DNA from: an uncultured Pelagibacteraceae bacterium
GTDB taxonomy: Bacteria > Pseudomonadota > Alphaproteobacteria > Pelagibacterales > Pelagibacteraceae
Reading direction: 5' to 3'
Assembly: GCA_902597175.1 (NCBI GenBank)
Contig: CACJWN010000002.1
Coordinates: 62,001-126,000, forward strand
DNA length: 64,000 bases
Shown here: positions 1 through 64,000 of the stretch, one piece after another
Position numbering within the stretch: the stretch's first letter is position 1
Layout of the letters: each line of letters begins with the position of its first letter
Made by a program: the position numbers and the translations under genes
The notes under the pieces: generated by a model
The model's input: the letters and a program-made list of their open reading frames with translations, nothing else
What the model was told of the DNA's origin: nothing
Databases searched by the model: none

Positions 1-356
1 TTCTTTCAACTGGTTTGGGAGAAGTAATGGGTGCTAGAGACCAAGTAAGAATTATTGGTATCACAGCTCCTAAAAGAGTAGGTGATGCTCCAGAAGTCCC
101 AACTTTGAAAGAACAAGGATATGATGTTCAGTTTGTTAACTGGAGAGGTTTCTTTGCTCCTAAGAGTATGCCAAGTTCAGATGTTAAGAAGATCGAAAAA
201 ATGTTAGGCGATGTTCAAAAAACTCCTGAATGGGAAGCAGTAAGAAAAAGAAATGCTTGGGTGAATATCTATAACCCAGGACGTAAGTTTGACAGTTTCT
301 TAAAAGGTCAAACAAAAGAGATGACAGCGTTAATGAAAAAACTAGGCGTAATCTAG
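1..356 (+). CDS. tctC: TctC-family tricarboxylate-binding protein, C-terminal part
   Basis: This is the end of a periplasmic solute-binding protein of a tripartite tricarboxylate transporter (TTT). The reading frame is open to the window edge; the TTG at position 15 proposed by the ORF track is internal, because in-frame codons L-S-T-G precede it. The visible 113+ residues have the usual TctC ending, including the 'RVGDAPEVPTLKEQGYD' stretch typical of the last third of the family. It is followed at 22 nt by TctB and then TctA, the standard TTT order. The substrate cannot be read from the sequence; the family binds citrate, other di/tricarboxylates and aromatic acids. The N-terminus lies outside the window. 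Confidence 0.9.
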   Translation, partial: LSTGLGEVMGARDQVRIIGITAPKRVGDAPEVPTLKEQGYDVQFVNWRGFFAPKSMPSSDVKKIEKMLGDVQKTPEWEAVRKRNAWVNIYNPGRKFDSFLKGQTKEMTALMKKLGVI

Positions 357-371
357 TTGTTAACTTGAAGT

Positions 372-416
372 AAGAGCAGTGAAAATTAGTCCATCAAAAT
401 TAATTTCACTGCTCTT
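372..416 (+). promoter_or_regulatory. Perfect 13-bp inverted repeat at tctC/tctB junction, covering the tctB start
   Basis: The arm AAGAGCAGTGAAA (372-384) is exactly reverse-complementary to TTTCACTGCTCTT (404-416), with a 19-nt loop. The GTG start of tctB (379-381) and the only SD-like stretch before it (AAGAG) lie in the left arm. No clean T-run follows. As RNA it would hide the tctB initiation region and protect the 3' end of tctC mRNA. The structure is seen; the regulatory role is inferred. A different hairpin occupies the same junction in the second TTT operon. Confidence 0.6.
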
Positions 417-849
417 CTTTATCTTTTCAGGTTATTATTTATATACAGCCTATCAAATTCAAGTCTTTGCTTTTGATGAAAATGCACCATTTAATGCTAA
501 GACATTTCCAATTTATTTAGGTTTTGCTGGATTAGTTTTTTCTGCACTATACGTTATTTTACCGGAGACAAATCCTACTGACGTCGATTTAAAAGTTTTA
601 GATTATAAAAAAACTATAGGGTTAGTTATTTTAATGATCTTATATGGCTTAACTATTTTGAGAGCCGGATATTTTCTTTCAACTTCAATTTTTTTAGTCG
701 CCTCCTACATAATTTTAGGAGAACGAAAATGGATTTGGATATTTATTCTATCTTTTCCTTTTGTAGCAATATTTATGTACCTTCTTCACGGACTACTAAA
801 TATTTATTTACGTGATCCTTTTTTAAAATACTTAGGAATAATGGGATGA
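379..849 (+). CDS. tctB: TctB-family small membrane subunit of TTT transporter
   Basis: This is the small membrane subunit of a tripartite tricarboxylate transporter, 156 aa. Four hydrophobic segments are visible (about residues 8-28, 46-62, 78-98 and 103-140), as usual for TctB. I keep the GTG start at 379 because 'MKISPSKLISLLFF' aligns with the normal TctB N-terminus and no better start lies nearby. The stop overlaps the tctA start (ATGA at 846-849), so translation is probably coupled. The start codon is buried in an inverted repeat, annotated separately. Confidence 0.85.
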   Translation: MKISPSKLISLLFFIFSGYYLYTAYQIQVFAFDENAPFNAKTFPIYLGFAGLVFSALYVILPETNPTDVDLKVLDYKKTIGLVILMILYGLTILRAGYFLSTSIFLVASYIILGERKWIWIFILSFPFVAIFMYLLHGLLNIYLRDPFLKYLGIMG

Positions 850-2345
850 TTGAAGGAATACTAATAGGATTACAAACTGCTTTATCACTCAAAAATTTAA
901 TGATGGTGATGATTGGTTGTTTTGCCGGAACAATTATTGGAATGCTTCCAGGCTTAGGACCTATGACAGCTATAGCATTAATGATACCGATTACTTATGG
1001 TTTTGATCCATCAACAGGATTAATTTTAATGGCCGGGGTTTATTACGGTGCAGTCTTTGGTGGATCAACTTCTTCAATTTTAATTAATGCACCTGGTGTT
1101 CCAGGAACTGTAGCTACTTCTTTTGACGGTTATCCAATGGCACAACAAGGTAAAGCTGGTAAAGCTTTAGCAATAGCTGCTTATAGTTCATTTGCAGGAG
1201 GAACAATCTCTGCAATCTTTTTACTTATTGCGGCACCTAGTTTATCTTTAGTAAGTTTATCTTTTAGATCTCCAGATTATTTTGGTTTAATGATCCTTGG
1301 TTTGACTGCTGTAGCAGCATTTTCATCAAAAGGTAATTTTTTAAAAGCTATGATGATGGTAGTTTTAGGATTAATGTTAGCTAGTGTCGGTCAAGATACT
1401 CTTTCAGATATTCCAAGATTTACTTTTAATAACATGAATTTATCAGATGGAATTAGTTTCGTTTTAGTTGTTATGGCTACTTTTGCTATGACTGAAGCAT
1501 TGACATTAATTTTTAAAGCTAAAGATCCAACTAAAGCTGCAAAACAAATCTCTCTTTCACAACTAGGTTCTATTAAACTCGATAAAACTGAGACAAAAAA
1601 AATGGTCACAACAATTCCTAGGTCATCTGTTTTAGGATTTATAGTTGGAGTTTTGCCAGGTGCAGGTGCAACAATCGCATCTTTCTTAGCTTATGGTATG
1701 GAAAGAAATTTTGTCAATGATGAGGAAAAACAAAAATTTGGTAAAGGAAGTGTAAATGGTATAGCTGCTCCAGAAACTGCTAACAACGCAGCATGCTCTG
1801 GTTCGTTTGTTCCTCTTCTCACATTAGGAATACCTGGAAGCGGAACCACGGCTGTTATGTTGGGAGCTTTGTTAGGTTTTGGTATCCAACCAGGTCCAAG
1901 ATTATATCAAACAAATCCTGAGATTTTTTGGTCTGTGATTATGTCAATGTACATTGGAATGGTTGTTCTCTTAATACTTAACCTTCCTTTAATTCCGTAT
2001 ATTGCCAGAGTTTTAGCAACACCTAGAACTTTTTTAATTCCTTTAATTTTATTCTTTTCACTGACTGGAGTATATTTAATGTCCTTTAACAATTTCGATA
2101 TTTACTTGATGATTGGTATTGCGGTTGTAGCAACTATGCTTCGTTTATATAATTTTCCAATGCCACCTCTCATACTTGCATTTGTACTTGGAGGTTTAAT
2201 GGAAGAAAATTTAAGAAGATCTCTATTAATTAGTGATGGTTCATGGACATTTTTATGGGATAGACCCTTAACACTTATAATAATGTTGACAATATTAGCC
2301 ATAGTAGGATGGCAAATTTACAGGAGTTTTTTTGATAAAAAATAG
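846..2345 (+). CDS. tctA: TctA-family large permease subunit of TTT transporter
   Basis: This is the 499-aa large permease subunit of a tripartite tricarboxylate transporter, with about 10-12 membrane segments. The family hallmarks are clear: an N-terminal 'GMLPGLGPMTAIALMIP' loop, 'INAPGVPGTVATSFDGYPM', and the repeated second-half glycine-rich loop 'LPGAGATIASF' followed by 'GIAAPETANNAACSGSFVP' and 'LGIPGSGTTAVMLGA'. It takes solute from TctC and imports it with cations. Length and ends fit the family. It is the last gene of the first TTT operon in the window; a weak GTGTT/AACAC repeat just after it lacks a T-run. Confidence 0.95.
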   Translation: MIEGILIGLQTALSLKNLMMVMIGCFAGTIIGMLPGLGPMTAIALMIPITYGFDPSTGLILMAGVYYGAVFGGSTSSILINAPGVPGTVATSFDGYPMAQQGKAGKALAIAAYSSFAGGTISAIFLLIAAPSLSLVSLSFRSPDYFGLMILGLTAVAAFSSKGNFLKAMMMVVLGLMLASVGQDTLSDIPRFTFNNMNLSDGISFVLVVMATFAMTEALTLIFKAKDPTKAAKQISLSQLGSIKLDKTETKKMVTTIPRSSVLGFIVGVLPGAGATIASFLAYGMERNFVNDEEKQKFGKGSVNGIAAPETANNAACSGSFVPLLTLGIPGSGTTAVMLGALLGFGIQPGPRLYQTNPEIFWSVIMSMYIGMVVLLILNLPLIPYIARVLATPRTFLIPLILFFSLTGVYLMSFNNFDIYLMIGIAVVATMLRLYNFPMPPLILAFVLGGLMEENLRRSLLISDGSWTFLWDRPLTLIIMLTILAIVGWQIYRSFFDKK

Positions 2346-2419
2346 CATATGTGGTGTTATTGCAACACAAGAAATAGCATAAATATTGACTAATTTGACT
2401 ATACAAGAATTAATTGAAT

Positions 2420-2448
2420 TTGACGATTATTGTGTAAACGTTTAAATA
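2420..2448 (+). promoter_or_regulatory. Promoter with LacI-type operator-like palindrome in the spacer
   Basis: A -35 box TTGACG (2420-2425) and a -10 box TAAATA (2443-2448) are separated by exactly 17 nt and precede the outer-membrane protein gene. Between them is the perfect palindrome TAAACGTTTA (2435-2444). In the wider form TGTAAACGTTTAAA it resembles operators of LacI/CcpA-type repressors, which centre on a CpG. A repressor there would block the promoter. The bases are seen; the function is inferred, and no LacI-family gene lies in the window. Confidence 0.5.
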
Positions 2449-2482
2449 AACACTAATATTAATATTAATATAAGGTTTTAAA

Positions 2483-3133
2483 ATGAAAAAAATAATTAGT
2501 TCAATAGCTGGTTCAATTCTTCTATTTTGGACTTCTTTTGCTCAAGCAGAAGGCTTCCAAATTGGTGTGGGATTAATGGCCGGTCAACTTAATGCAGATG
2601 GTACTGAAACAGAAGGTACTGCTGCTGATACATCTGATAGATCAAAATCTTTCGATGAAATGTTCTACGGTGCCGACATATTCGCGGAAGTCGTTGGCGA
2701 CAATGGTTTCACGATAGGTTTATCGTACATTCCGGTTGATCTCGAAATCGGTAGTGGTTCTAGAACTGATACTGCTGTAGCAACTTCTGCAGGTGGTGCA
2801 GAAAACGATACTGGTACAAGAACTGCTAGTGCTGATGTTGAAGACTTAATTACACTTTATACAAACATGCCAATGGGTTCTAATGGTTGGTATGCATTAT
2901 TAGGTTATCACATGGCAACAGTCACAACTACCGAAACGCTTCCTAATTCAAGCTATGGTAATGAGGATATCACTGGTTACCAACTTGGTCTTGGAAAAAG
3001 AGACGGAAATAGAAAAATTGAGTTATCTTATTCAGATTTCGAAACTATAGATATTTCAGCAACAGGTGGAAACACTAACAGTATATCTGCAAATGCTGAC
3101 TCTTTACAATTAAGACTATCTTTCGGATTTTAA
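2483..3133 (+). CDS. Putative outer-membrane beta-barrel protein
   Basis: This 216-aa protein has a clear signal peptide (about residues 1-22, ending 'TSFAQA') followed by alternating polar/hydrophobic strands and a C-terminal phenylalanine ('LRLSFGF'), as expected for a small outer-membrane beta-barrel recognised by the Bam complex. Long Thr/Ser/Gly/Ala-rich stretches (about residues 35-55 and 90-115) would be surface loops. I do not recognise a specific family; opacity-type small porins are the nearest idea. The gene stands alone, with its own promoter and terminator. The segment near 2685-2750 is richer in GTC, GCC, CTC and CG-containing codons than its neighbours, which may mark high expression or a recombined segment. 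Confidence 0.7.
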   Translation: MKKIISSIAGSILLFWTSFAQAEGFQIGVGLMAGQLNADGTETEGTAADTSDRSKSFDEMFYGADIFAEVVGDNGFTIGLSYIPVDLEIGSGSRTDTAVATSAGGAENDTGTRTASADVEDLITLYTNMPMGSNGWYALLGYHMATVTTTETLPNSSYGNEDITGYQLGLGKRDGNRKIELSYSDFETIDISATGGNTNSISANADSLQLRLSFGF

Positions 3134-3154
3134 ATAAATAATTTTTAAAAAATT

Positions 3155-3190
3155 AAACCCATTCTTTTAATTAAGAGTGGGTTTTTTTTT
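3155..3190 (+). terminator. Rho-independent terminator of the outer-membrane protein gene
   Basis: AAACCCATTCTT (3155-3166) pairs with AAGAGTGGGTTT (3173-3184) through one G-T wobble, with a 6-nt TTAATT loop, and the T-run continues to 3190. The T-run overlaps the stop codon region of the convergent DoxX gene, so a single element separates the two genes. Confidence 0.85.
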
Positions 3191-3575
3191 ATAATCTTAC
3201 GTATTTTTTTTCTTTATCAACTGACCAGTCTTTAGTTCCATTTACTACAATGAATAAAAAGCCACCTGCTAAACCAATATTTTTTAAAAAAGAAATTACT
3301 TGTCCTTGATTTGAAAAATCAAAATGAAATAAAAATGCAGTAGCAATACAAAAAGTTGCAAGTATACCTGCAGATATTCTTGCGTTATATCCAATAATAA
3401 CAAATACTGGTAAAATAATTTCTAAAGCTATTGTGGGATAAAGTAAAAAACCTGGCACACCGTAACCTTCCATCCATGACATCGATCCATCAATATTAAA
3501 TATTTTATTGTAAGCTGAGATTAAAAACAAAGCTGAAATAAAAATTCTTCCTAAAAAATCTAAAATATTTACCAT
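3189..3575 (-). CDS. DoxX-family membrane protein
   Basis: This 128-aa integral membrane protein has four hydrophobic segments. The N-terminal pattern 'FLGRIFISALFLISAYNKI' followed by a short loop and 'LEIILPVFVIIGYNARISAG' is typical of DoxX/DoxD-like proteins (YphA/YqjF group). The family is linked to thiol and redox stress, but the role of this member cannot be read from sequence. It converges with the outer-membrane protein and shares the terminator zone. It is transcribed in the same direction as the TauE gene upstream but is separated from it by a hairpin. Confidence 0.8.
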   Translation of the reverse strand: MVNILDFLGRIFISALFLISAYNKIFNIDGSMSWMEGYGVPGFLLYPTIALEIILPVFVIIGYNARISAGILATFCIATAFLFHFDFSNQGQVISFLKNIGLAGGFLFIVVNGTKDWSVDKEKKYVRL

Positions 3576-3605
3576 ATTAAGAATTTAAATAACTTCAAAG
3601 CAATG

Positions 3606-3640
3606 TCAAAAAACGATCTGTTTAAAACAGGTTTTTTTTA
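3606..3640 (-). terminator. Probable terminator after TauE gene
   Basis: Read on the minus strand, a hairpin around CTGTTTTAAACAG is followed by ATCG and a six-T run just after the TauE stop codon. The stem is short and AT-rich, so the call is moderate. It would separate the PrpD-MmgE-TauE operon from doxX. Confidence 0.45.
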
Positions 3641-3641
3641 G

Positions 3642-4415
3642 TTAGAATGTTAAAGCCCTATAGATCATTACAGCGCCTCCAAGCACTACACAGACTTCAA
3701 TAATAATTGTATGCATCTTAACACCAAGTTTATCTGCTATTTTTTTTGCTGTATAAGATCCAAATATAGAAACTAGACCAATTAGAGATCCAACATATAA
3801 AGCATCTAAGTTTAATAAACCTAAATTCCAAAATGATATAAGTCTTATTGTGCAATTGATTAATGTTACAAAAGCATCAGTGCCGATAATCTGTCCTCCG
3901 ACCAAACCGTTTGCAGCTAGAGCTGTAAGCAAAACAGAACCTGGACCTAATATTACTCCGCTTATTGTTCCATAAAAAATTGCCATTATCCCTAAACCAA
4001 ACCACCCAATATTAAGATTTATTTTTTTAAAAACTCTTCTTAAAATAACAATAAACGCTAAACCAAAACCTAAACAAAAATATAATGTTTTTTCTGATAC
4101 CGCTGCATAGAAATTTGTTCCTGCTATTAAAAAAGGGGTAGATATGATTGCAAAGTAAAAACCTTTTTTCCAAAAAATATTTTTTCTGTAATAATACATT
4201 CTTGATAAGTTCGAAAATAAGACAAACACAGACATTAATGGGACTAAAAGTTTTACAGGTATAAAAGGAGAGACCAACAAACCTAAAGTCATACCACCTC
4301 CATAGCCGGAAATACCAGATACAACTGAAGCAAAAAAAGCAGTTAAGATTAATATTGAGAGTTCTAAAAAACCAAGGCTTGCAAAAAGAGCTGCTATATC
4401 AAAATTTGACTCCAT
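3642..4415 (-). CDS. TauE/SafE-family sulfite/organic anion exporter
   Basis: This 257-aa membrane protein has eight hydrophobic segments in two repeats. The first repeat begins with the family signature 'FFASVVSGISGYGGGM' and the second has 'ISGVILGPGSVLLTALAANG'. TauE/SafE proteins move sulfite, sulfonates or small organic acids; members next to carboxylate-catabolism genes may handle carboxylates. It abuts the MmgE/PrpD gene upstream (stop at 4416, start at 4415), so it is the third gene of a PrpD-MmgE-TauE operon. A second, only distantly similar TauE lies at 12525-13283, again directly after an MmgE/PrpD gene. Confidence 0.85.
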   Translation of the reverse strand: MESNFDIAALFASLGFLELSILILTAFFASVVSGISGYGGGMTLGLLVSPFIPVKLLVPLMSVFVLFSNLSRMYYYRKNIFWKKGFYFAIISTPFLIAGTNFYAAVSEKTLYFCLGFGLAFIVILRRVFKKINLNIGWFGLGIMAIFYGTISGVILGPGSVLLTALAANGLVGGQIIGTDAFVTLINCTIRLISFWNLGLLNLDALYVGSLIGLVSIFGSYTAKKIADKLGVKMHTIIIEVCVVLGGAVMIYRALTF

Positions 4416-5768
4416 TTACTCTTTTAAGTTCAAATTACAGAGTTCAACTAATTCATCTACTGTGAAATTTTTATGGAGAATAAGATCAATTAAATCATCT
4501 GTTTGACTTGTTTTGAATACTTCCAATAATCGTTTTGATTTCGTCACAATATCCTTTTCATCCATTGGGTTATCAGGAGTGCCCCTAACTGACTTGGCGT
4601 GGTAAAATAATTCCTTATTATTACTAAATTTTATTCTAATTTTTGATTGCCTTTCAGGTCTTGCAATCGCTAATTCATCGCTAGAAACCGCTTTAATCTT
4701 TTTTCTTAAACTCACAACCTCAGGATCATCAAATAATTTTTCATCATGAGCCTCTACGTAACCCATTTTCTTTTTTATTAAATGAACGGCTATTAAATGC
4801 TGAGCACTTATTGATAAAATTTCTCTGTCATTTACAATGTGATACCTATCTGAGGGTATATCCACAACTAATTCAGTTATATCTTTATGATCAAATTTAT
4901 TATTTTTTAATAAATATTCAATAGCATCCATCATTGATTGAATTGGGGATCCTACTGACCATTTTTTTAGAGAAGCAGTATCAATTTTGAAATTCTCTCC
5001 AAGTTTTTCTACTATTAGCTTTGGATTTGGATTATGGGCAAATCCCTCATGAAAACCTCTTTCACCTAACAGTGGGTCGGTTACTGATGTAAAATTTTCT
5101 TTAGCTAAGAGGGCAGAATAAATTGCGTTTCTAGTTGTCATACCTGAAAATACGAATGCTTTCTCAATATGATCCGGGTCTCTATTCCAACACGCTAAAC
5201 CCGAAGTTTGTTGAACTGTGTATGATAAAAGATAATTACATTGTTCATGAGTTAGCTTAAGTAAAGCACCTGCTGAGGCAGCACAACCAAATATTGGCCC
5301 GATACTATGAGTAGCAAAAATAGAAGTTTTAGGAGTTTTATATCCTAAGCTTGTTGTAATTCTTACACCTACGTCATAACCTAAAGCAATTGCTTTAAGG
5401 ATTTCTTCACTACCTAATTTTTCTCTTTCAGCTACCGCTAAAGTAGCAGGGACGATAGCACAACCTGGATGAAATCTACCTTCTGTTGTTGAGTCATCAG
5501 TCTCATTTGCATGCGCTGCCATTCCATTGGAAAAACCAGCATTAATTGCTGAAACTTTTATATCGCTTCCAAGCAATGTGGACTCTTTTACACCACCTTG
5601 TGCTTTTGAGAATTTAAAAGCTTTTTTTCCAGGCAGCAGTAATCTACCAGTAAGTATAGATACTAGTGTATCTAATAGATGAAATCGAGTTTTAAACTCT
5701 GTTTTTTGTGGCAAGTCATTACTTAAAGCTTTAGAAATATATTTAGTTAATTCTTGTTGTACGTCCAT
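4416..5768 (-). CDS. MmgE/PrpD-family protein (paralog A)
   Basis: This 450-aa MmgE/PrpD-family protein belongs to the fold that includes 2-methylcitrate dehydratase, cis-aconitate decarboxylase and iminodisuccinate epimerase. The N-terminal helical domain carries the active-site region 'MAAHANETDDS' and 'RFHPGCAIVPATLA' (about residues 80-115), and 'HSIGPIFGCAASAGALL' follows near 150. The C-terminal domain starts near residue 270. The exact reaction is unknown. The start ATG overlaps the stop of the PrpD-like gene by one base (TAATG), which points to coupled translation. It is one of four such paralogs here. Confidence 0.85.
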   Translation of the reverse strand: MDVQQELTKYISKALSNDLPQKTEFKTRFHLLDTLVSILTGRLLLPGKKAFKFSKAQGGVKESTLLGSDIKVSAINAGFSNGMAAHANETDDSTTEGRFHPGCAIVPATLAVAEREKLGSEEILKAIALGYDVGVRITTSLGYKTPKTSIFATHSIGPIFGCAASAGALLKLTHEQCNYLLSYTVQQTSGLACWNRDPDHIEKAFVFSGMTTRNAIYSALLAKENFTSVTDPLLGERGFHEGFAHNPNPKLIVEKLGENFKIDTASLKKWSVGSPIQSMMDAIEYLLKNNKFDHKDITELVVDIPSDRYHIVNDREILSISAQHLIAVHLIKKKMGYVEAHDEKLFDDPEVVSLRKKIKAVSSDELAIARPERQSKIRIKFSNNKELFYHAKSVRGTPDNPMDEKDIVTKSKRLLEVFKTSQTDDLIDLILHKNFTVDELVELCNLNLKE

Positions 5769-7279
5769 TAATAAATTCCTTTAATTTTATTATTATCTAA
5801 ATTCAAAAAACCCTCTTTACAATTCACATTAAGTCTTTTTACATCATCTTGGTTTAAATTGCTTAAATTATCAATCAAATTTAAAAATCTTTGTTCTTCT
5901 TTTTCTTCTACAATATTTTTAAACAATTTTTTCATCTTATTAATATAATTTTCTCTTACAAAAGGTGTTTTACCTTTGGGATGTGCATTTGCATAATCTA
6001 ATTGGTCAGTAATTTTATCATTATTATTTAATATAATTTCAACTTTTGCTCCTTGAGCTTTCTTTAAAGGATCACTCACATCATAATATTTTTTATTCCA
6101 TTCATCACTTTCGAACGTTTCAATTTTATTCCACAAATCAATAGTTTCTTTCCTCTTTTTTCTATTTTCTGCGTAACTTTTTTCATGGTGCCATTCACCG
6201 TCTTCAAGCGCTACTGCAAATATATACATTGCAGAATGATCGAGTGTTTCTCTTGAGGCCTCAGGACTATATTTTTCTTTGTCATTACTTCCACTACCCA
6301 TAACTATGTGAGTGTACTCTTTCGTAAATATATTTATTTTTTTTATTTCCTTTGTGTCTTTAATCTTTTTTCTCATATTAAACGCTAAATCAATTAACGA
6401 GTTTCCGTGATATCCAGCTGAATGTTCTTTTGTAAAAGTATTTAAAATTCCTTCTCTTGGCTCATTGGTCTCAGGAAGTTGAATTTTAATCTCTTCGCTA
6501 ATTTTTTTTAATAAAATTTGAACAATTCCATAATCACCTTCCCAAACAGGACTTGGAGAAGTATCTCCTCTGATCGCTCTATCTATTGCATCAATTGCAT
6601 TTTTTCCAACTAATCCAGGGGCGTATGCTTTCCAACTTGACAACTTACCTTTTCTTCCTTGTCTTGTAAAAACTGAGGTATGAGCACTCCACTGTATTGC
6701 TTGGTAAATCGTTTCAGTATCAAGTTTTAATAGTTTACCTAGCCCACTTGTAATAGCTGGACCTAAATGACCAACGTGATCTATTCGGTTAGGATTAAGG
6801 GCTATAGACAACGATAACCTTAGTTGTGTCTCGTAACTAGTGGCTATTGCTTTTACTAATTCTTCTCCATTACAATTTTTTTGCTGAGCTACAGCTAATA
6901 TTGTGGGAATACAATCTCCAGGATGACAAGTCTCTTTGGCCATTATATTGTCGTGAAAATCTAATTCTCTTACAGCTACAGCATTAGCCCATGCAGCCCA
7001 CTGACAATCATATTTTTTACTTTGATCTAAACCAAAAAGAGTTGATCCATAATTATTTTCAAATTTCATTGCTTGAGCTCTAGCAATTTTGACCGCTTTA
7101 TTATTTAATGCAGCGATTGCAACCCCTGCGTTATCTATAATTCTATTGCCAACCATATCTGAAATTTCTTTAGTTAAACTCCAATCTTCTGCGGCCATAT
7201 TTGCAATAAGCCATGCAAGTTGATTTTCTTTTTCTATTTTTGTTCCAGGTTTTTGAAGTTTAATTTTGTAAGATTTCAT
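5768..7279 (-). CDS. PrpD-like 2-methylcitrate dehydratase family protein (paralog B)
   Basis: This is the largest MmgE/PrpD paralog in the window. It is nearer to true PrpD (2-methylcitrate dehydratase) than the others: 'NRIIDNAGVAIAALN', 'WAAWANAVAVRELDFHDN' and 'CHPGDCIPTILAVAQ' follow the PrpD pattern, including the actinobacterial form. The ORF track starts at a TTG (7339), but PrpD proteins normally begin just before a segment like 'KLQKPG..IEKENQLAW'. I therefore choose the ATG at 7279 (503 aa); an ATG at 7294 is also possible. It is first in a PrpD-MmgE-TauE operon and divergent from the second TctCBA operon. Activity on methylcitrate is plausible but unproven, since no PrpC is present. 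Confidence 0.8.
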   Translation of the reverse strand: MKSYKIKLQKPGTKIEKENQLAWLIANMAAEDWSLTKEISDMVGNRIIDNAGVAIAALNNKAVKIARAQAMKFENNYGSTLFGLDQSKKYDCQWAAWANAVAVRELDFHDNIMAKETCHPGDCIPTILAVAQQKNCNGEELVKAIATSYETQLRLSLSIALNPNRIDHVGHLGPAITSGLGKLLKLDTETIYQAIQWSAHTSVFTRQGRKGKLSSWKAYAPGLVGKNAIDAIDRAIRGDTSPSPVWEGDYGIVQILLKKISEEIKIQLPETNEPREGILNTFTKEHSAGYHGNSLIDLAFNMRKKIKDTKEIKKINIFTKEYTHIVMGSGSNDKEKYSPEASRETLDHSAMYIFAVALEDGEWHHEKSYAENRKKRKETIDLWNKIETFESDEWNKKYYDVSDPLKKAQGAKVEIILNNNDKITDQLDYANAHPKGKTPFVRENYINKMKKLFKNIVEEKEEQRFLNLIDNLSNLNQDDVKRLNVNCKEGFLNLDNNKIKGIY

Positions 7280-7376
7280 AATATGAAATGACATTTTACA
7301 TATTGAACTTAAGTCTAATATCGTGTTAACTTTTGTCAATTATATATAACAACTAACAAACAAAATGGGAGAATAT

Positions 7377-8390
7377 ATGATAAAATTAACTAAAAAGTTT
7401 TTTGCTTTATCTGCGTTCTTATCTGCACTTGTTTTTGCTTCATTTGCTATAATTTCAAATGCTGAGGCATCTTCTCATTCTAAGAAGAAAGGAACTTTTG
7501 CTACTGAGGCTTGCGATCCAATCCAAGTAGTAATTCACGCTTCTTACGGTGGTGGAACTGATACGACTGCAAGAATGATGTCTATTAGATCTAGAAGAAC
7601 TCTTGCTGCTGATATGCAAATTGTTGGTAAAAGAGGTGGATCAGGAGCTAAAGCTCAGAACTACACTTTAACTAGACCAAAAGATGGTTGTACAATAATG
7701 GCTCTAACTGAGTCTCACTTGTATACTATGGCTAGAGGAAAATCTGACATGAAGATCGATGATCTTGTTGGAGTTGCTAGAGCTATGGAAGAACCAACTT
7801 TTATTGTTGTTAACGCTAAAAATAAAGAGTTAAGCACAATTAAAAAGTTTATCAAAAGATCTCAAAAGAAACCTATCGTAACTGCTATCGCATCTATTGG
7901 AGGAACAGAGCACATTGGAATGTATAACTATTCTAAAACTGCTGGTGTGCCTTTCAAAGCGGTATCATTTGGATCAGGAGCGCAAAGCTTACAAGCATTA
8001 GCTTCTGGTAAAGTAGAGGCTTCATTACTTAACCCTTCTGAAGCAGCGGCTTTAATTGAAGATAAAAAAATTAAAGCAATTCTATTGTTACATGACAAAA
8101 AAATGGCTGATTATCCAAAAGTACCAACTTCGTACGAAATGGGTCATGAAGTTAAAGTTGTGACTACAAGAGGTTACGCTGTACTTAAAGGAACTCCACC
8201 AGAGAGAATAAAAGAACTTTCTGATGGAATGGTAAAAGCTATGCAACATGAAACTTTTGGAAATTATCTTAAAGGTGCATCTCTAGACCCTAAAACTAGC
8301 CCAGCTGGTACAGAGGTTTGGGATAAGCAACTTAAAGAAAATTACAAAAAAGCTGCAGAAGCTCTTAAAGGTTTAGGTTTAACTAATTAG
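7377..8390 (+). CDS. tctC: TctC-family tricarboxylate-binding protein
   Basis: This is the periplasmic solute-binding protein of the second TTT system (337 aa). I start at the ATG at 7377, not the track's 7365, because the SD-like GGGAGA (7367-7372) lies just before it and the resulting N-terminus is a clean signal peptide ending near 'SNAEA'. The mature protein shows the TctC pattern 'VVIHASYGGGTDTTARMM' near residue 50 and 'PTSYEMGHEV' in the last third. It is followed at 3 nt by TctB. The codons look biased toward preferred ones, fitting high expression. It is divergent from the PrpD operon, across a gap of about 97 bp that should hold both promoters. Confidence 0.9.
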   Translation: MIKLTKKFFALSAFLSALVFASFAIISNAEASSHSKKKGTFATEACDPIQVVIHASYGGGTDTTARMMSIRSRRTLAADMQIVGKRGGSGAKAQNYTLTRPKDGCTIMALTESHLYTMARGKSDMKIDDLVGVARAMEEPTFIVVNAKNKELSTIKKFIKRSQKKPIVTAIASIGGTEHIGMYNYSKTAGVPFKAVSFGSGAQSLQALASGKVEASLLNPSEAAALIEDKKIKAILLLHDKKMADYPKVPTSYEMGHEVKVVTTRGYAVLKGTPPERIKELSDGMVKAMQHETFGNYLKGASLDPKTSPAGTEVWDKQLKENYKKAAEALKGLGLTN

Positions 8391-8393
8391 TTA

Positions 8394-8924
8394 ATGTCTA
8401 ACCAAAAAAAAATACATGATTTCGCGCCCAGAACTTTGGGCGCGGGATTCGTTCATAAAAAAGATTTAGTTCTTGCGATAATTTTAGTCGCGTTCGGAGC
8501 CTTTATGTATTATGAGGCTAGTAAGTTTCCTGAAGCACCAGCAATATTAGGAGATACACTTAACGCTGATGTATTTCCAAAAATGTTGATTACAATAATG
8601 TTTTTGTTGGTTGCAATTATACCTTTCGAATTTAAATTAACCCCTGACAAAGTAGCGAAAATTGACAAAGATCGGGATGATAAAACTTTAACAATTACGT
8701 GGTTAACGATTTTACTATTATTAACAATAGTATCTTTTGCTGAATATTTAGGAGCTGTAGTAACAATGGTTATTACTTGCCTGGCACTACCGCTACTGTG
8801 GGGTGAAAGGAATTATATTGCAGTAATTATTTATTCAATTTTATTCCCTGGATTTGTTTACTTATTATTTAACAAACTCTTAGGTTTATATTTCAACCCA
8901 GGTATTTTGGAGGCATTTAAATAG
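8394..8924 (+). CDS. tctB: TctB-family small membrane subunit of TTT transporter
   Basis: This 176-aa small subunit of the second tripartite tricarboxylate transporter has a charged N-terminus of about 24 residues followed by four hydrophobic segments ('DLVLAIILVAFGAFMYYEA' onward). It starts 3 nt after the tctC stop without a strong ribosome binding site. A GC-rich perfect hairpin lies inside codons 10-17 and is annotated separately. The next gene, tctA, follows at 4 nt. The role in the complex is known only as a required small membrane component. Confidence 0.85.
   Translation: MSNQKKIHDFAPRTLGAGFVHKKDLVLAIILVAFGAFMYYEASKFPEAPAILGDTLNADVFPKMLITIMFLLVAIIPFEFKLTPDKVAKIDKDRDDKTLTITWLTILLLLTIVSFAEYLGAVVTMVITCLALPLLWGERNYIAVIIYSILFPGFVYLLFNKLLGLYFNPGILEAFK
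8423..8444 (+). promoter_or_regulatory. GC-rich perfect hairpin just inside tctB
   Basis: CGCGCCCA (8423-8430) and TGGGCGCG (8437-8444) form an 8-bp perfect stem with a GAACTT loop. This is one of the most GC-rich spots in an otherwise very AT-rich region, and it lies within the coding sequence about 30 nt after the tctB start. No T-run follows, so it is not a classic terminator. It may protect the tctC message from 3' decay or slow expression of tctBA. The hairpin is seen; the role is inferred. Confidence 0.6.
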
Positions 8925-8928
8925 CATT

Positions 8929-10413
8929 ATGGAAGATGTAATAAGAGGTTTTCAATTATTAATGGAGGTGCAAAACCTAGCCTTAATTTTTGGCGGGGTT
9001 TTGATTGGTGTATTAGTTGGTGCTTTACCAGGACTGAGTTCGCCAATGGCTATAGCTTTACTAATGCCATTTACAATTAGTCTAGATCCAGTTGCATCAA
9101 TTTCTATGATGGCTGCTCTATATTGCGCAGGAACCTTTGGTGGTTCCATCACAGCAATATTAATTAATGCACCAGGAGCACCACCAGCGGTAGCTACTGC
9201 TTTAGATGGATACATGATGGCAAAAAAAGGTGAACCAGGAAGAGCCCTTGGTTTAGCGGCGATCTGTAGTGTCTTAGGTGGAATTTTTGCAATTATAATA
9301 TTTTTGTTTGCTACTCCACTATTAGCAGAGATAGCTCTTAAATTTGGGCCAGTTGAATATTTTGGTCTAACATTATTTGCTTTATCTATGTTAGCCGCAA
9401 TGAGTGGAAAATCATCTATAAGAAATTTAATAGCTGGAGCTATGGGAGTTTTAGTATCAACGATAGGTGTACACTTAGCAACTGGTGTAGAAAGATATGA
9501 ATTTGGTGTTCCTGAATTAACAGAAGGAATTAAGTTTGTCCCAGTTCTAATAGGACTTTTTGCAATGTCCGAACTACTCAATCAATCAAAAACACTTAAT
9601 GCTGCAGTGGAGAGAATGTCAGCGAAAGCTTTAAAACTTCCAACAATTGCAGAACTAAAAGAATTAAAAGGTACAATTTTAAGATCATCCGGTTTAGGGA
9701 CATTCATAGGTATTTTACCTGCAGAGGGAGCGACTGTAGCTGCAATGATGGGTTACAATGAAGCGAAAAGATTTTCTAAAACTCCAGAAAAATTTGGTAC
9801 GGGATGTGCCGAAGGTATCGCTGGGCCAGAAGCTGCCAATAATGCTGCAGCTGGTGGAGCGATGGTTCCAACCCTAGCTTTAGGAATACCTGGTAGTGGA
9901 ACTACAGCATTAATTTTGGCTGCATTAGTAATGCACGGTTTTCGACCTGGACCTTATCTGATTTCAGAAACTCCACACTTAGTTTATGCAATATTTGGCG
10001 CAATGTTGTTTGCTAATTTTGCCTTTTTAGGAATTGGTTTAGTGGGAGCTAAGTTCTTTTCATATGTAACTTTTATTCCAAAAAGATTTTTGTGGCCATC
10101 AGTGTTTATTTTCTCTTTAATCGGATCATATGCATATAGCTCAGCAATATTTGATGTTTGGGTAATGCTAATCTCAGGTATCATTGGTTATTTTGCATTG
10201 AGAAACGGATTTTCTCCAGCTCCATTCGTAATGGGACTGATATTAGGAAAAATGGTAGAGGAAACATTCACTCAATCAATGGTGATTTATGAGAGTAATT
10301 TTTTCAATTTCTTTGAAAGTGGAGTATTTATCTTCTTCATAATTCTTACGTGTATCAGTCTTACAACACCTTTCTGGGGTACAATCCGCAAAAAATTAGC
10401 TGCAAAAAGTTGA
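8929..10413 (+). CDS. tctA: TctA-family large permease subunit of TTT transporter
   Basis: This 494-aa permease subunit of the second TTT system shows the family loops: 'GALPGLSSPMAIALLMP' near the N-terminus, 'INAPGAPPAVATALDGYMM', and in the second half 'ILPAEGATVAAMMGYN', 'GIAGPEAANNAAAGGAMVP' and 'LGIPGSGTTALILAA'. It differs clearly from the first TctA in the window, so the two systems are not a recent duplication and probably have different substrates. The stop (TGA) overlaps the likely TTG start of the SDR gene, so the transporter and the SDR-MmgE-TauE genes form one operon. Confidence 0.95.
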   Translation: MEDVIRGFQLLMEVQNLALIFGGVLIGVLVGALPGLSSPMAIALLMPFTISLDPVASISMMAALYCAGTFGGSITAILINAPGAPPAVATALDGYMMAKKGEPGRALGLAAICSVLGGIFAIIIFLFATPLLAEIALKFGPVEYFGLTLFALSMLAAMSGKSSIRNLIAGAMGVLVSTIGVHLATGVERYEFGVPELTEGIKFVPVLIGLFAMSELLNQSKTLNAAVERMSAKALKLPTIAELKELKGTILRSSGLGTFIGILPAEGATVAAMMGYNEAKRFSKTPEKFGTGCAEGIAGPEAANNAAAGGAMVPTLALGIPGSGTTALILAALVMHGFRPGPYLISETPHLVYAIFGAMLFANFAFLGIGLVGAKFFSYVTFIPKRFLWPSVFIFSLIGSYAYSSAIFDVWVMLISGIIGYFALRNGFSPAPFVMGLILGKMVEETFTQSMVIYESNFFNFFESGVFIFFIILTCISLTTPFWGTIRKKLAAKS

Positions 10414-11174
10414 GCAAGGATTTCAATAAAAACAAAGTTGCAGTTCTTACTGGCGCAGCAAAGAAAATTGGAAGATCAACAGCAATAAAATTAGCAGAGC
10501 AAGGTTTTAATATATTAATTCATACTGGTGGCAAAAGCATCGAGGAAGCTAAAGATACAATAAAATTACTTGAAAAGTTTAAAATTAAATCAAACTACGT
10601 TACAGGGGACCTAGCAAATTTAGAAACAATTAATATCATTAAAGATGCGGCTTTAAAACTAGGAACGCCATCTGTTCTTGTAAATAATGCCGGATTGAGA
10701 ATCCACGAGCATTTTGAAAAGATAGATTATAAAGATTGGAAAAAAGTGATGACTGTGAATGTCGATGCTTCATTTTTATGTGCTCAAGCTTTAATTAATT
10801 ATATGGTAAAACAAAAATGGGGACGGGTAATTAATATTGGTGGTTTATCAGCACATATAGGGGCAAAAGAAAGAGCTCACGTTGTAACTTCAAAAGCAGC
10901 TTTAGTTGGTTTAACAAAAGCTATTAGTATGGAATTTATAGAGAAAGGTGTAACTTGTAATTGCGTTGTTCCTGGATTTATTGAAGATTTTGATAGCAAA
11001 GAAACTAAACTAAGTGGTCACTGGTTGCGCCACCCTCAAACACCTAGTTTGGTACAAAATAGATTTGGAAATCCAGACGAAGTAGCGGAAGTCATTGCAA
11101 ATCTTTGTAAGAAAGAAGCTGATTATATAAATGGACAGACTCTTCATGTGAATGGTGGTAGTTATACTCCATGA
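10410..11174 (+). CDS. Short-chain dehydrogenase/reductase family protein without the catalytic Tyr
   Basis: This is an SDR-fold protein. The track start (10350) lies deep in tctA; I choose the TTG at 10410, which overlaps the tctA stop (TTGA) and puts the Rossmann motif 'VAVLTGAAKKIG' at the usual place (254 aa). 'LVNNAGLRIH' and the C-terminal 'INGQTLHVNGGSYTP' are typical of the FabG-like group. Where the Y-x-x-x-K motif is expected the sequence reads 'HVVTSKAAL', so the Lys is kept but Val sits at the Tyr position. It may be a specialised dehydrogenase subfamily or a non-dehydrogenase SDR. It lies between the TTT transporter and an MmgE/PrpD gene, suggesting action on the imported carboxylate or its product. 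Confidence 0.8.
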   Translation: MSKDFNKNKVAVLTGAAKKIGRSTAIKLAEQGFNILIHTGGKSIEEAKDTIKLLEKFKIKSNYVTGDLANLETINIIKDAALKLGTPSVLVNNAGLRIHEHFEKIDYKDWKKVMTVNVDASFLCAQALINYMVKQKWGRVINIGGLSAHIGAKERAHVVTSKAALVGLTKAISMEFIEKGVTCNCVVPGFIEDFDSKETKLSGHWLRHPQTPSLVQNRFGNPDEVAEVIANLCKKEADYINGQTLHVNGGSYTP

Positions 11175-12520
11175 CAATTTCTGAAGATTTTTCTAAATGG
11201 GCAAAAAATTTATCGACTAAAGATATTTCTGATAAGTCAAAGAAGACTTTAAATTATCTAATTAAAGATATTTGTGGAATTATCCTTTCTGCTAGAAATG
11301 AAAATTACGTTCAAAGTCTTGTTAAAGCTTATAAAGGATCAGGAAAATTTATTTCATTAGGACATGGGAGTGACTTTGATATTTCCTCCTCTGCTATAAT
11401 TGCGGGTACTGCTGCACATGGTGAAGACTTCGACGATACATTCGAGGGAAATCCTATGCATGTTGGAGCTTGTATGATTCCGGCTATATTAGCTGCAGCG
11501 CAAAGATTTAATTTAAATGGTGATCAGATTTTAAAAAGTTTAGCTGTAGGTACAGAGTTAATGTGTAGATTAGCCTTGGTTGCGCCAACTGCCATGCATA
11601 AACAAGGCTTTCATCCTACTGCTGTTTGCGGTACTTTTGGTGTAGCAGCTGGCCTTTCATCTGTTTTAAATTTAACTGAAAAGCAGATGGTGTCTTCATT
11701 AGGAATAGCCGGTAGTTTTACTTCAGGAATTATCGAATATCTTGCAGAAGGTTCTTGGACTAAAAGAATTCATCCTGGATGGTCTGCCAACTCAGGGATA
11801 AATTCTGTTTTAATAGCTCAAACAGATTTTTATGGACCTAGGACTGTTTTCGAGGGTGATCACGGTTTCTTTAGCGCTTTTGCAATTAAAGAAGTAAAAA
11901 GAGATTATTCTAAATTAACTGACTCTCTAGGTTCAAGGTGGGAAATAGAAAATTTGGCTTTTAAACCATTTGCTTGTGGAACTATGGCTCAGCCATTTGT
12001 AGATTGTGCAATTAAATTAAGAGACAAAATAAAAGACTTTAAAAAGATTAAATCTATAAAGGCAAAAGTTGGAGAGGGTACAGTACATCGGTTATGGGAG
12101 CCTTCTAAAGAAAAAAAGAAACCTTCCACACCATACTCTGCAAAATTTTCTGTCCCGTACTGTGTTGCTGTAGGCTTCATAAGAAAAGACGCAGGATTAA
12201 AAGAATTTGATGAGAAAAGCATAAATGATAAAGAAATTTTAGACTTAGCTAATAAAGTTGAGTATGAAGTTGACCCAAATGATGAATATCCAAAAAATTA
12301 TACAGGAACTTTGACTTGTATTACAGAAGAGGGAAAATTCACTGAACATCAACCTTGTTTTAGAGGAGGTAGAAAACAACCCTTGACAGAAAATGATATT
12401 GATAAAAAATTTAATGCAAATCTCAATTACTCTAAAATTAATGAAACCGAAAAAAATAATGTTAAAGATTTTATTAAAAATATTTTTACGAAGCCAAATT
12501 TTTCAAAAATTTTAACTTAG
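11171..12520 (+). CDS. MmgE/PrpD-family protein (paralog C)
   Basis: This 449-aa MmgE/PrpD-family protein overlaps the SDR by ATGA. The active-site region 'AAHGEDFDDTFEG' with 'MHVGACMIPAILAAA' (about residues 75-105) is well kept, as are 'GFHPTAVCGTFGVAAG' near 140 and 'HPGWSANSGINSV' near 200. This pattern is common in the branch that includes cis-aconitate decarboxylase-like proteins and many uncharacterised carboxylate lyases or isomerases. The operon context (TTT transporter, SDR, this gene, TauE) suggests it handles the imported acid. The exact chemistry is unknown. Confidence 0.85.
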   Translation: MTISEDFSKWAKNLSTKDISDKSKKTLNYLIKDICGIILSARNENYVQSLVKAYKGSGKFISLGHGSDFDISSSAIIAGTAAHGEDFDDTFEGNPMHVGACMIPAILAAAQRFNLNGDQILKSLAVGTELMCRLALVAPTAMHKQGFHPTAVCGTFGVAAGLSSVLNLTEKQMVSSLGIAGSFTSGIIEYLAEGSWTKRIHPGWSANSGINSVLIAQTDFYGPRTVFEGDHGFFSAFAIKEVKRDYSKLTDSLGSRWEIENLAFKPFACGTMAQPFVDCAIKLRDKIKDFKKIKSIKAKVGEGTVHRLWEPSKEKKKPSTPYSAKFSVPYCVAVGFIRKDAGLKEFDEKSINDKEILDLANKVEYEVDPNDEYPKNYTGTLTCITEEGKFTEHQPCFRGGRKQPLTENDIDKKFNANLNYSKINETEKNNVKDFIKNIFTKPNFSKILT

Positions 12521-12524
12521 TAGA

Positions 12525-13283
12525 ATGGAATATTCTATTTTATTACCTCAAACGATTTCAATTAACAGTGCAATATTTTTAATTTTTTTTAATTTTTTAA
12601 CATGTTTTATATCAACTGCACTTAGTCTAGGTGGAGGAATGTTGATGCTTGTGGGATTATCATTTATTTTACCAACAACAGCTTTAATACCGGTACACGG
12701 GCTTGTACAGCTTGGTTCTAATTTTGGAAGAATTTTTGTTTCAATTAAAGATTTAGATAAAAAGATTATTTTGCCTTTTGTCATTGGAACAATAGTGGGG
12801 TCTCTTTTTGGAGCAAATATAGTTGATTATCTATCTCCTGGAGTAGGACAAGTTGGGGTAGGTTTATTTATATTATATTCTTTATTCGGTACTTTTCCGC
12901 CACTAGGGAGAAAATATATTTTAGTTGGGGGTATCGCTACTACAATAATGTCGATGTTATTTGGTGCATCAGGACCAATAGTTTCTACTCTGATAAGAAA
13001 TATGGGTTTTAACCCTACAAAGCATGTGACAATTCATGGAGCATTCATGACTTCACAACACCTATTTAAATCAATTGGTTTCTTTTTTATTGGTTTTGCT
13101 TTTCAAGAATATATTCTACTCGTAGCGACAATGATTTTTGTAGGTTTTTTTGGTACTTATTTTGGAAAAAAAGTATTAATTTCAAAAGGTAAACACTACT
13201 TTCAAAAAGTTTTAACAATCATTTTACTATTAGGTGGAATAAGAATTATTTACTTGGGTCTACAAAATTTAAATTTATTATAG
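12525..13283 (+). CDS. TauE/SafE-family exporter
   Basis: This 252-aa membrane protein has about eight hydrophobic segments. The N-terminal repeat begins 'CFISTALSLGGGMLMLVG' and a second glycine-rich turn occurs at 'MLFGASGPIVSTLI', as in TauE/SafE. It follows the MmgE/PrpD gene by 4 nt and ends the second TTT operon. With the TauE at 3642-4415 it gives two MmgE-TauE pairs on opposite strands. It may export an acidic by-product or import a second acid; the direction cannot be read from the sequence. It converges with prpF with only one base between the two stop codons. Confidence 0.85.
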   Translation: MEYSILLPQTISINSAIFLIFFNFLTCFISTALSLGGGMLMLVGLSFILPTTALIPVHGLVQLGSNFGRIFVSIKDLDKKIILPFVIGTIVGSLFGANIVDYLSPGVGQVGVGLFILYSLFGTFPPLGRKYILVGGIATTIMSMLFGASGPIVSTLIRNMGFNPTKHVTIHGAFMTSQHLFKSIGFFFIGFAFQEYILLVATMIFVGFFGTYFGKKVLISKGKHYFQKVLTIILLLGGIRIIYLGLQNLNLL

Positions 13284-13284
13284 T

Positions 13285-14418
13285 TTAAACTAAAACTTCA
13301 CCTCTCATTAAAGGTCTAAAAGTTCTAAAAAAAATTGCAGATTTTGCAAAAGGCTTGCCATTTTTATTTTCGATTATTGCACCTGCTGTCATTATTCCTG
13401 ATGGATTTCCTGCACGTAACTCTAAAGGATCTGAATTTTTTCTTTTAACTTTGTTTGGAATAGTTCCATCAATAGCTGCAGCAACCCCAATATTTACACC
13501 TGCAGTTCCCATTATAGCTTTATGAGTTTTTTCCATTGAAAACATTCTAGTTGTAATATCTTGATCATTGGAACTAATTTTTGTTTTATCTAAACTTACA
13601 TAATCTTTCGGGGAAGTTACAATTCCTATTCGAGGTGTATTCATAGGAGCTTCATTTTCAGAATTTGAAAGGCCTATGATGTGTGCAGATTTTCTTCTAA
13701 TTTTTTGAATTAAATTCATTTTGTCAGTTTTAGCGTCAAGTTCATCTGGTGTTTCTGTTCCTTTAAGACCTATATCTTCTGCAAGTAAATACACTAATGG
13801 GGTAGCTGCATCGACAATGCTTACTTTTATTTTTCCATAATCTTTTATTTCTATTTCATCTATTACATTGCCAGTTGGAAGAAGTTTACCTGTTCCTGAT
13901 CCTCCTGGTTCAATATAGTCTAATCTAACTTTAGATCCTGCGCCATGAACGCCAGCAATAGAGTAATCTCCTTCTATTAAAGGCTTTCCATCTTTAACTT
14001 GAAAAGTTGAATGTATAATCTTATCAGTATTGACTTGATAAATTCTAACCAAATTCTCCCCCTCTTTTGGTTTTATTATGCCCTCTTGAATTGCATACGG
14101 ACCAACTGCGCCAGATAAATTACCACAATTGTTGTTCCACTCCGCAATAGGTTTATCTATAGCAATTTGAATAAAATTATAATCTATGTCAGCATCATCT
14201 CTCTCTGAAGGGCTTATTATTACGCATTTTGATACTGAAGATACTCCACCTCCCATCCCATTAAGCTGTCTTTGATTTGTATCTGGACTACCTATAACTT
14301 TTAAAAATAATTCATTTAATTTATTTTGGTCGGAAGTGGGCAGGTCTTTTTTCTGAAAAAAAACACCTTTGCTAGTTCCACCTCTATAGTAAGTAGCTTT
14401 AATCCATTTTTGGCTCAT
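13285..14418 (-). CDS. prpF: PrpF-family 2-methylaconitate cis-trans isomerase
   Basis: PrpF isomerises the 2-methylaconitate made by AcnD so that it can be hydrated by an aconitase. The ORF track starts too early (14469, inside acnD). The ATG at 14418, five bases after the acnD stop, gives the classic PrpF start 'IKATYYRGGTSKGVFF' (377 aa). Further family features are 'NGMGGGVSSVSKCVII' near residue 65, 'NCGNLSGAVGPYAI' near 105 and 'RAGNPSGIMTAGA' near the C-terminus. The acnD-prpF pair is a well-known module of the methylcitrate route. Confidence 0.93.
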   Translation of the reverse strand: MSQKWIKATYYRGGTSKGVFFQKKDLPTSDQNKLNELFLKVIGSPDTNQRQLNGMGGGVSSVSKCVIISPSERDDADIDYNFIQIAIDKPIAEWNNNCGNLSGAVGPYAIQEGIIKPKEGENLVRIYQVNTDKIIHSTFQVKDGKPLIEGDYSIAGVHGAGSKVRLDYIEPGGSGTGKLLPTGNVIDEIEIKDYGKIKVSIVDAATPLVYLLAEDIGLKGTETPDELDAKTDKMNLIQKIRRKSAHIIGLSNSENEAPMNTPRIGIVTSPKDYVSLDKTKISSNDQDITTRMFSMEKTHKAIMGTAGVNIGVAAAIDGTIPNKVKRKNSDPLELRAGNPSGIMTAGAIIENKNGKPFAKSAIFFRTFRPLMRGEVLV

Positions 14419-14423
14419 TAAAT

Positions 14424-17051
14424 TTAAGCTTCCTTGTAAGCAGTTGGTAAAATACCGCCATTTTTCCAAAAGACAACTTCTTCAGGAACATCTAATCTAA
14501 CATTTAGTTTTATATCAATTACATCTCCTGTTTCTTTATGAATTTTCATTTGCACTTTTTTTTGATTATCATTTATTTTATCGAGACCTAAAATACTAAA
14601 TTGATCATTACTTTGTATTCCTATTTCTTCAATTCCTTGCCCTTTTTCAAATTCTAATGGCAATAATCCCATACCAATTAAATTAGATCTATGGATTCTC
14701 TCAAAACTTTTAGCCACAATGGCTCTAACTCCAATTAATAATGGACCTTTTGCAGCTACATCTCTTGATGAGCCGCAGCCATAATTTTCTCCAGCTATAA
14801 CTATTATCTCTTTATTCTCTTTTTTATACTCCATTGCAACTTCATAAAGTCTCTTCACTTTATTTTCTGGATATTTAACAGTTAAACTTCCTTCTTGATT
14901 TGGTGTCATCAAATTTCGGAGCCTTAAACTTGCAAAAGTTGATCTTGCAACAATCTCATGATTAGCTCTTCTTGTTAAATAATTATTAAAATCTTTTGAG
15001 TCAATCCCAAGCGCTGTTAAATAATCCCATGCAGCAGTACCCTTGGTGATAACACTTGATGGTGAAATATGATCTGTTGTAACTGAGTCTCCTAAAAGTA
15101 CAATTGGTCTAGCCAATTTTATATCTTTAATTTCATTATTTTCAGCCTTCATCATATACGGTGGCTTTTTAATGTAAGTGCTATCAGGCCAATCATAATT
15201 ATTTGAGTTTGAAACGTTTAAGTTTTCCCATAATTCTCCACCATCATTAACTTCTTTATACTTTTCTTTAAAAGTTTCAGATTTATAAAATTGATCAATA
15301 ACTTTATTCACTTCATTATTTGACGGCCAAACATTTTTAAAATAAATATCATTTCCTTTATTATCTTTTCCTAAAGCATCTTTAGATAAATCTTTTTTTA
15401 CTGAGCCAAGTATTGAAAACAAAACTACTAACGCAGGAGATGCTAAGTAAGATGCTCTTATATTTGGGTGTATCCTGCCTTGAAAATTTCTATTTCCAGA
15501 TAAAACTGCAACAGAAAAAACTTTTTCTTTTTCAATTGTGTTTGCTAAGTTCTCTTCTAATGGACCTGAACTTCCGTTACAAGTAGTACAACCAAATCCA
15601 ACGACATTAAAACCAAGTTCATCTAAATATTTTTGTAAACCAGATTTTTTTAAGATTTCAGCTGTAACTTTACTACCGGGTGCAAAAGAGGTTTTTATTT
15701 TATTTTTCTTTTTAAAACCAAGGTTAATTAATTTTTTTGCAATTAAACCCGCTGCTATAACATTTTTTGGATTTGCAGTATTTGTGCAGCTTGTGATAGC
15801 AGCTATCATAATATCTGCATCTTTAATTTTATATCCTTGAGTGGGCACTTCGAACTCGTCATCCCTAAGATCTTTGTTATAAAGCATTTTAGAATGTGAA
15901 TTAATTTCTTTTGAGAATTTATCTAAATCAATTTTATCTTCAGGATTTCTTGGTCCTGATACACATGGCTCTATCGTGGACAAGTCTAAATCTAGAACCC
16001 GATTGTACTCTGGAGCAGTATTAGATTTTCTCCATAAATTTTGGCACTTCGAATATTCTTCAACAATTTTTATTTCCTCTTCTGTTCTTCCTGTCATACT
16101 CAAATAGTTTAAAGTTGCTTTATCTACAGGAAACAAAACTGCTGTTGCACCATATTCTGGTGCCATATTTGAAATAGTTGCTCTATCACCAACAGTTAAA
16201 TTTTCAACTCCTTCACCACAAAATTCAATAAAACTACCCACTACTTTGCTGTCTCTTAATAACTTTGTTATGTACAAGACTAAATCTGTTGACGTAATTC
16301 CCTCTTTAAGTTGCTTCGTTAAATTCACACCTACGACCTCTGGTACAGACATTGGTATTGTTTTTCCTAACATTGAAATTTCTGCTTCTACTCCGCCTAC
16401 ACCCCAACCTAAAACTCCTATAGCATTTACCATTGGCGTATGGCTATCAGTACCGATGCAAGTATCAGGATGAATTAAATTTAAATTTTTCTTTTGCTCT
16501 CTCCAAACAACTTTAGATAAATATTCAATATTTACTTGATGGCAAATTCCTACTCCAGGCGGAATAACATTTACTTTATCCAAATATTTTGAGCACCATC
16601 TTAAAAAAGAGAAACGTTCTGAATTTCTTTCGTATTCTTTTCTCAAATTTTCAATTTCAGCTTTCTCACTACCAAAATGATCTACTTGTAAAGAGTGATC
16701 AATTACTAGATCAACAGGCACATTTGGTTGAATATCTTTTGAGTTTATTCCTTTTTTTTGCAAAGCTTCTCTATAAGCAAGAAAGTCTACTAACATAACT
16801 TTACCTAAGATATCATGACTTAAAATCCTATTTGGGGCAAAATTTATAGGCTTTCCTAATTTTTTCTCTAAAATTGATTTTACTTGCTCTTCTGCATTGT
16901 TATTTTGACCTAACAAATTTTGTCTAATAATGTTTTCTATCAATATTCTATAGGTATAGGGAACTTTATCTATGTCTTTTATTTTACTTATATCTACAAA
17001 ATCATATTCTTTATTATTAATACTAATTTTTTTAAAATCTTTAGGTATCAT
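14424..17051 (-). CDS. acnD: AcnD-type Fe/S-dependent 2-methylcitrate dehydratase (aconitase family)
   Basis: This 875-aa aconitase-superfamily enzyme carries the [4Fe-4S] ligands in 'TSCTNTANP' (about residue 420) and 'GCTTCNGSSGPL' (about residue 490). The swivelling domain carries 'VVIAG..YGCGSSRDVAAKG'-type residues near 755. A second, separate aconitase (890 aa, 35261-37933) is the likely TCA enzyme, and this one sits directly before prpF, so AcnD is the best call: dehydration of 2-methylcitrate to 2-methylaconitate. A generic aconitase used for another tricarboxylate cannot be ruled out. It is divergent from the Ldh2-type dehydrogenase, with about 87 bp between. Confidence 0.9.
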   Translation of the reverse strand: MIPKDFKKISINNKEYDFVDISKIKDIDKVPYTYRILIENIIRQNLLGQNNNAEEQVKSILEKKLGKPINFAPNRILSHDILGKVMLVDFLAYREALQKKGINSKDIQPNVPVDLVIDHSLQVDHFGSEKAEIENLRKEYERNSERFSFLRWCSKYLDKVNVIPPGVGICHQVNIEYLSKVVWREQKKNLNLIHPDTCIGTDSHTPMVNAIGVLGWGVGGVEAEISMLGKTIPMSVPEVVGVNLTKQLKEGITSTDLVLYITKLLRDSKVVGSFIEFCGEGVENLTVGDRATISNMAPEYGATAVLFPVDKATLNYLSMTGRTEEEIKIVEEYSKCQNLWRKSNTAPEYNRVLDLDLSTIEPCVSGPRNPEDKIDLDKFSKEINSHSKMLYNKDLRDDEFEVPTQGYKIKDADIMIAAITSCTNTANPKNVIAAGLIAKKLINLGFKKKNKIKTSFAPGSKVTAEILKKSGLQKYLDELGFNVVGFGCTTCNGSSGPLEENLANTIEKEKVFSVAVLSGNRNFQGRIHPNIRASYLASPALVVLFSILGSVKKDLSKDALGKDNKGNDIYFKNVWPSNNEVNKVIDQFYKSETFKEKYKEVNDGGELWENLNVSNSNNYDWPDSTYIKKPPYMMKAENNEIKDIKLARPIVLLGDSVTTDHISPSSVITKGTAAWDYLTALGIDSKDFNNYLTRRANHEIVARSTFASLRLRNLMTPNQEGSLTVKYPENKVKRLYEVAMEYKKENKEIIVIAGENYGCGSSRDVAAKGPLLIGVRAIVAKSFERIHRSNLIGMGLLPLEFEKGQGIEEIGIQSNDQFSILGLDKINDNQKKVQMKIHKETGDVIDIKLNVRLDVPEEVVFWKNGGILPTAYKEA

Positions 17052-17138
17052 AGAATTTCTTTTAACTTATTAATAAAAAGAATTATATAATATACTTAAA
17101 AAACTTAAAAATAATAGGCTATAACAGCTCAAATAATT

Positions 17139-18200
17139 ATGAATTCAAGTAAAAGATATAAAAAATCTGAATTAACTAATTTTACATATAATATTTTGAA
17201 GAAAGTAGGCTTAAATAATTCAAATTCTAAAATAATTTCAGACTTAATTATAAGAGCAGATGAAAGAGGAGTTTGGTCACATGGTATTGTTAGACTTCCG
17301 GTCTATGTAAATCGAATTGAAAAAAAAGCAGCTAAAAAGAATCCAAATTTTAAATTTAAAAAAATTTCAAATAATATTTTTCATTTATCTGGGGATAATG
17401 GTCTTGGGTATTTAGCTGCTAATGCGGGTATAAAAAAATGCGTTGCTTTAGCTAAAGAAAAAGGCATAGGTCTAGTTGCGATAAGTAAAAGCAATCATTT
17501 CGGCATGGCCGCCAATTATTTAGAATTTGCATCAAAAAACAAATGTATTGCATGGGTGTACACCAATGCTTCAAAAGCATTACCGCCTCACGGTGCTATG
17601 GCTCCATTTTTTGGCACAAGCCCTTTTGCATTTGGATGTCCAACAAAAAATAAAAATAAGCCCTTTATCTTAGACATGGCTTCATCCTCCGTAGCAAGAG
17701 GTAAATTAAAATTTGCAGCTCAAAAAAAAATCAAAATACCTTTCGGATATGCTTTAGATAAATTTGGGAAACCTACCAATGATGGATCAAAGGCTTTTGA
17801 AGGCATTATGTTGCCTTTTGGAGGAATGAAAGGTGCCGGTATATCCTGGATGATGGATATAGTAGCAGGTATTTTTACTGGGGCAAACCATAGTGGTAAA
17901 GTTAAAAATGCAATCAATGATTTTTCTGGTCCGTCAAATGTAGGACACTTAATGATTTGTATGAGGACAGATTTATTTCAGTCACATAATAGTTTTATAA
18001 AAAAAATTGAATTTGGTTTTAAAAAAGTAAAAAAACTGAAAAAGGCAAAAGGTTTTAAGACAATTTTGCACCCAGGAGAACCAGAATATTTAAATTATCT
18101 TTCAAATAAAAAAAAAGGTATTAGTTTGTCCAGGGGAATAATTATTGAGCTCAATAAACTAGCACAAAAATATAATGTAAAGACCCCTTTTAAAATTTAG
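17139..18200 (+). CDS. Malate/L-lactate dehydrogenase (Ldh2/YlbC-type) family protein
   Basis: This 353-aa NAD(P)-dependent 2-hydroxyacid dehydrogenase belongs to the Ldh2 family (malate, sulfolactate, ureidoglycolate and 2,3-diketogulonate enzymes), unrelated in fold to classic MDH. Family motifs are 'ADERGVWSHGIVRLP' near residue 45, the catalytic-region 'SKSNHFGMAANYLEFA' near 120, 'GTSPFAFGCPT' near 160, 'LDMASSSVARGK' near 178 and 'LPFGGMKGAGISWMMDI' near 228. The substrate is unknown. It is divergent from acnD and overlaps the convergent TcuA-like gene by 11 nt at the 3' end. Confidence 0.9.
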   Translation: MNSSKRYKKSELTNFTYNILKKVGLNNSNSKIISDLIIRADERGVWSHGIVRLPVYVNRIEKKAAKKNPNFKFKKISNNIFHLSGDNGLGYLAANAGIKKCVALAKEKGIGLVAISKSNHFGMAANYLEFASKNKCIAWVYTNASKALPPHGAMAPFFGTSPFAFGCPTKNKNKPFILDMASSSVARGKLKFAAQKKIKIPFGYALDKFGKPTNDGSKAFEGIMLPFGGMKGAGISWMMDIVAGIFTGANHSGKVKNAINDFSGPSNVGHLMICMRTDLFQSHNSFIKKIEFGFKKVKKLKKAKGFKTILHPGEPEYLNYLSNKKKGISLSRGIIIELNKLAQKYNVKTPFKI

Positions 18201-19659
18201 CTGCTGATTTTCCTGCAATCTTTCCAAAAACTGCTCCAGAAGTAAGCCCACTACCTCCAGGATAATTAAAATAAAAAATTCCACCAATTATCTCGCCTGC
18301 TGCAAATAACCCTTTAATAGGTTTTCTAAATTTATTTAAAACCTGGCAGTTTTTATCTACCTTTAATCCTCCGAAGGTAAAAGTTATTCCACATGTAACA
18401 CCGTAAGCATAAAATGGTGGCTTATCGATTAAGTTTGCCCAATTAGTTTTATTTATTTTTAATCCAGTTGTTTTTTTTCCGTCTTTAATTGTTGGGTCAA
18501 ACTTAATATTTTTTGTAACAGCATTATTATATAAAAAGATTGTTTTTAAAGCTTTTGATCTGTTCATTCCTTTGATCTTGTATATTAAATCTTTAATAGA
18601 GTTAGCTTTAATCATTGTTGCAGATTTTACATCATACTCTGGGTATAACATATGGCGTACTTTTTTATCAAAAATTTGCCAACCAACTTGTTTAGGTTGG
18701 TTTATTACTTCACGTCCAAACTTAGCATAAGTAAAATTTCTAAAATCCTCTCCCTCATCAACAAATCTTTCACCTTTCAGATTTAAAACAATTCCCCAAG
18801 GATAACTAATTTTTCTATACTTATTACTAATTTTTAAGTCACTAAACTCAGGACCATTCATATCATGGAAAACCGCATGACATCCTGACCAGTTCCCAAA
18901 TGGCATAGCTCCAATTTTCAAGGCCATACTTAATCCATCACCTGTATTGTGTCTTGTTCCTCTTACTTTAGCTGCCTCCCAGCCTACACCTAAATGCTTC
19001 TTTCTCATTTTTGAGCTAGATTCGAACCCACCACAAGCAAGTATCACAGATTTTGAAAAGATTTTCTTAATCTTTTTTTTATGTAATATTTTGACACCAC
19101 ATACAATTTTTTTCTTAAAAATTAATTCAGTTACTGCCGTATCGTATTGAATCTTAATTCCATTTTTTTTTACTATATTCAATAATGAGTCAACTAGTTT
19201 TTCACCTTGTCCGTTTACTTCTAATGTGAGTCCACCCCAATACTTCATTATTCCGTTTACTTTAAAGGATTGTCTTCCTTTTATTGGTTTAAATTTTAAA
19301 CCTTTTTTACTTAACCAATGTATTGTCTCGAAGCTTTTTGAGGTTAATGTTTTAGATAAATATTTATCCGTCTTTCCTTGAGTAACTTTGATCATATCTC
19401 TAAGGAAATTTGAAGAAGTGTACTTACCATAATCAATTTTTTTTGTATGTTTTAAGTTAGGAATTATTTTTTTTAAATCTGAAAAACCTTTATAGGCAAA
19501 TCTGTAAGCTCCATTAGTGTATCTGCTATTACCACCGCGATCTTTTTTTGAAGCCTTCTCTAAAACTAAAATGTTTTTTGCGCCATTTTCCTTTGCTGAT
19601 ATTGCTGCAGAAAGAGCAGCATTTCCCGCTCCAACGATTACTAAATCAAAGGTATCCAT
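18190..19659 (-). CDS. FAD-dependent tricarballylate dehydrogenase-like flavoprotein (TcuA-like)
   Basis: This 489-aa flavoprotein belongs to the fumarate reductase/succinate dehydrogenase flavoprotein superfamily. The N-terminal FAD site is 'DLVIVGAGNAALSAAIS', followed by 'GGNSRYTNGAYRFAY', which is close to TcuA, the tricarballylate dehydrogenase that makes cis-aconitate. The C-terminal 'YPGGSGLTSGAVFGKIAG' closes the FAD site. TcuA normally needs TcuB to reoxidise FAD, and no TcuB is in the window. It lies downstream of an MmgE/PrpD gene, with an IclR-type palindrome just before its start. The tricarballylate substrate is an inference; other unsaturated or saturated tricarboxylates are possible. 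Confidence 0.75.
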   Translation of the reverse strand: MDTFDLVIVGAGNAALSAAISAKENGAKNILVLEKASKKDRGGNSRYTNGAYRFAYKGFSDLKKIIPNLKHTKKIDYGKYTSSNFLRDMIKVTQGKTDKYLSKTLTSKSFETIHWLSKKGLKFKPIKGRQSFKVNGIMKYWGGLTLEVNGQGEKLVDSLLNIVKKNGIKIQYDTAVTELIFKKKIVCGVKILHKKKIKKIFSKSVILACGGFESSSKMRKKHLGVGWEAAKVRGTRHNTGDGLSMALKIGAMPFGNWSGCHAVFHDMNGPEFSDLKISNKYRKISYPWGIVLNLKGERFVDEGEDFRNFTYAKFGREVINQPKQVGWQIFDKKVRHMLYPEYDVKSATMIKANSIKDLIYKIKGMNRSKALKTIFLYNNAVTKNIKFDPTIKDGKKTTGLKINKTNWANLIDKPPFYAYGVTCGITFTFGGLKVDKNCQVLNKFRKPIKGLFAAGEIIGGIFYFNYPGGSGLTSGAVFGKIAGKSAAKF

Positions 19660-19703
19660 TAGTTTGTTTTATTATATTTATTTAAAAGATAAAGATAAAT
19701 TTT

Positions 19704-19720
19704 GTTTTACAATATAAAAC
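19704..19720. promoter_or_regulatory. Putative IclR-family operator 1
   Basis: GTTTTACAATATAAAAC is a palindrome (GTTTTA-N5-TAAAAC) about 45 nt upstream of the TcuA-like gene. It matches ATTTTATAATATAAAAT (21241) at 14 of 17 bases and GTTTCACAATGCAAAAC (21262) at 14 of 17, both in the iclR control region. Shared palindromes around one local regulator suggest its operators; binding is inferred. Confidence 0.5.
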
Positions 19721-19762
19721 TAAAAATTTATTATGAAACGGATAGCAATATTCTGAATTTAA

Positions 19763-21187
19763 TTATTTAGATAAAAGCTTACTTAATTTAGAGATATCTT
19801 TTACTTTTTCAAGATTTCTCACCAATTCGATAAGGGCTTTTGATTTTTTTGATGGCCACTTGGCGAACTCACAACAACCTAAAAATTTGTCTGCAACTTC
19901 ATCGTAAGACATTGGAATCATAGGGCTTCCTTTACCAAAATCTCCACGACCAGATATTTTCTTTCCATTTTTTAAATAAATATCAATTATTGTAGTCATT
20001 TTGTCGTATCCAGCTGCCTCAGCAACTTTGTTCTTATAAAAATTTACTTTTCTAAGCATTTGCTGAACATCTGGTTTGTTTATTCTTTTGTCTTGATACT
20101 CAGGGATATAAGCACGTCTTTGCACCAAAAGGATAGCCATCGAATATTCCATACTAAACTTCGCTTGGAATTCATTGGTAGGTCTATGGTGGATTAAAGC
20201 GTTTTGCATATTATGGTTAGTGCCTACATCAACCTTAACAACTTCATTTGGCTTAATGTCATGTTTTAAAATTAACTCAAGCATTTTCGTCATTCCCGGA
20301 TGTGTTAATGAACCACAAGGGTGAGGTTTAATTGAAACACCAGGTTTCGAAAAAGTCCATGGTCTTCCGAGCTGGCCTTTTACTGAATTTAAATTGTAGC
20401 CTCCACCATGAGCTTGGAAAAACCCTCTTGGTGACTCCAAAATTTTATCAGTTGCTGACCATCCAAAACCAACTAAGTCGCATGCAACGACGCCACTTTC
20501 AGCAGCTCTCCCTGCATGTAATGGTTTTGTCATTGTACCAAAATTTTCTCTTAAGCCAGCACTCATTGTAGCTGCTATAGCTAAAGATTGTTGGATTTGA
20601 GATACATTATAACCTCTAATTTTTGCAGCAGCAGCAGCAGAGGCTAAAGTCCCGCAAGTTGCTGTCGAATGAAAACCATGTTGATAGTGCCTTGGCGACA
20701 TTGCTTCAGAAACCTTACATTCAACATCCACACCAATTAAATATGCGTTTAAAAAAGCTTTACCATTAATTTTTTTTAACTCTCCCTCAGCAAAAGCACT
20801 TGGTAAACAAGGGGCAGTTGGATGTGTTAACAAGCCATAAACTCTATCTTTTTGAACAGCTAATTGAGTATCGTCATAATCATCAGAGTGTATCCCGGTG
20901 CCATTGGCTAGTGCAGCAAATCGAGATGTCACTTTCATTTTTGAACCAATTACAGTAGCTCTTCCTTTTGCAGAGTTATTTTTAATATGTTTAAATAAAT
21001 AATCTCCAGTTCTTGCTACTGATCCTGATAAAGCTAACCCGAAACCATCTAAAATGTGTTTTTTAGCTAACTCAACAACGTTTTTAGGAATTGATTGATA
21101 CTTATTTTTTTTAACAAATTCAGCAACGTACTTTGTAAGGTTTTTTCCTTTATCTGATTTAATATTTGGTGTGTAAGCTTTTCCCAT
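19763..21187 (-). CDS. MmgE/PrpD-family protein (paralog D)
   Basis: This 474-aa MmgE/PrpD-family protein is the fourth in the window. Its active-site region reads 'IHSDDYDDTQLAV' with 'HPTAPCLPSAFAEG' (about residues 100-135), then 'GFHSTATCGTLASAAAA' near 175 and 'CGSLTHPGMTKM' near 300, as in the broad 'MmgE/PrpD family protein' group. It starts about 93 bp from the divergent iclR gene, next to two palindromes likely bound by that regulator, and it is upstream of the TcuA-like gene on the same strand. It therefore probably belongs to the IclR-controlled set. The reaction is unknown; dehydration, decarboxylation or epimerisation of a carboxylate would fit the family. Confidence 0.85.
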   Translation of the reverse strand: MGKAYTPNIKSDKGKNLTKYVAEFVKKNKYQSIPKNVVELAKKHILDGFGLALSGSVARTGDYLFKHIKNNSAKGRATVIGSKMKVTSRFAALANGTGIHSDDYDDTQLAVQKDRVYGLLTHPTAPCLPSAFAEGELKKINGKAFLNAYLIGVDVECKVSEAMSPRHYQHGFHSTATCGTLASAAAAAKIRGYNVSQIQQSLAIAATMSAGLRENFGTMTKPLHAGRAAESGVVACDLVGFGWSATDKILESPRGFFQAHGGGYNLNSVKGQLGRPWTFSKPGVSIKPHPCGSLTHPGMTKMLELILKHDIKPNEVVKVDVGTNHNMQNALIHHRPTNEFQAKFSMEYSMAILLVQRRAYIPEYQDKRINKPDVQQMLRKVNFYKNKVAEAAGYDKMTTIIDIYLKNGKKISGRGDFGKGSPMIPMSYDEVADKFLGCCEFAKWPSKKSKALIELVRNLEKVKDISKLSKLLSK

Positions 21188-21240
21188 AACAATTTGTAGT
21201 GATTTCTTAGTTCAGCAAAAAAATTATAGATTGTCAACAA

Positions 21241-21257
21241 ATTTTATAATATAAAAT
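21241..21257. promoter_or_regulatory. Putative IclR-family operator 2
   Basis: ATTTTATAATATAAAAT is a perfect palindrome around a central A in the 93-bp gap between the MmgE/PrpD and iclR genes. Its centre is 21 bp, about two helical turns, from the next site (21262-21278), so two dimers could bind on one face of the helix. A match to an AT-rich promoter element is a possible alternative. Confidence 0.5.
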
Positions 21258-21261
21258 GTCT

Positions 21262-21278
21262 GTTTCACAATGCAAAAC
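21262..21278. promoter_or_regulatory. Putative IclR-family operator 3
   Basis: GTTTCACAATGCAAAAC is related to the site at 19704 by 14 of 17 bases. It ends 2 bp before the iclR start codon, so binding here would block transcription or translation start of the regulator itself. That position would suit autoregulation, which is usual for IclR proteins. Confidence 0.5.
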
Positions 21279-21280
21279 AC

Positions 21281-21958
21281 ATGAGCAACATTAAAGTTCT
21301 AGACAAAACTTTTCAGATTTTAAATTCATTTGATGATGCTAATAAAAGTGTTTCTTTAAAAGAACTTTCCTCAACTACAAAGCTTAATAAATCTACAATT
21401 TTGAGGATCTGTAACTCACTAATTAAATACAATTTTTTAATCAAAAATGAAGTTAATGGTAGCTATCGTTTAGGACCAGGCAGTTGGAAATTAGGTTCAA
21501 TTTACAACTCAAACTTTAAATCGGGAGAAGAGATAAGGTCAATACTAAATAGAATATTAGAAGCCACAGGTCAATCAGCTGGGTATTGGGTAAAAGCAGG
21601 TAGTAAAAAAGTTTGTTTGTATAGAGTAAACTCAAAGTCGGAACTTAACCATTATGTAGTTGAAGGGACTACATTTGAGTTAAAATCGGCTACTGGAAAA
21701 GTAATAAAAGCTTATACTCAAAATGATCAAGAGCTTAAAAATTTGATAAATAAAAAAGGTTATATTTATACTGCAGGAGAAAGATTGGATAACATAGCAA
21801 GTGTCGCTGTTCCAATATTTAACAATAAGGAAAATTTTACCGGTACATTAAGTATATCTGGTTGGAGACAATTTTTTACAAATAAATCAGTAGCAAAATT
21901 TCATAAAATTTTATCCGGGTATCAAAATCAAATGAAAAGACTTGTATCTAATGAATAA
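21281..21958 (+). CDS. IclR-family transcriptional regulator
   Basis: This 225-aa regulator has an N-terminal winged helix-turn-helix ('ILNSFDDANKSVSLKELSSTTKLNKSTILRIC', about residues 12-45) and a C-terminal ligand-binding domain. That domain ends with the expected 'IASVAVPIFNNKENFTGTLSISG' (about residues 170-195). IclR proteins commonly sense the acid or aromatic substrate of the pathway they control. It is divergent from MmgE/PrpD paralog D and first in a run with the PEP-mutase-family lyase (8-nt overlap) and the AbrB-type protein. Related palindromes flank it and recur before the TcuA-like gene. Confidence 0.9.
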   Translation: MSNIKVLDKTFQILNSFDDANKSVSLKELSSTTKLNKSTILRICNSLIKYNFLIKNEVNGSYRLGPGSWKLGSIYNSNFKSGEEIRSILNRILEATGQSAGYWVKAGSKKVCLYRVNSKSELNHYVVEGTTFELKSATGKVIKAYTQNDQELKNLINKKGYIYTAGERLDNIASVAVPIFNNKENFTGTLSISGWRQFFTNKSVAKFHKILSGYQNQMKRLVSNE

Positions 21959-22793
21959 AAAAACTCAAACATTAAAAAAGTATTTTAATGATAAAAAATC
22001 TTATAAAATCCCGACTTGCCATGACCCTCTTTCTATTAAGTTAATTGAAAAAAAGGGTTTTAAAATTGGATTTATAGGAGGTTTCGCACTCTCATCTGCT
22101 AGCTTTGGATATCCGGACGCTAGTGTAATTTCTAGAAAAGAACTTGTTGAATCGACTAAACTAATTTGCAATCAATCAAAAATTCCAATTATTGTAGATG
22201 CTGATACTGGTTTTGGAGATTTGAAGAATGTTTTTAAAACAGTTAAGGATCTTTCGCACGCCGGTGCATCGGCTTTAATTCTAGAAGATCAGGTATTTCC
22301 AAAAATATGTGCCTTAACAGATAAAGTAAAATTGCTAGATATGAAAAATGCATCAAAAAGAATTAAGACAGCAATTAAAGCCTCTAAAAAAACAAAAGGT
22401 ATTTTAATAATAGCAAGAACTGATGCTTTAACTAACAATTCAATCAAAGAAGCTGTAAATAGAGCAAATTTATATAAAAAATTAGGAGCTGATGCCATTT
22501 TTATTACAGGGATTAATAATACTAAGCAAGCAGATATAATTTCTAAAGAAGTTAAAAACATACCACTTTTTATAAATATCACAGAAAAAATTAAATTTAA
22601 TACGAATAAAATTAAAAAGAGTAGCTTTAAGTTTATTTTATATTCTCAACAGGTGCTAAATAGCTATGTCGACTCAACAAATCAAACACTTGACTTAATT
22701 AAAAAAAATAAAAACCCTAAATTCAAAAACAAAGCAAGCGATACCCTTAATTTACTAGAATTAAAAAAATATCTAAAAATAAAACAAAATTAA
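21951..22793 (+). CDS. Isocitrate lyase/PEP mutase superfamily protein (PrpB-like) with altered active-site loop
   Basis: This 280-aa TIM-barrel protein belongs to the isocitrate lyase/PEP mutase superfamily. I start at the ATG at 21951 rather than the TTG at 21942. The Mg-binding region 'DADTGFGD' (about residue 82) and 'IIARTDA' (about residue 155) match PrpB (2-methylisocitrate lyase). The catalytic loop, normally K-[KR]-C-G-H, reads 'EDQVFPKICALTDK': the Cys is retained but Gly-His is changed to Ala-Leu. It could cleave a different 2-substituted malate or methylisocitrate analogue, or act as an oxaloacetate-type decarboxylase. It overlaps iclR, so it is probably the main target of that regulator's operon. 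Confidence 0.85.
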   Translation: MNKKTQTLKKYFNDKKSYKIPTCHDPLSIKLIEKKGFKIGFIGGFALSSASFGYPDASVISRKELVESTKLICNQSKIPIIVDADTGFGDLKNVFKTVKDLSHAGASALILEDQVFPKICALTDKVKLLDMKNASKRIKTAIKASKKTKGILIIARTDALTNNSIKEAVNRANLYKKLGADAIFITGINNTKQADIISKEVKNIPLFINITEKIKFNTNKIKKSSFKFILYSQQVLNSYVDSTNQTLDLIKKNKNPKFKNKASDTLNLLELKKYLKIKQN

Positions 22794-22795
22794 TT

Positions 22796-23854
22796 ATGAA
22801 AAATTATTATTTAGCAATGAAGAGAAGTTATAAGAGTATCTTAATAGGTATCTTAGGGGGCTATCTTGCTACATTAATAAATTTACCTTTACCATGGCTT
22901 TTAGGAGCTTTGTTGTTAAATCTTGTAGTATCTTTTACCAGTTACAAAATTACTTTTGATAAAAAAATTTTTCTTCCTGTTTTATTAATAATTGGTGTAA
23001 TACTTGCTGGATCATTTAATATCTCATTATTATATAAAATCCATCTTTGGATATATTCTTCTATCGCAATGATTATATGTACAATTGTTGGAACAGTAGT
23101 TGTTGCATTTTATTTTGTAAAAATTTGTAAATTTAAAAAATATGTTTCAACATTGGCTGCTTTACCTGGCGCATTTGTTGTTATATCAACTGCAATTAGC
23201 GATATTACAAATAATAAAAAAGAAAGAGGCCAAGTAGTTATTCCTCAAGCTACTAGAGTATTATTTGTTGTTCTTTTCTTGCCTTTTATATTTGTAACCC
23301 AAATAGGCTATCAAGAAATAGACTCTTTTGGAAATATTGCTACATATAATTTAAGGTATTTTCTAGAAATAATTTTTTTAATTATTGTTTCCTTAATTGG
23401 AACAAAAGTTTTAGAAAAATTTAGAATACCATCTGCTCCAATACTAGCAGCAATGATAGTCGCTGGTTTTTTCTATACTCTAGAACTAACAACTGCACGT
23501 TTCCCCGATATTTTTATTAATGTAGCTTTAGTTTTTTTAGGATCTGCGATTGGGTGTAGATTAAGTGGTTTAGCACCGAAAGAAATATTATTTTTTTCTT
23601 TTCATGGCGCTATAATGTCAGCAATATTACTAGGTATTGCTGCTATTTTTGCTTACATTTTAAAAATATATTTAGGCTTTGACTTCATGGCTGCCTTTTT
23701 AAGTTTTGCTCCAGGAGGGCTTCATGAGGTAGTAGTTATAAGTGTTGCTTATGACATTGACCCATTATTTGTGACTTACCACCATTTTCTAAGAGTATTC
23801 TTTATAATTTTTTCTGTTCCATTTATTTTGAAGTTTTTGAGGAAAAAAAAATGA
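22796..23854 (+). CDS. AbrB-family (ammonia monooxygenase-like) membrane protein
   Basis: This 352-aa membrane protein has about ten hydrophobic segments in two repeats, each beginning with a 'lPWLLGALL' or 'IPSAPILAAMIV' type turn. 'ALPGAFVVISTA' and 'FAPGGLHEVVVISVAYDIDP' are typical of the AbrB/'putative ammonia monooxygenase' family (PF05145), whose members are probably transporters. It starts 2 nt after the PrpB-like gene and so belongs to the IclR-led operon. A role as an exporter or importer of a pathway acid is a guess from context; the family function is poorly known. Confidence 0.8.
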   Translation: MKNYYLAMKRSYKSILIGILGGYLATLINLPLPWLLGALLLNLVVSFTSYKITFDKKIFLPVLLIIGVILAGSFNISLLYKIHLWIYSSIAMIICTIVGTVVVAFYFVKICKFKKYVSTLAALPGAFVVISTAISDITNNKKERGQVVIPQATRVLFVVLFLPFIFVTQIGYQEIDSFGNIATYNLRYFLEIIFLIIVSLIGTKVLEKFRIPSAPILAAMIVAGFFYTLELTTARFPDIFINVALVFLGSAIGCRLSGLAPKEILFFSFHGAIMSAILLGIAAIFAYILKIYLGFDFMAAFLSFAPGGLHEVVVISVAYDIDPLFVTYHHFLRVFFIIFSVPFILKFLRKKK

Positions 23855-23893
23855 AATTGCATTAACCTTTTCAAGATATAAAATGAAAACTGT

Positions 23894-25021
23894 ATGAATA
23901 AGAACTCAGAAATTAATCTCAAAGAACACAAAATTTTTTTTGTAGGCGGAAAAGTTCAAAAAGTAAAAGATAACAATATTCTTAAAGGAAAAATGTATGT
24001 TGAAAGCTTCATACCCGCAAAATCTAATAATAAAAATATAATCTTAATCCATGGTGGAGGTCAAAGTGGCTCAGGTTTTATTACTACTGCTGACGGAAGA
24101 AGAGGCTGGCTTCATGACTTTTTATCTCACGGTTATTCAGTTTACGTCGTTGACCAACCTGGTAGGGCAAGATCAGGCTATTCAAGCACTCTCTATGGTG
24201 AATATATGGATAGAGAAACTAATATAGAAGATGCGGAGAGAAGGTTCACAGCCATGGCAAAAAAAGGTAATTGGCCTCAAGCAAAATTACACAATCAGTG
24301 GCCTGGAAGTGGGTTGAGAGGAGATAAAATATTTGAGGAATATATGGCCTCTCAGGTCAATACGATGTCAGATCGAGTATATATCGAAGAAATGTCGAAG
24401 TTAGCACTCTCAGAACTCATTGATCTAGTTGGAGAAACTGTTGTCCTTGGCCATAGCCAAGGAGGACCTTTTTGTTGGTTAGCTGCAGATGTTAGACCAG
24501 ATAAAGTAAAAGCTTGTGTAGCTGTAGAGCCTAACGGGCCACCATTTTTTAATGTTTCGTATGGCGGTATTAAACATAGTCATTTAAATAAACAAACTTT
24601 TAAAAAAAATGATTTTGATAAAAAATGGTATCAAACAAGCCTAGAACCAGATAGACCCAACGGCATTACGTATTCACCCCTTACTTATGATCCACCATTG
24701 AAGGATAATGAAAAACTTATACCTAAAATTGATGAAAATAAGACTCCAGAAAATTTAGTGCAATGTTTTCTTCAAAAAGAACCTGCAAGAAAACTTGTCA
24801 ATCTTTCAAAAGTTAAAATCTTAATTTTAACAGCAGAAGCATCTTATCACTCCCCTTATGATCATGGGACTAGTAATTTTTTAAAACAAGCAGGAGTTAA
24901 GCATGATTTTATAAGATTAGAAGATAACAATATTAAAGGAAATGGACACATGATGATGCACGAAAAAAATAGCTCAGATATTGCAAATTTTATAAATCAA
25001 TGGATAAAAAAAGTATATTAA
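23894..25021 (+). CDS. Alpha/beta-hydrolase fold protein
   Basis: This 375-aa alpha/beta hydrolase has the oxyanion-hole motif 'LIHGGGQSGSGF' near residue 52, the nucleophile elbow 'VLGHSQGGPF' near 190 and a likely catalytic His in 'GNGHMMMHEK' near the C-terminus. A long insertion between strands ('DRETNIEDAERRFTAMAKKG' and following, about 105-160) would form a lid. There is no signal peptide, so it is probably cytoplasmic. It resembles uncharacterised esterases near carboxylate-catabolism genes and could release an acid from an ester, amide or lactone. It lies 39 nt after the AbrB-type gene and overlaps the rhodanese gene by 22 nt. Confidence 0.8.
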   Translation: MNKNSEINLKEHKIFFVGGKVQKVKDNNILKGKMYVESFIPAKSNNKNIILIHGGGQSGSGFITTADGRRGWLHDFLSHGYSVYVVDQPGRARSGYSSTLYGEYMDRETNIEDAERRFTAMAKKGNWPQAKLHNQWPGSGLRGDKIFEEYMASQVNTMSDRVYIEEMSKLALSELIDLVGETVVLGHSQGGPFCWLAADVRPDKVKACVAVEPNGPPFFNVSYGGIKHSHLNKQTFKKNDFDKKWYQTSLEPDRPNGITYSPLTYDPPLKDNEKLIPKIDENKTPENLVQCFLQKEPARKLVNLSKVKILILTAEASYHSPYDHGTSNFLKQAGVKHDFIRLEDNNIKGNGHMMMHEKNSSDIANFINQWIKKVY

Positions 25022-26277
25022 AAGAAAACGAAATCAGCGCTGAACAAACAATAAATCTTTTAAAAAATAATAAAAAAAATATCTCTTTTTTAGATATTAG
25101 AGAAAGAAAAGAATATGTTCATGGTTTTGCTTTTGGTTCGGTCAATTGTCCCCTCTCAAAATTTAAATATTTAATAAGAGAATTAGTTCCTGATTTAAAT
25201 ACTACACTAATACTAATTGGTTTAAAAAATAATATTCAAACAATTCAAATACAAAAAATACTCAAAAAAATGAGGTATCATAAATCGTTTATTGTAAAAG
25301 GGGATTATAAAAATTGGAAAAAACATAAATTTCCCTTTTGGGCGGGAGAATACACTTTTTCAAAAGCATTTGGTGAATGGATAGAAATTACCTCTAATAT
25401 AAAAAATTTATATGCTAAAGATCTCTATAAAATTCACAAAAAAAAACATAATTATTTACAAATTGATGCCAGACCTAAAAAAGAATTTGAAAAATTTTCT
25501 CTACCGCAATCAGTTCAATGTTCTGGAGGTGAATTACCTTGCTATATAAATAATAAAGAGAATTTAAGAAAAAATTATATTGTTCATTGTGCCGGTAGAA
25601 CAAGGAGTATTATTGCATACCAAACATTAAAGGATTTTGATTTTAATAATAAAAAATATGTTTTAAATGGTGGAACACAAAACTGGGTATTAAGTGGGTT
25701 TGACCGTAAATTTAAAAACCAATCAAAAATTAAATCTACAAAAATAAACTATAAAGATGATTTAAAATTAGCAAATAGCATTGCTAAAAAATTTCAGATC
25801 CCATTAACTCAGATAAAAAGCAAAAACACTAACTTACATAATTTTCAAATTCATTCTGAAATTAAAAATTTTAAAAAAATAGCTGGTTGGAAACAAGTTA
25901 ATGCAACGACACTAATACAAAGTACTGATAAATTTATATCATCAACAAATACTAAAGTTTTAATATTTTCTAACATTCCAAGTTCAGCTGTTTTTACTGT
26001 TATATGGTTGAGGCGAATGGGTTACCAAGCTATATGGCAGAAAAGTAATGCTCGTAAAATTAAAAAAACTTATAAATTAACAAAATCTGATCCCACTTAT
26101 TTCTTTCCAAAAAGGCACCTTGGAAACAAATCTGACTCGAAAGGCTATTTAAATTGGGAGCATACTTTAATACCAACAATTAAAAAATGGGGTTGTAAAA
26201 ATCCATGGGTATCTGCAAATCAAAAAAACTTAAGCAAAGTTCAACATTCATTGTATAAGATTTATAAAAATTTCTAA
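25000..26277 (+). CDS. Multi-domain rhodanese-like protein
   Basis: This 425-aa cytoplasmic protein contains rhodanese-like domains. Domain 1 (about residues 10-110, 'NISFLDIRERKEYVHGFAFGSVN') lacks a Cys in its active-site loop. Domain 2 (about 135-235, 'YLQIDARPKKEFEKFSLPQSVQ') has the loop 'VHCAGRTRSIIAY', with Cys and two Arg, so it may carry sulfur. A third half-like segment (about 275-360) contains 'VLIFSNIPSSAVFTVIWLRRMGYQA', which looks like a decayed rhodanese loop. Multi-domain sulfurtransferases often pass persulfide sulfur or detoxify thiols. It overlaps the hydrolase gene by 22 nt. Its link to the carboxylate genes is unclear. Confidence 0.75.
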   Translation: MDKKSILKENEISAEQTINLLKNNKKNISFLDIRERKEYVHGFAFGSVNCPLSKFKYLIRELVPDLNTTLILIGLKNNIQTIQIQKILKKMRYHKSFIVKGDYKNWKKHKFPFWAGEYTFSKAFGEWIEITSNIKNLYAKDLYKIHKKKHNYLQIDARPKKEFEKFSLPQSVQCSGGELPCYINNKENLRKNYIVHCAGRTRSIIAYQTLKDFDFNNKKYVLNGGTQNWVLSGFDRKFKNQSKIKSTKINYKDDLKLANSIAKKFQIPLTQIKSKNTNLHNFQIHSEIKNFKKIAGWKQVNATTLIQSTDKFISSTNTKVLIFSNIPSSAVFTVIWLRRMGYQAIWQKSNARKIKKTYKLTKSDPTYFFPKRHLGNKSDSKGYLNWEHTLIPTIKKWGCKNPWVSANQKNLSKVQHSLYKIYKNF

Positions 26278-26365
26278 GTGATTTAAATTATTGTAATTTT
26301 TCAGCAACCTCATTGGGTAAAAATCTTCTTTATTATTGTAATAAGCTTATATATCTTAATTTCTT

Positions 26366-27130
26366 ATGATTTTAGGCTTTATTGGAACAGGAAAAATATC
26401 TTCTTCTATTATTTATGGTATTTTTAAATCTAAATTAAAAGTTAAGAAGATTTATATATCTTCAAGAAACGCTAAAATATCAAATAAACTAAAAAAAAAA
26501 TTTAGGTTAATTCAAGTAGTAAAAAATAATCAAGAAATAATAGATAAATCTTCTGTAATTTTTTTAGGTATAACGCCAAATGTAGGAAATAAAATTTTAC
26601 ATAAACTCTCTTTTTCAAAACATAAGAAAATAATAAGTCTTATATCTACAATTAATTTAATTAAGTTAAAAAAAATTATAAATAATAAGAATATAGTAAG
26701 AGCTATTCCTTTACCTCCAATAGAGATTAAAAAGGGCCCAATAATTATTTGTCCTCCAAGTAAATTTGCAAAGAATATTTTTAAACACTTAGGCAACGTT
26801 TTAGAAATTAAAAATGAAAAACTAAGTTATAAGTTTTGGTCAACTGCATCTTTGATGGCTGCTTATTATGAAATTTTGAACACAAGTTCTAAATGGCTTG
26901 TTAAAAAGGGGATCAATAAAAAATTTGCTGACACTTATGTAGCTGAATTGTTTTTCGCTTTAAGTCAGGATGCTCTTAATAAATCATCTCAAGGATTTAA
27001 AAAACTCGTAGCGGACTCACAAACCCCAAAAGGCTTAAATATGCAGGTTCTTAATGAATTGAAAAAAGGAAAATTCTTTACTAAGTTCTCCAAAGCTCTT
27101 GAAAATGTAAATAAAAGAGTGAGTAAGTAA
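26366..27130 (+). CDS. Pyrroline-5-carboxylate reductase-like protein (ProC family)
   Basis: This 254-aa protein has an N-terminal Rossmann motif 'LGFIGTGKISSSIIYGIF' and the ProC pattern 'SSVIFLGITPNVGNKIL' (about residue 65), 'IVRAIPLPPIEIKKGP' (about 115) and a C-terminal helical region. ProC reduces pyrroline-5-carboxylate to proline. Here 'RAMPN' of true ProC is replaced by 'RAIPLPP', so the substrate may differ, and related proteins act on other cyclic imines. It ends 3 nt before livH, so it is probably co-transcribed with the Liv transporter. The 88-bp gap before it contains a direct repeat (ATTATTGTAAT at 26287 and 26332) but no clear promoter. Confidence 0.75.
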   Translation: MILGFIGTGKISSSIIYGIFKSKLKVKKIYISSRNAKISNKLKKKFRLIQVVKNNQEIIDKSSVIFLGITPNVGNKILHKLSFSKHKKIISLISTINLIKLKKIINNKNIVRAIPLPPIEIKKGPIIICPPSKFAKNIFKHLGNVLEIKNEKLSYKFWSTASLMAAYYEILNTSSKWLVKKGINKKFADTYVAELFFALSQDALNKSSQGFKKLVADSQTPKGLNMQVLNELKKGKFFTKFSKALENVNKRVSK

Positions 27131-27133
27131 ATC

Positions 27134-28045
27134 ATGGAATATTTTATACAACAATTAGTTAATGGGATTACTTTAGGTTCAATTTATGGACTTATAGCAA
27201 TTGGTTACACCATGGTTTATGGAATTATTGGAATGATTAATTTTGCTCATGGAGATATTTTTATGATCGGAGCTTTTGTTGCTTTAATTTCATTTATAAT
27301 CTTTGGTTTAACTGGAGTGGCACTACCAATTATTTTACTTTTAGTTTTACTTATAGCTATGCTTTTCACAGCTTGTTATGGATGGACTGTTGAAAAATTA
27401 GCTTATAAACCATTAAGAGGATCTTTCAGATTAGCTCCACTTATTTCTGCATTAGGTATGTCAATTGTTTTACAAAACTATGTTCAAGTAGCTCAAGGAG
27501 CTAGAGTAAAGCCTATGCAGCCGTTGATAAGTGGTGGTTTGGAATTTTTTAAAAATTCTGAGTTTATTGTTACAGTTAGTTATCTTCAAATTTTTATCGT
27601 TATCTTAACAATAATTTTAATGGGTATTTTTACTTATCTAATTACAAAAACAGATTTAGGAAGAGCTCAGAGAGCTTGTGAACAAGATAGAACAATGACA
27701 GCATTACTAGGAATTAATGTTGATAGAACAATATCTATAACGTTTATCATTGGATCTTCATTAGCTTCAGTAGCTGGAATGATGTTTGTTCTTTATTACG
27801 GTGTAATTGATTTTTATATTGGGTTTTTAGCAGGGATAAAAGCTTTTACCGCTGCAGTGCTAGGTGGAATTGGTTCTTTGCCTGGAGCAATGTTAGGTGG
27901 ATTGTTAATTGGTTTAATTGAAACAATGTGGTCTGGATATGTTTCAATAGAATACAAAGATGTTGCAGCTTTTAGTGTTCTAATTATAGTTTTAATTTTC
28001 TTTCCAACTGGATTTCTTGGAAAACCTGATATCGAGAAAGTTTAA
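27134..28045 (+). CDS. livH: Branched-chain amino-acid-type ABC transporter permease LivH
   Basis: This 303-aa permease has eight or more membrane segments. The typical LivH start 'FIQQLVNGITLGSIYGLIAIGYTMVYGIIGMINFAHGD' is cut short here only for quotation; the 'GMINFAHGDIFMIGAF' loop and the C-terminal 'AAVLGGIGSLPGAMLGG' loop that contacts the ATPase are both present. It forms the membrane channel together with LivM. The start is 3 nt after the ProC-like gene, and the stop overlaps livM by one base (TAATG). HAAT-family systems import branched-chain or other amino acids, amides and urea; the specificity depends on the binding protein. Confidence 0.95.
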   Translation: MEYFIQQLVNGITLGSIYGLIAIGYTMVYGIIGMINFAHGDIFMIGAFVALISFIIFGLTGVALPIILLLVLLIAMLFTACYGWTVEKLAYKPLRGSFRLAPLISALGMSIVLQNYVQVAQGARVKPMQPLISGGLEFFKNSEFIVTVSYLQIFIVILTIILMGIFTYLITKTDLGRAQRACEQDRTMTALLGINVDRTISITFIIGSSLASVAGMMFVLYYGVIDFYIGFLAGIKAFTAAVLGGIGSLPGAMLGGLLIGLIETMWSGYVSIEYKDVAAFSVLIIVLIFFPTGFLGKPDIEKV

Positions 28046-29313
28046 TGGAAAAGAAAGATATCATTCAGTCATTTAAAGATAGTTTATTTACAGGCTTTAT
28101 CGCTTTAGCTTTGTTTGGTCCGATAGTTGGTCTTAGAACTGCATCAAAAGGAGAAGGTTTATTTATTACTCCTCAATGGGGTGTCGTTTTTTTATTAGTT
28201 GGACTTTGTATTTTGGGAAGATTTTTAATCAATTTAAATTCAGCTAGAACAACTGAATTTACTATTTTTTCAAAGTTAGCCTCTAAATTTTCAGCCATAA
28301 CAGAGGATAAAGCAAAACACTTTGCAATTACCGCAATTTTGTTTGCTGTTGTATTTCCTTTTTTACCTTTCACTGACAGATATTTTATGGATGTAGCAAT
28401 AATGATTTTAACTTACATCATGCTTGGTTGGGGATTAAATATCGTAGTTGGTTTGGCTGGTCTTCTTGACTTAGGCTATGTAGCTTTCTATGCAGTTGGT
28501 GCATATTCTTATGCGTTGATCGCCACAACATTCGGTTGGTCTTTTTGGATTTGTTTACCGTTAGCAGGATTGTTTGCAGCTTTTTTTGGAATTTTACTTG
28601 GCTTTCCTGTTTTGAGATTAAGAGGAGATTATCTTGCAATTGTTACTTTAGGATTTGGAGAAATTATAAGAATTATTTTGATCAATTGGTATGAAGTAAC
28701 AAACGGTCCTGATGGTATCACTGGAATACCACGGCCATCTTTTTTTGGATTACCTTTTAAAAGATCTCCAGATGAGGGAGAAACAAGTTTTCACTTGTTT
28801 TTCAATCTTGAATATTCAACAATGCACCGAATAATATTTTTATACTATTTAATTTTAGTTTTAGCCTTAATTACAAATTACTTTACATTGAAAATAAGAA
28901 AACTTCCTGTTGGTAGAGCATGGGAAGCTTTAAGAGAAGATGAGATCGCATGTAAATCATTAGGCGTAAACCCTACAAACACAAAACTAACTGCTTTTGC
29001 AATTGGAGCTATGTTCGGTGGTTTTGCTGGTTCATTTTTTGCAACACGTCAAGCATTTATAAGTCCAGAAAGTTTTACATTTATTGAGTCAGCAATCATT
29101 GTTGCAATTGTTGTATTAGGTGGTATGGGCTCACAAACTGGAGTAGTTCTAGCATCAATTTTCTTAATTGGAATTACGGAAATGTTTAGGGATTTAGAAC
29201 AATATAGAATGATCGCTTTTGGTGGAGCGATGGTTTTAATTATGGTGTTTAAACCAAAAGGAATTTTAGCGAATAGAAAGCCGACTATCCTTATGCACGG
29301 AGATAAGAAATGA
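28045..29313 (+). CDS. livM: Branched-chain amino-acid-type ABC transporter permease LivM
   Basis: This is the 422-aa second permease of the Liv-type transporter. The N-terminal ~100 residues are an extra segment with two hydrophobic helices, as in long LivM forms. The core begins near residue 115 with 'MLGWGLNIVVGLAGLLDLGYVAFYAVGAY', recognisable from 'VGLAGLLDLGYVAFYA'. The ATPase-contact loop reads 'REDEIACKSLGVNPTNTKL', and 'IVVLGGMGSQTGVVLAS' follows near the C-terminus. It overlaps livG by ATGA. Confidence 0.95.
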   Translation: MEKKDIIQSFKDSLFTGFIALALFGPIVGLRTASKGEGLFITPQWGVVFLLVGLCILGRFLINLNSARTTEFTIFSKLASKFSAITEDKAKHFAITAILFAVVFPFLPFTDRYFMDVAIMILTYIMLGWGLNIVVGLAGLLDLGYVAFYAVGAYSYALIATTFGWSFWICLPLAGLFAAFFGILLGFPVLRLRGDYLAIVTLGFGEIIRIILINWYEVTNGPDGITGIPRPSFFGLPFKRSPDEGETSFHLFFNLEYSTMHRIIFLYYLILVLALITNYFTLKIRKLPVGRAWEALREDEIACKSLGVNPTNTKLTAFAIGAMFGGFAGSFFATRQAFISPESFTFIESAIIVAIVVLGGMGSQTGVVLASIFLIGITEMFRDLEQYRMIAFGGAMVLIMVFKPKGILANRKPTILMHGDKK

Positions 29314-30101
29314 GCAATTTACTTTCAGTTGAAAATTTGACAATGAAATTTGGTGGTTTGACCGCAATTGATGATTTAAGTTTTGATGCAAAAAATAATC
29401 AAATTACTTCTATCATTGGACCTAACGGTGCAGGAAAAACTACTGTATTTAATTGTCTAACTGGATTTTATAAGCCAACAAACGGTCAAATGTTCTTACA
29501 CAAAGAAGAGAGCAAAATTTCATTAAGAAAATATACAGACTTCAAAATTGCTTATGTAGCTAAGGTAGCTAGAACTTTTCAAAATATAAGATTATTTCCA
29601 GCAATGTCAGTTCTTGAAAACTTGTTAGTTGCTCAACACAATAAATTAATGGTTGCCTCAGGTTATTCACTATATGGTTTGCTAAACCTTAAAACCTATA
29701 GAGACAAAGAACAGCTAGCAGTTGATAAAGCAAAATATTGGTTAGATATCATTGGTTTAACTCATCGAGCGGATGATAATGCTGGAGATCTGCCTTATGG
29801 CGATCAAAGAAAATTAGAAATTGTTCGTGCAATGTGTATTGAACCAAGGTTATTATGTTTAGATGAACCTGCTGCTGGATTAAATCCAAGAGAATCTGCT
29901 GAATTAAATAAATTATTAAAATTTATTAAAACGGAAAAGCAAACAGGTATATTATTAATTGAACACGATATGAGTGTAGTAATGGGGATCTCAGACCATG
30001 TTGTTGTTTTGAATTACGGTAAAAAAATATTTGAAGGCACAGCAGATCAAACTAAAAATAGCAAAGAGGTTATTGAAGCTTACCTAGGAGTGGATGAATA
30101 A
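29310..30101 (+). CDS. livG: ABC transporter ATP-binding protein LivG
   Basis: This 263-aa ATPase of the Liv-type importer has Walker A 'GPNGAGKTT' near residue 38, a variant signature 'LPYGDQRKLEIVRAM' near 168, and Walker B with the family-typical 'LLCLDEPAAGLNPRES' near 185. The H-loop is 'LLIEHDMSVVM'. The insertion with 'ARTFQNIRLFPAMSVLENL' is characteristic of LivG. It overlaps livM at its start and livF at its end by one base each way (ATGA, TAATG), so the four genes are translationally linked. Confidence 0.95.
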   Translation: MSNLLSVENLTMKFGGLTAIDDLSFDAKNNQITSIIGPNGAGKTTVFNCLTGFYKPTNGQMFLHKEESKISLRKYTDFKIAYVAKVARTFQNIRLFPAMSVLENLLVAQHNKLMVASGYSLYGLLNLKTYRDKEQLAVDKAKYWLDIIGLTHRADDNAGDLPYGDQRKLEIVRAMCIEPRLLCLDEPAAGLNPRESAELNKLLKFIKTEKQTGILLIEHDMSVVMGISDHVVVLNYGKKIFEGTADQTKNSKEVIEAYLGVDE

Positions 30102-30820
30102 TGCTTAAAATTTCTAATGTGGAAACATTTTATGGAAAGATACAGGCTTTGAGAGGAGTTGATCTTGATGTGAATGATGGTGAAATCGTCTCTTTAATTG
30201 GCTCTAATGGAGCAGGTAAATCAACTTTGCTAATGACTATTAGCGGGGTGAATAAAGCTAAAAGAGGAAATATAGTTTTCAACGGTGAAAATATTGAGAA
30301 CAAACAGCCCCACAAAATCGTTGATATGGGTATTTGTCAAGTACCTGAGGGAAGACGAATTTTTTCAAGATTAACAGTAGAAGAAAATTTAAGATTAGGA
30401 GCTCATGCCAACGAAAAAGGTAAATATTTTGAAAATGATATAAAGGAAGTTTATGATTTATTTCCTGTTTTAAGTGATAGAAAAACACAGAGAGGTGGAA
30501 CTCTTTCAGGCGGAGAACAACAAATGCTTGCAATCGGTAGAGCATTAATGAGTAAGCCAAAAGTTTTGTTATTAGATGAACCATCTTTGGGCATAGCCCC
30601 TAAATTAGTTAATCAAATATTTATTTCTATTAAGAATATTAATAAGGAAAAAAATGTTACAATTTTTTTAGTAGAGCAAAATGCTAAAAAAGCTTTGGAG
30701 CTTGCTGATCGTGCATATGTATTAGTTAATGGCAAGGTTACCATTAGGGGTTCTGGTCAAGAACTTCTTAAAAATAAAGATATTCAAGCTGCCTACCTCG
30801 AGGGTGGGGTTAAAAATTAA
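30101..30820 (+). CDS. livF: ABC transporter ATP-binding protein LivF
   Basis: This 239-aa second ATPase of the Liv-type importer has Walker A 'GSNGAGKST' near residue 38, the LivF-typical 'VPEGRRIFSRLTVEENL' near 85, the signature 'LSGGEQQMLAIGRALM' near 142 and Walker B 'LLLDEPSLGIAP' near 162. A weak GTTAA-AAA-TTAAC hairpin with a short T-run overlaps its stop codon (30810-30828) and could reduce read-through into the binding-protein gene 83 bp downstream. Confidence 0.95.
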   Translation: MLKISNVETFYGKIQALRGVDLDVNDGEIVSLIGSNGAGKSTLLMTISGVNKAKRGNIVFNGENIENKQPHKIVDMGICQVPEGRRIFSRLTVEENLRLGAHANEKGKYFENDIKEVYDLFPVLSDRKTQRGGTLSGGEQQMLAIGRALMSKPKVLLLDEPSLGIAPKLVNQIFISIKNINKEKNVTIFLVEQNAKKALELADRAYVLVNGKVTIRGSGQELLKNKDIQAAYLEGGVKN

Positions 30821-30903
30821 CATTTTTTCGTATTTACAAGTCTCAAATTTACGTGTTCAATATTAACTATTAATTAATTAATTAACAAACAAAGGAAAAT
30901 ATA

Positions 30904-32007
30904 ATGTTTAGAACTTTAAATAAATTTCTTTCATTAATTGCCGCTTCGTTAATGTTAGCAACTGTGTCAGCTAAAGCTGATGTTGTTGTTGCATCTGCTG
31001 GACCAATGTCTGGTCAGTACGCTTCATTTGGTTCTCAGTTAAAAGCTGGTGCTGAAATGTGGTTAAAGCACGTTAATAAAAAAGGTGGAATTAATGGCGA
31101 GAAAGTTAAATTAGAAATCGGAGATGATGCTTGCGATCCTAAACAAGCTGTTGCTGTAGCCAACAAATTTGCTGGTCAAGGCGTAGCTTATGTTGCAGGT
31201 CACTTCTGCTCTGGTTCTTCAATTCCAGCTTCTGCGGTTTACAACGAAGAAGGAATTATACAAGTTTCACCAGCTTCAACAAATCCAGCGTTAACGGATA
31301 AAGGTGGTAAATATACTTTTAGAGTTTGTGGTCGAGATGATCAGCAAGGTGAAGTTGCTGGTAAATTCTTAGCTGACAACTACAAAGGTAAAAAAGTAGC
31401 TATCCTTCATGATAAAACTGCTTACGGAAAAGGTTTAGCAGATGCGACGAGAAAAAATATGAAGAAAGCTGGCCTTAAAGAAGCTATGTACGAAGCTTAT
31501 ACAGCAGGTGAAAAAGATTACTCTGCTTTAGTTTCAAAACTTAAATCTAATAACATCGATGCAGTTTATCTTGGTGGTTACCACACAGAAGGTGGTTTGA
31601 TCGTAAGACAAATGAGAGACCAAGGTATGAAAACTAAATTAATCAGTGGTGACGCTTTAGTTACAGCTGAATATTGGGATATTACAGGTGATGCAGGTGA
31701 AGGTACGTTAATGACCTTCTCTCCAGATCCAAGAAATAATCCTGCGGCTGCAGATGTTGTAAAAGAATTTAAAGCTGCTGGTATTGAACCAGAAGGTTAT
31801 GTTCTTTACTCATATGCTGCGTTACAAGTATTTGAACAAGCTGCTAACCAAGCTGGATCTAACGACCCTGCTAAAGTTCTTAAAGTAATGAGAAAAGGTA
31901 AGTTTGATACTGTAATTGGTTCACTAAGCTTTGATAAAAAAGGCGACGTGAGCTTGCCAGGTTACGTATTTTATGAGTGGAGCAAAGGTAATTACAAAGA
32001 ACTGTAA
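30904..32007 (+). CDS. livJ: Branched-chain amino-acid-type ABC transporter substrate-binding protein (LivJ/LivK-like)
   Basis: This 367-aa periplasmic binding protein has a signal peptide ending near 'ATVSAKA' (residue 25). The mature part has the type-I periplasmic-binding fold with 'VASAGPMSGQYASFGSQLKAGAEMW', quoted here only as the family start 'AGPMSGQYASFG', and 'GDDACDPKQAVAVANK' and 'HFCSGSSIPASAVY' typical of LivJ/LivK. It has a good SD (AAAGGA about 10 nt before the ATG) after an 83-bp AT-rich gap, so it may have its own promoter and be expressed above the permease genes. Codon choice is strongly biased, fitting high expression. The ligand is unknown. Confidence 0.92.
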   Translation: MFRTLNKFLSLIAASLMLATVSAKADVVVASAGPMSGQYASFGSQLKAGAEMWLKHVNKKGGINGEKVKLEIGDDACDPKQAVAVANKFAGQGVAYVAGHFCSGSSIPASAVYNEEGIIQVSPASTNPALTDKGGKYTFRVCGRDDQQGEVAGKFLADNYKGKKVAILHDKTAYGKGLADATRKNMKKAGLKEAMYEAYTAGEKDYSALVSKLKSNNIDAVYLGGYHTEGGLIVRQMRDQGMKTKLISGDALVTAEYWDITGDAGEGTLMTFSPDPRNNPAAADVVKEFKAAGIEPEGYVLYSYAALQVFEQAANQAGSNDPAKVLKVMRKGKFDTVIGSLSFDKKGDVSLPGYVFYEWSKGNYKEL

Positions 32008-32027
32008 TTCAATTGCTTAACTAATTT

Positions 32028-32053
32028 AAAAGGGGGCTTAGGCCCCCTTTTTT
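32028..32053 (+). terminator. Strong rho-independent terminator after livJ
   Basis: AAAAGGGGGC pairs with GCCCCCTTTT around a TTAG loop, followed by a run of six T. It ends the ProC-Liv operon cleanly and is the strongest terminator in the window. Confidence 0.95.
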
Positions 32054-32071
32054 ATTTATAGAAAGGAATTT

Positions 32072-32407
32072 ATGGAAATAACTTATGACGATTTTAAAAA
32101 AGTACAAATTAAAGTTGGCACTGTCTTAGAGGTAAAAGTAAATGAAAAAGCAAGAAAACCTTCATTAATAGTTAAGGTAGATTTTGGAAAAGAAATAGGG
32201 ATTAAACAATCTTCAGCGCAGATTACTCACTATTACACTTCTGAAAATTTAGTAGGAAAACAAGTAATTGGAGTTTGTAATTTTCCGACAAAAAATATAG
32301 CTGGTGTTGTATCAGAAGTTTTAGTGCTTGGAGCTATAGAAAAAGACGGAAAAGTTGTCCTAGTGCACCCATCTCAGAAAACTGATAATGGTTTAGATAT
32401 TGCGTAA
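32072..32407 (+). CDS. csaA: CsaA-type tRNA-binding domain protein
   Basis: This 111-aa stand-alone tRNA-binding (EMAPII-like OB-fold) protein has the CsaA pattern 'DFKKVQIKVGTVLEVKVNEKARKP' at the start, 'GIKQSSAQITHYY' near residue 48 and 'GVCNFPTKNIAGVVSEVLVLG' near 72, so the full length agrees with CsaA. CsaA has been described as a secretion-related chaperone that also binds tRNA. It has an SD-like AGGAA just upstream, and the following membrane-protein gene starts at the next base after its stop. Confidence 0.9.
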   Translation: MEITYDDFKKVQIKVGTVLEVKVNEKARKPSLIVKVDFGKEIGIKQSSAQITHYYTSENLVGKQVIGVCNFPTKNIAGVVSEVLVLGAIEKDGKVVLVHPSQKTDNGLDIA

Positions 32408-32746
32408 ATGATATTTGCACTAAAAGCTTTACTTGCTGGATTAATTATAGCCTTCTCATCTTGGCTTGCTGGTCAAAATCCTAGGATGGCGGGTTTTATA
32501 ATTGCCTTACCCATGGCTTCATTAATTGCCATTGCCTTTGTTTACTTTGAACACAATAGTGTTGAAAAAACAATTTTGTACGCGAAAAGTATTTTAATTG
32601 CTGTACCAGTAAGCTATTTATTTTTTCTTCCTTTTTTCTTAGCTAAACAATTTAACCTTAATTTTTGGATGATCTATGGCTCTGGAATACTACTGTTAAC
32701 TTTAGGTTTTTTCATTCATAAGTATTTTGCAAATTTTTTATCATGA
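32408..32746 (+). CDS. Small four-helix membrane protein (DUF3147-like)
   Basis: This 112-aa membrane protein has four hydrophobic segments (about residues 3-20, 28-45, 56-78 and 85-105) and an 'NPRMAGFIIALPMASLIA' turn after the first. It resembles DUF3147-type small membrane proteins, but the match is from memory of pattern only. It begins directly after the csaA stop and overlaps the DUF4396 gene by ATGA, so it is in a three-gene run. The function is unknown. Confidence 0.6.
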   Translation: MIFALKALLAGLIIAFSSWLAGQNPRMAGFIIALPMASLIAIAFVYFEHNSVEKTILYAKSILIAVPVSYLFFLPFFLAKQFNLNFWMIYGSGILLLTLGFFIHKYFANFLS

Positions 32747-33180
32747 GTTCTGAAACATTTAGCTGGAGCTGTAAACATACTTGGTCTAGAAGTGCCAAAA
32801 ATACATTTTGGTGTTTACTTGGTTGCTCTATTGGTGACTTTGGAACTATTTTATTTTTTCAATTAACAAAAATTCCCTTTCCTGTTTTAGCAATAATGGT
32901 TCTAGCGATAATCAACGGAATTATTACAAGTATAATTTTAGAAACTATTATCCTATTAAGACAAAATTTTTCTTTTAAGTTAGCTTTTAAAACAGCTGTT
33001 GGTATGAGTTTAATCTCAATGGTAAGTATGGAAATTGCTATGAATGCTACTGATTATTTTCTTACAGGAGGAGCTATTTTAACTTGGTGGGTAGTGCCGA
33101 TAATGTTAGCTGTCGGTTTTGTTACCCCTTGGCCATATAATTATTGGAGACTCAAAAAATTCAACGAAGCTTGCCATTAA
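32743..33180 (+). CDS. DUF4396-family membrane protein
   Basis: This 145-aa membrane protein has a Cys/Trp-rich N-terminus 'FSWSCKHTWSRSAKNTFWC', four hydrophobic segments and a C-terminal 'VGFVTPWPYNYWRLKK', all typical of DUF4396. The family often sits near copper or redox genes; here a DUF411 protein and two cytochromes follow within 1.5 kb. It overlaps the convergent cytochrome b561 gene by 4 nt at the 3' end. The function is unknown. Confidence 0.75.
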   Translation: MSSETFSWSCKHTWSRSAKNTFWCLLGCSIGDFGTILFFQLTKIPFPVLAIMVLAIINGIITSIILETIILLRQNFSFKLAFKTAVGMSLISMVSMEIAMNATDYFLTGGAILTWWVVPIMLAVGFVTPWPYNYWRLKKFNEACH

Positions 33181-33707
33181 GTAATTTTTTTTAAGATTTT
33201 ATCCTTAAAAACAAAATGATGAACAATTACCGCTAGTATATGCAGACTTACAAGTGCTAATAATAAGTAATTAGCGTAAATGTGAACTTGGTAATAAGCA
33301 TCAGCTAAAACAAAATTATCTTTTTCAAATCCATATTTAAAAAATATAAAATTAAGTGTTTCTCCCATATACAGTTTCTTAAGAATTCCAGAGATAGTTA
33401 TAGTAAAAATACTTAAATAAAGTAAGAAATGATTAGCCTTACCAATAAAGACTTGGCCCTTAAAAAAACTCTTAGTTTCAGATGGACTTGGGTTAAAAAA
33501 TTTCCAAATTAGTCTAAACAAAGTAAGATAGAAAACGGTTATTCCTATTAGGATATGTATATTTTCAAGTTCAATTCTTTCATCAGAAAATTCAAGCCCT
33601 ACTAAATAAAATCCAAAAGGAACTTGGGCTATTAATATAATAAATGTAATCCAGTGGAACAATTTGGCCAATAGGCCATATTCATTTTGACTGTTAAAAA
33701 TTTCCAT
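33177..33707 (-). CDS. Cytochrome b561-family protein
   Basis: This 176-aa four-helix cytochrome b has His residues placed as heme ligands: 'KLFHWITFIIL' in helix 1, 'ENIHILIGITVF' in helix 2, and 'YQVHIYANYLLLALVSLHIL' with 'VHHFVFKD' in the last helix. The bacterial b561 family moves electrons from the quinone pool to periplasmic partners. It is divergent from the DUF411 gene with only 18 bp between starts, so the two probably share a control region. The cytochrome c' two genes away could be a redox partner. Confidence 0.85.
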   Translation of the reverse strand: MEIFNSQNEYGLLAKLFHWITFIILIAQVPFGFYLVGLEFSDERIELENIHILIGITVFYLTLFRLIWKFFNPSPSETKSFFKGQVFIGKANHFLLYLSIFTITISGILKKLYMGETLNFIFFKYGFEKDNFVLADAYYQVHIYANYLLLALVSLHILAVIVHHFVFKDKILKKIT

Positions 33708-33725
33708 TATTTATTATAATTATAT

Positions 33726-34208
33726 ATGACATTTAAAAAAACCACATCTAAATTCATTATTCTTACAGTAATATTATTCTCTGTTTTTTTTATATTTAAT
33801 TTTGCCGCAGATAAAAAAGATGCTTTAGCAAATATTAACAATAAACAAATTGTTGAAGTCTTTAAGACACCCTCATGCGGATGTTGTTATGGATATGTTT
33901 TATTTTTAGAAAAAGAAAAATTCAAAGTAAAACAAACAGATATGAGAAGCCTTCATACAATAAAACAAAAATATAATATTCCAGTAGAAATGCAGTCTTG
34001 TCATACTACTATTATGGGTAAATACTTTATTGAAGGACATGTCCCGTTTGAAGCAGTTAACAAATTACTAAAAGAGCAACCAGATATTGATGGTATAGCT
34101 TTACCTGGAATGCCGATTGGCACACCAGGAATGCCAGGTGATAAAGATGAGCCTTATGTTATTTATCAACTTAAAGATGGGGAATCTTCAGTATTCATGA
34201 CAATATAA
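33726..34208 (+). CDS. DUF411 metal-binding protein
   Basis: This 160-aa exported protein has an N-terminal signal or anchor helix (about residues 10-28) and the DUF411 core: 'VEVFKTPSCGCCYGYVLFLE' (CxCC motif near residue 52), 'MQSCHTTIMGKYFIEGHVP' near 95 and 'GIALPGMPIGTPGMPG' near 125. DUF411 proteins are linked to copper handling. The five nearby Cys/His residues suit Cu(I) binding. It lies between a cytochrome b561 and a cytochrome c'. Confidence 0.85.
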   Translation: MTFKKTTSKFIILTVILFSVFFIFNFAADKKDALANINNKQIVEVFKTPSCGCCYGYVLFLEKEKFKVKQTDMRSLHTIKQKYNIPVEMQSCHTTIMGKYFIEGHVPFEAVNKLLKEQPDIDGIALPGMPIGTPGMPGDKDEPYVIYQLKDGESSVFMTI

Positions 34209-34213
34209 AGATT

Positions 34214-34663
34214 ATGATACAAAAGATTAAAATAATAAAAACACTTATTATTATTTTTTCTTTATTCTTTTCTTTTTCTGCTAATGCTCAAACTGTGGAG
34301 GAAATTATTAAAGGTAGAAAAGCTATGTTTAGTGAAAACTATCAAAACGCTAAAAAAATTTCTATATTATTGAAATCTAAAAGAATTGAGGAGGCTAAAC
34401 CTTTAATGAAAAAAATTTCAGATAATTATATAAAATTATTAGATTATTTTCCTGAAAATACAAAAGAAGGGTTTAAGACAGGAGCACTACCGAGTATTTG
34501 GGAGAATAAAGATGAATTCAATGCTTTAATGAAAAAAGCATCAGATGATATGATAAAACTTGCTAAGGCTATAGAGACTGCTGAAGATCTAAGAGCAGCA
34601 CAGAAAGAGCTCATGTGGAACAATTGTTCGGCTTGTCATAGTAAGTTTAGAGCGCCTCATTAA
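34214..34663 (+). CDS. Cytochrome c'-family protein
   Basis: This 149-aa exported c-type cytochrome has a signal peptide ending near 'SANAQ' (residue 25), helical bundle sequence, and one heme-binding motif 'CSACHSKFR' near the C-terminus, as in cytochrome c'. The spacing and position of the motif fit the four-helix class II family. Such proteins often bind NO or act in stress. It follows the DUF411 gene by 5 nt, which suggests a small copper/redox operon. Confidence 0.85.
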   Translation: MIQKIKIIKTLIIIFSLFFSFSANAQTVEEIIKGRKAMFSENYQNAKKISILLKSKRIEEAKPLMKKISDNYIKLLDYFPENTKEGFKTGALPSIWENKDEFNALMKKASDDMIKLAKAIETAEDLRAAQKELMWNNCSACHSKFRAPH

Positions 34664-34669
34664 ATTTAA

Positions 34670-35257
34670 ATGCAACTTTTTCCATTAATTTTATTCGGTA
34701 TTGCAACCGCTTTTTCTCCTGGTCCAAATAATATTATGACATCCTACACAGCTTTTAATTTTGGATTTAGAAAAGCCATTCCTACAATGCTAGGAGTTAT
34801 TATTGGATGGACACTATTAATTATACTTTTACAATTAACATCAGCTGCCGTTTTTCAAAAATATGAATTTATTCAAACTACAATTAAAATATTAGGGTCC
34901 ATTTATTTGCTATATATGGCATATAAATTATCTTTTGCAGGACAGACAAAAGATAAAAAAATTGATCCAAAGCCTGTTACTTTTCTTAATACTTTTTGGT
35001 TTCAATTTATAAATCCTAAAAGTATTATAGTTGGTTTGACCTCAATTTCGTTATTTATTGATACACAAAATAATTACTTAAGAGACTCAATTATTCTTAC
35101 TTTGGTTTGGTTTTTAATGGCTGTTGGAAGCCAAACAACCTGGTGTTTAATGGGAAAATATATGAGAAAATTCGCCACAAGTGATAAATTTATAAAGAAT
35201 TTTAATTATACAATGTCTTTTTTACTTATCGTTTGTGTAATTTTGTTCTATGTATAG
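34670..35257 (+). CDS. LysE/RhtB-family amino-acid exporter
   Basis: This 195-aa membrane protein has six hydrophobic segments. The N-terminal 'GIATAFSPGPNNIMTSYTA' is the LysE/RhtB signature, and 'KILGSIYLLYMAYKL' and 'FWFQFINPKSIIVGLT' follow in the usual order. The family exports amino acids or related compounds. It begins 6 nt after the cytochrome c' gene and ends 3 nt before acnA, probably a chance packing of a compact genome. Confidence 0.88.
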   Translation: MQLFPLILFGIATAFSPGPNNIMTSYTAFNFGFRKAIPTMLGVIIGWTLLIILLQLTSAAVFQKYEFIQTTIKILGSIYLLYMAYKLSFAGQTKDKKIDPKPVTFLNTFWFQFINPKSIIVGLTSISLFIDTQNNYLRDSIILTLVWFLMAVGSQTTWCLMGKYMRKFATSDKFIKNFNYTMSFLLIVCVILFYV

Positions 35258-35260
35258 CCA

Positions 35261-37933
35261 ATGAAATTTAATAGTAAAAACACATTTAAATCATTAGATA
35301 GTATCTCATCATCTAGCAAAGAGTTTAAAATATTTAGTTTAAAAAAAGCAGAACTCAACGGATTAGAGGGGATTTCTAAACTACCAATATCTTTAAAAGT
35401 CTTACTTGAGAATCTATTGAGACATGAAGATGGAGTTTCAGTTGACGAAAAACAAATTTTAGCGATTAAAGACTGGTTAAAGAACAAAAAATCAAACACT
35501 GAAATCGCATATAGGCCAGCAAGAGTCTTGATGCAAGATTATACTGGAATACCTGCAGTCGCTGATTTAGCTGCCATGAGAGACGCTGTAAAAAATAAAA
35601 ATAAAGATCCTGAAAAGATTAATCCTCTTTCGACAGTAGATTTAGTAATAGACCACTCAGTGATGGTAGATGAATATGCATCTGGAAAATCATTTGCAAG
35701 AAATGTTGAAAAGGAATTTTCTAGGAATGGGGAGAGATATTCTTTTTTGAAATGGGGACAAAAAGCATTTGATAACTTTAGGGTAGTCCCTCCTGGCACA
35801 GGAATATGCCATCAGGTTAATTTGGAATATTTATCCAAAGTGGTGTGGACATCTAAAAGTGATGGAGTTTCATATGCTTATCCAGATACATTAGTTGGAA
35901 CTGACAGTCATACTACAATGGTAAACGGATTATCGGTTTTGGGATGGGGAGTTGGTGGTATTGAAGCTGAAGCCGCAATGTTAGGTCAACCAATATCAAT
36001 GCTAATACCTGAAGTGATTGGTGTAGAACTTAAAGGAAAATTAAAAGAAGGTACAACTGCAACTGACTTAGTACTTACTATTGTTGAAATTTTGAGAAAA
36101 AAAGGTGTAGTTGGAAAATTTGTCGAGTTTTATGGGGAAGGATTAAAAAATCTTACATTAGCAGATAGAGCAACAATAGCTAACATGGCTCCTGAATATG
36201 GAGCAACTTGTGGATTTTTCCCTGTAGATAATGAAACTTTAAAATATTTAAAATTGTCGGGTAGAGATGATCAAACTATTTCTTTAGTTGAGAATTATTG
36301 TAAAGAGCAAGGATTGTGGGCAAATAACGACATTTCGTTCACCGACGTTGTTAAATTAGATGTAAGCACAGTAGTCACAAGCATATCAGGACCTAAAAGA
36401 CCTCAAGACAAAGTTCTATTAACAAACTCTGCAGCTGATTTCGCAAAGGTTTATAAGGAAAATACAAAAAGAGATACGCAAGTTACAGCTAAAGTTAAAG
36501 GAGTTGATTTTGAAATTACAGATGGTGATATTGTAATTGCTGCAATAACATCATGCACTAACACATCTAACCCAAGTGTTCTAATAGGTGCAGGGCTTTT
36601 AGCAAAGAAAGCTTACGAGAAAGGATTAAAAGTAAAACCTTGGGTCAAAACTTCCTTAGCGCCAGGCTCACAAGTTGTAACTGATTACTTAGAGAAAGCT
36701 GGTTTAAACAAATATCTAGATGAATTAGGATTTAACTTAGTTGGATATGGGTGCACTACTTGTATTGGGAATTCTGGTCCTTTAAATAAAGATATCTCGG
36801 ATGCAATAAATCAAAACGATTTATATGCAGTTTCAGTTTTATCTGGAAACAGAAATTTTGAGGGCAGAATAAGTCCTGATGTTAAAGCAAATTATTTAGC
36901 TTCACCTCCGTTAGTAGTTGCATATGCGATTGCAGGAACTATGAATTTCGATTTATATAAATCATCTCTAGGAAAAGATAAAAATGGAAAAGATGTTTTT
37001 CTTAAAGACATTTGGCCAAGTAATAAAGAGATTGAAGAAATTATGTTAACTTCTTTAGATTCTGAAATGTTTAAAAAAAGGTATTCTAATGTTTCTGAGG
37101 GCCCTAAGGAATGGAGAGAAATAAACACTGTAGATAGTGATATTTATAATTGGCAAGAAAATTCAACTTATGTGAAAAGGCCTCCATTTTTTGATGATCT
37201 TCCTGATAAACCTGAGGGATTTAAGCCAATAAACGATGCTCGAATTTTATTAGTTCTAGGAGATACGGTTACAACAGACCACATATCACCGGCTGGAAGT
37301 ATAAAAAAGGAGAGCCCTACAGGAGATTATTTTGAAAAATATCAAATTCAGCAAAAAGATTTTAATTCCTATGGTGCTAGAAGAGGAAATCATGAAGTTA
37401 TGATGAGAGGAACTTTTGGTAATATTAAAATTAGAAACGAAATGGCTCCAGGCACAGAAGGCGGGTTCACAATATTATACCCAGAGGGTAAACCCATGAG
37501 CGTTTATGAAGCTGCAATGGAATATAAAAAGAGAAATGATGATTTAGTTGTAATAGCTGGTAAAGAATATGGAACTGGCTCTTCAAGAGATTGGGCAGCA
37601 AAAGGAACCAAACTAATTGGAATAAAAGCTGTTTTAGCGGAAAGTTTTGAGAGAATACATAGATCAAATTTAGTTGGTATGGGTGTTTTGCCTTTACAAT
37701 TTAAAGATGGTTTCGATAGAAAAAAATTAAATATTACAGGCGCTGAACTTATAACAGTGATTGATATAAAAGATGGGGTCAAACCAAGAGAAGAAGTAAC
37801 TTGTGAGATTAAATATAAAGATGGAACAAGTAAAAAAATTCAAGTGTTATGCAGAATCGATACAGCAAATGAAGTTGAGTACTATAAAAATGGTGGAATA
37901 CTTCAGTATGTTTTAAGAAATATGCTTAATTAA
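35261..37933 (+). CDS. acnA: Aconitate hydratase A (TCA cycle)
   Basis: This 890-aa aconitase interconverts citrate and isocitrate. The [4Fe-4S] ligands are in 'TSCTNTSNPSVLIGAG' (about residue 430) and 'GCTTCIGNSGPL' (about 500). The C-terminal swivelling domain has 'GKEYGTGSSRDWAAKG' near 770 and 'LAESFERIHRSNLVGMG' near 795. Length and ends agree with AcnA. It differs widely from the AcnD-type protein at 14424-17051, so the genome keeps two separate aconitase-fold enzymes. It converges with a flavoprotein gene with one base between the stop codons. Confidence 0.95.
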   Translation: MKFNSKNTFKSLDSISSSSKEFKIFSLKKAELNGLEGISKLPISLKVLLENLLRHEDGVSVDEKQILAIKDWLKNKKSNTEIAYRPARVLMQDYTGIPAVADLAAMRDAVKNKNKDPEKINPLSTVDLVIDHSVMVDEYASGKSFARNVEKEFSRNGERYSFLKWGQKAFDNFRVVPPGTGICHQVNLEYLSKVVWTSKSDGVSYAYPDTLVGTDSHTTMVNGLSVLGWGVGGIEAEAAMLGQPISMLIPEVIGVELKGKLKEGTTATDLVLTIVEILRKKGVVGKFVEFYGEGLKNLTLADRATIANMAPEYGATCGFFPVDNETLKYLKLSGRDDQTISLVENYCKEQGLWANNDISFTDVVKLDVSTVVTSISGPKRPQDKVLLTNSAADFAKVYKENTKRDTQVTAKVKGVDFEITDGDIVIAAITSCTNTSNPSVLIGAGLLAKKAYEKGLKVKPWVKTSLAPGSQVVTDYLEKAGLNKYLDELGFNLVGYGCTTCIGNSGPLNKDISDAINQNDLYAVSVLSGNRNFEGRISPDVKANYLASPPLVVAYAIAGTMNFDLYKSSLGKDKNGKDVFLKDIWPSNKEIEEIMLTSLDSEMFKKRYSNVSEGPKEWREINTVDSDIYNWQENSTYVKRPPFFDDLPDKPEGFKPINDARILLVLGDTVTTDHISPAGSIKKESPTGDYFEKYQIQQKDFNSYGARRGNHEVMMRGTFGNIKIRNEMAPGTEGGFTILYPEGKPMSVYEAAMEYKKRNDDLVVIAGKEYGTGSSRDWAAKGTKLIGIKAVLAESFERIHRSNLVGMGVLPLQFKDGFDRKKLNITGAELITVIDIKDGVKPREEVTCEIKYKDGTSKKIQVLCRIDTANEVEYYKNGGILQYVLRNMLN

Positions 37934-37934
37934 C

Positions 37935-38906
37935 CTATTTTAAACGCAAAATTTTTTTTGCCAGATCATTAGCACTCAACCAAGCACTTTCAACTTTAGA
38001 TCCAATAAACCAATCTGCGCATACTCCAATTCTTGTTTTTCTATCCCAATAACTTTTATAAGGTGATCCTTTTGAATTGTAAGAGTATTTCCAACCATGA
38101 GTTTTCTTAAATATTATTTTATTTTTTTTTACTCCTGTAAAATTGATGAATTTAGATATTAATAAGTTTTCAACTTTATTATTTATTTTATAAATATTTA
38201 TTTTCTTTTTTGCCCATTTTACTGTTGATTGTATTGTCCAAAGACCAACTGATGACCTAAACCTTTTTTTACTATTCTCATAGGCAACCCATGCTAAAAT
38301 ATCATCATTGAATTTGATACTGCTAATTGGAATATCTTTTTGATTTTTAACAGCAATCATAGTTGTTATGTTTGGCTCCATATCTATCTTAAGATTTAAA
38401 ATTTTTTTATTTAGAAATTTTTTGGCTAAAATTTTTAACTGAGGAAAAGGGCATGTAAAAATAATTGACTTTGACTTAATTACTTCATTATTTGTTAATG
38501 TAATTTCCCAAAAATAATTATTATTAAAAATTTTTTTTACCTCGGATTGATATTTTTGATCAATGCTTTTTAAGTAATATTTAGAAATTGCATTATTACC
38601 AATTCTTCCTATGAATTTTTGATTATTATCTTTTTTTTCGAAGGTAAAATCTAAATGGTTACCATCCCAAATTTTTAAAATTTTTTTTTTATTCAGTTGA
38701 TTTATAAAATTTTTAAATTTTTCAGTTTTTGGAGATATATATTGAACGCCATGATCAAAACTTAAATTATCTTTAAATCTTTTGTTTGAAGCTCTCCCAC
38801 CCGGGCCTCTTGCCTTATCAAGTATTTGAACAGAGTATTTTTTTGAAAGAAAGTTGGCTATCGTAGAGCCAGAAATACCTGACCCTATAATACAAAAATC
38901 TAACAT
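37935..38906 (-). CDS. Renalase-like FAD-dependent oxidoreductase
   Basis: This 323-aa flavoprotein has an N-terminal FAD motif 'FCIIGSGISGSTIANFLS', followed by 'LDKARGPGGRASNKRF' and 'FDHGVQYISPKT', the pattern of bacterial renalase-like/NAD(P)-binding amine-oxidase relatives. The C-terminal 'RIGVCADWFIGSKVESAWLSA' closes the FAD site. Renalase oxidises isomeric forms of NAD(P)H in known examples; whether this one does is unknown. The start overlaps the stop of the TerC gene by one base, so the two may be one operon. Confidence 0.8.
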   Translation of the reverse strand: MLDFCIIGSGISGSTIANFLSKKYSVQILDKARGPGGRASNKRFKDNLSFDHGVQYISPKTEKFKNFINQLNKKKILKIWDGNHLDFTFEKKDNNQKFIGRIGNNAISKYYLKSIDQKYQSEVKKIFNNNYFWEITLTNNEVIKSKSIIFTCPFPQLKILAKKFLNKKILNLKIDMEPNITTMIAVKNQKDIPISSIKFNDDILAWVAYENSKKRFRSSVGLWTIQSTVKWAKKKINIYKINNKVENLLISKFINFTGVKKNKIIFKKTHGWKYSYNSKGSPYKSYWDRKTRIGVCADWFIGSKVESAWLSANDLAKKILRLK

Positions 38907-39523
38907 TATAAGAATAAAAACTTATACTTTTCATTTATTGAAAGGACTTCATAGCTTACAAGTCCTCCAATAATTAATTGAATTGAAATTATTAAAATTA
39001 CAAATAAGCCTAGATAACCAAGCCACATATGTTTTTTAATATATTCTGCAAAATAACTTGCAAGAGTGGCTATTAAAAATACAGACAATAATAATCCAAT
39101 AACCATTAAGTGAAAATTACCTTTAGAAGCTGCTACTACTGCAATTGTATTATCAAAACTCAATGTAAGATCTGCAATCAAAACTTGGTAAACACCAACA
39201 CTAAAACTTTTAGTTTCACCTGATTTTAGCTGAGGGGTTTTTATCTTATTTTTACCAAAAAAATCTTGTCTTAAATTATTTATAACCCATAAAAGCAAAA
39301 CTCCGCCTAAGATTTTAATCCAAGCAAATTCAAAAAGATAATTAGCTCCTGATGCAAAAATAATTCTAAACAAGAATGCTGCAGCAACACCCCATGCTAT
39401 AATTTTTCTTCTATTATCTGTTGCAAATCCTGCAGCGATTAAACCTATTATGATCGCGTTATCCGCAGCCATAACTATATCTATTAAGATTATTTGTATT
39501 GAGATAATTACTTGCTCTAACAT
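38906..39523 (-). CDS. TerC/YjbE-family membrane protein
   Basis: This 205-aa membrane protein has about seven hydrophobic segments. The N-terminal 'IDIVMAADNAIIIGLIAAG' and the repeat 'LIADLTLSFDNTIAVVAAS' carry the acidic residues conserved in TerC-family proteins, which are linked to manganese or calcium export. It is divergent from the MATE gene with 47 bp between; no clear promoter boxes are seen there. Confidence 0.85.
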   Translation of the reverse strand: MLEQVIISIQIILIDIVMAADNAIIIGLIAAGFATDNRRKIIAWGVAAAFLFRIIFASGANYLFEFAWIKILGGVLLLWVINNLRQDFFGKNKIKTPQLKSGETKSFSVGVYQVLIADLTLSFDNTIAVVAASKGNFHLMVIGLLLSVFLIATLASYFAEYIKKHMWLGYLGLFVILIISIQLIIGGLVSYEVLSINEKYKFLFL

Positions 39524-39570
39524 TCGAGAATCAATGTATATAAGGTTATTAAGATATATTAAAGAATAAA

Positions 39571-40896
39571 ATGGAACTGTTCAAAAGCTCATCAAAATTT
39601 TCAAAAAAACAAATAATTTTGTTGTCCATACCGGTTTTTTTTTCAAACATGGCCATTCCATTAGTAGGAATGGTTGATACGGGCTTGATGGGAAATCTAA
39701 GTGAAACCAAGTATTTGGCTGCAACTAGTATAGCTACATCAGTTATGACAATGATTGTTTGGAGTTTTGGTTTTTTAAGAATGGGGACTGTTGGAATAGT
39801 TGCACAGGCTTATGGTAGAAGTGATTATAGAGAGATAGTAAAAACGATTTTAAGAAATATAGCCCTTGCTCTAATTGCAGCATTTATAATAATTATTTTC
39901 TTCCCGGCTTTAAAAATTGCAATAAGTTATTTTTTTTCTCCTTCTGATGAAACAGAGGTATTAATAAAAACTTATTTAAATGTAAGAATTTTTTCAATTC
40001 CTGCAGAATTAATTATTTATGTTTTAGTGGGTTTTTATCTAGGTATACAAAAAACTAAAATTTCAAGTTTTTTAATAATTGTTCTATCAAGTTTGAATAT
40101 CATTTTTAGTTCAATACTAGTTTTAACATATGATTTAAAAGTTTTTGGTGTAGCTCTAGGAACATTAATTTCAAGTTATATAACCTTAATTATTTTCACA
40201 TTATTTACCTATAATTATATTATTCAAAAATTCAAAGTAATTCCTAAATTTGAAAATTTGGTAGTAAGATCTAAATTACTCAAACTTTTAAATATAAATT
40301 TAGATATTTTTATAAGAACCTTATTTCTCACATTTGCATTTCTGTGGGTAACTTATCTTGGTTCAAAAATTGGAGAAGATTATTTAGCAGTTAATACAAT
40401 ATTAATGCAATTTATTGTTTTATCATCATTCTTCTTAGATGCTTATGCATTTTCCACTGAAGGGATTGTAGGTTTCGCTATAGGGAGAAGGAACCGAAAA
40501 TCTTTTTTAGAAGTTGTAAGAAATTCTATTCAGGTAAGTTTTATCACTGCTATTATTATATCAATAATCTATTTAATTTTTTTCAAAGAAATAATTTATA
40601 TCATTACTGATATTGAGATTTTAAGATTTATTTCTTTTCAACATATCTTATGGGTAATTATAATTCCACCAATTGCATGTTTTTGTTATCAATTAGATGG
40701 AATATTTATCGGAGCATCACAAACAAAAGAAATTAGAAATGCAATGATAGTATCTGTTTTGAGTTATATTGGATTATCGATCTTCTTAACAAAATATCTA
40801 GACAATCACGGTATTTGGTTATCTCTTTTATTATTTATGATATTTAGGTCTTTGACTTTACAATATTATTTTAAAAATATTTTGAAAAAATTCTAA
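39571..40896 (+). CDS. MATE-family efflux transporter
   Basis: This 441-aa multidrug/toxin-extrusion-type transporter has 12 hydrophobic segments in two repeats. The first repeat has 'PVFFSNMAIPLVGMVDTGLMG', shortened here to its core 'MAIPLVGMVDTGLMGN', and 'GFLRMGTVGIVAQAYGR', which are typical of the DinF-like branch. The second begins near residue 235. The stop codon is directly followed by the EamA gene start. The substrate is unknown. Confidence 0.9.
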   Translation: MELFKSSSKFSKKQIILLSIPVFFSNMAIPLVGMVDTGLMGNLSETKYLAATSIATSVMTMIVWSFGFLRMGTVGIVAQAYGRSDYREIVKTILRNIALALIAAFIIIIFFPALKIAISYFFSPSDETEVLIKTYLNVRIFSIPAELIIYVLVGFYLGIQKTKISSFLIIVLSSLNIIFSSILVLTYDLKVFGVALGTLISSYITLIIFTLFTYNYIIQKFKVIPKFENLVVRSKLLKLLNINLDIFIRTLFLTFAFLWVTYLGSKIGEDYLAVNTILMQFIVLSSFFLDAYAFSTEGIVGFAIGRRNRKSFLEVVRNSIQVSFITAIIISIIYLIFFKEIIYIITDIEILRFISFQHILWVIIIPPIACFCYQLDGIFIGASQTKEIRNAMIVSVLSYIGLSIFLTKYLDNHGIWLSLLLFMIFRSLTLQYYFKNILKKF

Positions 40897-41760
40897 ATGC
40901 AATTTTTATATAAAATACCGGGTTATATTCTACTCTTATTTGGCGGTTTTTGTTTAAGCTGGGGAGGATTTATTATTAGATCTTTTGAAGAGGCAAGTAT
41001 CTGGCAAATATTATTTTTAAGATCTTTTTTTTTCCTTTTAGCTCTAATAGCTTTTCTTTTAGTAACTTATAAAAAAAATACCTTTAATATTATTAAAGAT
41101 TCCGGCCTTCCAGGTTTATTAGGAGGTTTTGTTTTATCATTTAGCTTTGTTGCTTTTGTTGTTGCAATGAGCAATACAACAGTAGCAAATGTCGTTTTTA
41201 TTATAAGTACTCAAACCATGTTCCTGGCAATATTTGGCTACTTTTATTTAAAAGAAAAAGTTTCTGTAATCGGTTTAATATCAATCCTTCTTGCTATGAG
41301 TGGTATTATTATAATGGTTGGAGACTCTATTTCAGGCGGATCATTATTTGGAAACATAGTGGCGTTAGCAATCCCAATAAATTTTGCGATTTTAGTAATG
41401 ATAATTAGAAAAAATACTAAAGTTGATATGGTTCCGGCAATTTTTTACTCCGGAATATTCAGTTTGATTTACGGTTTTTTCTTAACAGAGTCCTTTGAAT
41501 TCACTAAACATGATCTATGGATGGGTTTTCTTCTTGGAGTTCCGCAATTAGCGGTTAGCTTTATTTGTATAACAATCGGATCAAGAACAGTTGAGTCAGC
41601 AACAGTTGGAATTTTGATGTTGATGGAAACTTTATGTGCGCCTCTTTGGGTATGGTTATTTTTAAATGAAATTCCTCCAATTAGTGTATTTATAGGTGGC
41701 GCAGTCATTATTTCGGCAATAATATTGAAGAGTTTTGATAAAAAACATAGCAAGACTTGA
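40897..41760 (+). CDS. EamA/DMT-family transporter
   Basis: This 287-aa protein has ten hydrophobic segments forming two EamA repeats (about residues 5-140 and 150-280). 'GFCLSWGGFIIRSFEEASIWQ' opens the first and 'VPAIFYSGIFSLIYGFF' lies in the second. EamA proteins export amino acids or metabolites. It begins immediately after the MATE stop and precedes the glycine riboswitch leader. Confidence 0.88.
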   Translation: MQFLYKIPGYILLLFGGFCLSWGGFIIRSFEEASIWQILFLRSFFFLLALIAFLLVTYKKNTFNIIKDSGLPGLLGGFVLSFSFVAFVVAMSNTTVANVVFIISTQTMFLAIFGYFYLKEKVSVIGLISILLAMSGIIIMVGDSISGGSLFGNIVALAIPINFAILVMIIRKNTKVDMVPAIFYSGIFSLIYGFFLTESFEFTKHDLWMGFLLGVPQLAVSFICITIGSRTVESATVGILMLMETLCAPLWVWLFLNEIPPISVFIGGAVIISAIILKSFDKKHSKT

Positions 41761-41790
41761 ATAATTTGCATTTGACTTTTTACTGTATTT

Positions 41791-41966
41791 AGAGGAAAGT
41801 CCTCTGCGTAACGGGAGAGACCATTTAGGCGCCGAAGGAGCAACCACCCCGGAAACTCTCAGGCAAAAGGACCGTTACCGTAATAACTCTGGAAAGCAGG
41901 CGAAAGCCTCACCGAAGGATTAAATCTCTCAGGTACATAGACAGATGGGGTTAGATAAGAGTTATT
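41791..41966 (+). promoter_or_regulatory. Tandem glycine riboswitch controlling gcvTHP
   Basis: Two glycine aptamers are visible. Aptamer 1 (41808-41878) is closed by GTAACGG/CCGTTAC and contains GGAGAGACC, GCCGAAGGAGCAA and AACTCTCAGGCAAAAGGACC. Aptamer 2 (about 41882-41953) contains CTCTGGAAAG, CACCGAAGGA, ATCTCTCAGGTA and ACAGATGGGG, closed by TAACTC/GGGTTA. A small AGAGGA-AAG-TCCTCT hairpin (41791-41805) comes first. The segment TAATAACTCT (41881-41890) is also exactly complementary to AGAGTTATTA (41958-41967), which covers the ribosome-binding zone and the first base of the gcvT ATG. Glycine binding should free the start site, giving an ON switch. Confidence 0.95.
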
Positions 41967-43061
41967 ATGGAAGTACAAAAAACAGCTTTATACAACTATC
42001 ATAAAAATTTAGGAGCAAAGTTTGTTCCTTTCGCTGGCTATGAAATGCCTATTCAATATAAAGATGGTATTGTTAAAGAACATATTTCTACAAGGACACA
42101 CGCTGGTTTTTTTGATGTCTCACATATGGGGCAATTTTTTTTAGAAGGTGATGAAACATTAATAGAGTCATTAGAGAAGATTATACCAGCAGATTTAAAA
42201 AATTTGAAAATTAATCATTCAAAGTATTCTTTTTTACTAAATAATGAAGGTGGAATAATTGATGATTTAATTATCACGAGAACAGAAAAAGGTTTTTGTA
42301 TAATCTTAAACGCAGCTTGTAAGGAAAATGATATAAAACAAATTTCTCAATTTTTAAAAAAACATCATAAACATCTTTTAAACAACGATTTATCTTTAAT
42401 AGCGTTACAAGGACCTAAATCTGTAGAGATTTTAGAAAAATTAATTCCAGGCGTTGCTAATTTAAAATTTATGACAGGAAACAATTTTGAGTATGAAAGT
42501 GAAAATCTATATGTAACAAGATCTGGATATACGGGTGAAGATGGTTTTGAAATCTCAATTTCTAACACAAAAGTTGAAAAGCTCATCGATTTCTTAATTT
42601 CAAATGAAGTTAAACCGATAGGTTTGGGAGCTAGAGATACATTAAGATTAGAGGCAGGTCTGTGTTTATATGGTCATGATTTAAATGAAAAAATAAATCC
42701 AGTGGAGGCTAATTTAAAATGGGCTATAGCAAAAAAAAGGAAAGAAGTTGGCGGCTTTAATGGATGGGAAAAAATAAAAAATTTATTAGCAAACGGAAGT
42801 GAAAAAATTAGAGTTGGTATAAAGCCAGATGGAAAAGTTATAGCTAGAGAAAATACGAAAATCTTTTCGACAGATAGTAATGAAATAGGATTCGTTACTA
42901 GCGGTACTTTTGGCCCGAGTGTGAACGCTCCAGTTGCAATGGGATATGTTAAATCAGAGTTTTCTGAGGTAGGTACACCTATTCAGCTTGAAGTAAGAGG
43001 AAAAAAATATGGGGGTAAGATTTCTGAACTTCCATTTTATAAAAAAAGTTATGTTAAATAA
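41967..43061 (+). CDS. gcvT: Glycine cleavage system T protein (aminomethyltransferase)
   Basis: This 364-aa T protein transfers the glycine-derived methylene group to tetrahydrofolate and releases ammonia. Family features are 'FAGYEMPIQYKDG' near residue 22, 'GFFDVSHMGQF' near 47, 'SGYTGEDGFEI' near 188 and 'GLGARDTLRLEAGLCLYGHD' near 218, holding the folate-site residues. It is first in gcvT-gcvH-gcvP and controlled by the glycine riboswitch just upstream; its own SD is weak (AAGAG), which suits control of translation start. GcvH follows after 12 nt. Confidence 0.95.
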   Translation: MEVQKTALYNYHKNLGAKFVPFAGYEMPIQYKDGIVKEHISTRTHAGFFDVSHMGQFFLEGDETLIESLEKIIPADLKNLKINHSKYSFLLNNEGGIIDDLIITRTEKGFCIILNAACKENDIKQISQFLKKHHKHLLNNDLSLIALQGPKSVEILEKLIPGVANLKFMTGNNFEYESENLYVTRSGYTGEDGFEISISNTKVEKLIDFLISNEVKPIGLGARDTLRLEAGLCLYGHDLNEKINPVEANLKWAIAKKRKEVGGFNGWEKIKNLLANGSEKIRVGIKPDGKVIARENTKIFSTDSNEIGFVTSGTFGPSVNAPVAMGYVKSEFSEVGTPIQLEVRGKKYGGKISELPFYKKSYVK

Positions 43062-43073
43062 GGAGAAACAAAT

Positions 43074-43454
43074 ATGAGTGAAAAAAAATTTTCAAAAAAA
43101 CATGAATGGGTTTCACTAGATGGAGACATTGCTACAGTAGGAATAACTAAGCATGCAACAGAAATGCTCGGTGACATTGTTTTTGTGGAGGTTCCTGATG
43201 CAGGTAAAGCTGTAGAAAAAGAAGGTCAAGCAGCTGTTGTAGAGTCAACTAAAGCCGCGAGTGATGTTTATTCTCCTATTTCTGGAGAAATTACTGAGGG
43301 AAATAAAGCAATTGCAGATGATCCCGGGAGCGTAAATACTGACCCTGAAGGTGCTAGCTGGTTTTTTAAGTTAAAGATAAAAGATAAAGGTGAGTATGAC
43401 TCTCTAATGTCAAAAGACGAATATGATAAATTTTGTAAGGAGAACCCTAGCTAA
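43074..43454 (+). CDS. gcvH: Glycine cleavage system H protein
   Basis: This 126-aa lipoyl carrier protein has its lipoylated Lys in '[17 protein letters not shown]' near residue 61, and '[18 protein letters not shown]' at the N-terminus and '[13 protein letters not shown]' near the end are typical. It has the best SD of the operon (AAGGAGA, 8 nt before the ATG), fitting the need for much more H protein than T or P. The stop is followed directly by the gcvP start. Confidence 0.97.
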
Positions 43455-46322
43455 ATGATTGATGATAATTCAAAAGAATTTATTAAAAGACATATTGGTC
43501 CTTCTAAAGAAGATCAGTCCAAAATGTTGCAATATGTTGGGTATAAATCATTAGAGGATCTAATGAGCAATACTGTACCTGAAAAAATCTTATTAAAAGA
43601 TGATCTTAAAATTGATCAGCCAATGTCAGAGAACGATGCTTTAAAAAAATTAAAATCTATATCTAAAAAAAATAAAATTTTTAAAAATTTTATTGGAATG
43701 GGATACTATAATTCTATTACACCTAATGTAATTCTTAGAAATATTTTAGAAAATCCAGGATGGTATACATCTTATACACCTTACCAACCTGAAGTGGCGC
43801 AAGGTCGTCTTGAAATGCTTTTAAATTTTCAACAATCAATAATTGACTTAACGGGCATGGATATAGCTAATGCTTCTTTGTTAGACGAAGCAACAGCAAC
43901 AGCAGAGGCAGTAGGATTAAGCCAGAGATTAGATAAGACAAATTCAAAAAAAATATTTATTTCAAGCAATTGCAATCCTCAGACAATTGATCTCATAAAG
44001 ACTAGAACAAATCCTTTTGGTTTAGAATTGATCATTGGTGACGAAAAAAAAGAACTTTCAAAAATTAATGAAGATATAATTTGTGGTGTTTTATCTTATC
44101 CGGGAACTTTAGGTGAGATAAACGATCCTAGTGAAAGCATCAGTCAAATTCACAAAAAAAACGGCAAAGCTATTTTGGTTTGTGACTTATTGGCTTTAGC
44201 TAGATTAAAAACTCCAGCTGAACTTGGAGCTGATATTGCTGTCGGTAGTGCTCAAAGATTTGGTATCCCAATGGGATACGGCGGGCCCCACGCAGCGTTT
44301 TTTGCTACTAAGGAAGAATTCAAAAGATCAATGCCTGGAAGAATTATAGGCGTTTCAAAAGATAAACACGGAAAAAAGGCTTACAGACTTTCTTTACAAA
44401 CTAGGGAGCAACACATTAGAAGAGATAAAGCAACAAGCAATATTTGCACTGCTCAAGCATTGCTAGCTATCATTTCTGCTGCCTTTGCGATTTATCATGG
44501 ACCTGAAGGAATACTTAAAATAGCGAATAGAACTTCTAAATTAGCTAAAATCTTCGCTGATAACATTAAAACAGGTGGTTACAAGATTTTATCAGATCAT
44601 TTCTTCGATACCGTCACAATTAATACTAGTGAAAAAACAAATTCTATTTTTGAGGCTGCACTAAAAGAGAATATAAACCTAAGAAAAGTTGATAAAGATC
44701 ATTTATCAGTTGCTTTTGATGAAGCAAAAAAGCTTGATGATGTTAATTTACTTTTAAAGTTGTTTGGAGTTTCTAAAATTATTAAACAAGATGTAAAGGT
44801 TGAACTAGATAATCTTCCAAAAAATCTTTTAAGAACTTCAAAATACTTAACACATCCAGTTTTTAACAAATACCATTCCGAAACTGAGATGCTAAGATAC
44901 TTAAAGAAACTAGAAGATTGCGATATTGCGCTCAATAGATCAATGATTGCTTTAGGATCTTGTACAATGAAGCTAAATGCAACAGCAGAATTAATTCCCA
45001 TTACCTGGAAAGAGTTTTCACTTCCACATCCATTTGTTCCTACAAATCAAATGGAAGGCTATAAAATTCTCTTTAATGATCTAATAAATGATCTTAAAGA
45101 AATTACTGGATATGACGCAGTTTCTTTACAGCCAAACTCAGGGGCTCAAGGAGAGTACGCAGGTTTAATGACTATAAGAAAATTCCATAAAAATAATAAA
45201 CAAGAAAATCGTAACGTCTGTCTAATTCCAGACTCAGCTCATGGGACTAACCCAGCAAGTGCACAAATGTGTGGGATGAAAGTCGTTGTAGTTAATTGTG
45301 ATGAAGATGGAAACGTCGATATAGACGATCTTAAAAATAAAGCTGAAAAACACTCAAAAGATTTAGCTGCTTTAATGGTAACTTACCCCTCTACGCATGG
45401 AGTATTCGAGGAAAAAATCATGGATATTTGTGAAGTTATTCATAAGCACGGTGGACAAGTCTATATGGATGGAGCCAATCTAAACGCACTTGTAGGTGTT
45501 GCAAAGCCAGGGAAATTTGGACCAGATGTTTGTCATATTAATTTACATAAAACATTTTGTATACCTCACGGTGGAGGCGGACCAGGAATGGGCCCAATCG
45601 CTTGTGCTAAGCATCTAGCTGATTTTTTACCAACACACGAAATTATAAAAGAGGCAGGGCCTAAGAATGGAATGGGGGCTGTATCAGCTGCACCTTGGGG
45701 TAGTTCAAGTATACTTCCAATATCTTGGATGTATATAAAGATGATGGGTGCTGAAGGATTGAAAAAAGCCTCACAAGTTTCAATTTTAAATGCGAATTAT
45801 ATTTCAAAAAAATTATCCAAAGATTACAAAGTTCTTTACACTGGTAAAAATGGAAATGTTGCACATGAATGCATAATTGATATCCGACCAATTAAAGCAA
45901 GTTCAGGTATCTCTGAGGAGGATTTAGCAAAAAGACTGATTGACTTTGGCTATCATGCTCCAACAATGTCATGGCCTGTTGCTGGTACAATTATGATTGA
46001 GCCAACTGAAAGTGAAAATTTGGAGGAGATTGATAAGTTTTGTAATGCACTTATAAAAATTAAAAAAGAAATAAATTTAGTGGAGTCATCAAAGTTTGAC
46101 AAAACAGATAACCCGCTGAAAAATGCTCCTCATACTTATGTTGAGTTAGCTTCCAGTGAGTGGAAACATGCTTATTCAAGAGAGGAAGCAGCTTTTCCAA
46201 CTGAGTATGTAAAAAATAATAAATATTGGGCACCCGTTGCTAGAGTAGATAACGTTTTTGGAGATAGAAATTTAGTATGTTCATGTCCTTCAATGGATGA
46301 ATATAAAGATGAAGCTGCTTAA
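43455..46322 (+). CDS. gcvP: Glycine dehydrogenase (decarboxylating), P protein
   Basis: This 955-aa PLP enzyme decarboxylates glycine and loads the aminomethyl group on GcvH. It is the single-chain form: the N-terminal half (to about residue 430) and C-terminal half are both present. The PLP Lys lies in 'CHINLHKTFCIPHGGGGPG' near residue 700, 'DEATATAEAVGLSQRL' is near 155 and 'SAQRFGIPMGYGGPHAAFFA' near 270. Length matches the family. It ends the gcv operon; the next gene starts 9 nt later. Confidence 0.97.
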   Translation: MIDDNSKEFIKRHIGPSKEDQSKMLQYVGYKSLEDLMSNTVPEKILLKDDLKIDQPMSENDALKKLKSISKKNKIFKNFIGMGYYNSITPNVILRNILENPGWYTSYTPYQPEVAQGRLEMLLNFQQSIIDLTGMDIANASLLDEATATAEAVGLSQRLDKTNSKKIFISSNCNPQTIDLIKTRTNPFGLELIIGDEKKELSKINEDIICGVLSYPGTLGEINDPSESISQIHKKNGKAILVCDLLALARLKTPAELGADIAVGSAQRFGIPMGYGGPHAAFFATKEEFKRSMPGRIIGVSKDKHGKKAYRLSLQTREQHIRRDKATSNICTAQALLAIISAAFAIYHGPEGILKIANRTSKLAKIFADNIKTGGYKILSDHFFDTVTINTSEKTNSIFEAALKENINLRKVDKDHLSVAFDEAKKLDDVNLLLKLFGVSKIIKQDVKVELDNLPKNLLRTSKYLTHPVFNKYHSETEMLRYLKKLEDCDIALNRSMIALGSCTMKLNATAELIPITWKEFSLPHPFVPTNQMEGYKILFNDLINDLKEITGYDAVSLQPNSGAQGEYAGLMTIRKFHKNNKQENRNVCLIPDSAHGTNPASAQMCGMKVVVVNCDEDGNVDIDDLKNKAEKHSKDLAALMVTYPSTHGVFEEKIMDICEVIHKHGGQVYMDGANLNALVGVAKPGKFGPDVCHINLHKTFCIPHGGGGPGMGPIACAKHLADFLPTHEIIKEAGPKNGMGAVSAAPWGSSSILPISWMYIKMMGAEGLKKASQVSILNANYISKKLSKDYKVLYTGKNGNVAHECIIDIRPIKASSGISEEDLAKRLIDFGYHAPTMSWPVAGTIMIEPTESENLEEIDKFCNALIKIKKEINLVESSKFDKTDNPLKNAPHTYVELASSEWKHAYSREEAAFPTEYVKNNKYWAPVARVDNVFGDRNLVCSCPSMDEYKDEAA

Positions 46323-46331
46323 TCTCTTTTA

Positions 46332-47558
46332 ATGAAAATCGCTGTTATCGGCTCAGGTATCTCAGGATTATCTTGCGCATATTTTCTCTCAAAAAAATAT
46401 AAAGTTGATCTATATGAAAAAGAAGATCACTTTGGAGGTCATTCTTTTACCTACGAGATAAAAGAAGATGATAAGATTGTTCCAGTAGATCTAGGCTTTA
46501 TTGTTTTTAATGAAGTTACTTATCCAAATTTAGTAAATTTTTTTAATGAATTAAAAGTTCCTTATGAAAAAAGCGATATGTCATTTTCTGTATCAATTAA
46601 GAATAGTAATGTTGAATATAGCGGAAGTGGTTTAGGAGGTATTTTTGCTAATAAATTAAATCTTCTTAATTTAAAATTTTTATATATGATTAGAGAGATA
46701 ATTTCATTTTATAAAACTGCTCCAAAATTACTTGAAAGTGAAATTAAAGAGGAAACTCTTGGCAGTTTCCTTAATAAAAAAAAGTTATCAAATTACTTCA
46801 TTGAGTATCACTTAATCCCCATGGTTGCTGCTATCTGGTCAATGCCTTTTAATAAAGCAAAGGAAATGCCATTAAAATTTTTTTTAAATTTTTTTACTAA
46901 CCATGGTTTATTTAAATTCAAAAATAGACCGCAATGGTACACAGTTTCAAATAGAAGTAGATCTTATGTAAAAAAAGTAACAGAGAAAATTAGTGGAGAA
47001 ATTTTTAAAAATTATAAAGTGGATAAGTTAATTAGAAGCGATGACAATATCAGAGTAATTATTGGCAATGAATATGTTGACTATGATCAAGTAGTGCTAG
47101 CTTCCCATGCAGACCAAAGTTTAAGAATGATAGAAAAACCAACGGAACAAGAAAAAGATATATTGGAAAAATTTAATTACGTGAAGAATGAGGCTTACTT
47201 ACATACTGATAAGAGATTAATGCCTCATAAAAAAAGGGCTTGGTCTAGTTGGAATTCTGTTTCAAACGGTGAAAAGACATGCATTACCTATTGGTTAAAT
47301 AAACTACAAAATTTAGATACATCTAAAGACTATTTTTTAACTTTAAACCCTATTTGTAAAATTAATGAAAATTCTGTTATAAAAAAAGTTGATTTTACAC
47401 ACCCATATTTGAATTCAAAAAATACCGCGCTTCAAAAAGATCTAAGATTAATACAAGGAAAAAAAAGGACTTGGTTTTGTGGAAGTTATTTTGGTTACGG
47501 ATTTCATGAAGATGGACTAAAATCATCTATAGATTTAATAAAAAACTTTAAGATTTGA
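46332..47558 (+). CDS. FAD-dependent oxidoreductase, UfaD-like (amine-oxidase fold)
   Basis: This 408-aa flavoprotein has an FAD-binding start 'KIAVIGSGISGLSCAYFLS' and 'LYEKEDHFGGHSFTY', then 'VDLGFIVFNEVTYPNLV' near residue 58. It is of the amine-oxidase/phytoene-desaturase-like type often found beside DUF1365 and Cfa-like genes. In Rhodobacter a desaturase of this context (UfaD) acts in furan fatty-acid synthesis. The same neighbours are present here (DUF1365, Cfa-like methyltransferase, DUF3833, SDR), so a lipid desaturase role is a reasonable inference. It overlaps the DUF1365 gene by 4 nt. Confidence 0.75.
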   Translation: MKIAVIGSGISGLSCAYFLSKKYKVDLYEKEDHFGGHSFTYEIKEDDKIVPVDLGFIVFNEVTYPNLVNFFNELKVPYEKSDMSFSVSIKNSNVEYSGSGLGGIFANKLNLLNLKFLYMIREIISFYKTAPKLLESEIKEETLGSFLNKKKLSNYFIEYHLIPMVAAIWSMPFNKAKEMPLKFFLNFFTNHGLFKFKNRPQWYTVSNRSRSYVKKVTEKISGEIFKNYKVDKLIRSDDNIRVIIGNEYVDYDQVVLASHADQSLRMIEKPTEQEKDILEKFNYVKNEAYLHTDKRLMPHKKRAWSSWNSVSNGEKTCITYWLNKLQNLDTSKDYFLTLNPICKINENSVIKKVDFTHPYLNSKNTALQKDLRLIQGKKRTWFCGSYFGYGFHEDGLKSSIDLIKNFKI

Positions 47559-48316
47559 TGAATTCCTGCATTTACAACGGTGAAGTAACTCATACAAGAT
47601 TTAAACCTGTAAGACATTTTTTAAAATATAAAACTTTTTCATTATTAATTGATTTAGATGAAATTAATCAACTAGACAGTTCAATAAATATTTTCTCTCA
47701 TAATAAGTTTAACATTTTCAGCTTTTACGACAAAGATCATGGAGAACGCGACGGAAGTGATTTAAAAGAGTGGGTTCTTAAAAACATTAGTAAGTTCAAA
47801 ATAAAAGGTGAAATTAATAAAGTTAAAATACTTTGTTATCCAAGAATTTTTGGTTATGTGTTCAACCCTTTAAGTATTTTTTACTGCTACGAGGATAATA
47901 AATTAAAGGCGATTTTTTATGAGGTAAAAAATACTTTTAATGAGCAGCATACATACATTTTTAAAATAAAAGATAACGAGGAAATAGCTCAAAAATGCAA
48001 AAAAAAGTTTTACGTATCGCCATTTATGGATATGGAAACTTACTATAATTTTAAATTAATAAATCCCAATGATAAACTCTCAGTTTTTATTAAACAAACA
48101 GACTCGATAGGAACAGTTTTAACAGCCACCCAAACAGGAGAGAAAAAAGAATTTAATTCGAAACAACTCATTTTTAACTTTTTTAAGTATCCGTTAATGA
48201 CAATTAAGATTATTAGTTCGATACATTTTGAAGCATTACTTTTATGGAAAAAAGGGGCAATATATAGAAAAAGAAATACTAAATTAAAGAACAATCTAAG
48301 TTACGAAGAATATTAA
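47555..48316 (+). CDS. DUF1365-family protein
   Basis: This is a 253-aa DUF1365 protein. The N-terminal 'IYNGEVTHTRFKPVRHFLKYKTFSLLIDLDE', recognised from 'GEVTHTRFKPVRHFLKY', and 'YPRIFGYVFNPLSIFYCY' near residue 112 are the family hallmarks, along with 'KNTFNEQHTYIF' near 135 and 'FYVSPFMDMETYYNF' near 158. The role is unknown, but the family nearly always sits between an FAD oxidoreductase and a Cfa-like methyltransferase, as it does here. It starts with TTGATG-type overlap to the gene before, and the next gene begins at its last stop base (TAATG). Confidence 0.88.
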   Translation: MMNSCIYNGEVTHTRFKPVRHFLKYKTFSLLIDLDEINQLDSSINIFSHNKFNIFSFYDKDHGERDGSDLKEWVLKNISKFKIKGEINKVKILCYPRIFGYVFNPLSIFYCYEDNKLKAIFYEVKNTFNEQHTYIFKIKDNEEIAQKCKKKFYVSPFMDMETYYNFKLINPNDKLSVFIKQTDSIGTVLTATQTGEKKEFNSKQLIFNFFKYPLMTIKIISSIHFEALLLWKKGAIYRKRNTKLKNNLSYEEY

Positions 48317-49506
48317 TGAGTTTATTTAAAATTACAGAAAAATTTGTCTTGAATAAATTAAAGAACATCTCGCAAGGAAATTTAAAACTTATTAATTATG
48401 ATGGAAAAGTTTTTCACTTTGGCGACTTAGAGAGTAAATTATCTTCAGATATCAAAATTAATAATCCAAATTTTTACCTAAACGTCGTTATGGGTGGAAG
48501 CTCAGCTTTAGGAGAAGCTCACATGAAAAAAGATTTTTATACCTCAAATTTAACAAATTTAATTGAACTTACAGCAAGAAATATCAATACAATCTATTCT
48601 TTTTCAGGAAGTTTAAAATTACAAAAAATAAAAAATTTTTTGAAAAAAATATTTGCATCTAATACAAAATCAAAGAGTAAAAAATATATTTCAAAACATT
48701 ATGATTTAGGGAATGAATTTTTTTCATTGTGGCTTGATAAATCTCTCACTTATTCCAGTGCAGTTTATAAAAGCGATAAAGATGATTTAGAAATCGCTCA
48801 AAGAAATAAATTTCAAGAGCTTATAAATTTAATGAATATAAAAGATGGTAACAAGGTTTTAGAAATTGGATGTGGCTGGGGCGGTTTTGCTGAATTCTTA
48901 GCTAAAAATTATGATGTAAATGTAGACTGTATCACGATTTCAAAAAATCAATATGAATTTTCTAAAAAGAAGATTTTTAACTCAGGTTTAAATAATAAAG
49001 TTAATGTAAAGTTTTTGGATTACAGAGATCTTAAGGAAAAGTACGATCATGTAGCTTCAATAGAAATGATAGAGGCTGTCGGTGAAAAATATATGGACCA
49101 ATATTTTGGTACAATAAAAAATGTTCTTAATTACAATGGTACTGCAGCAATTCAAGGCATCGTGATAAAAGATGACTTATTTGAAAGATATAGAGCGAAT
49201 GAGGATTTTATTCAAAAATATATATTTCCAGGTGGATTTTTACCTTCAATTAAATTTATGGAGAATATAATTAAAAAAAATGACCTTAAACTAGAAAAAA
49301 TCAATACTTACTCGGATGACTACGCCAGAACTTTAGCAACTTGGAGAGAAAATTTTTTAGGTGTTTGGGAAAAGATTAGCCCACTTGGTTTTGATGAATA
49401 TTTCAGGCGTATGTGGGAATTTTACTTATCTTATTGTGAAGGCGGTTTTAAGTCTAGAAACATTAACTTGATTCAATTCTCTATGTCTAATAGATATTCG
49501 TCATGA
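48316..49506 (+). CDS. Cyclopropane-fatty-acid synthase-family methyltransferase (UfaM-like)
   Basis: This 396-aa SAM-dependent methyltransferase acts on membrane-lipid acyl chains in known relatives. The SAM site is 'VLEIGCGWGGFAEFLAKNY' near residue 180, preceded by 'SKHYDLGNEFFSLWLDKSLTYSSA' (read from 'HYDLGNEFFSLWLD'). 'IEMIEAVGEKYMDQYF' keeps the Glu of Cfa enzymes. The position of the Cfa bicarbonate-ligand His appears as Gln ('AAIQGI'), as in the alphaproteobacterial Cfa-like group that includes UfaM. It may therefore make a methylated or furan lipid precursor instead of a cyclopropane. It overlaps DUF3833 by ATGA. Confidence 0.85.
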   Translation: MSLFKITEKFVLNKLKNISQGNLKLINYDGKVFHFGDLESKLSSDIKINNPNFYLNVVMGGSSALGEAHMKKDFYTSNLTNLIELTARNINTIYSFSGSLKLQKIKNFLKKIFASNTKSKSKKYISKHYDLGNEFFSLWLDKSLTYSSAVYKSDKDDLEIAQRNKFQELINLMNIKDGNKVLEIGCGWGGFAEFLAKNYDVNVDCITISKNQYEFSKKKIFNSGLNNKVNVKFLDYRDLKEKYDHVASIEMIEAVGEKYMDQYFGTIKNVLNYNGTAAIQGIVIKDDLFERYRANEDFIQKYIFPGGFLPSIKFMENIIKKNDLKLEKINTYSDDYARTLATWRENFLGVWEKISPLGFDEYFRRMWEFYLSYCEGGFKSRNINLIQFSMSNRYSS

Positions 49507-50027
49507 AAAAATTTATAATACTATTTTTACTAATTTTAACGACAGGATGTGCAAATAAAATGAAACCAACAGATTTTAAAGATCAAAAACCAAGATTAGT
49601 CATCGAAAATTATTTATCGGGTAATGTTAAAGCTTGGGGGGTATTACAAAATAGATCTGGAAAAGTTACGAGACAATTTAAAGCTGATCTAAATGGAAAA
49701 TGGGATGGTTCTCAATTAATTTTAGACGAAGTTTTTGATTGGAACGATGGGGAAAGACAAACTCGTCAATGGACTATTAAAAAAATTGATGAACATAACT
49801 ATGAGGGAACAGCCTCTGATGTAGTTGGAACAGCCAAAGGATATTCATATGGTCCAGCTTTTAAATTCGAATATGTATTGTTAGTGCCGGTTAAAGGGAA
49901 AAATATCAAAATTACTTTTGATGATTGGATTTTCATGCAGGATGATCGCGTGGCAATAAATAGAGCGACAATGACTAAGTTTGGAATAAAAGTTGCAGAA
50001 TTAACCGTAATGTTTGTTAAAGATTAA
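49503..50027 (+). CDS. DUF3833-family lipoprotein
   Basis: This 174-aa exported protein has a lipobox 'LTTGC' near residue 16, so it is probably a lipoprotein. The rest matches DUF3833: 'KPRLVIENYLSGNVKAWGVLQNRSGKVTRQF', seen from 'YLSGNVKAWGVLQNRSG', and 'VVGTAKGYSYGPAFKFEYVL' near residue 115. It closes the lipid operon and converges with the SDR gene with a 4-nt overlap. The function is unknown; context points to the cell envelope. Confidence 0.88.
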   Translation: MKKFIILFLLILTTGCANKMKPTDFKDQKPRLVIENYLSGNVKAWGVLQNRSGKVTRQFKADLNGKWDGSQLILDEVFDWNDGERQTRQWTIKKIDEHNYEGTASDVVGTAKGYSYGPAFKFEYVLLVPVKGKNIKITFDDWIFMQDDRVAINRATMTKFGIKVAELTVMFVKD

Positions 50028-50776
50028 CGCTTTACTAGTTTATCTACTAAAAATAAATAAAGTCTATAAGGTAATATTCTTAAAAATTTTAAAGTTAAAG
50101 TTAAGCCTTTTGGGAAATGAATTTCAAAAGCATTTCCTTTCACCAAACCATTATAAATTTTATCTGCAGCGTATTCAGGAGTTTTTAAAAACGGCATTGG
50201 AAACTCATTTTTATCGGTCAGAGGAGTTTTGATGAAACCTGGTGATACAACTGAGACTCTTACTCCAAATTTTTTAAAATCAAAGTAAATACTTTCACTA
50301 AAATTAGTTAGAGCAGCTTTTGAAGGACCATAACCACTTGAATTTGGCAGACCTCTATAACCTGCAATTGAAGAAACTATCGAAATATGTCCAGATTTCT
50401 TATTTTTAAAATAATCTTCAACAACTTTTACGCAATCAATAACGCCTAAAAAATTAACATTAATTACATTTTTAATCTTATCTGGATCTATATTTTGCTC
50501 GTCCTTTGGCTCATAAGTTCCACTTGAAAATAAACAAACGTCAATGTCACCAAAAGCATTTAAAATATCTTTAAAAACATTATTTATTTGAGACTGGTTG
50601 GTTACATCCAGGGGAAATGAACTTATATTGTTGTGTTCAGCTAGCTCATCCAAAAGTTCTTTTCTTCTTGCAGATACAGCAACTTTCCATCCCTCGTTAG
50701 CAAATTTTTCGGCTACTGCCTTTCCAATTCCACTACTTGCACCTGTAATCCATATTTTTTTCTGATTTTCAGACAT
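50024..50776 (-). CDS. Short-chain dehydrogenase/reductase
   Basis: This 250-aa SDR has an NAD(P) motif 'IWITGASSGIGKAVAEKFA', the catalytic set Ser 'ISIVSSIAGY' and 'YGPSKAAL' with Tyr and Lys (about residues 150-157), and 'VSVVSPGFIKTPLTD' near 178. A C-terminal hydrophobic segment ('LKFLRILPYRLYLFLVDKLV') suggests membrane contact. Such SDRs are usual members of the DUF1365/Cfa/DUF3833 neighbourhood. It is divergent from tspO with 21 bp between starts. Confidence 0.88.
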   Translation of the reverse strand: MSENQKKIWITGASSGIGKAVAEKFANEGWKVAVSARRKELLDELAEHNNISSFPLDVTNQSQINNVFKDILNAFGDIDVCLFSSGTYEPKDEQNIDPDKIKNVINVNFLGVIDCVKVVEDYFKNKKSGHISIVSSIAGYRGLPNSSGYGPSKAALTNFSESIYFDFKKFGVRVSVVSPGFIKTPLTDKNEFPMPFLKTPEYAADKIYNGLVKGNAFEIHFPKGLTLTLKFLRILPYRLYLFLVDKLVKR

Positions 50777-50797
50777 AAATTAGTTATACCTTAAATT

Positions 50798-51262
50798 ATG
50801 ACGAAGAATAAATATTTATCTCTAACATTCATTCTTTTAATAACATTTTTAGCATCTGGAATTGGTGGATTTACTACTGCGACTTTTAAAGAGCCTTGGT
50901 ATTCCCAGATAATTCTTCCAAGTTTTAATCCTCCAAGCTGGGTGTTTGGGCCTGTATGGACAATTTTGTATATCTTAATGTCAGTAGCAATTTGGCGTGT
51001 TTGGATAAACTATTATGATAATAAAATTTTAAACATATATTTTTTACACCTCTTTTTTAATATGATTTGGAGCATTATTTTTTTTGGTTTTCATCAAATA
51101 GGACTAGCATTACTAGATTTAGTAATAATTCTTTTATTTATAGTTCTCTTAATGAAAATTTATTATCTGAAAGATAAGATTAGTTTTTATCTGATGGTTC
51201 CTTACTTTTTATGGAGTGGTTACGCTTTAGTGTTAAATTTTAATATTTTTATTTTAAACTAA
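50798..51262 (+). CDS. tspO: TspO/MBR-family protein
   Basis: This 154-aa five-helix membrane protein has the TspO pattern 'LPSFNPPSWVFGPVWTILYILMSVAIWRVW' (seen from 'NPPSWVFGPVWTILY', near residue 43), an N-terminal 'ASGIGGFTTA', and the aromatic-rich helix 'MIWSIIFFGFHQIGLALLDL' near 88. TspO binds porphyrins and helps control photo-oxidative stress in related bacteria. Its place beside the lipid operon and photolyase genes supports such a role. Confidence 0.9.
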   Translation: MTKNKYLSLTFILLITFLASGIGGFTTATFKEPWYSQIILPSFNPPSWVFGPVWTILYILMSVAIWRVWINYYDNKILNIYFLHLFFNMIWSIIFFGFHQIGLALLDLVIILLFIVLLMKIYYLKDKISFYLMVPYFLWSGYALVLNFNIFILN

Positions 51263-51280
51263 ATTAAGCTATATACACGC

Positions 51281-52075
51281 ATGGACTACAAAAACACCTT
51301 TAATTTTTTAAGATCTTTACCCGCAAAATTAAATACATTTTACAAAAAAAAATCAAAATCTGGAATTAAAGTAAACAATAAATCGAAAAATAAGAAAGAT
51401 TTTGATCCAGTAACTAATTTTGATAAATCATTTGAAAAATATATAAGATCATTAATTTTAAAGAGATTCCCCAAAGATTCTATTATTGGAGAAGAGTTTG
51501 ACGATAAAAAGTCTGATAATTATTTTCAATGGTCAATCGACCCGATAGATGGCACAAGAGCTTTTGTTATTGGAGCGCCGACTTGGTCCAACTTAATAGG
51601 CCTTTCTTTTAAAGAAAAATCAAAAGTTGGTTTAGCAAATTTCCCAGAATTAAATAAATTTTATTTAAATGATCAAAAAAAATCCTATATTTTTAAAAAT
51701 AATAAAAAAAAAATTATTAAATCCTCTAATAATAGTAATTTAAAAACAATAAAAATTATTGGAAACTTTCATGGGACTTTAAGCTATGAAAGACAAAGAA
51801 AAGTTATAAAAAAATTTGGGTGGTCATTTAGGTTAGCCGGGTTTGATGCTTTAAATTATTGTTTATTAGCTGAAGGAACAGTAGATGCTGTAATAGAAGC
51901 AAACTTAAAGCCTTATGATATTTTACCTTTAATACCCATTATTAAAAATTCAGGTGCAATTGTAACAAACTGGAAAAATGAACCCGCAGAAACAGGAGGC
52001 AATATTATTGCTTCATCTAATAAAGCTTTACATTACAAGATACTAAGATTACTTAAACCTTTTACAAAAAAATGA
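51281..52075 (+). CDS. hisN: Histidinol-phosphatase-like inositol monophosphatase family protein (HisN-type)
   Basis: This 264-aa Mg-dependent phosphatase is of the inositol monophosphatase superfamily. It has 'DPVTNFDKSFEKYI' near residue 45, 'IIGEEFDDKK' near 70, 'WSIDPIDGTRAFVIG' near 87 and 'AVIEANLKPYDILPLIPIIKNSGA' (seen from 'LKPYDILPLIPII') near 210. The last motif is the HisN (histidinol-phosphatase) form rather than CysQ or SuhB. hisI lies 8 kb downstream, but the genes are not in one operon. The stop overlaps the next gene by ATGA. Confidence 0.8.
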   Translation: MDYKNTFNFLRSLPAKLNTFYKKKSKSGIKVNNKSKNKKDFDPVTNFDKSFEKYIRSLILKRFPKDSIIGEEFDDKKSDNYFQWSIDPIDGTRAFVIGAPTWSNLIGLSFKEKSKVGLANFPELNKFYLNDQKKSYIFKNNKKKIIKSSNNSNLKTIKIIGNFHGTLSYERQRKVIKKFGWSFRLAGFDALNYCLLAEGTVDAVIEANLKPYDILPLIPIIKNSGAIVTNWKNEPAETGGNIIASSNKALHYKILRLLKPFTKK

Positions 52076-52593
52076 TTAATATATTTATAAATAGAGTTTT
52101 TAGAGCAATCAAAATTGATATAGATCTTTACGAAGAAGTTGAAAAAGATAAAAAAGCGACTTTTCAGGCTGGAATAGTAGTTGTTTTATCTAGTTTAGCC
52201 GCAGGAGTTGGCTCGATACACTTAGGAGCTTCAAATTTTTTAGTAGCACCAGCATTATCTTTGCTGAGTTGGTATGTTTGGGCTTACGTAATTTATTTTG
52301 TTGGTGTTAAATTATTCAGAGATCCAAACACAAAAAGTGATCATGGCGAGCTTTTGAGAACCATAGGTTTTTCTAGTGCACCAGGTCTGATTAGAGTTTT
52401 TGGAGTTACACCAGAATTGATGACCGTAACTTTTATAGGTTCTGCATTTTGGATGTTAGCTTGCATGGTTGTAGCGGTTAAATCTGCTTTAGACTATGAA
52501 AGTCTATGGAAAGCTTTAGGAGTTGTAGTTGTTTCATGGTTGTTTCAAGCATTCTTTTTATTCTTGATAATTGTTTTATTTAAAGGTTTCTAA
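52072..52593 (+). CDS. Yip1-family membrane protein
   Basis: This 173-aa membrane protein has an N-terminal soluble ~40 residues and four to five hydrophobic segments. 'FRAIKIDIDLYEEVEKDKKATFQAGIVVVL', seen from 'YEEVEKDKKATFQAGIVV', and 'ELLRTIGFSSAPGLIRVFG' match bacterial Yip1/YIF1-like proteins. The function is unknown. It overlaps hisN by 4 nt and the convergent small-protein gene by 4 nt. Confidence 0.75.
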   Translation: MINIFINRVFRAIKIDIDLYEEVEKDKKATFQAGIVVVLSSLAAGVGSIHLGASNFLVAPALSLLSWYVWAYVIYFVGVKLFRDPNTKSDHGELLRTIGFSSAPGLIRVFGVTPELMTVTFIGSAFWMLACMVVAVKSALDYESLWKALGVVVVSWLFQAFFLFLIIVLFKGF

Positions 52594-52904
52594 AGGGGAA
52601 AAATAGTTTTAGCTAAATTACAGCTGTTACAAACTTTGAAACTATACATGATAAAATTTTGTTTGACGCTTTCATCTTCTTTTTTGCACTCTTCACAAAT
52701 ATTGTTGAGTTCAACATTCTTATTTATTACCCAAGCTCTATGATAAAAATTGTCAATATTTTTTTGAATTAGACCTTTAGCCACTTTCTCAGCCTCGATT
52801 TTATTATAAGGACCATGAACAATTTTTGTTTGTTCGTCTAAAGTATCTATATTGTTAGGATTTTCATGAATTCCCTCTATGACAATAAATCCATCGTTTT
52901 CCAT
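52590..52904 (-). CDS. Hypothetical protein with two CxxC pairs
   Basis: This 104-aa protein is not recognised as a known family. The N-terminal ~65 residues look like a small alpha/beta unit ('DGFIVIEGIHENPNN', 'TKIVHGPYNKIEAEKVAKGL'). The C-terminal part has 'CEECKKED' and 'VCNSCNL', four Cys spaced as in a zinc ribbon. It is divergent from msrA with 24 bp between starts and convergent with the Yip1 gene. It is likely real because frame, packing and composition fit the neighbours. Confidence 0.65.
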   Translation of the reverse strand: MENDGFIVIEGIHENPNNIDTLDEQTKIVHGPYNKIEAEKVAKGLIQKNIDNFYHRAWVINKNVELNNICEECKKEDESVKQNFIMYSFKVCNSCNLAKTIFPL

Positions 52905-52928
52905 AATTATTAATATATCATTTACAAA

Positions 52929-53498
52929 ATGAAAAAAATTTTACTTTTTGTCACTATACTTACCCTTAGTTTTAATTTGTATGCGGAGGAAAAAAAAGCC
53001 TATTTTGCTGGCGGTTGTTTTTGGTGTATGGAAGAGTCATTTGATCAAATAGAGGGAGTGTTATCGTCAATTTCTGGATATTCAGGAGGTCACTTAAAAA
53101 ATCCTACTTATCAAGATGTAATATATAAAGACACTGGCCACGTGGAGGCTATAGAAATAACATATGACTCCAAAGTTGTAAGTTATGAAAAACTTTTAAA
53201 TATTTATTGGAGAAATATAGATCCTTTTGATTCGGAGGGTCAGTTTTGTGACAAAGGTAAAAGCTATAGATCAGTAATTTTTTTTCAGAATCAACTAGAG
53301 AAAGAATTTATTGATAAATCTTTTAAAAATTTAGAAAGTAAATTTAATAGAGAAATAGTCACTTTAGTTTGGAAATTTAAGAAATTTTATCCAGCAGAGG
53401 ATTATCACCAAGATTATTATGAGAAAAATTTTATTCGTTATCTCATGTATAAAAATGGGTGTAAAAGAGAAGATATCTTGAGAAGAATATGGAATTGA
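52929..53498 (+). CDS. msrA: Peptide methionine sulfoxide reductase MsrA, exported
   Basis: MsrA repairs oxidised methionine (S-form). This 189-aa protein has a signal peptide (ending near 'NLYAEE', residue 20) and the catalytic 'FAGGCFWCMEESFDQIEGV' with the nucleophile Cys near residue 31. 'SGYSGGHLKNPTYQDV' and 'GHVEAIEITYD' are typical, and 'FYPAEDYHQDYYEKN' closes the core. Export suggests it repairs periplasmic proteins. It overlaps the next gene by 10 nt. Confidence 0.93.
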   Translation: MKKILLFVTILTLSFNLYAEEKKAYFAGGCFWCMEESFDQIEGVLSSISGYSGGHLKNPTYQDVIYKDTGHVEAIEITYDSKVVSYEKLLNIYWRNIDPFDSEGQFCDKGKSYRSVIFFQNQLEKEFIDKSFKNLESKFNREIVTLVWKFKKFYPAEDYHQDYYEKNFIRYLMYKNGCKREDILRRIWN

Positions 53499-53944
53499 AA
53501 AAAATAATTTTAGCAATTTTTTTTCTAGGTTTTATTAATTCAGTAAATGCAGAAATGATAAAACCAGCTGAAAATTTATCTGCTTATGATGTTATTAAAA
53601 TACAATTAGATGCTCTCAAAAATAATGATGATAAAGATAATGGCATTAAACAAACATGGATATTTGCTCATCCTGATAATAAAAAGATGACTGGGCCATA
53701 CCCTAGATTTAGAATTATGCTTTATGATGTTCATTATAGAATACTTCTAAACCATTTTTCACATAAGATAGATTTAATTACGAATACTGAAAATAAATTT
53801 GTTTATGGAGTGAAAGTATTAAGCGATGAGAAGCAACAATTTTTTTATGAATGGCACGTAAGTAAAGGTAATGAGGAAAATTGTCTTAATTGCTGGTTCA
53901 CGACTGCAGTTTCAATGCCACTTGATCAAGGAAATTCAATTTGA
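53489..53944 (+). CDS. DUF4864-like exported protein
   Basis: This 151-aa protein has a signal peptide ending near 'SVNAE' (residue 22). The body begins 'SAYDVIKIQLDALKNNDDKDNGI', recalling DUF4864 (NTF2-like fold) proteins, which start their core with a 'VxxQLDAfknnD' helix followed by 'tWiFAhPxNkk'. Two Cys ('NCLNCW') lie near the C-terminus. The function is unknown. It overlaps msrA by 10 nt and the next gene by a TTGA junction. Confidence 0.6.
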   Translation: MELKKIILAIFFLGFINSVNAEMIKPAENLSAYDVIKIQLDALKNNDDKDNGIKQTWIFAHPDNKKMTGPYPRFRIMLYDVHYRILLNHFSHKIDLITNTENKFVYGVKVLSDEKQQFFYEWHVSKGNEENCLNCWFTTAVSMPLDQGNSI

Positions 53945-54141
53945 AAAGACCACCCTTTGCAATACGATACTTAATTATTGGTGCAATATTAGTTTTGCCG
54001 CCAATACTCAGCACTCACTATGGATCAATATATTTAGGCAAGCATAATGGAGTCCTTTTAGGTTTTTGCGTCGGAATTGTTTGCGTATCTTTTGCATGCT
54101 GGAAGCTTTTTATCGATGGGTGGAGGGATGACGAAGACTGA
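53941..54141 (+). CDS. Small two-helix membrane protein
   Basis: This 66-aa protein has two hydrophobic segments (about residues 9-25 and 36-55). It starts with TTG overlapping the previous stop (TTGA), and its stop overlaps the next start by one base, so it sits tightly in an msrA-to-photolyase-like operon. No family is recognised. Tight packing on both sides makes it likely to be real. Confidence 0.6.
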   Translation: MKRPPFAIRYLIIGAILVLPPILSTHYGSIYLGKHNGVLLGFCVGIVCVSFACWKLFIDGWRDDED

Positions 54142-55277
54142 TGAAATTCGAAATCTCAAGGGACGGAGCTTTAAAACAGCTCGATGCTTTTATAAACAGT
54201 GAATTATCAAATTATAGTTTCAAAAGAAATTTTGATTTAGGCCCAAAAGACAAATCAAATGTATCTTGCTTATCACCTTATATCTCCCATAGATTAATTA
54301 CTGAGTATGAAGTAGCCAAAACTGTTTTATCTAAGTTTCCATATCAAAAAGTTGAAAAATATATCCAAGAAATATTTTGGAGAGTTTATTGGAAAGGTTG
54401 GTTGGAGCTTAGACCTCAAGTTTGGACTGACTTTATTGAGGATTTAAAAGGATTTAAGGAAGATGACAATTATAAAAAAGCAATCAATGGTGAAACTCAA
54501 ATTGAATGTTTTAATGATTGGGTAAAAGAGCTGAAAGAAAATAATTATTTACATAATCATACAAGAATGTGGTTTGCTAGCATTTGGATATTTACTTTAA
54601 ATTTACCTTGGCAAAAAGGTGCAGAACTCTTTATGAAACATTTATTTGATGGTGATGCTGCTTCAAATACATTGAGCTGGAGATGGGTTGCTGGACTTCA
54701 AACTAAAGGAAAGCACTACGTTGCTCAATCATGGAATATAAGCAAGTTTACTAATAATAAATATAAGAATGTTAAATTAAATGAGAACGCATTACCTGTA
54801 ACAGATAAAAGAGAATATAAATTAAACCCAATTGATTTTATTACAGAAGATAATTCAAATGAAAATTTACTAGTTTTTGAAAACGAATTAAATTTAGAAA
54901 ATAAAAATTTAAAAAAATATAAAAATATTTACTTAGTTTTACTTAGTAATGATGTTCGAAAGCTAAAGCTTGAACAAAAAGTCCTAGACTATAAGTCAGA
55001 AATAATTAATGATCAAAAAAAAAGATTTGAAGAATTACAAATCATAAATGAAGTAAAATTTCAAACTCTTATAACTGAAATTAACTCTTTTGATGTAGTT
55101 CACCCATGCATAGGAGAAAATTTTTCTTTTTTAAATACTATTCGAAAAAAGCGAAATTTAAAATTAAACTTTGTTTTGAGTGAGGAAGACAAATTTTCAT
55201 GGCAATTTTCTAATAAAGGATTTTTTAATTTTAAAAATAACATTCCTAAAATTTTGACAAGTTTTAAATTACAATAA
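54141..55277 (+). CDS. Photolyase/cryptochrome FAD-binding-domain protein with C-terminal Rossmann-like part
   Basis: This 378-aa protein opens directly with the photolyase FAD domain instead of the usual N-terminal antenna domain. 'CLSPYISHRLITEYEVAKTVL' (near residue 50), 'IFWRVYWKGWLELRPQVW' (near 88), 'HNHTRMWFASIWIFTLNLPWQKGAELF' (seen from 'NHTRMWFASIWIFT', near 140) and 'DGDAASNTLSWRWVAGLQT' (near 175) are clear photolyase motifs. Residues about 250-378 form an alpha/beta segment ('NIYLVLLSNDVRKL', 'VVHPCIGENFSFLN') that may be a trailing Rossmann domain. It may repair DNA or sense light; neither is proven. Confidence 0.8.
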   Translation: MKFEISRDGALKQLDAFINSELSNYSFKRNFDLGPKDKSNVSCLSPYISHRLITEYEVAKTVLSKFPYQKVEKYIQEIFWRVYWKGWLELRPQVWTDFIEDLKGFKEDDNYKKAINGETQIECFNDWVKELKENNYLHNHTRMWFASIWIFTLNLPWQKGAELFMKHLFDGDAASNTLSWRWVAGLQTKGKHYVAQSWNISKFTNNKYKNVKLNENALPVTDKREYKLNPIDFITEDNSNENLLVFENELNLENKNLKKYKNIYLVLLSNDVRKLKLEQKVLDYKSEIINDQKKRFEELQIINEVKFQTLITEINSFDVVHPCIGENFSFLNTIRKKRNLKLNFVLSEEDKFSWQFSNKGFFNFKNNIPKILTSFKLQ

Positions 55278-55278
55278 T

Positions 55279-55407
55279 CTATTTTGAAGAACATTTTTTT
55301 GAACAATATTTTACTCTATCCCAATTAAGTTTCCATTTTTTTCTCCAGGCGAAAGGTCTATTACAAACTGGGCAAGTTTTTTTTGGCAAATTAGCTTTTT
55401 TTATCAT
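55279..55407 (-). CDS. DUF2256-family small zinc-ribbon-like protein (42 aa; not in ORF track)
   Basis: This short gene is absent from the supplied ORF track. The minus-strand frame from the ATG at 55407 to the TAG at 55279 encodes 42 residues, starting 'MIKKANLPKKTCPVCNRPFA' and ending with 'YCSKKCSSK'. The two Cys pairs and the central 'WRKKWKLNWDRV' are the DUF2256 pattern. In many genomes DUF2256 lies beside PhrB-type photolyase genes, as here. It overlaps the DCC-family gene by 17 nt and ends 1 nt from the convergent FAD-domain gene. The function is unknown; zinc binding is likely. Confidence 0.88.
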   Translation of the reverse strand: MIKKANLPKKTCPVCNRPFAWRKKWKLNWDRVKYCSKKCSSK

Positions 55408-55750
55408 TAAGTTGATGTTTATTTTTTATAAATAGGAAATAAGCTGCAATCTCATAGAAAATATTTAATATAAAAAAAAGAGGTTTAATTTTAAATATTT
55501 TATATAAAAAATTATATTTAGGAACATTTTTCCAAATTATTAAAAAAGACTCTGCTCCATCAATTATTTTACCATCTTGTATAACATGCATTCTTCTTAA
55601 AAGTTCTTTGTATGATTTGGAGGTAACTTTCTGAGCTTCTTCATTATTAGTTACATCTATCCATTCTACCCTGTTATCACTATGTTTTTTGTAATGATTG
55701 ATTTCGGCTCTACAAATATTACATGAATTGTTAAAAAAAACTTTAACCAT
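55391..55750 (-). CDS. DCC-family (DUF393) thiol-disulfide oxidoreductase-like protein
   Basis: This 119-aa protein has the DCC signature form 'VFFNNSCNICRAEINHYKKH' near the N-terminus, with a CxxC pair of thioredoxin type (the usual first D-C-C is N-S-C here). 'IDGAESFLIIWKNVP' near residue 65 and a C-terminal hydrophobic helix are usual for DUF393. It overlaps the photolyase-related gene upstream by 8 nt and DUF2256 downstream by 17 nt, so the three are one operon. Confidence 0.85.
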   Translation of the reverse strand: MVKVFFNNSCNICRAEINHYKKHSDNRVEWIDVTNNEEAQKVTSKSYKELLRRMHVIQDGKIIDGAESFLIIWKNVPKYNFLYKIFKIKPLFFILNIFYEIAAYFLFIKNKHQLNDKKS

Positions 55751-57224
55751 TAGTATTTTCTTTAATAAAATTATTAGCAGCTTTAAAAATTCTTGTTTTC
55801 CTCTCTTTATTCATTTTTTCAGAAACTCTAACCATCATTGCAAGACGTGGATTTTTTAAAAAGAATTTCTTATGTCTATCTATAAATTTCCAATATAATC
55901 CGTCCATTACATCACACCAAGGACCCTTTTTAAAATGCATCATCTTGAGAAAATAACTAGATCCACAAATATAAGGTTTAGTTGCAAAAATTCCGCCGTC
56001 ACTAAACAACCCCATTCCATAAACATTAGGCGCCATCACCCAGTCAGATGAATCCACGAACATTTCCATAAACCATTTATAAACTTGTTTAGGATTTATC
56101 TCACAAAGATTCATTATATTTGCCAATATCATTAGCCTTTCAATATGATGTGACCAACCGTAGTTTTTAGCATTATTGATTGCATGATCTAACGGATCTA
56201 AACCAGTATTCCCGTCATACCAAGATTTTTTCATTTTTCTTTTATGATTAAAAAAATTAGTGTTATCCAATCGTTGATCATAGTTTTGGTAAATTCCTCT
56301 CATAAATTCTCTCCAACCTATAATCTGTCTAATATAACCCTCTAAGGAATTAATAGGTACTTTATTTTCAATCTTTCTTAACTTCTCTATTATTTCTTCA
56401 GGGGCAATTAAACCTAAGTTTATAAGTGGGCTTAGCGCGCTATGAAAAACAGTATTTGATTTATCTGTCACTGCATCTTCATAATCCCCAAAAAGCTTTA
56501 TTCTCTCTTTCAAAAACTCATCAAGCCATTTACTTGCGTCTTTTCGTGTAGTTGGAAACCAAAATTTATCAGCATTCCCTGGATGGTCTTTAAAATTTGA
56601 ATTTATAAATTTTTTAAGAGTAATAGTTTCCTTTGTCTCTTTTGCCTTAGAAATTGCAGGAACTTTAATATTATTAGGAAGTTTTTTTCTATTATCTTCA
56701 TCGAAACTCCATTTATTCCCTTTTGGAGTTCCATTCTTATTCATCAATAAATTCATTTTTGTTCTTACAATTTTATAAAAATTTGCCATGAAAGGCCGTT
56801 TATTTTTAGAAAGGTAATCTTTAAATTCTTGTCTCTCCATTAAAAACATTGGAGATCTAATTTGGTTTATCTTAAGTGAATTTTTTTTTCCTAAATTAAA
56901 TATTCTTTTTTCAAAAAATTTATCCTCAATTTCAAAAAAAGTAATTTCTTTTATCTTTTTTTCTTTAATAGTCTTTTCTAATTTTTTTTCATAGGATAAT
57001 TTAAAATCTTTATTTACATCTTTATAAATTACATTAAAATTTTTTGATTTTAGCTCGTCTTTGAAAGATCTCATTGAAGACAAAAAAAGAAGAATTTTTA
57101 ATTTATGATGTTTTTCAAAAGTACATAAACCATAGTCCTCTGCCATAAAAAAAATGTGATCTTTATAATCAGATAGATATTTTGGGTTAAATAATTGATT
57201 TCCTAAAATAATAAAAAGCTTCAT
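55743..57224 (-). CDS. PhrB-related cryptochrome/photolyase family protein, apparently lacking the FeS CxxC
   Basis: This 493-aa protein belongs to the deoxyribodipyrimidine photolyase-related (FeS-BCP/PhrB) family. It has an N-terminal Rossmann domain ('LFIILGNQLFNP') and the FAD-domain motifs 'EGYIRQIIGWREFMRGIY' (near residue 292), 'NYGWSHHIERLMILANIMNLC' (seen from 'GWSHHIERLMILANI', near 355), 'MFVDSSDWVMAPNVYGMGLF' and 'DGLYWKFIDRH'. Known (6-4) photolyases here carry a CxxC and a later Cys in the stretch before 'LYW'. This protein has only 'YICGSS' and 'GPWCDVMDGLYW', with 'HFKKG' where the CxxC should be. The FeS cluster is therefore probably absent or differently bound. Confidence 0.85.
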   Translation of the reverse strand: MKLFIILGNQLFNPKYLSDYKDHIFFMAEDYGLCTFEKHHKLKILLFLSSMRSFKDELKSKNFNVIYKDVNKDFKLSYEKKLEKTIKEKKIKEITFFEIEDKFFEKRIFNLGKKNSLKINQIRSPMFLMERQEFKDYLSKNKRPFMANFYKIVRTKMNLLMNKNGTPKGNKWSFDEDNRKKLPNNIKVPAISKAKETKETITLKKFINSNFKDHPGNADKFWFPTTRKDASKWLDEFLKERIKLFGDYEDAVTDKSNTVFHSALSPLINLGLIAPEEIIEKLRKIENKVPINSLEGYIRQIIGWREFMRGIYQNYDQRLDNTNFFNHKRKMKKSWYDGNTGLDPLDHAINNAKNYGWSHHIERLMILANIMNLCEINPKQVYKWFMEMFVDSSDWVMAPNVYGMGLFSDGGIFATKPYICGSSYFLKMMHFKKGPWCDVMDGLYWKFIDRHKKFFLKNPRLAMMVRVSEKMNKERKTRIFKAANNFIKENTNG

Positions 57225-57308
57225 AGGTATTAAAATACATATTTTATTTATATATTACACGCGTCATTATTTGCATGTAAATAACCGTTAATAATGTTAT
57301 TTTTAATT

Positions 57309-58019
57309 ATGAAAAAAGTAATTTTAGGTGCAACAGGATCAATTGGATCCTCTTTGGCAAAGAAATTAGTTGAGAGTGGCGAGGAATTACACTTAGTAGG
57401 TCGAGATGAGTCTAGTCTATCAGCACTAGCCAATGAATTAAACTCATCATTTACTGTATGTGATGTTCTCGAAGAAAATTTTTCTGAAAAAATATTAGCA
57501 GATTTAAAAGATGAACAAATAAATGGTCTTGCTTTTTGTGTAGGTTCTATAGATTTAAAACCATTAAAGTTAACAAAAAAAAGTGATTTCATGCAGTCTT
57601 TCAATCTCAATCTTATTTCAGCAACAGAGACAATTAAGTCTTTAGCAGATAATTTAAAAAAAAATAAAGGTTCAATAGTTTTATTTTCAACAGTTGCCGT
57701 AAAACAAGGTTTTCCTAATCATGCGATTGTTTCATCATCAAAAGGTGCAATAGAGGGTTTGACATTGGCTTTAGCCGCTGAGTTCGCCCCGAATATTCGA
57801 GTGAACTGTATTGCCCCTAGTTTGACAAACTCTAAAATTTCAAATTTTTTACTAAAAAATGAAAAAGTTGCCGAAGGTATCGCCAAAATGCACCCATTGA
57901 AGAGAATAGGTGAGGGAGCTGACTCCGCATCTGTTGCTAAGTTTCTTCTTACTGACGAGAGCTCTTGGATAACAGGTCAAATATTGGGAGTAGATGGAGG
58001 ACGATCATCTGTCGCATAA
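57309..58019 (+). CDS. SDR-family protein without the catalytic Tyr
   Basis: This is a 236-aa SDR-fold protein; I start at the ATG at 57309 because 'MKKVILGATGSIGSSLAKKL' begins the Rossmann fold at once, and the upstream codons of the track ORF add nothing. 'LAFCVGSIDLKPL' and 'IRVNCIAPSLTNSKI' are usual SDR positions, and 'WITGQILGVDGGRS' ends it. At the Y-x-x-x-K site it reads 'AIVSSSKGAIEG', so Tyr is replaced by Val while Lys stays. The subfamily seems to lack Tyr generally. It is divergent from the PhrB-related gene. Confidence 0.8.
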   Translation: MKKVILGATGSIGSSLAKKLVESGEELHLVGRDESSLSALANELNSSFTVCDVLEENFSEKILADLKDEQINGLAFCVGSIDLKPLKLTKKSDFMQSFNLNLISATETIKSLADNLKKNKGSIVLFSTVAVKQGFPNHAIVSSSKGAIEGLTLALAAEFAPNIRVNCIAPSLTNSKISNFLLKNEKVAEGIAKMHPLKRIGEGADSASVAKFLLTDESSWITGQILGVDGGRSSVA

Positions 58020-58050
58020 CAATTTTGATTTAAAAGTTTAAATAAACATC

Positions 58051-58539
58051 ATGAAAAATTTAATTATAGTAATCTTTTCTTTACTATTAAGTTCAAGTTT
58101 GTTTGCAGCTGGAAGTGATAGCAGCAGTAGCTCCTCTAACGAGACATCACTGTACGAAGATGCTGTTAAATTAGTAAAAAGAGCTGGTAAATTAGAAAAA
58201 AAAGAAAAAACAGAAAAAGCTAAAAAACTTTATTCTCAAGCTTTTAGTAAATTAGAAAAAGCTCATAAATTAGATAAAAAAAATCCTGATATTCTTAATT
58301 ACATGGGGTTTACTTCAAGAAAAGTTGGAAATTTTGATCAAGCTGAGAAATTCTATCTAAAGGGTTTAAATATTAAACCAAACCATAATGGAATAAATGA
58401 ATACTTGGGTGAACTTTATGTGCAAACTAATAGAATCGACAAAGCCAACGAAAGATTAGAAGTTCTTAAGAGCTGTAATTGCAAAGAATATGGAGAACTT
58501 GAGTTGATTATAAAAACTCGTGGTACAAAAGTTTATTAA
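58051..58539 (+). CDS. Exported tetratricopeptide-repeat protein
   Basis: This 162-aa protein has a signal peptide ending near 'SLFAAG' (residue 20), a Ser-rich linker, a Lys-rich helix pair and two to three TPR units ('NPDILNYMGFTSRKVGNFDQAEKFYLKGL' seen from 'YMGFTSRKVGNFDQAEKFY', near residue 90; then 'NEYLGELYVQTNRIDKANERL'). It probably mediates protein contacts in the periplasm. It starts 31 nt after the SDR and converges with the DUF2237 gene with a 4-nt overlap. Confidence 0.8.
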   Translation: MKNLIIVIFSLLLSSSLFAAGSDSSSSSSNETSLYEDAVKLVKRAGKLEKKEKTEKAKKLYSQAFSKLEKAHKLDKKNPDILNYMGFTSRKVGNFDQAEKFYLKGLNIKPNHNGINEYLGELYVQTNRIDKANERLEVLKSCNCKEYGELELIIKTRGTKVY

Positions 58540-58913
58540 GATAAGTCTACAGCAAACTTTTTTAATTTTTCAATTGGTATAAGTTCTAAGGTCTTAATAT
58601 TTGTCTTTTTTAAATAAACTGAGCAGGCTGCATCCTCTTCGATAGCTCTAGCGTACCAAGTTGCACAAACACACCAGCAGTCACCCTCTTTCAAACCTGG
58701 AAATCCAAATTCAGGATGAGGTGTAATCAAATCATTACCTACCTTCTTTGACCAAAGTAAAAATTTATCTGTCACTTTTGCACAAACTGTATGAACCCCT
58801 CTATCATTTTTATCTGTATTACAACATCCATCCCTAAACCAACCTGTTAATGGGTCATTAGAACATGGTTCTAAAGGCTCACCGAAAACATTTTTTTGAA
58901 TTTCATTACTCAT
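58536..58913 (-). CDS. DUF2237-family protein
   Basis: This 125-aa protein matches DUF2237 over its length: 'NVFGEPLEPCSNDPLTGWFRDGCC' (read from 'PCSNDPLTGWFRDGCCN'), 'GVHTVCAKVTDKFLLWSK' and 'FGFPGLKEGDCWCVCATWY'. Several conserved Cys could bind a metal. The function is unknown. It overlaps the oxygenase-like gene upstream by 4 nt, so the two are likely co-translated. Confidence 0.9.
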   Translation of the reverse strand: MSNEIQKNVFGEPLEPCSNDPLTGWFRDGCCNTDKNDRGVHTVCAKVTDKFLLWSKKVGNDLITPHPEFGFPGLKEGDCWCVCATWYARAIEEDAACSVYLKKTNIKTLELIPIEKLKKFAVDLS

Positions 58914-59518
58914 CTTGAAAAAACATTAGCAATTTTTTTATCTATTTCTAAATTAAATGAAAAGGATCTTCTCTCTCCACTTGATTTAAATGGATATGCT
59001 GTATGCATCAAATAATGTGGAAAAAGAATTACATCACCTTCTTTAGGTTGATGATTGTAAATGCTATCACTTAAAAACATCTTGTTTCCATTTATAAAAT
59101 CTATTGTGCCATCGATTTTTGATTTTTTATGGCCTTTTGGAACAAATTTTGGAATTTTTAAGTAACCCACACCAGATATATGTCCATCATGGTAATGTAT
59201 TGGGTTATATTCATTATTAAATTGTCTCACTATCCAAAAATTTTTAATTGAAATTTTCTTTACATTTTTTCCAATAGTTTTAAAAATATATTTTTTTACC
59301 TCATTAGAAATTACTTTTTCTAAATTTTTTTTTACAAAAGATTTTGGTAATTGAAATTCTTGTTTTACCTGCCCAACTAATTTTTTCGAATAATCCAATT
59401 TTTTTAATAAACTCTTTTTATTTAAAATTTGGTCAACCTCATTATTAATTTTTTTTATTAATTTATTTGGAAATTTTAATTTAGCTATTTTTGGACCAAA
59501 AGGGCTTATTACTTTCAT
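58910..59518 (-). CDS. Putative 2-oxoglutarate/Fe(II)-dependent oxygenase (TIGR02466-like)
   Basis: This 202-aa protein has a C-terminal double-stranded beta-helix pattern: metal-site-like 'NPIHYHDGHISGVGYLKIP' near residue 112 and the distal 'GDVILFPHYLMHTAYPF' with His, followed by 'ERRSFSFNLEI' with the co-substrate Arg. This is the layout of the TIGR02466/2OG-Fe(II) oxygenase group. The N-terminal ~90 residues are helical and Lys-rich. The substrate is unknown. It is 2 nt downstream of hisI and overlaps DUF2237. Confidence 0.75.
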   Translation of the reverse strand: MKVISPFGPKIAKLKFPNKLIKKINNEVDQILNKKSLLKKLDYSKKLVGQVKQEFQLPKSFVKKNLEKVISNEVKKYIFKTIGKNVKKISIKNFWIVRQFNNEYNPIHYHDGHISGVGYLKIPKFVPKGHKKSKIDGTIDFINGNKMFLSDSIYNHQPKEGDVILFPHYLMHTAYPFKSSGERRSFSFNLEIDKKIANVFSR

Positions 59519-59520
59519 AA

Positions 59521-59988
59521 TTATAGCTTAGTTGGATTAGGTTGACCTTTATAAACTTTTTCAGGATCAAATTTTTTTTCTTTTTCTTTGAATTCTAATT
59601 TAATTTCTTCAGAATTTTCAATTTTTCCTAAAGGTATTGATCTGTAAAAACATGATTTATATCCTACATGGCAACTTGCTCCGTTTCCTATATCTACTGA
59701 CATCCACAATGCATCCTGATCATCATCTATTCTTAAATCAATAACTTTTTGCACAAAACCGCTTGTTTTTCCTTTGTGCCATATATCTTTTCTAGATCTA
59801 CTCCAATAATGAGCTTCTTTAGTTTCAATTGTTTTTTTTAGAGCTTCCTCATTCATGTAACCATGCATCAATATTTCACCAGAGCTACTGTCCGAGGTAG
59901 TTACTGGAATAAGTCCATCGCCATCAAATTTAGGAGATAGAAATTTTCCTTCCTCTACCTCAAATACGCTTTCTCTCTTTTTGAACAT
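59521..59988 (-). CDS. hisI: Phosphoribosyl-AMP cyclohydrolase HisI
   Basis: HisI opens the purine ring of phosphoribosyl-AMP in histidine synthesis. I start at the ATG at 59988 (155 aa), since the extra N-terminal residues in the track ORF are hydrophobic and not part of the family. Catalytic and metal motifs are present: 'LMHGYMNEEALKKT', 'RSRKDIWHKGKTSG', 'IDDDQDALWMSVD' and the zinc Cys set 'ASCHVGYKSCFYR'. It is divergent from folE by about 73 bp and is not beside other his genes. Confidence 0.92.
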   Translation of the reverse strand: MFKKRESVFEVEEGKFLSPKFDGDGLIPVTTSDSSSGEILMHGYMNEEALKKTIETKEAHYWSRSRKDIWHKGKTSGFVQKVIDLRIDDDQDALWMSVDIGNGASCHVGYKSCFYRSIPLGKIENSEEIKLEFKEKEKKFDPEKVYKGQPNPTKL

Positions 59989-60061
59989 GAGGGTAAAATA
60001 ATGAAAAAAAGACAAAATAGCAATTTGCATTAATCAAATATGTCCTATAAAACCTCTAACA

Positions 60062-60670
60062 ATGAAGTTAGTTAAAGACGCAGATAAAAGCACCTCAAAA
60101 AAGCCTGAAGTTTCGGATAAACAGGCAGAAGAGGCATTCAAAACTATTCTTAAATGGATTGGAGAAGATCCAAACCGGGAAGGTCTTGTTGAGACACCTA
60201 AGAGGTTAATTAAAGCGTTTAAAGAGTATTTTAAAGGTTATCATCAGGATGCTGAGGCTGATTTGTCTAAAACCTTTGGAGATGTGGAAGGTTATGACGA
60301 TATGGTAGTGGAAAAAAATATTACTCTTGAGAGTCATTGCGAGCACCATATGGCACCAATAATTGGAGTAGCGCATGTAGCTTATATTCCTAACAAAAAG
60401 GTTGTGGGTTTAAGTAAATTAGCGAGAACGGTAGAAATATTTTCCAAAAGACTTCAAACTCAAGAAAGACTTACAATGCAGATCGCTAAAACTTTAATGA
60501 ATTCATTAGACGCTAAAGGTGTGGCAGTTACCATTGATGCCGCTCATCAATGTATGACCATGAGAGGTGTCAAAAAGGAGAAAGCGACAACAGTTACTAA
60601 CTATTTTTTAGGCTCTTTCAGAGAAGACTTAGGTATTCAAAACAGATATTTAAGATATATTAAAAAATAA
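60062..60670 (+). CDS. folE: GTP cyclohydrolase I (FolE)
   Basis: FolE makes dihydroneopterin triphosphate from GTP, the first step to folate. This 202-aa protein has 'IGEDPNREGLVETPKRLIKAF' (seen from 'DPNREGLVETPKR', near residue 38), the zinc/active-site 'ESHCEHHMAPIIGVAHVAYIP' (seen from 'SHCEHHMAPI', near 95) and 'HQCMTMRGVKKEKATTVT' near 162. It keeps the zinc Cys/His set of type IA. Folate ties in with the gcv operon, and pterin antenna chromophores occur in some photolyases. AcuI starts directly after its stop. Confidence 0.95.
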   Translation: MKLVKDADKSTSKKPEVSDKQAEEAFKTILKWIGEDPNREGLVETPKRLIKAFKEYFKGYHQDAEADLSKTFGDVEGYDDMVVEKNITLESHCEHHMAPIIGVAHVAYIPNKKVVGLSKLARTVEIFSKRLQTQERLTMQIAKTLMNSLDAKGVAVTIDAAHQCMTMRGVKKEKATTVTNYFLGSFREDLGIQNRYLRYIKK

Positions 60671-61672
60671 ATGTCTCAAAAATTTAAAGCTGTAGTCATA
60701 GATAATCAAAACGAAAAATTTACAAGAGAAATTAAAGAAATCGACATAGGTCATCTTAAAGATGGAAATGTTTTAGTCAAAATAGATTATTCAAGTCTTA
60801 ATTATAAAGACGCATTAATTTTAAACAATGGAGGCAAGATTGTTAGAAAATTTCCTTTCGTTCCAGGTATAGATTTTTCAGGTACTGTAGTTGAAAGTGA
60901 AGATAACAAATTTAAAAAAGACGATAAAGTAATTTTAACTGGCTTTAGGGTAGGAGAGGCTTTCTTTGGTGGTTTTGCTCAGTACGCTAAAGTTGACGCA
61001 AACTTTTTAATCAAAATACCTAAAGATTTAGATGCTCATAAGTCTATGATGCTCGGCACAGCAGGTTTTACAGCTCTTTTGTGCTCTTTTGCAGTTAAAG
61101 CTAAAGAAGAATTGTTGCTAGGTGAAAAAGTAAAAGATGTTTTGGTAACTGGCGCTACGGGTGGTGTTGGAAGTATTGCCGTAATGATCTTATCTAAAAT
61201 GGGATATGATGTTCATGCTGTAACAGGAAAAAAAGATAAAAATGATTATCTAAAAGGTTTAGGTGCAAAAAACATTATAGACAGAAAAGAATTTGAGGGA
61301 GAAAGCAAACTTCTAGAAAAAGGAGTTTGGGACGGAGTTGTTGACACTGTAGGAGGTGCTGCCTTAACAAAAATATTTGCACAAACAAAACCTGGTGGAA
61401 TAGTTGCTGCGTGTGGAAATGCAGGGGGAATAAAAATCAACACAAATGTAATGCCTTTTATTATTAGAGGAGTAAAACTATGGGGCATCGATTCGTCTGG
61501 TTCCTCAATAAAACGAAGGGAGTTTGTCTGGGGCGAAGCAGCTAAATTGATTGATTTTTCCAAAGTTCAATCATTTACTAAAGAACTCTCATTTACTGAA
61601 CTTTTAGATACTTTCCCTAAGCTTTTAAAAGGGGAGTTTTCCGGAAGAGCTATAGTAAATCCAAATAAATAA
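60671..61672 (+). CDS. acuI: AcuI/YhdH-type acrylyl-CoA reductase family protein
   Basis: This 333-aa zinc-free medium-chain reductase has the YhdH/AcuI pattern: 'VKIDYSSLNYKDALILN' near residue 38, 'FPFVPGIDFSGTVVES' near 62, 'MMLGTAGFTALLC' near 125 and the NADPH motif 'VTGATGGVGSIAVMILS' near 155. AcuI reduces acrylyl-CoA to propionyl-CoA and is important for acrylate detoxification from DMSP. Propionyl-CoA use would connect with methylcitrate-type genes elsewhere in the window, but this is only inference. It begins immediately after folE. Confidence 0.88.
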   Translation: MSQKFKAVVIDNQNEKFTREIKEIDIGHLKDGNVLVKIDYSSLNYKDALILNNGGKIVRKFPFVPGIDFSGTVVESEDNKFKKDDKVILTGFRVGEAFFGGFAQYAKVDANFLIKIPKDLDAHKSMMLGTAGFTALLCSFAVKAKEELLLGEKVKDVLVTGATGGVGSIAVMILSKMGYDVHAVTGKKDKNDYLKGLGAKNIIDRKEFEGESKLLEKGVWDGVVDTVGGAALTKIFAQTKPGGIVAACGNAGGIKINTNVMPFIIRGVKLWGIDSSGSSIKRREFVWGEAAKLIDFSKVQSFTKELSFTELLDTFPKLLKGEFSGRAIVNPNK

Positions 61673-61690
61673 ACTATAATCATTTAAATA

Positions 61691-62581
61691 ATGGATTGGG
61701 ACAAATTAAAAATTTTTCATACTGTTGCTGAGGCATCGAGTTTTACTAAAGCATCTACAATCTTAAACTTAAGTCAATCAGCAATTAGCCGCCAAATTCA
61801 AGGCTTAGAGAGCGATCTCAAAGTTCAATTATTCGAACGTCATGCTAGAGGTTTAGTTTTAACAGAAAATGGAGAGTATCTTTTTAAATCAGCTCATGAA
61901 GTAATTTCTAAATTAAAAGATGTTGAGTCAAATTTAAGTGGTCATAAAGATAAACTAAATGGAAAACTTGTAGTAACTACCGTAGTTAGTTTTGGAACCA
62001 CTTGGCTTACTCCAAGAATTAAAGAATTTATGGATCTTCATCCTGGCATAGAAATTGAATTAATTTTTGACGATAGAGAACTTGATTTAGCGACACGTGA
62101 AGCCGATGTAGCAATAAGAATGAGAAGACCTAAACAGTTGAATTTGATCCAAAAAAAATTCGTAGATTTTAATTATCACATTTACGGCTCAAATAAATAT
62201 TTGGAAAAAAACGGTTATCCAAAAACATTAAAAGATTTAGATAAACATAAATTTATCACTTATGGCAAAGGAGCACCATCACCAGTCTATAATCCAGATT
62301 GGGTATTGAAAGTTGGCGCAAAAGATGGAAAAAAAAGAAAATCTTTGATGAAAGTAAATAGTGTTTATGGATTATTATTAGCAGTTCAAAGCGGTGTGGG
62401 TTTAGCTGCACTTCCGGATTATATAGCTCATAACCAAAGTGGAATTACTAAAGTTTTACCAAATGAACCAGGCAAGCCTACCGAAACACACTTTGTTTAT
62501 CCTGCGTCTCTAAAAAATAATGCAAGACTTATGGCTTTTAGAAATTTTCTTTTTAGTAAGGTAAACGAATGGAAATTTTAA
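61691..62581 (+). CDS. LysR-family transcriptional regulator
   Basis: This 296-aa LysR-type regulator has an N-terminal helix-turn-helix ('LKIFHTVAEASSFTKASTILNLSQSAISRQIQGLE', seen from 'FHTVAEASSFTKASTILNL') and a C-terminal ligand domain. 'SDLKVQLFERHARGLVLTENG' follows the HTH. The C-terminal 'DLATREADVAIRMRRPKQ' is in the group with GcvA-like regulators, but the target is unknown. It lies 18 nt after acuI and overlaps rseP by 13 nt. Confidence 0.92.
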   Translation: MDWDKLKIFHTVAEASSFTKASTILNLSQSAISRQIQGLESDLKVQLFERHARGLVLTENGEYLFKSAHEVISKLKDVESNLSGHKDKLNGKLVVTTVVSFGTTWLTPRIKEFMDLHPGIEIELIFDDRELDLATREADVAIRMRRPKQLNLIQKKFVDFNYHIYGSNKYLEKNGYPKTLKDLDKHKFITYGKGAPSPVYNPDWVLKVGAKDGKKRKSLMKVNSVYGLLLAVQSGVGLAALPDYIAHNQSGITKVLPNEPGKPTETHFVYPASLKNNARLMAFRNFLFSKVNEWKF

Positions 62582-63687
62582 TTTCATTTATAATTCCTTT
62601 TATAATACTACTCACAGTTGTAGTATTTATTCACGAATATGGCCATTATTACTATGCAAAGAAATACGGAGTTGGTGTCACCGATTTTTCTATAGGATTT
62701 GGTAAAGAAATATTTGGCTTTAATGACAAATCTGGAACAAGGTGGAAATTCTGCGCAATTCCCCTTGGCGGATATGTAAAATTTTTTGGAGATAGAAATG
62801 TGTTTAGCCAAGCAGAGCAAGAAGAATTATTAAAAAAATATAGCAAAGAAGATCAAGAAAAATTGTTTGTAGTCAAACCTTTATATCAAAGATCTTTAAT
62901 AGTAGCGGCTGGACCTTTTGCAAATTTTTTATTAGCAATATTTATTTTTGCATTCATTTACATGTTTGCTGGAAAAGATTTTACTCCTGCTCAAATACAA
63001 GAGGTTCAAGTGGAAAGTCCTGCTGAAGAAGCAGGCATTAAGTCAGGAGATATTATTCAATCTATAAATGGTAAAGATATAAATAGCATTATGGAAGTTT
63101 CCGCCTTCATTAATTCCTCTTCATCAGAGATAATTGACATCGGCATATTAAGAAATGACAGTGAAATTACATTTTCTGTAAAGCCTAGGATAATTAAAGG
63201 GAAGGACTCTTTAGGCAATAAAGCAAATAAAAAGATTATCGGTATAAAAATAGCTCCTTTAAATGATGAGATTAATAGAGAAAGATTAGGCCCAGCAACT
63301 GCTTTGCTTTATGCTTTAAAAGAGACTTGGTTTGTAATTCATGCTTCTTGGAATTTTATTATTTCGATGTTTAAGGGCACAGGGGACACAACTCAACTAG
63401 GCGGTCCTATAAAAATAGCTAAAATCACCGGTCAAGTTGCAAAACTAGGCTTTATAGCCTTTCTAAGCATTATGGCTTACATATCGATCAGTTTAGGATT
63501 TATTAATTTGTTGCCTATTCCTATGTTAGATGGTGGACACCTAATGTTTTATGCTTTTGAAAAGGTTTTAGGAAGGCCTTTAACTCAAAGAACACAAGAG
63601 GGATTTTTTCGAATCGGTCTTTTTTTGCTACTTTCTTTGATGTTTTTTACAACATTTAATGATTTAAAAGATTTAGGCTTATTTTAA
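62569..63687 (+). CDS. rseP: RseP-type site-2 intramembrane metalloprotease
   Basis: This 372-aa M50-family zinc protease has the active-site 'VFIHEYGHYYYAKKYGVGV' in helix 1, one PDZ domain (about residues 125-205, 'VQVESPAEEAGIKSGDIIQSING' seen from 'SPAEEAGIKSGDIIQS'), and the second metal motif 'LLPIPMLDGGHLMFYAFE' near the C-terminus. RseP cleaves anti-sigma factors in envelope stress and remnant signal peptides. It normally sits in a dxr-bamA cluster; here it follows LysR, so the gene order is unusual. A terminator overlaps its stop codon. Confidence 0.93.
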   Translation: MEILISFIIPFIILLTVVVFIHEYGHYYYAKKYGVGVTDFSIGFGKEIFGFNDKSGTRWKFCAIPLGGYVKFFGDRNVFSQAEQEELLKKYSKEDQEKLFVVKPLYQRSLIVAAGPFANFLLAIFIFAFIYMFAGKDFTPAQIQEVQVESPAEEAGIKSGDIIQSINGKDINSIMEVSAFINSSSSEIIDIGILRNDSEITFSVKPRIIKGKDSLGNKANKKIIGIKIAPLNDEINRERLGPATALLYALKETWFVIHASWNFIISMFKGTGDTTQLGGPIKIAKITGQVAKLGFIAFLSIMAYISISLGFINLLPIPMLDGGHLMFYAFEKVLGRPLTQRTQEGFFRIGLFLLLSLMFFTTFNDLKDLGLF

Positions 63688-63697
63688 GCCATTTTTT
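63676..63697 (+). terminator. Terminator overlapping the rseP stop codon
   Basis: GGCTTA (63676-63681) pairs with TAAGCC (63685-63690) around a TTT loop, followed by A and six T. The TAA stop of rseP is in the right arm. It separates rseP from the HU gene. Confidence 0.65.
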
Positions 63698-63710
63698 AAA
63701 TCAAAAAAGT

Positions 63711-63791
63711 CAATAAAATCAACACTTTTAAAGCATACAATATATAGTGTTGATATTTACGTGAAACACCAAAAAAATGTTGATTTTATTG
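63711..63791. repeat. Repeat-rich leader of the HU gene with alternative pairings
   Basis: CAATAAAATCAACA (63711-63724) is the exact reverse complement of TGTTGATTTTATTG (63778-63791). The overlapping ATCAACAC (63718-63725) also pairs exactly with GTGTTGAT (63747-63754). TGTTGAT thus occurs twice forward (63748, 63778; 30 bp apart) and once reversed. The elements could be operator sites for a repressor or mutually exclusive RNA hairpins. No convincing -35/-10 pair was found to decide whether the whole stretch is transcribed. Confidence 0.6.
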
Positions 63792-63829
63792 GATTTTTAT
63801 AGAAATTACTAAATAACTAAGGGGCATAA

Positions 63830-64000
63830 ATGAATAAAAAACAATTAGTAGCAAAAATATCGTCCACATTAGGTCAAAGCAAAGCTGATGCTGAGAGAAC
63901 TTTTGACTCAATAACGACTATAATTTTAGATGCTTTAAAGAATGACGATACTGTAAAAATAGCTGGATTTGGTACTTATAAAGTAGCAAAAAGAAAAGCT
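63830..64000 (+). CDS. HU-family DNA-binding protein, N-terminal part (not in ORF track)
   Basis: The frame from the ATG at 63830 runs to the window end without a stop (57 codons). It starts 'MNKKQLVAKISSTLGQSKAD' and continues to 'VKIAGFGTYKVAKRKA', the conserved core of HU/IHF proteins before the DNA-binding arms. An SD-like AAGGGG lies about 8 nt before the ATG. HU wraps and bends DNA and is usually abundant. IHF subunits are similar, but the single N-terminal half seen here looks more HU-like. The 142-bp gap before it contains the repeat-rich leader. Confidence 0.9.
   Translation, partial: MNKKQLVAKISSTLGQSKADAERTFDSITTIILDALKNDDTVKIAGFGTYKVAKRKA

Follow-up and report, generated by a model that had tools for sequence, protein, structure and literature searches.

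The DNA analysed here, a 64,000-nucleotide stretch from an uncultured member of the Pelagibacteraceae (the window), likely harbors a complete furan-fatty-acid pathway of marine SAR11, placed as the tail of a gcvTHP transcription unit that is probably switched by a tandem glycine riboswitch. A probability of roughly 0.77 is assigned to this reading, for which we infer the enzyme activities, the co-transcription, the response to glycine and the cellular role. The region 46332-50027 is predicted to encode UfaD, UfaO and UfaM together with a DUF3833 protein, and the gene set for furan fatty acids is thereby complete. The genes and the upstream element are arranged as follows (window coordinates):

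41798..41948, + strand: tandem glycine riboswitch 5' of gcvT (first aptamer at 41802-41884)
41967..43061, + strand: gcvT, glycine-cleavage aminomethyltransferase; ORF, first gene of the unit, conserved in SAR11
43074..43454, + strand: gcvH; ORF, conserved in SAR11
43455..46322, + strand: gcvP, glycine decarboxylase; ORF, stop 9 bp 5' of ufaD
46332..47558, + strand: ufaD, predicted FAD-dependent methyl-fatty-acyl desaturase (Pfam NAD_binding_8 and Amino_oxidase; UfaD profile)
47558..48316, + strand: ufaO (DUF1365), predicted oxygen-inserting step of furan ring formation (Pfam DUF1365, E 5e-74)
48316..49506, + strand: ufaM, predicted SAM-dependent cis-vaccenoyl 11-methyltransferase (CMAS, E 5e-84; residues; UfaM clade)
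49503..50027, + strand: DUF3833 lipoprotein-like protein, family of RSP1088 (Pfam, E 2e-61)
50024..50776, - strand: SDR, counterpart of RSP1087 (Pfam adh_short); convergent, with a 4-bp overlap with the operon end
50798..51262, + strand: TspO/MBR protein, conserved neighbour in SAR11 (Pfam, E 1e-39; synteny)

All the listed genes at 46332-50776 were found to be intact ORFs with strong Pfam matches, and adjacent genes from ufaD through the SDR gene overlap by 1-4 bp. This is in agreement with the first-pass annotation, which had named an FAD oxidoreductase, a DUF1365 protein, a Cfa-like methyltransferase, a DUF3833 protein and an SDR at this site; the TspO gene that it also listed is real, but lies just outside the segment in which it had been placed. 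The order of the ufa genes was kept across genome after genome, far above chance. An alternative TTG start of ufaO at 47555 is possible.

The window's genome (0.99 Mb, 19 contigs), described earlier as SAR11-like, belongs to SAR11 proper. In G372, a complete genome assigned to the GTDB family of the window, the riboswitch is located at 649,787-649,876 and gcvT starts at 649,954. In Meyer et al. (2009; PMC2704228), the glycine riboswitch of HTCC1062 is assigned to the intergenic region 649763-649953, before gcvT (SAR11_0666). The gcvT gene of G372 thus starts directly after the published riboswitch region of HTCC1062, which identifies the family as SAR11. Genomes of the family include those that we take to be HTCC7211, HIMB5, IMCC9063 and an LD12 isolate.

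The ufa genes of marine SAR11 follow closely upon the glycine-cleavage genes. The gap between gcvP (ending at 46322 in the window) and ufaD (starting at 46332) ranged from -1 to 14 bp in 66/66 marine SAR11 loci with both genes, from several genera, and no terminator-like site was found at the gcvP-ufaD junction. The window riboswitch scored 63.7 bits with Rfam RF00504 (cut-off 32), and the two-aptamer family RF03166 aligned to 41798-41948 with an E value of 2e-13, under the gathering score of that family. A glycine riboswitch was present 5' of gcvT in the window as well as in all 15 SAR11 loci tested (five genera), and in the window it is followed by an unbroken run of genes on the same strand. 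The simplest reading of this gene anatomy would be a riboswitch-controlled unit of seven genes, gcvT-gcvH-gcvP-ufaD-ufaO-ufaM-DUF3833. The gcv-linked UfaD and UfaO sequences formed one clade (FastTree support 1.000), and the linkage was absent in the LD12-type, IIIa-type and g5 genomes and in the other alphaproteobacteria sampled. The riboswitch and first gene are the same as in HTCC1062, with the coordinates of one family genome matching exactly, whereas the extension into fatty-acid genes is unreported in the available portion of Meyer et al. (2009). In the available portion of a transcript study from the Red Sea, reads of the riboswitch are linked to gcvT, and the ufa genes go unmentioned (PMC5069720).

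The adjacency could also reflect packing in a streamlined genome, with a genuine furan operon transcribed independently from a promoter inside gcvP. This is rather unlikely: the genomes of SAR11 are compact, with many unrelated genes lying side by side, but the uniformly narrow gap across several genera and the lack of a terminator-like site between gcvP and ufaD argue against it, and the one promoter-like site found (10/12, at 46096, ∼230 bp 5' of ufaD) is of a kind no commoner than chance. It is further opposed by three genomes of the same order and another family, in which the ufa genes are located behind a different one-carbon-producing operon, namely, genes of the sarcosine-oxidase type. 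The presence of soxB, soxA, and soxG was confirmed in one of these (L073), and the other two (L072 and L074) contain SoxA-sized proteins with a GcvT domain. The sarcosine-oxidase genes may represent another one-carbon source, although the arrangement may be coincidental.

The second component of the proposed riboswitch-controlled furan pathway is the enzyme set itself. In R. sphaeroides, UfaM (RSP2144), UfaD (RSP1091), and UfaO (RSP1090), the last being the third and oxygen-inserting enzyme, suffice for 9M5-FuFA synthesis, as do RPA2569, RPA2571, and RPA2570 of R. palustris (Lemke et al., 2020; PMC7380195). The Arabidopsis homologue of UfaO is a DUF1365 protein (PMC10940516). As DUF1365 corresponds to UfaO, the three-enzyme set is complete in the window, homologues of ufaM, ufaD, and ufaO all having been found. 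The earlier proposal of a furan-type operon with UfaD- and UfaM-like enzymes is supported by the single strong UfaD profile match and by the placement of UfaM in the UfaM clade; it was incomplete in that UfaO, the link to the gcv operon and riboswitch, and the absence of RpoE-ChrR had been missed.

Two characterized systems were compared. R. palustris RPA2571-2569 (ufaD-ufaO-ufaM, together with RPA2568) agrees with the window in all three enzymes and in their order; it differs in that the window operon comes after gcvTHP and a glycine riboswitch. For R. sphaeroides 2.4.1, three close relatives in the genus, C. azotoformans, C. johrii, and C. changlensis, which had been found by means of a published primer, served as stand-ins. 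The genes of the Cereibacter operon, which includes a 245-aa SDR, correspond in size to those published for RSP1090-1087 (PMC7380195). UfaD, UfaO, DUF3833, and SDR of RSP1091-1087 all have counterparts in the window, whereas the Cereibacter locus contains an additional MFS gene (RSP1089) and its ufaM (RSP2144) is unlinked, beside a photolyase gene.

With the UfaD profile, the window gene scored 634.9 bits against 27.7 for the runner-up in its own genome, and there was only one strong match each in the own, HTCC1062-like and Cereibacter genomes, i.e., a 1:1 relationship. Each of two Cereibacter genomes yielded one gene, that of C. azotoformans adjoining rpoE-chrR. The Cereibacter genomes likewise contained a single copy of DUF1365, and this was also the case for nearly all of the SAR11 genomes checked. 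Of the three enzymes, UfaO shows the lowest conservation, the window protein having 27% identity to Cereibacter UfaO and 27-31% to Rhodobacteraceae proteins. Owing to this divergence, its product or regiospecificity could differ, and the pathway could be shortened or altered, so that a different furan, or else 11-methyl branched or diene fatty acids, would be made. Such an outcome is considered improbable as 15 columns are invariant across 51 UfaO proteins, including that of the window, and all SAR11 loci examined have ufaO flanked by ufaD and ufaM.

UfaO was modeled with confidence (pLDDT 92) as a beta-rich barrel with weak likeness to FABP and nitrobindin. The fold search of the PDB gave no significant match for it (best E value 5.6e-3, TM <0.5), the best neighbours being fatty-acid-binding-like and nitrobindin barrels with E values of ∼0.01; hence, no catalytic mechanism is claimed. 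The DUF3833 protein, of the same family as a 186-aa Cereibacter gene product, was modeled as a calycin-like barrel, with fold matches (E 1e-5 to 1e-4) including a CpeS-type lyase and polyketide spirocyclases. In R. sphaeroides, furan synthesis does not require the counterpart of this protein, RSP1088 (PMC7380195).

The assignment of UfaM is based on residues and phylogeny. The first-pass annotation had noted Gln at the position expected for the bicarbonate-binding His, and the alignment to E. coli Cfa bears this out: Gln280 (codon 49153-49155) corresponds to His266, Ser148 to Cys139, and Glu253 to Glu239. Among 75 proteins, position 266 was Gln in all operon-linked proteins and Cereibacter UfaM orthologues and His in every Cfa-type protein; at the sequence level, Gln at this position is diagnostic for UfaM versus Cfa. 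The motif SIEM[F/I]EAVG was found in nearly all UfaM-type proteins and SVGMFEHVG in most Cfa-type proteins. The Cereibacter UfaM orthologues are the sole strong CMAS matches of their genomes, and in two genomes they are neighbours of a photolyase gene. The window protein carries the UfaM signature as defined in this analysis, i.e., Gln for His266, Ser or Ala for Cys139, and Glu239 retained. It belongs to the CMAS family with E. coli Cfa and shares Glu239 and Tyr317 with it, but differs in the replacement of Cys139 by Ser, His240 by Ala, and His266 by Gln, and in belonging to a separate clade. In the maximum-likelihood tree, the UfaM/Cfa split received support of 97/93, with the window protein alongside the Cereibacter UfaM orthologues and with E. 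coli Cfa and the Cfa paralogue of the window's own genome outside the UfaM clade; the placement of two divergent rows with long branches (L089_solo and L081_b) is unsure. This phylogeny had been suggested earlier as a check, clustering with true cyclopropane synthases being the outcome that would count against a furan operon; since the protein groups with UfaM, the proposal stands on the phylogenetic side.

It is therefore highly improbable that this methyltransferase simply represents a cyclopropane fatty acid synthase of the usual kind. The top NCBIfam model is indeed Cfa, at a score under its cut-off, and the PDB neighbours are Cfa enzymes, but the naming by NCBIfam is not discriminating because the same model is also the best-scoring one for a Cereibacter UfaM orthologue. 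A distinct His-type Cfa paralogue, moreover, is present elsewhere in the same genome (at C12). The cyclopropane synthase reading was rejected on the basis of the tree and the residues, only Glu being kept of the ligands Cys139, Glu239, and His266. Two strong CMAS proteins each were found in the HTCC1062-like and HTCC7211-like genomes, and one, the operon-linked UfaM, in each of the two genomes that are of the LD12 and IIIa types.

By orthology, UfaM would methylate C11 of a cis-vaccenoyl phospholipid chain with a shift of the double bond in place of cyclopropane closure, UfaD would desaturate the product to the 10t,12t-diene, and UfaO would close the furan ring in an O2-dependent step to give 9M5-FuFA. 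In UfaM without Cys139 and His266, the bicarbonate base would no longer be bound, so that the methylated cation would lose a proton, giving a shifted trans double bond instead of a ring. Glycine cleavage yields one-carbon units, which could feed the synthesis of SAM, the methyl donor of UfaM. The furan lipid would scavenge singlet oxygen and be consumed by it, which would suit a sunlit surface cell. It has been shown that 9M5-FuFA disappears on exposure to singlet oxygen and that cells incapable of its synthesis are killed by singlet oxygen (PMC7380195).

The known control of these genes is missing in SAR11. In Cereibacter, chrR and an ECF sigma gene (rpoE) are divergent from ufaD, and this served as a positive control. 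Sigma-70 region 4_2 gave no match in 11 SAR11 genomes (ten single-contig genomes and the window's own), the control genomes being positive; the tested SAR11 genomes contained only two proteins with region 2, corresponding in size to RpoD and RpoH, and no ChrR above the cut-off. RpoE and ChrR, usually adjacent where the singlet-oxygen regulon is present, are thus both absent, and the known RpoE-ChrR control is gone. That UfaD and UfaO mainly serve singlet-oxygen signalling through ChrR proteolysis, rather than acting as lipid enzymes, is scarcely credible, for although RSP1090 and RSP1091 are required for ChrR degradation under singlet oxygen in R. sphaeroides (PMC3818230), both genes are kept in SAR11 without ECF sigma factor or ChrR, and their preservation here cannot be due to the ChrR role. 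This retention separates the two functions proposed for UfaD and UfaO and argues that their conserved job is lipid chemistry.

The UfaD/UfaO/UfaM pathway itself is known; as far as the open-licence literature shows, its setting in SAR11, both in the genome and in regulation, is new. In that literature, no furan lipid was found reported in SAR11, though supplements may list the genes, and no paper was found naming SAR11_0669 to 0672, the presumed locus tags. No heterotroph is more abundant in the surface ocean than SAR11; hence, a complete furan-lipid pathway in most SAR11 species bears on the source of marine furan fatty acids. It also bears on the survival in light of cells with almost no stress regulators. 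There is, in our estimate, an even chance that marine SAR11 moved a photoprotective lipid pathway from RpoE-ChrR to glycine-riboswitch control, tied to the one-carbon/SAM supply, and that SAR11 is a major source of furan fatty acids in the ocean. The gcv-ufa fusion would link a metabolite riboswitch to the chemistry of membrane lipids in a way that is open to direct testing.

The search of viral contigs revealed no relative of UfaO, and plasmids yielded homologues that were all distant and from other proteobacteria. UfaO was present in 161 of the 198 sampled genomes of the family (79/91 among the best ones) and in 141 of 289 sampled from the class. The conservation of ufaD-ufaO in alphaproteobacteria, frequently with rpoE-chrR, was already known (PMC3818230). 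Almost everywhere sampled, ufaD-ufaO(-ufaM) formed an operon, and this was often preceded by a photolyase gene.

In the contig L073 (469-9038), the genes soxB, soxA and soxG and a DUF983 gene precede ufaD-ufaO-ufaM, and SoxA-sized GcvT-domain proteins point to a similar arrangement at L072 and L074, all three belonging to order-mates from a family other than that of the window's genome. The sarcosine-oxidase operon upstream of the ufa genes is again a one-carbon-generating operon.

An alphaproteobacterial locus (L081:4346-6886) harbors two divergent Gln-type CMAS genes in tandem, adjoining ufaO and ufaD; residue alignment revealed that one of the encoded proteins also lacks Glu239. By analogy with FufM, the pair could possibly provide a second methylation step. 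Genome G081, which shares its family with the Rhodobacteraceae-like G206, encodes an ordinary UfaM and, within its ufa operon, an additional divergent UfaM-like gene (L099:6064-7257).

The Cfa-type paralogue of the window's own genome (L001:1156-2361) carries EHFG in place of EHVG and Met at the position of Cys139, whereas residue alignment showed Cys139 to be retained in the Cfa-type proteins of genus mates. Such substitutions may reflect drift or altered function.

Downstream of TspO, window positions 52929-57224 harbor a light/oxidation-stress cluster:

52929-53498, MsrA
54141-55277, photolyase/cryptochrome C-terminal-domain protein (FAD_binding_7 only)
55391-55750, minus strand, DCC1-like thiol oxidoreductase
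55743-57224, minus strand, DPRP photolyase-related protein

Synteny comparison showed this MsrA-to-DPRP cluster to be kept across the genus of the window's genome.
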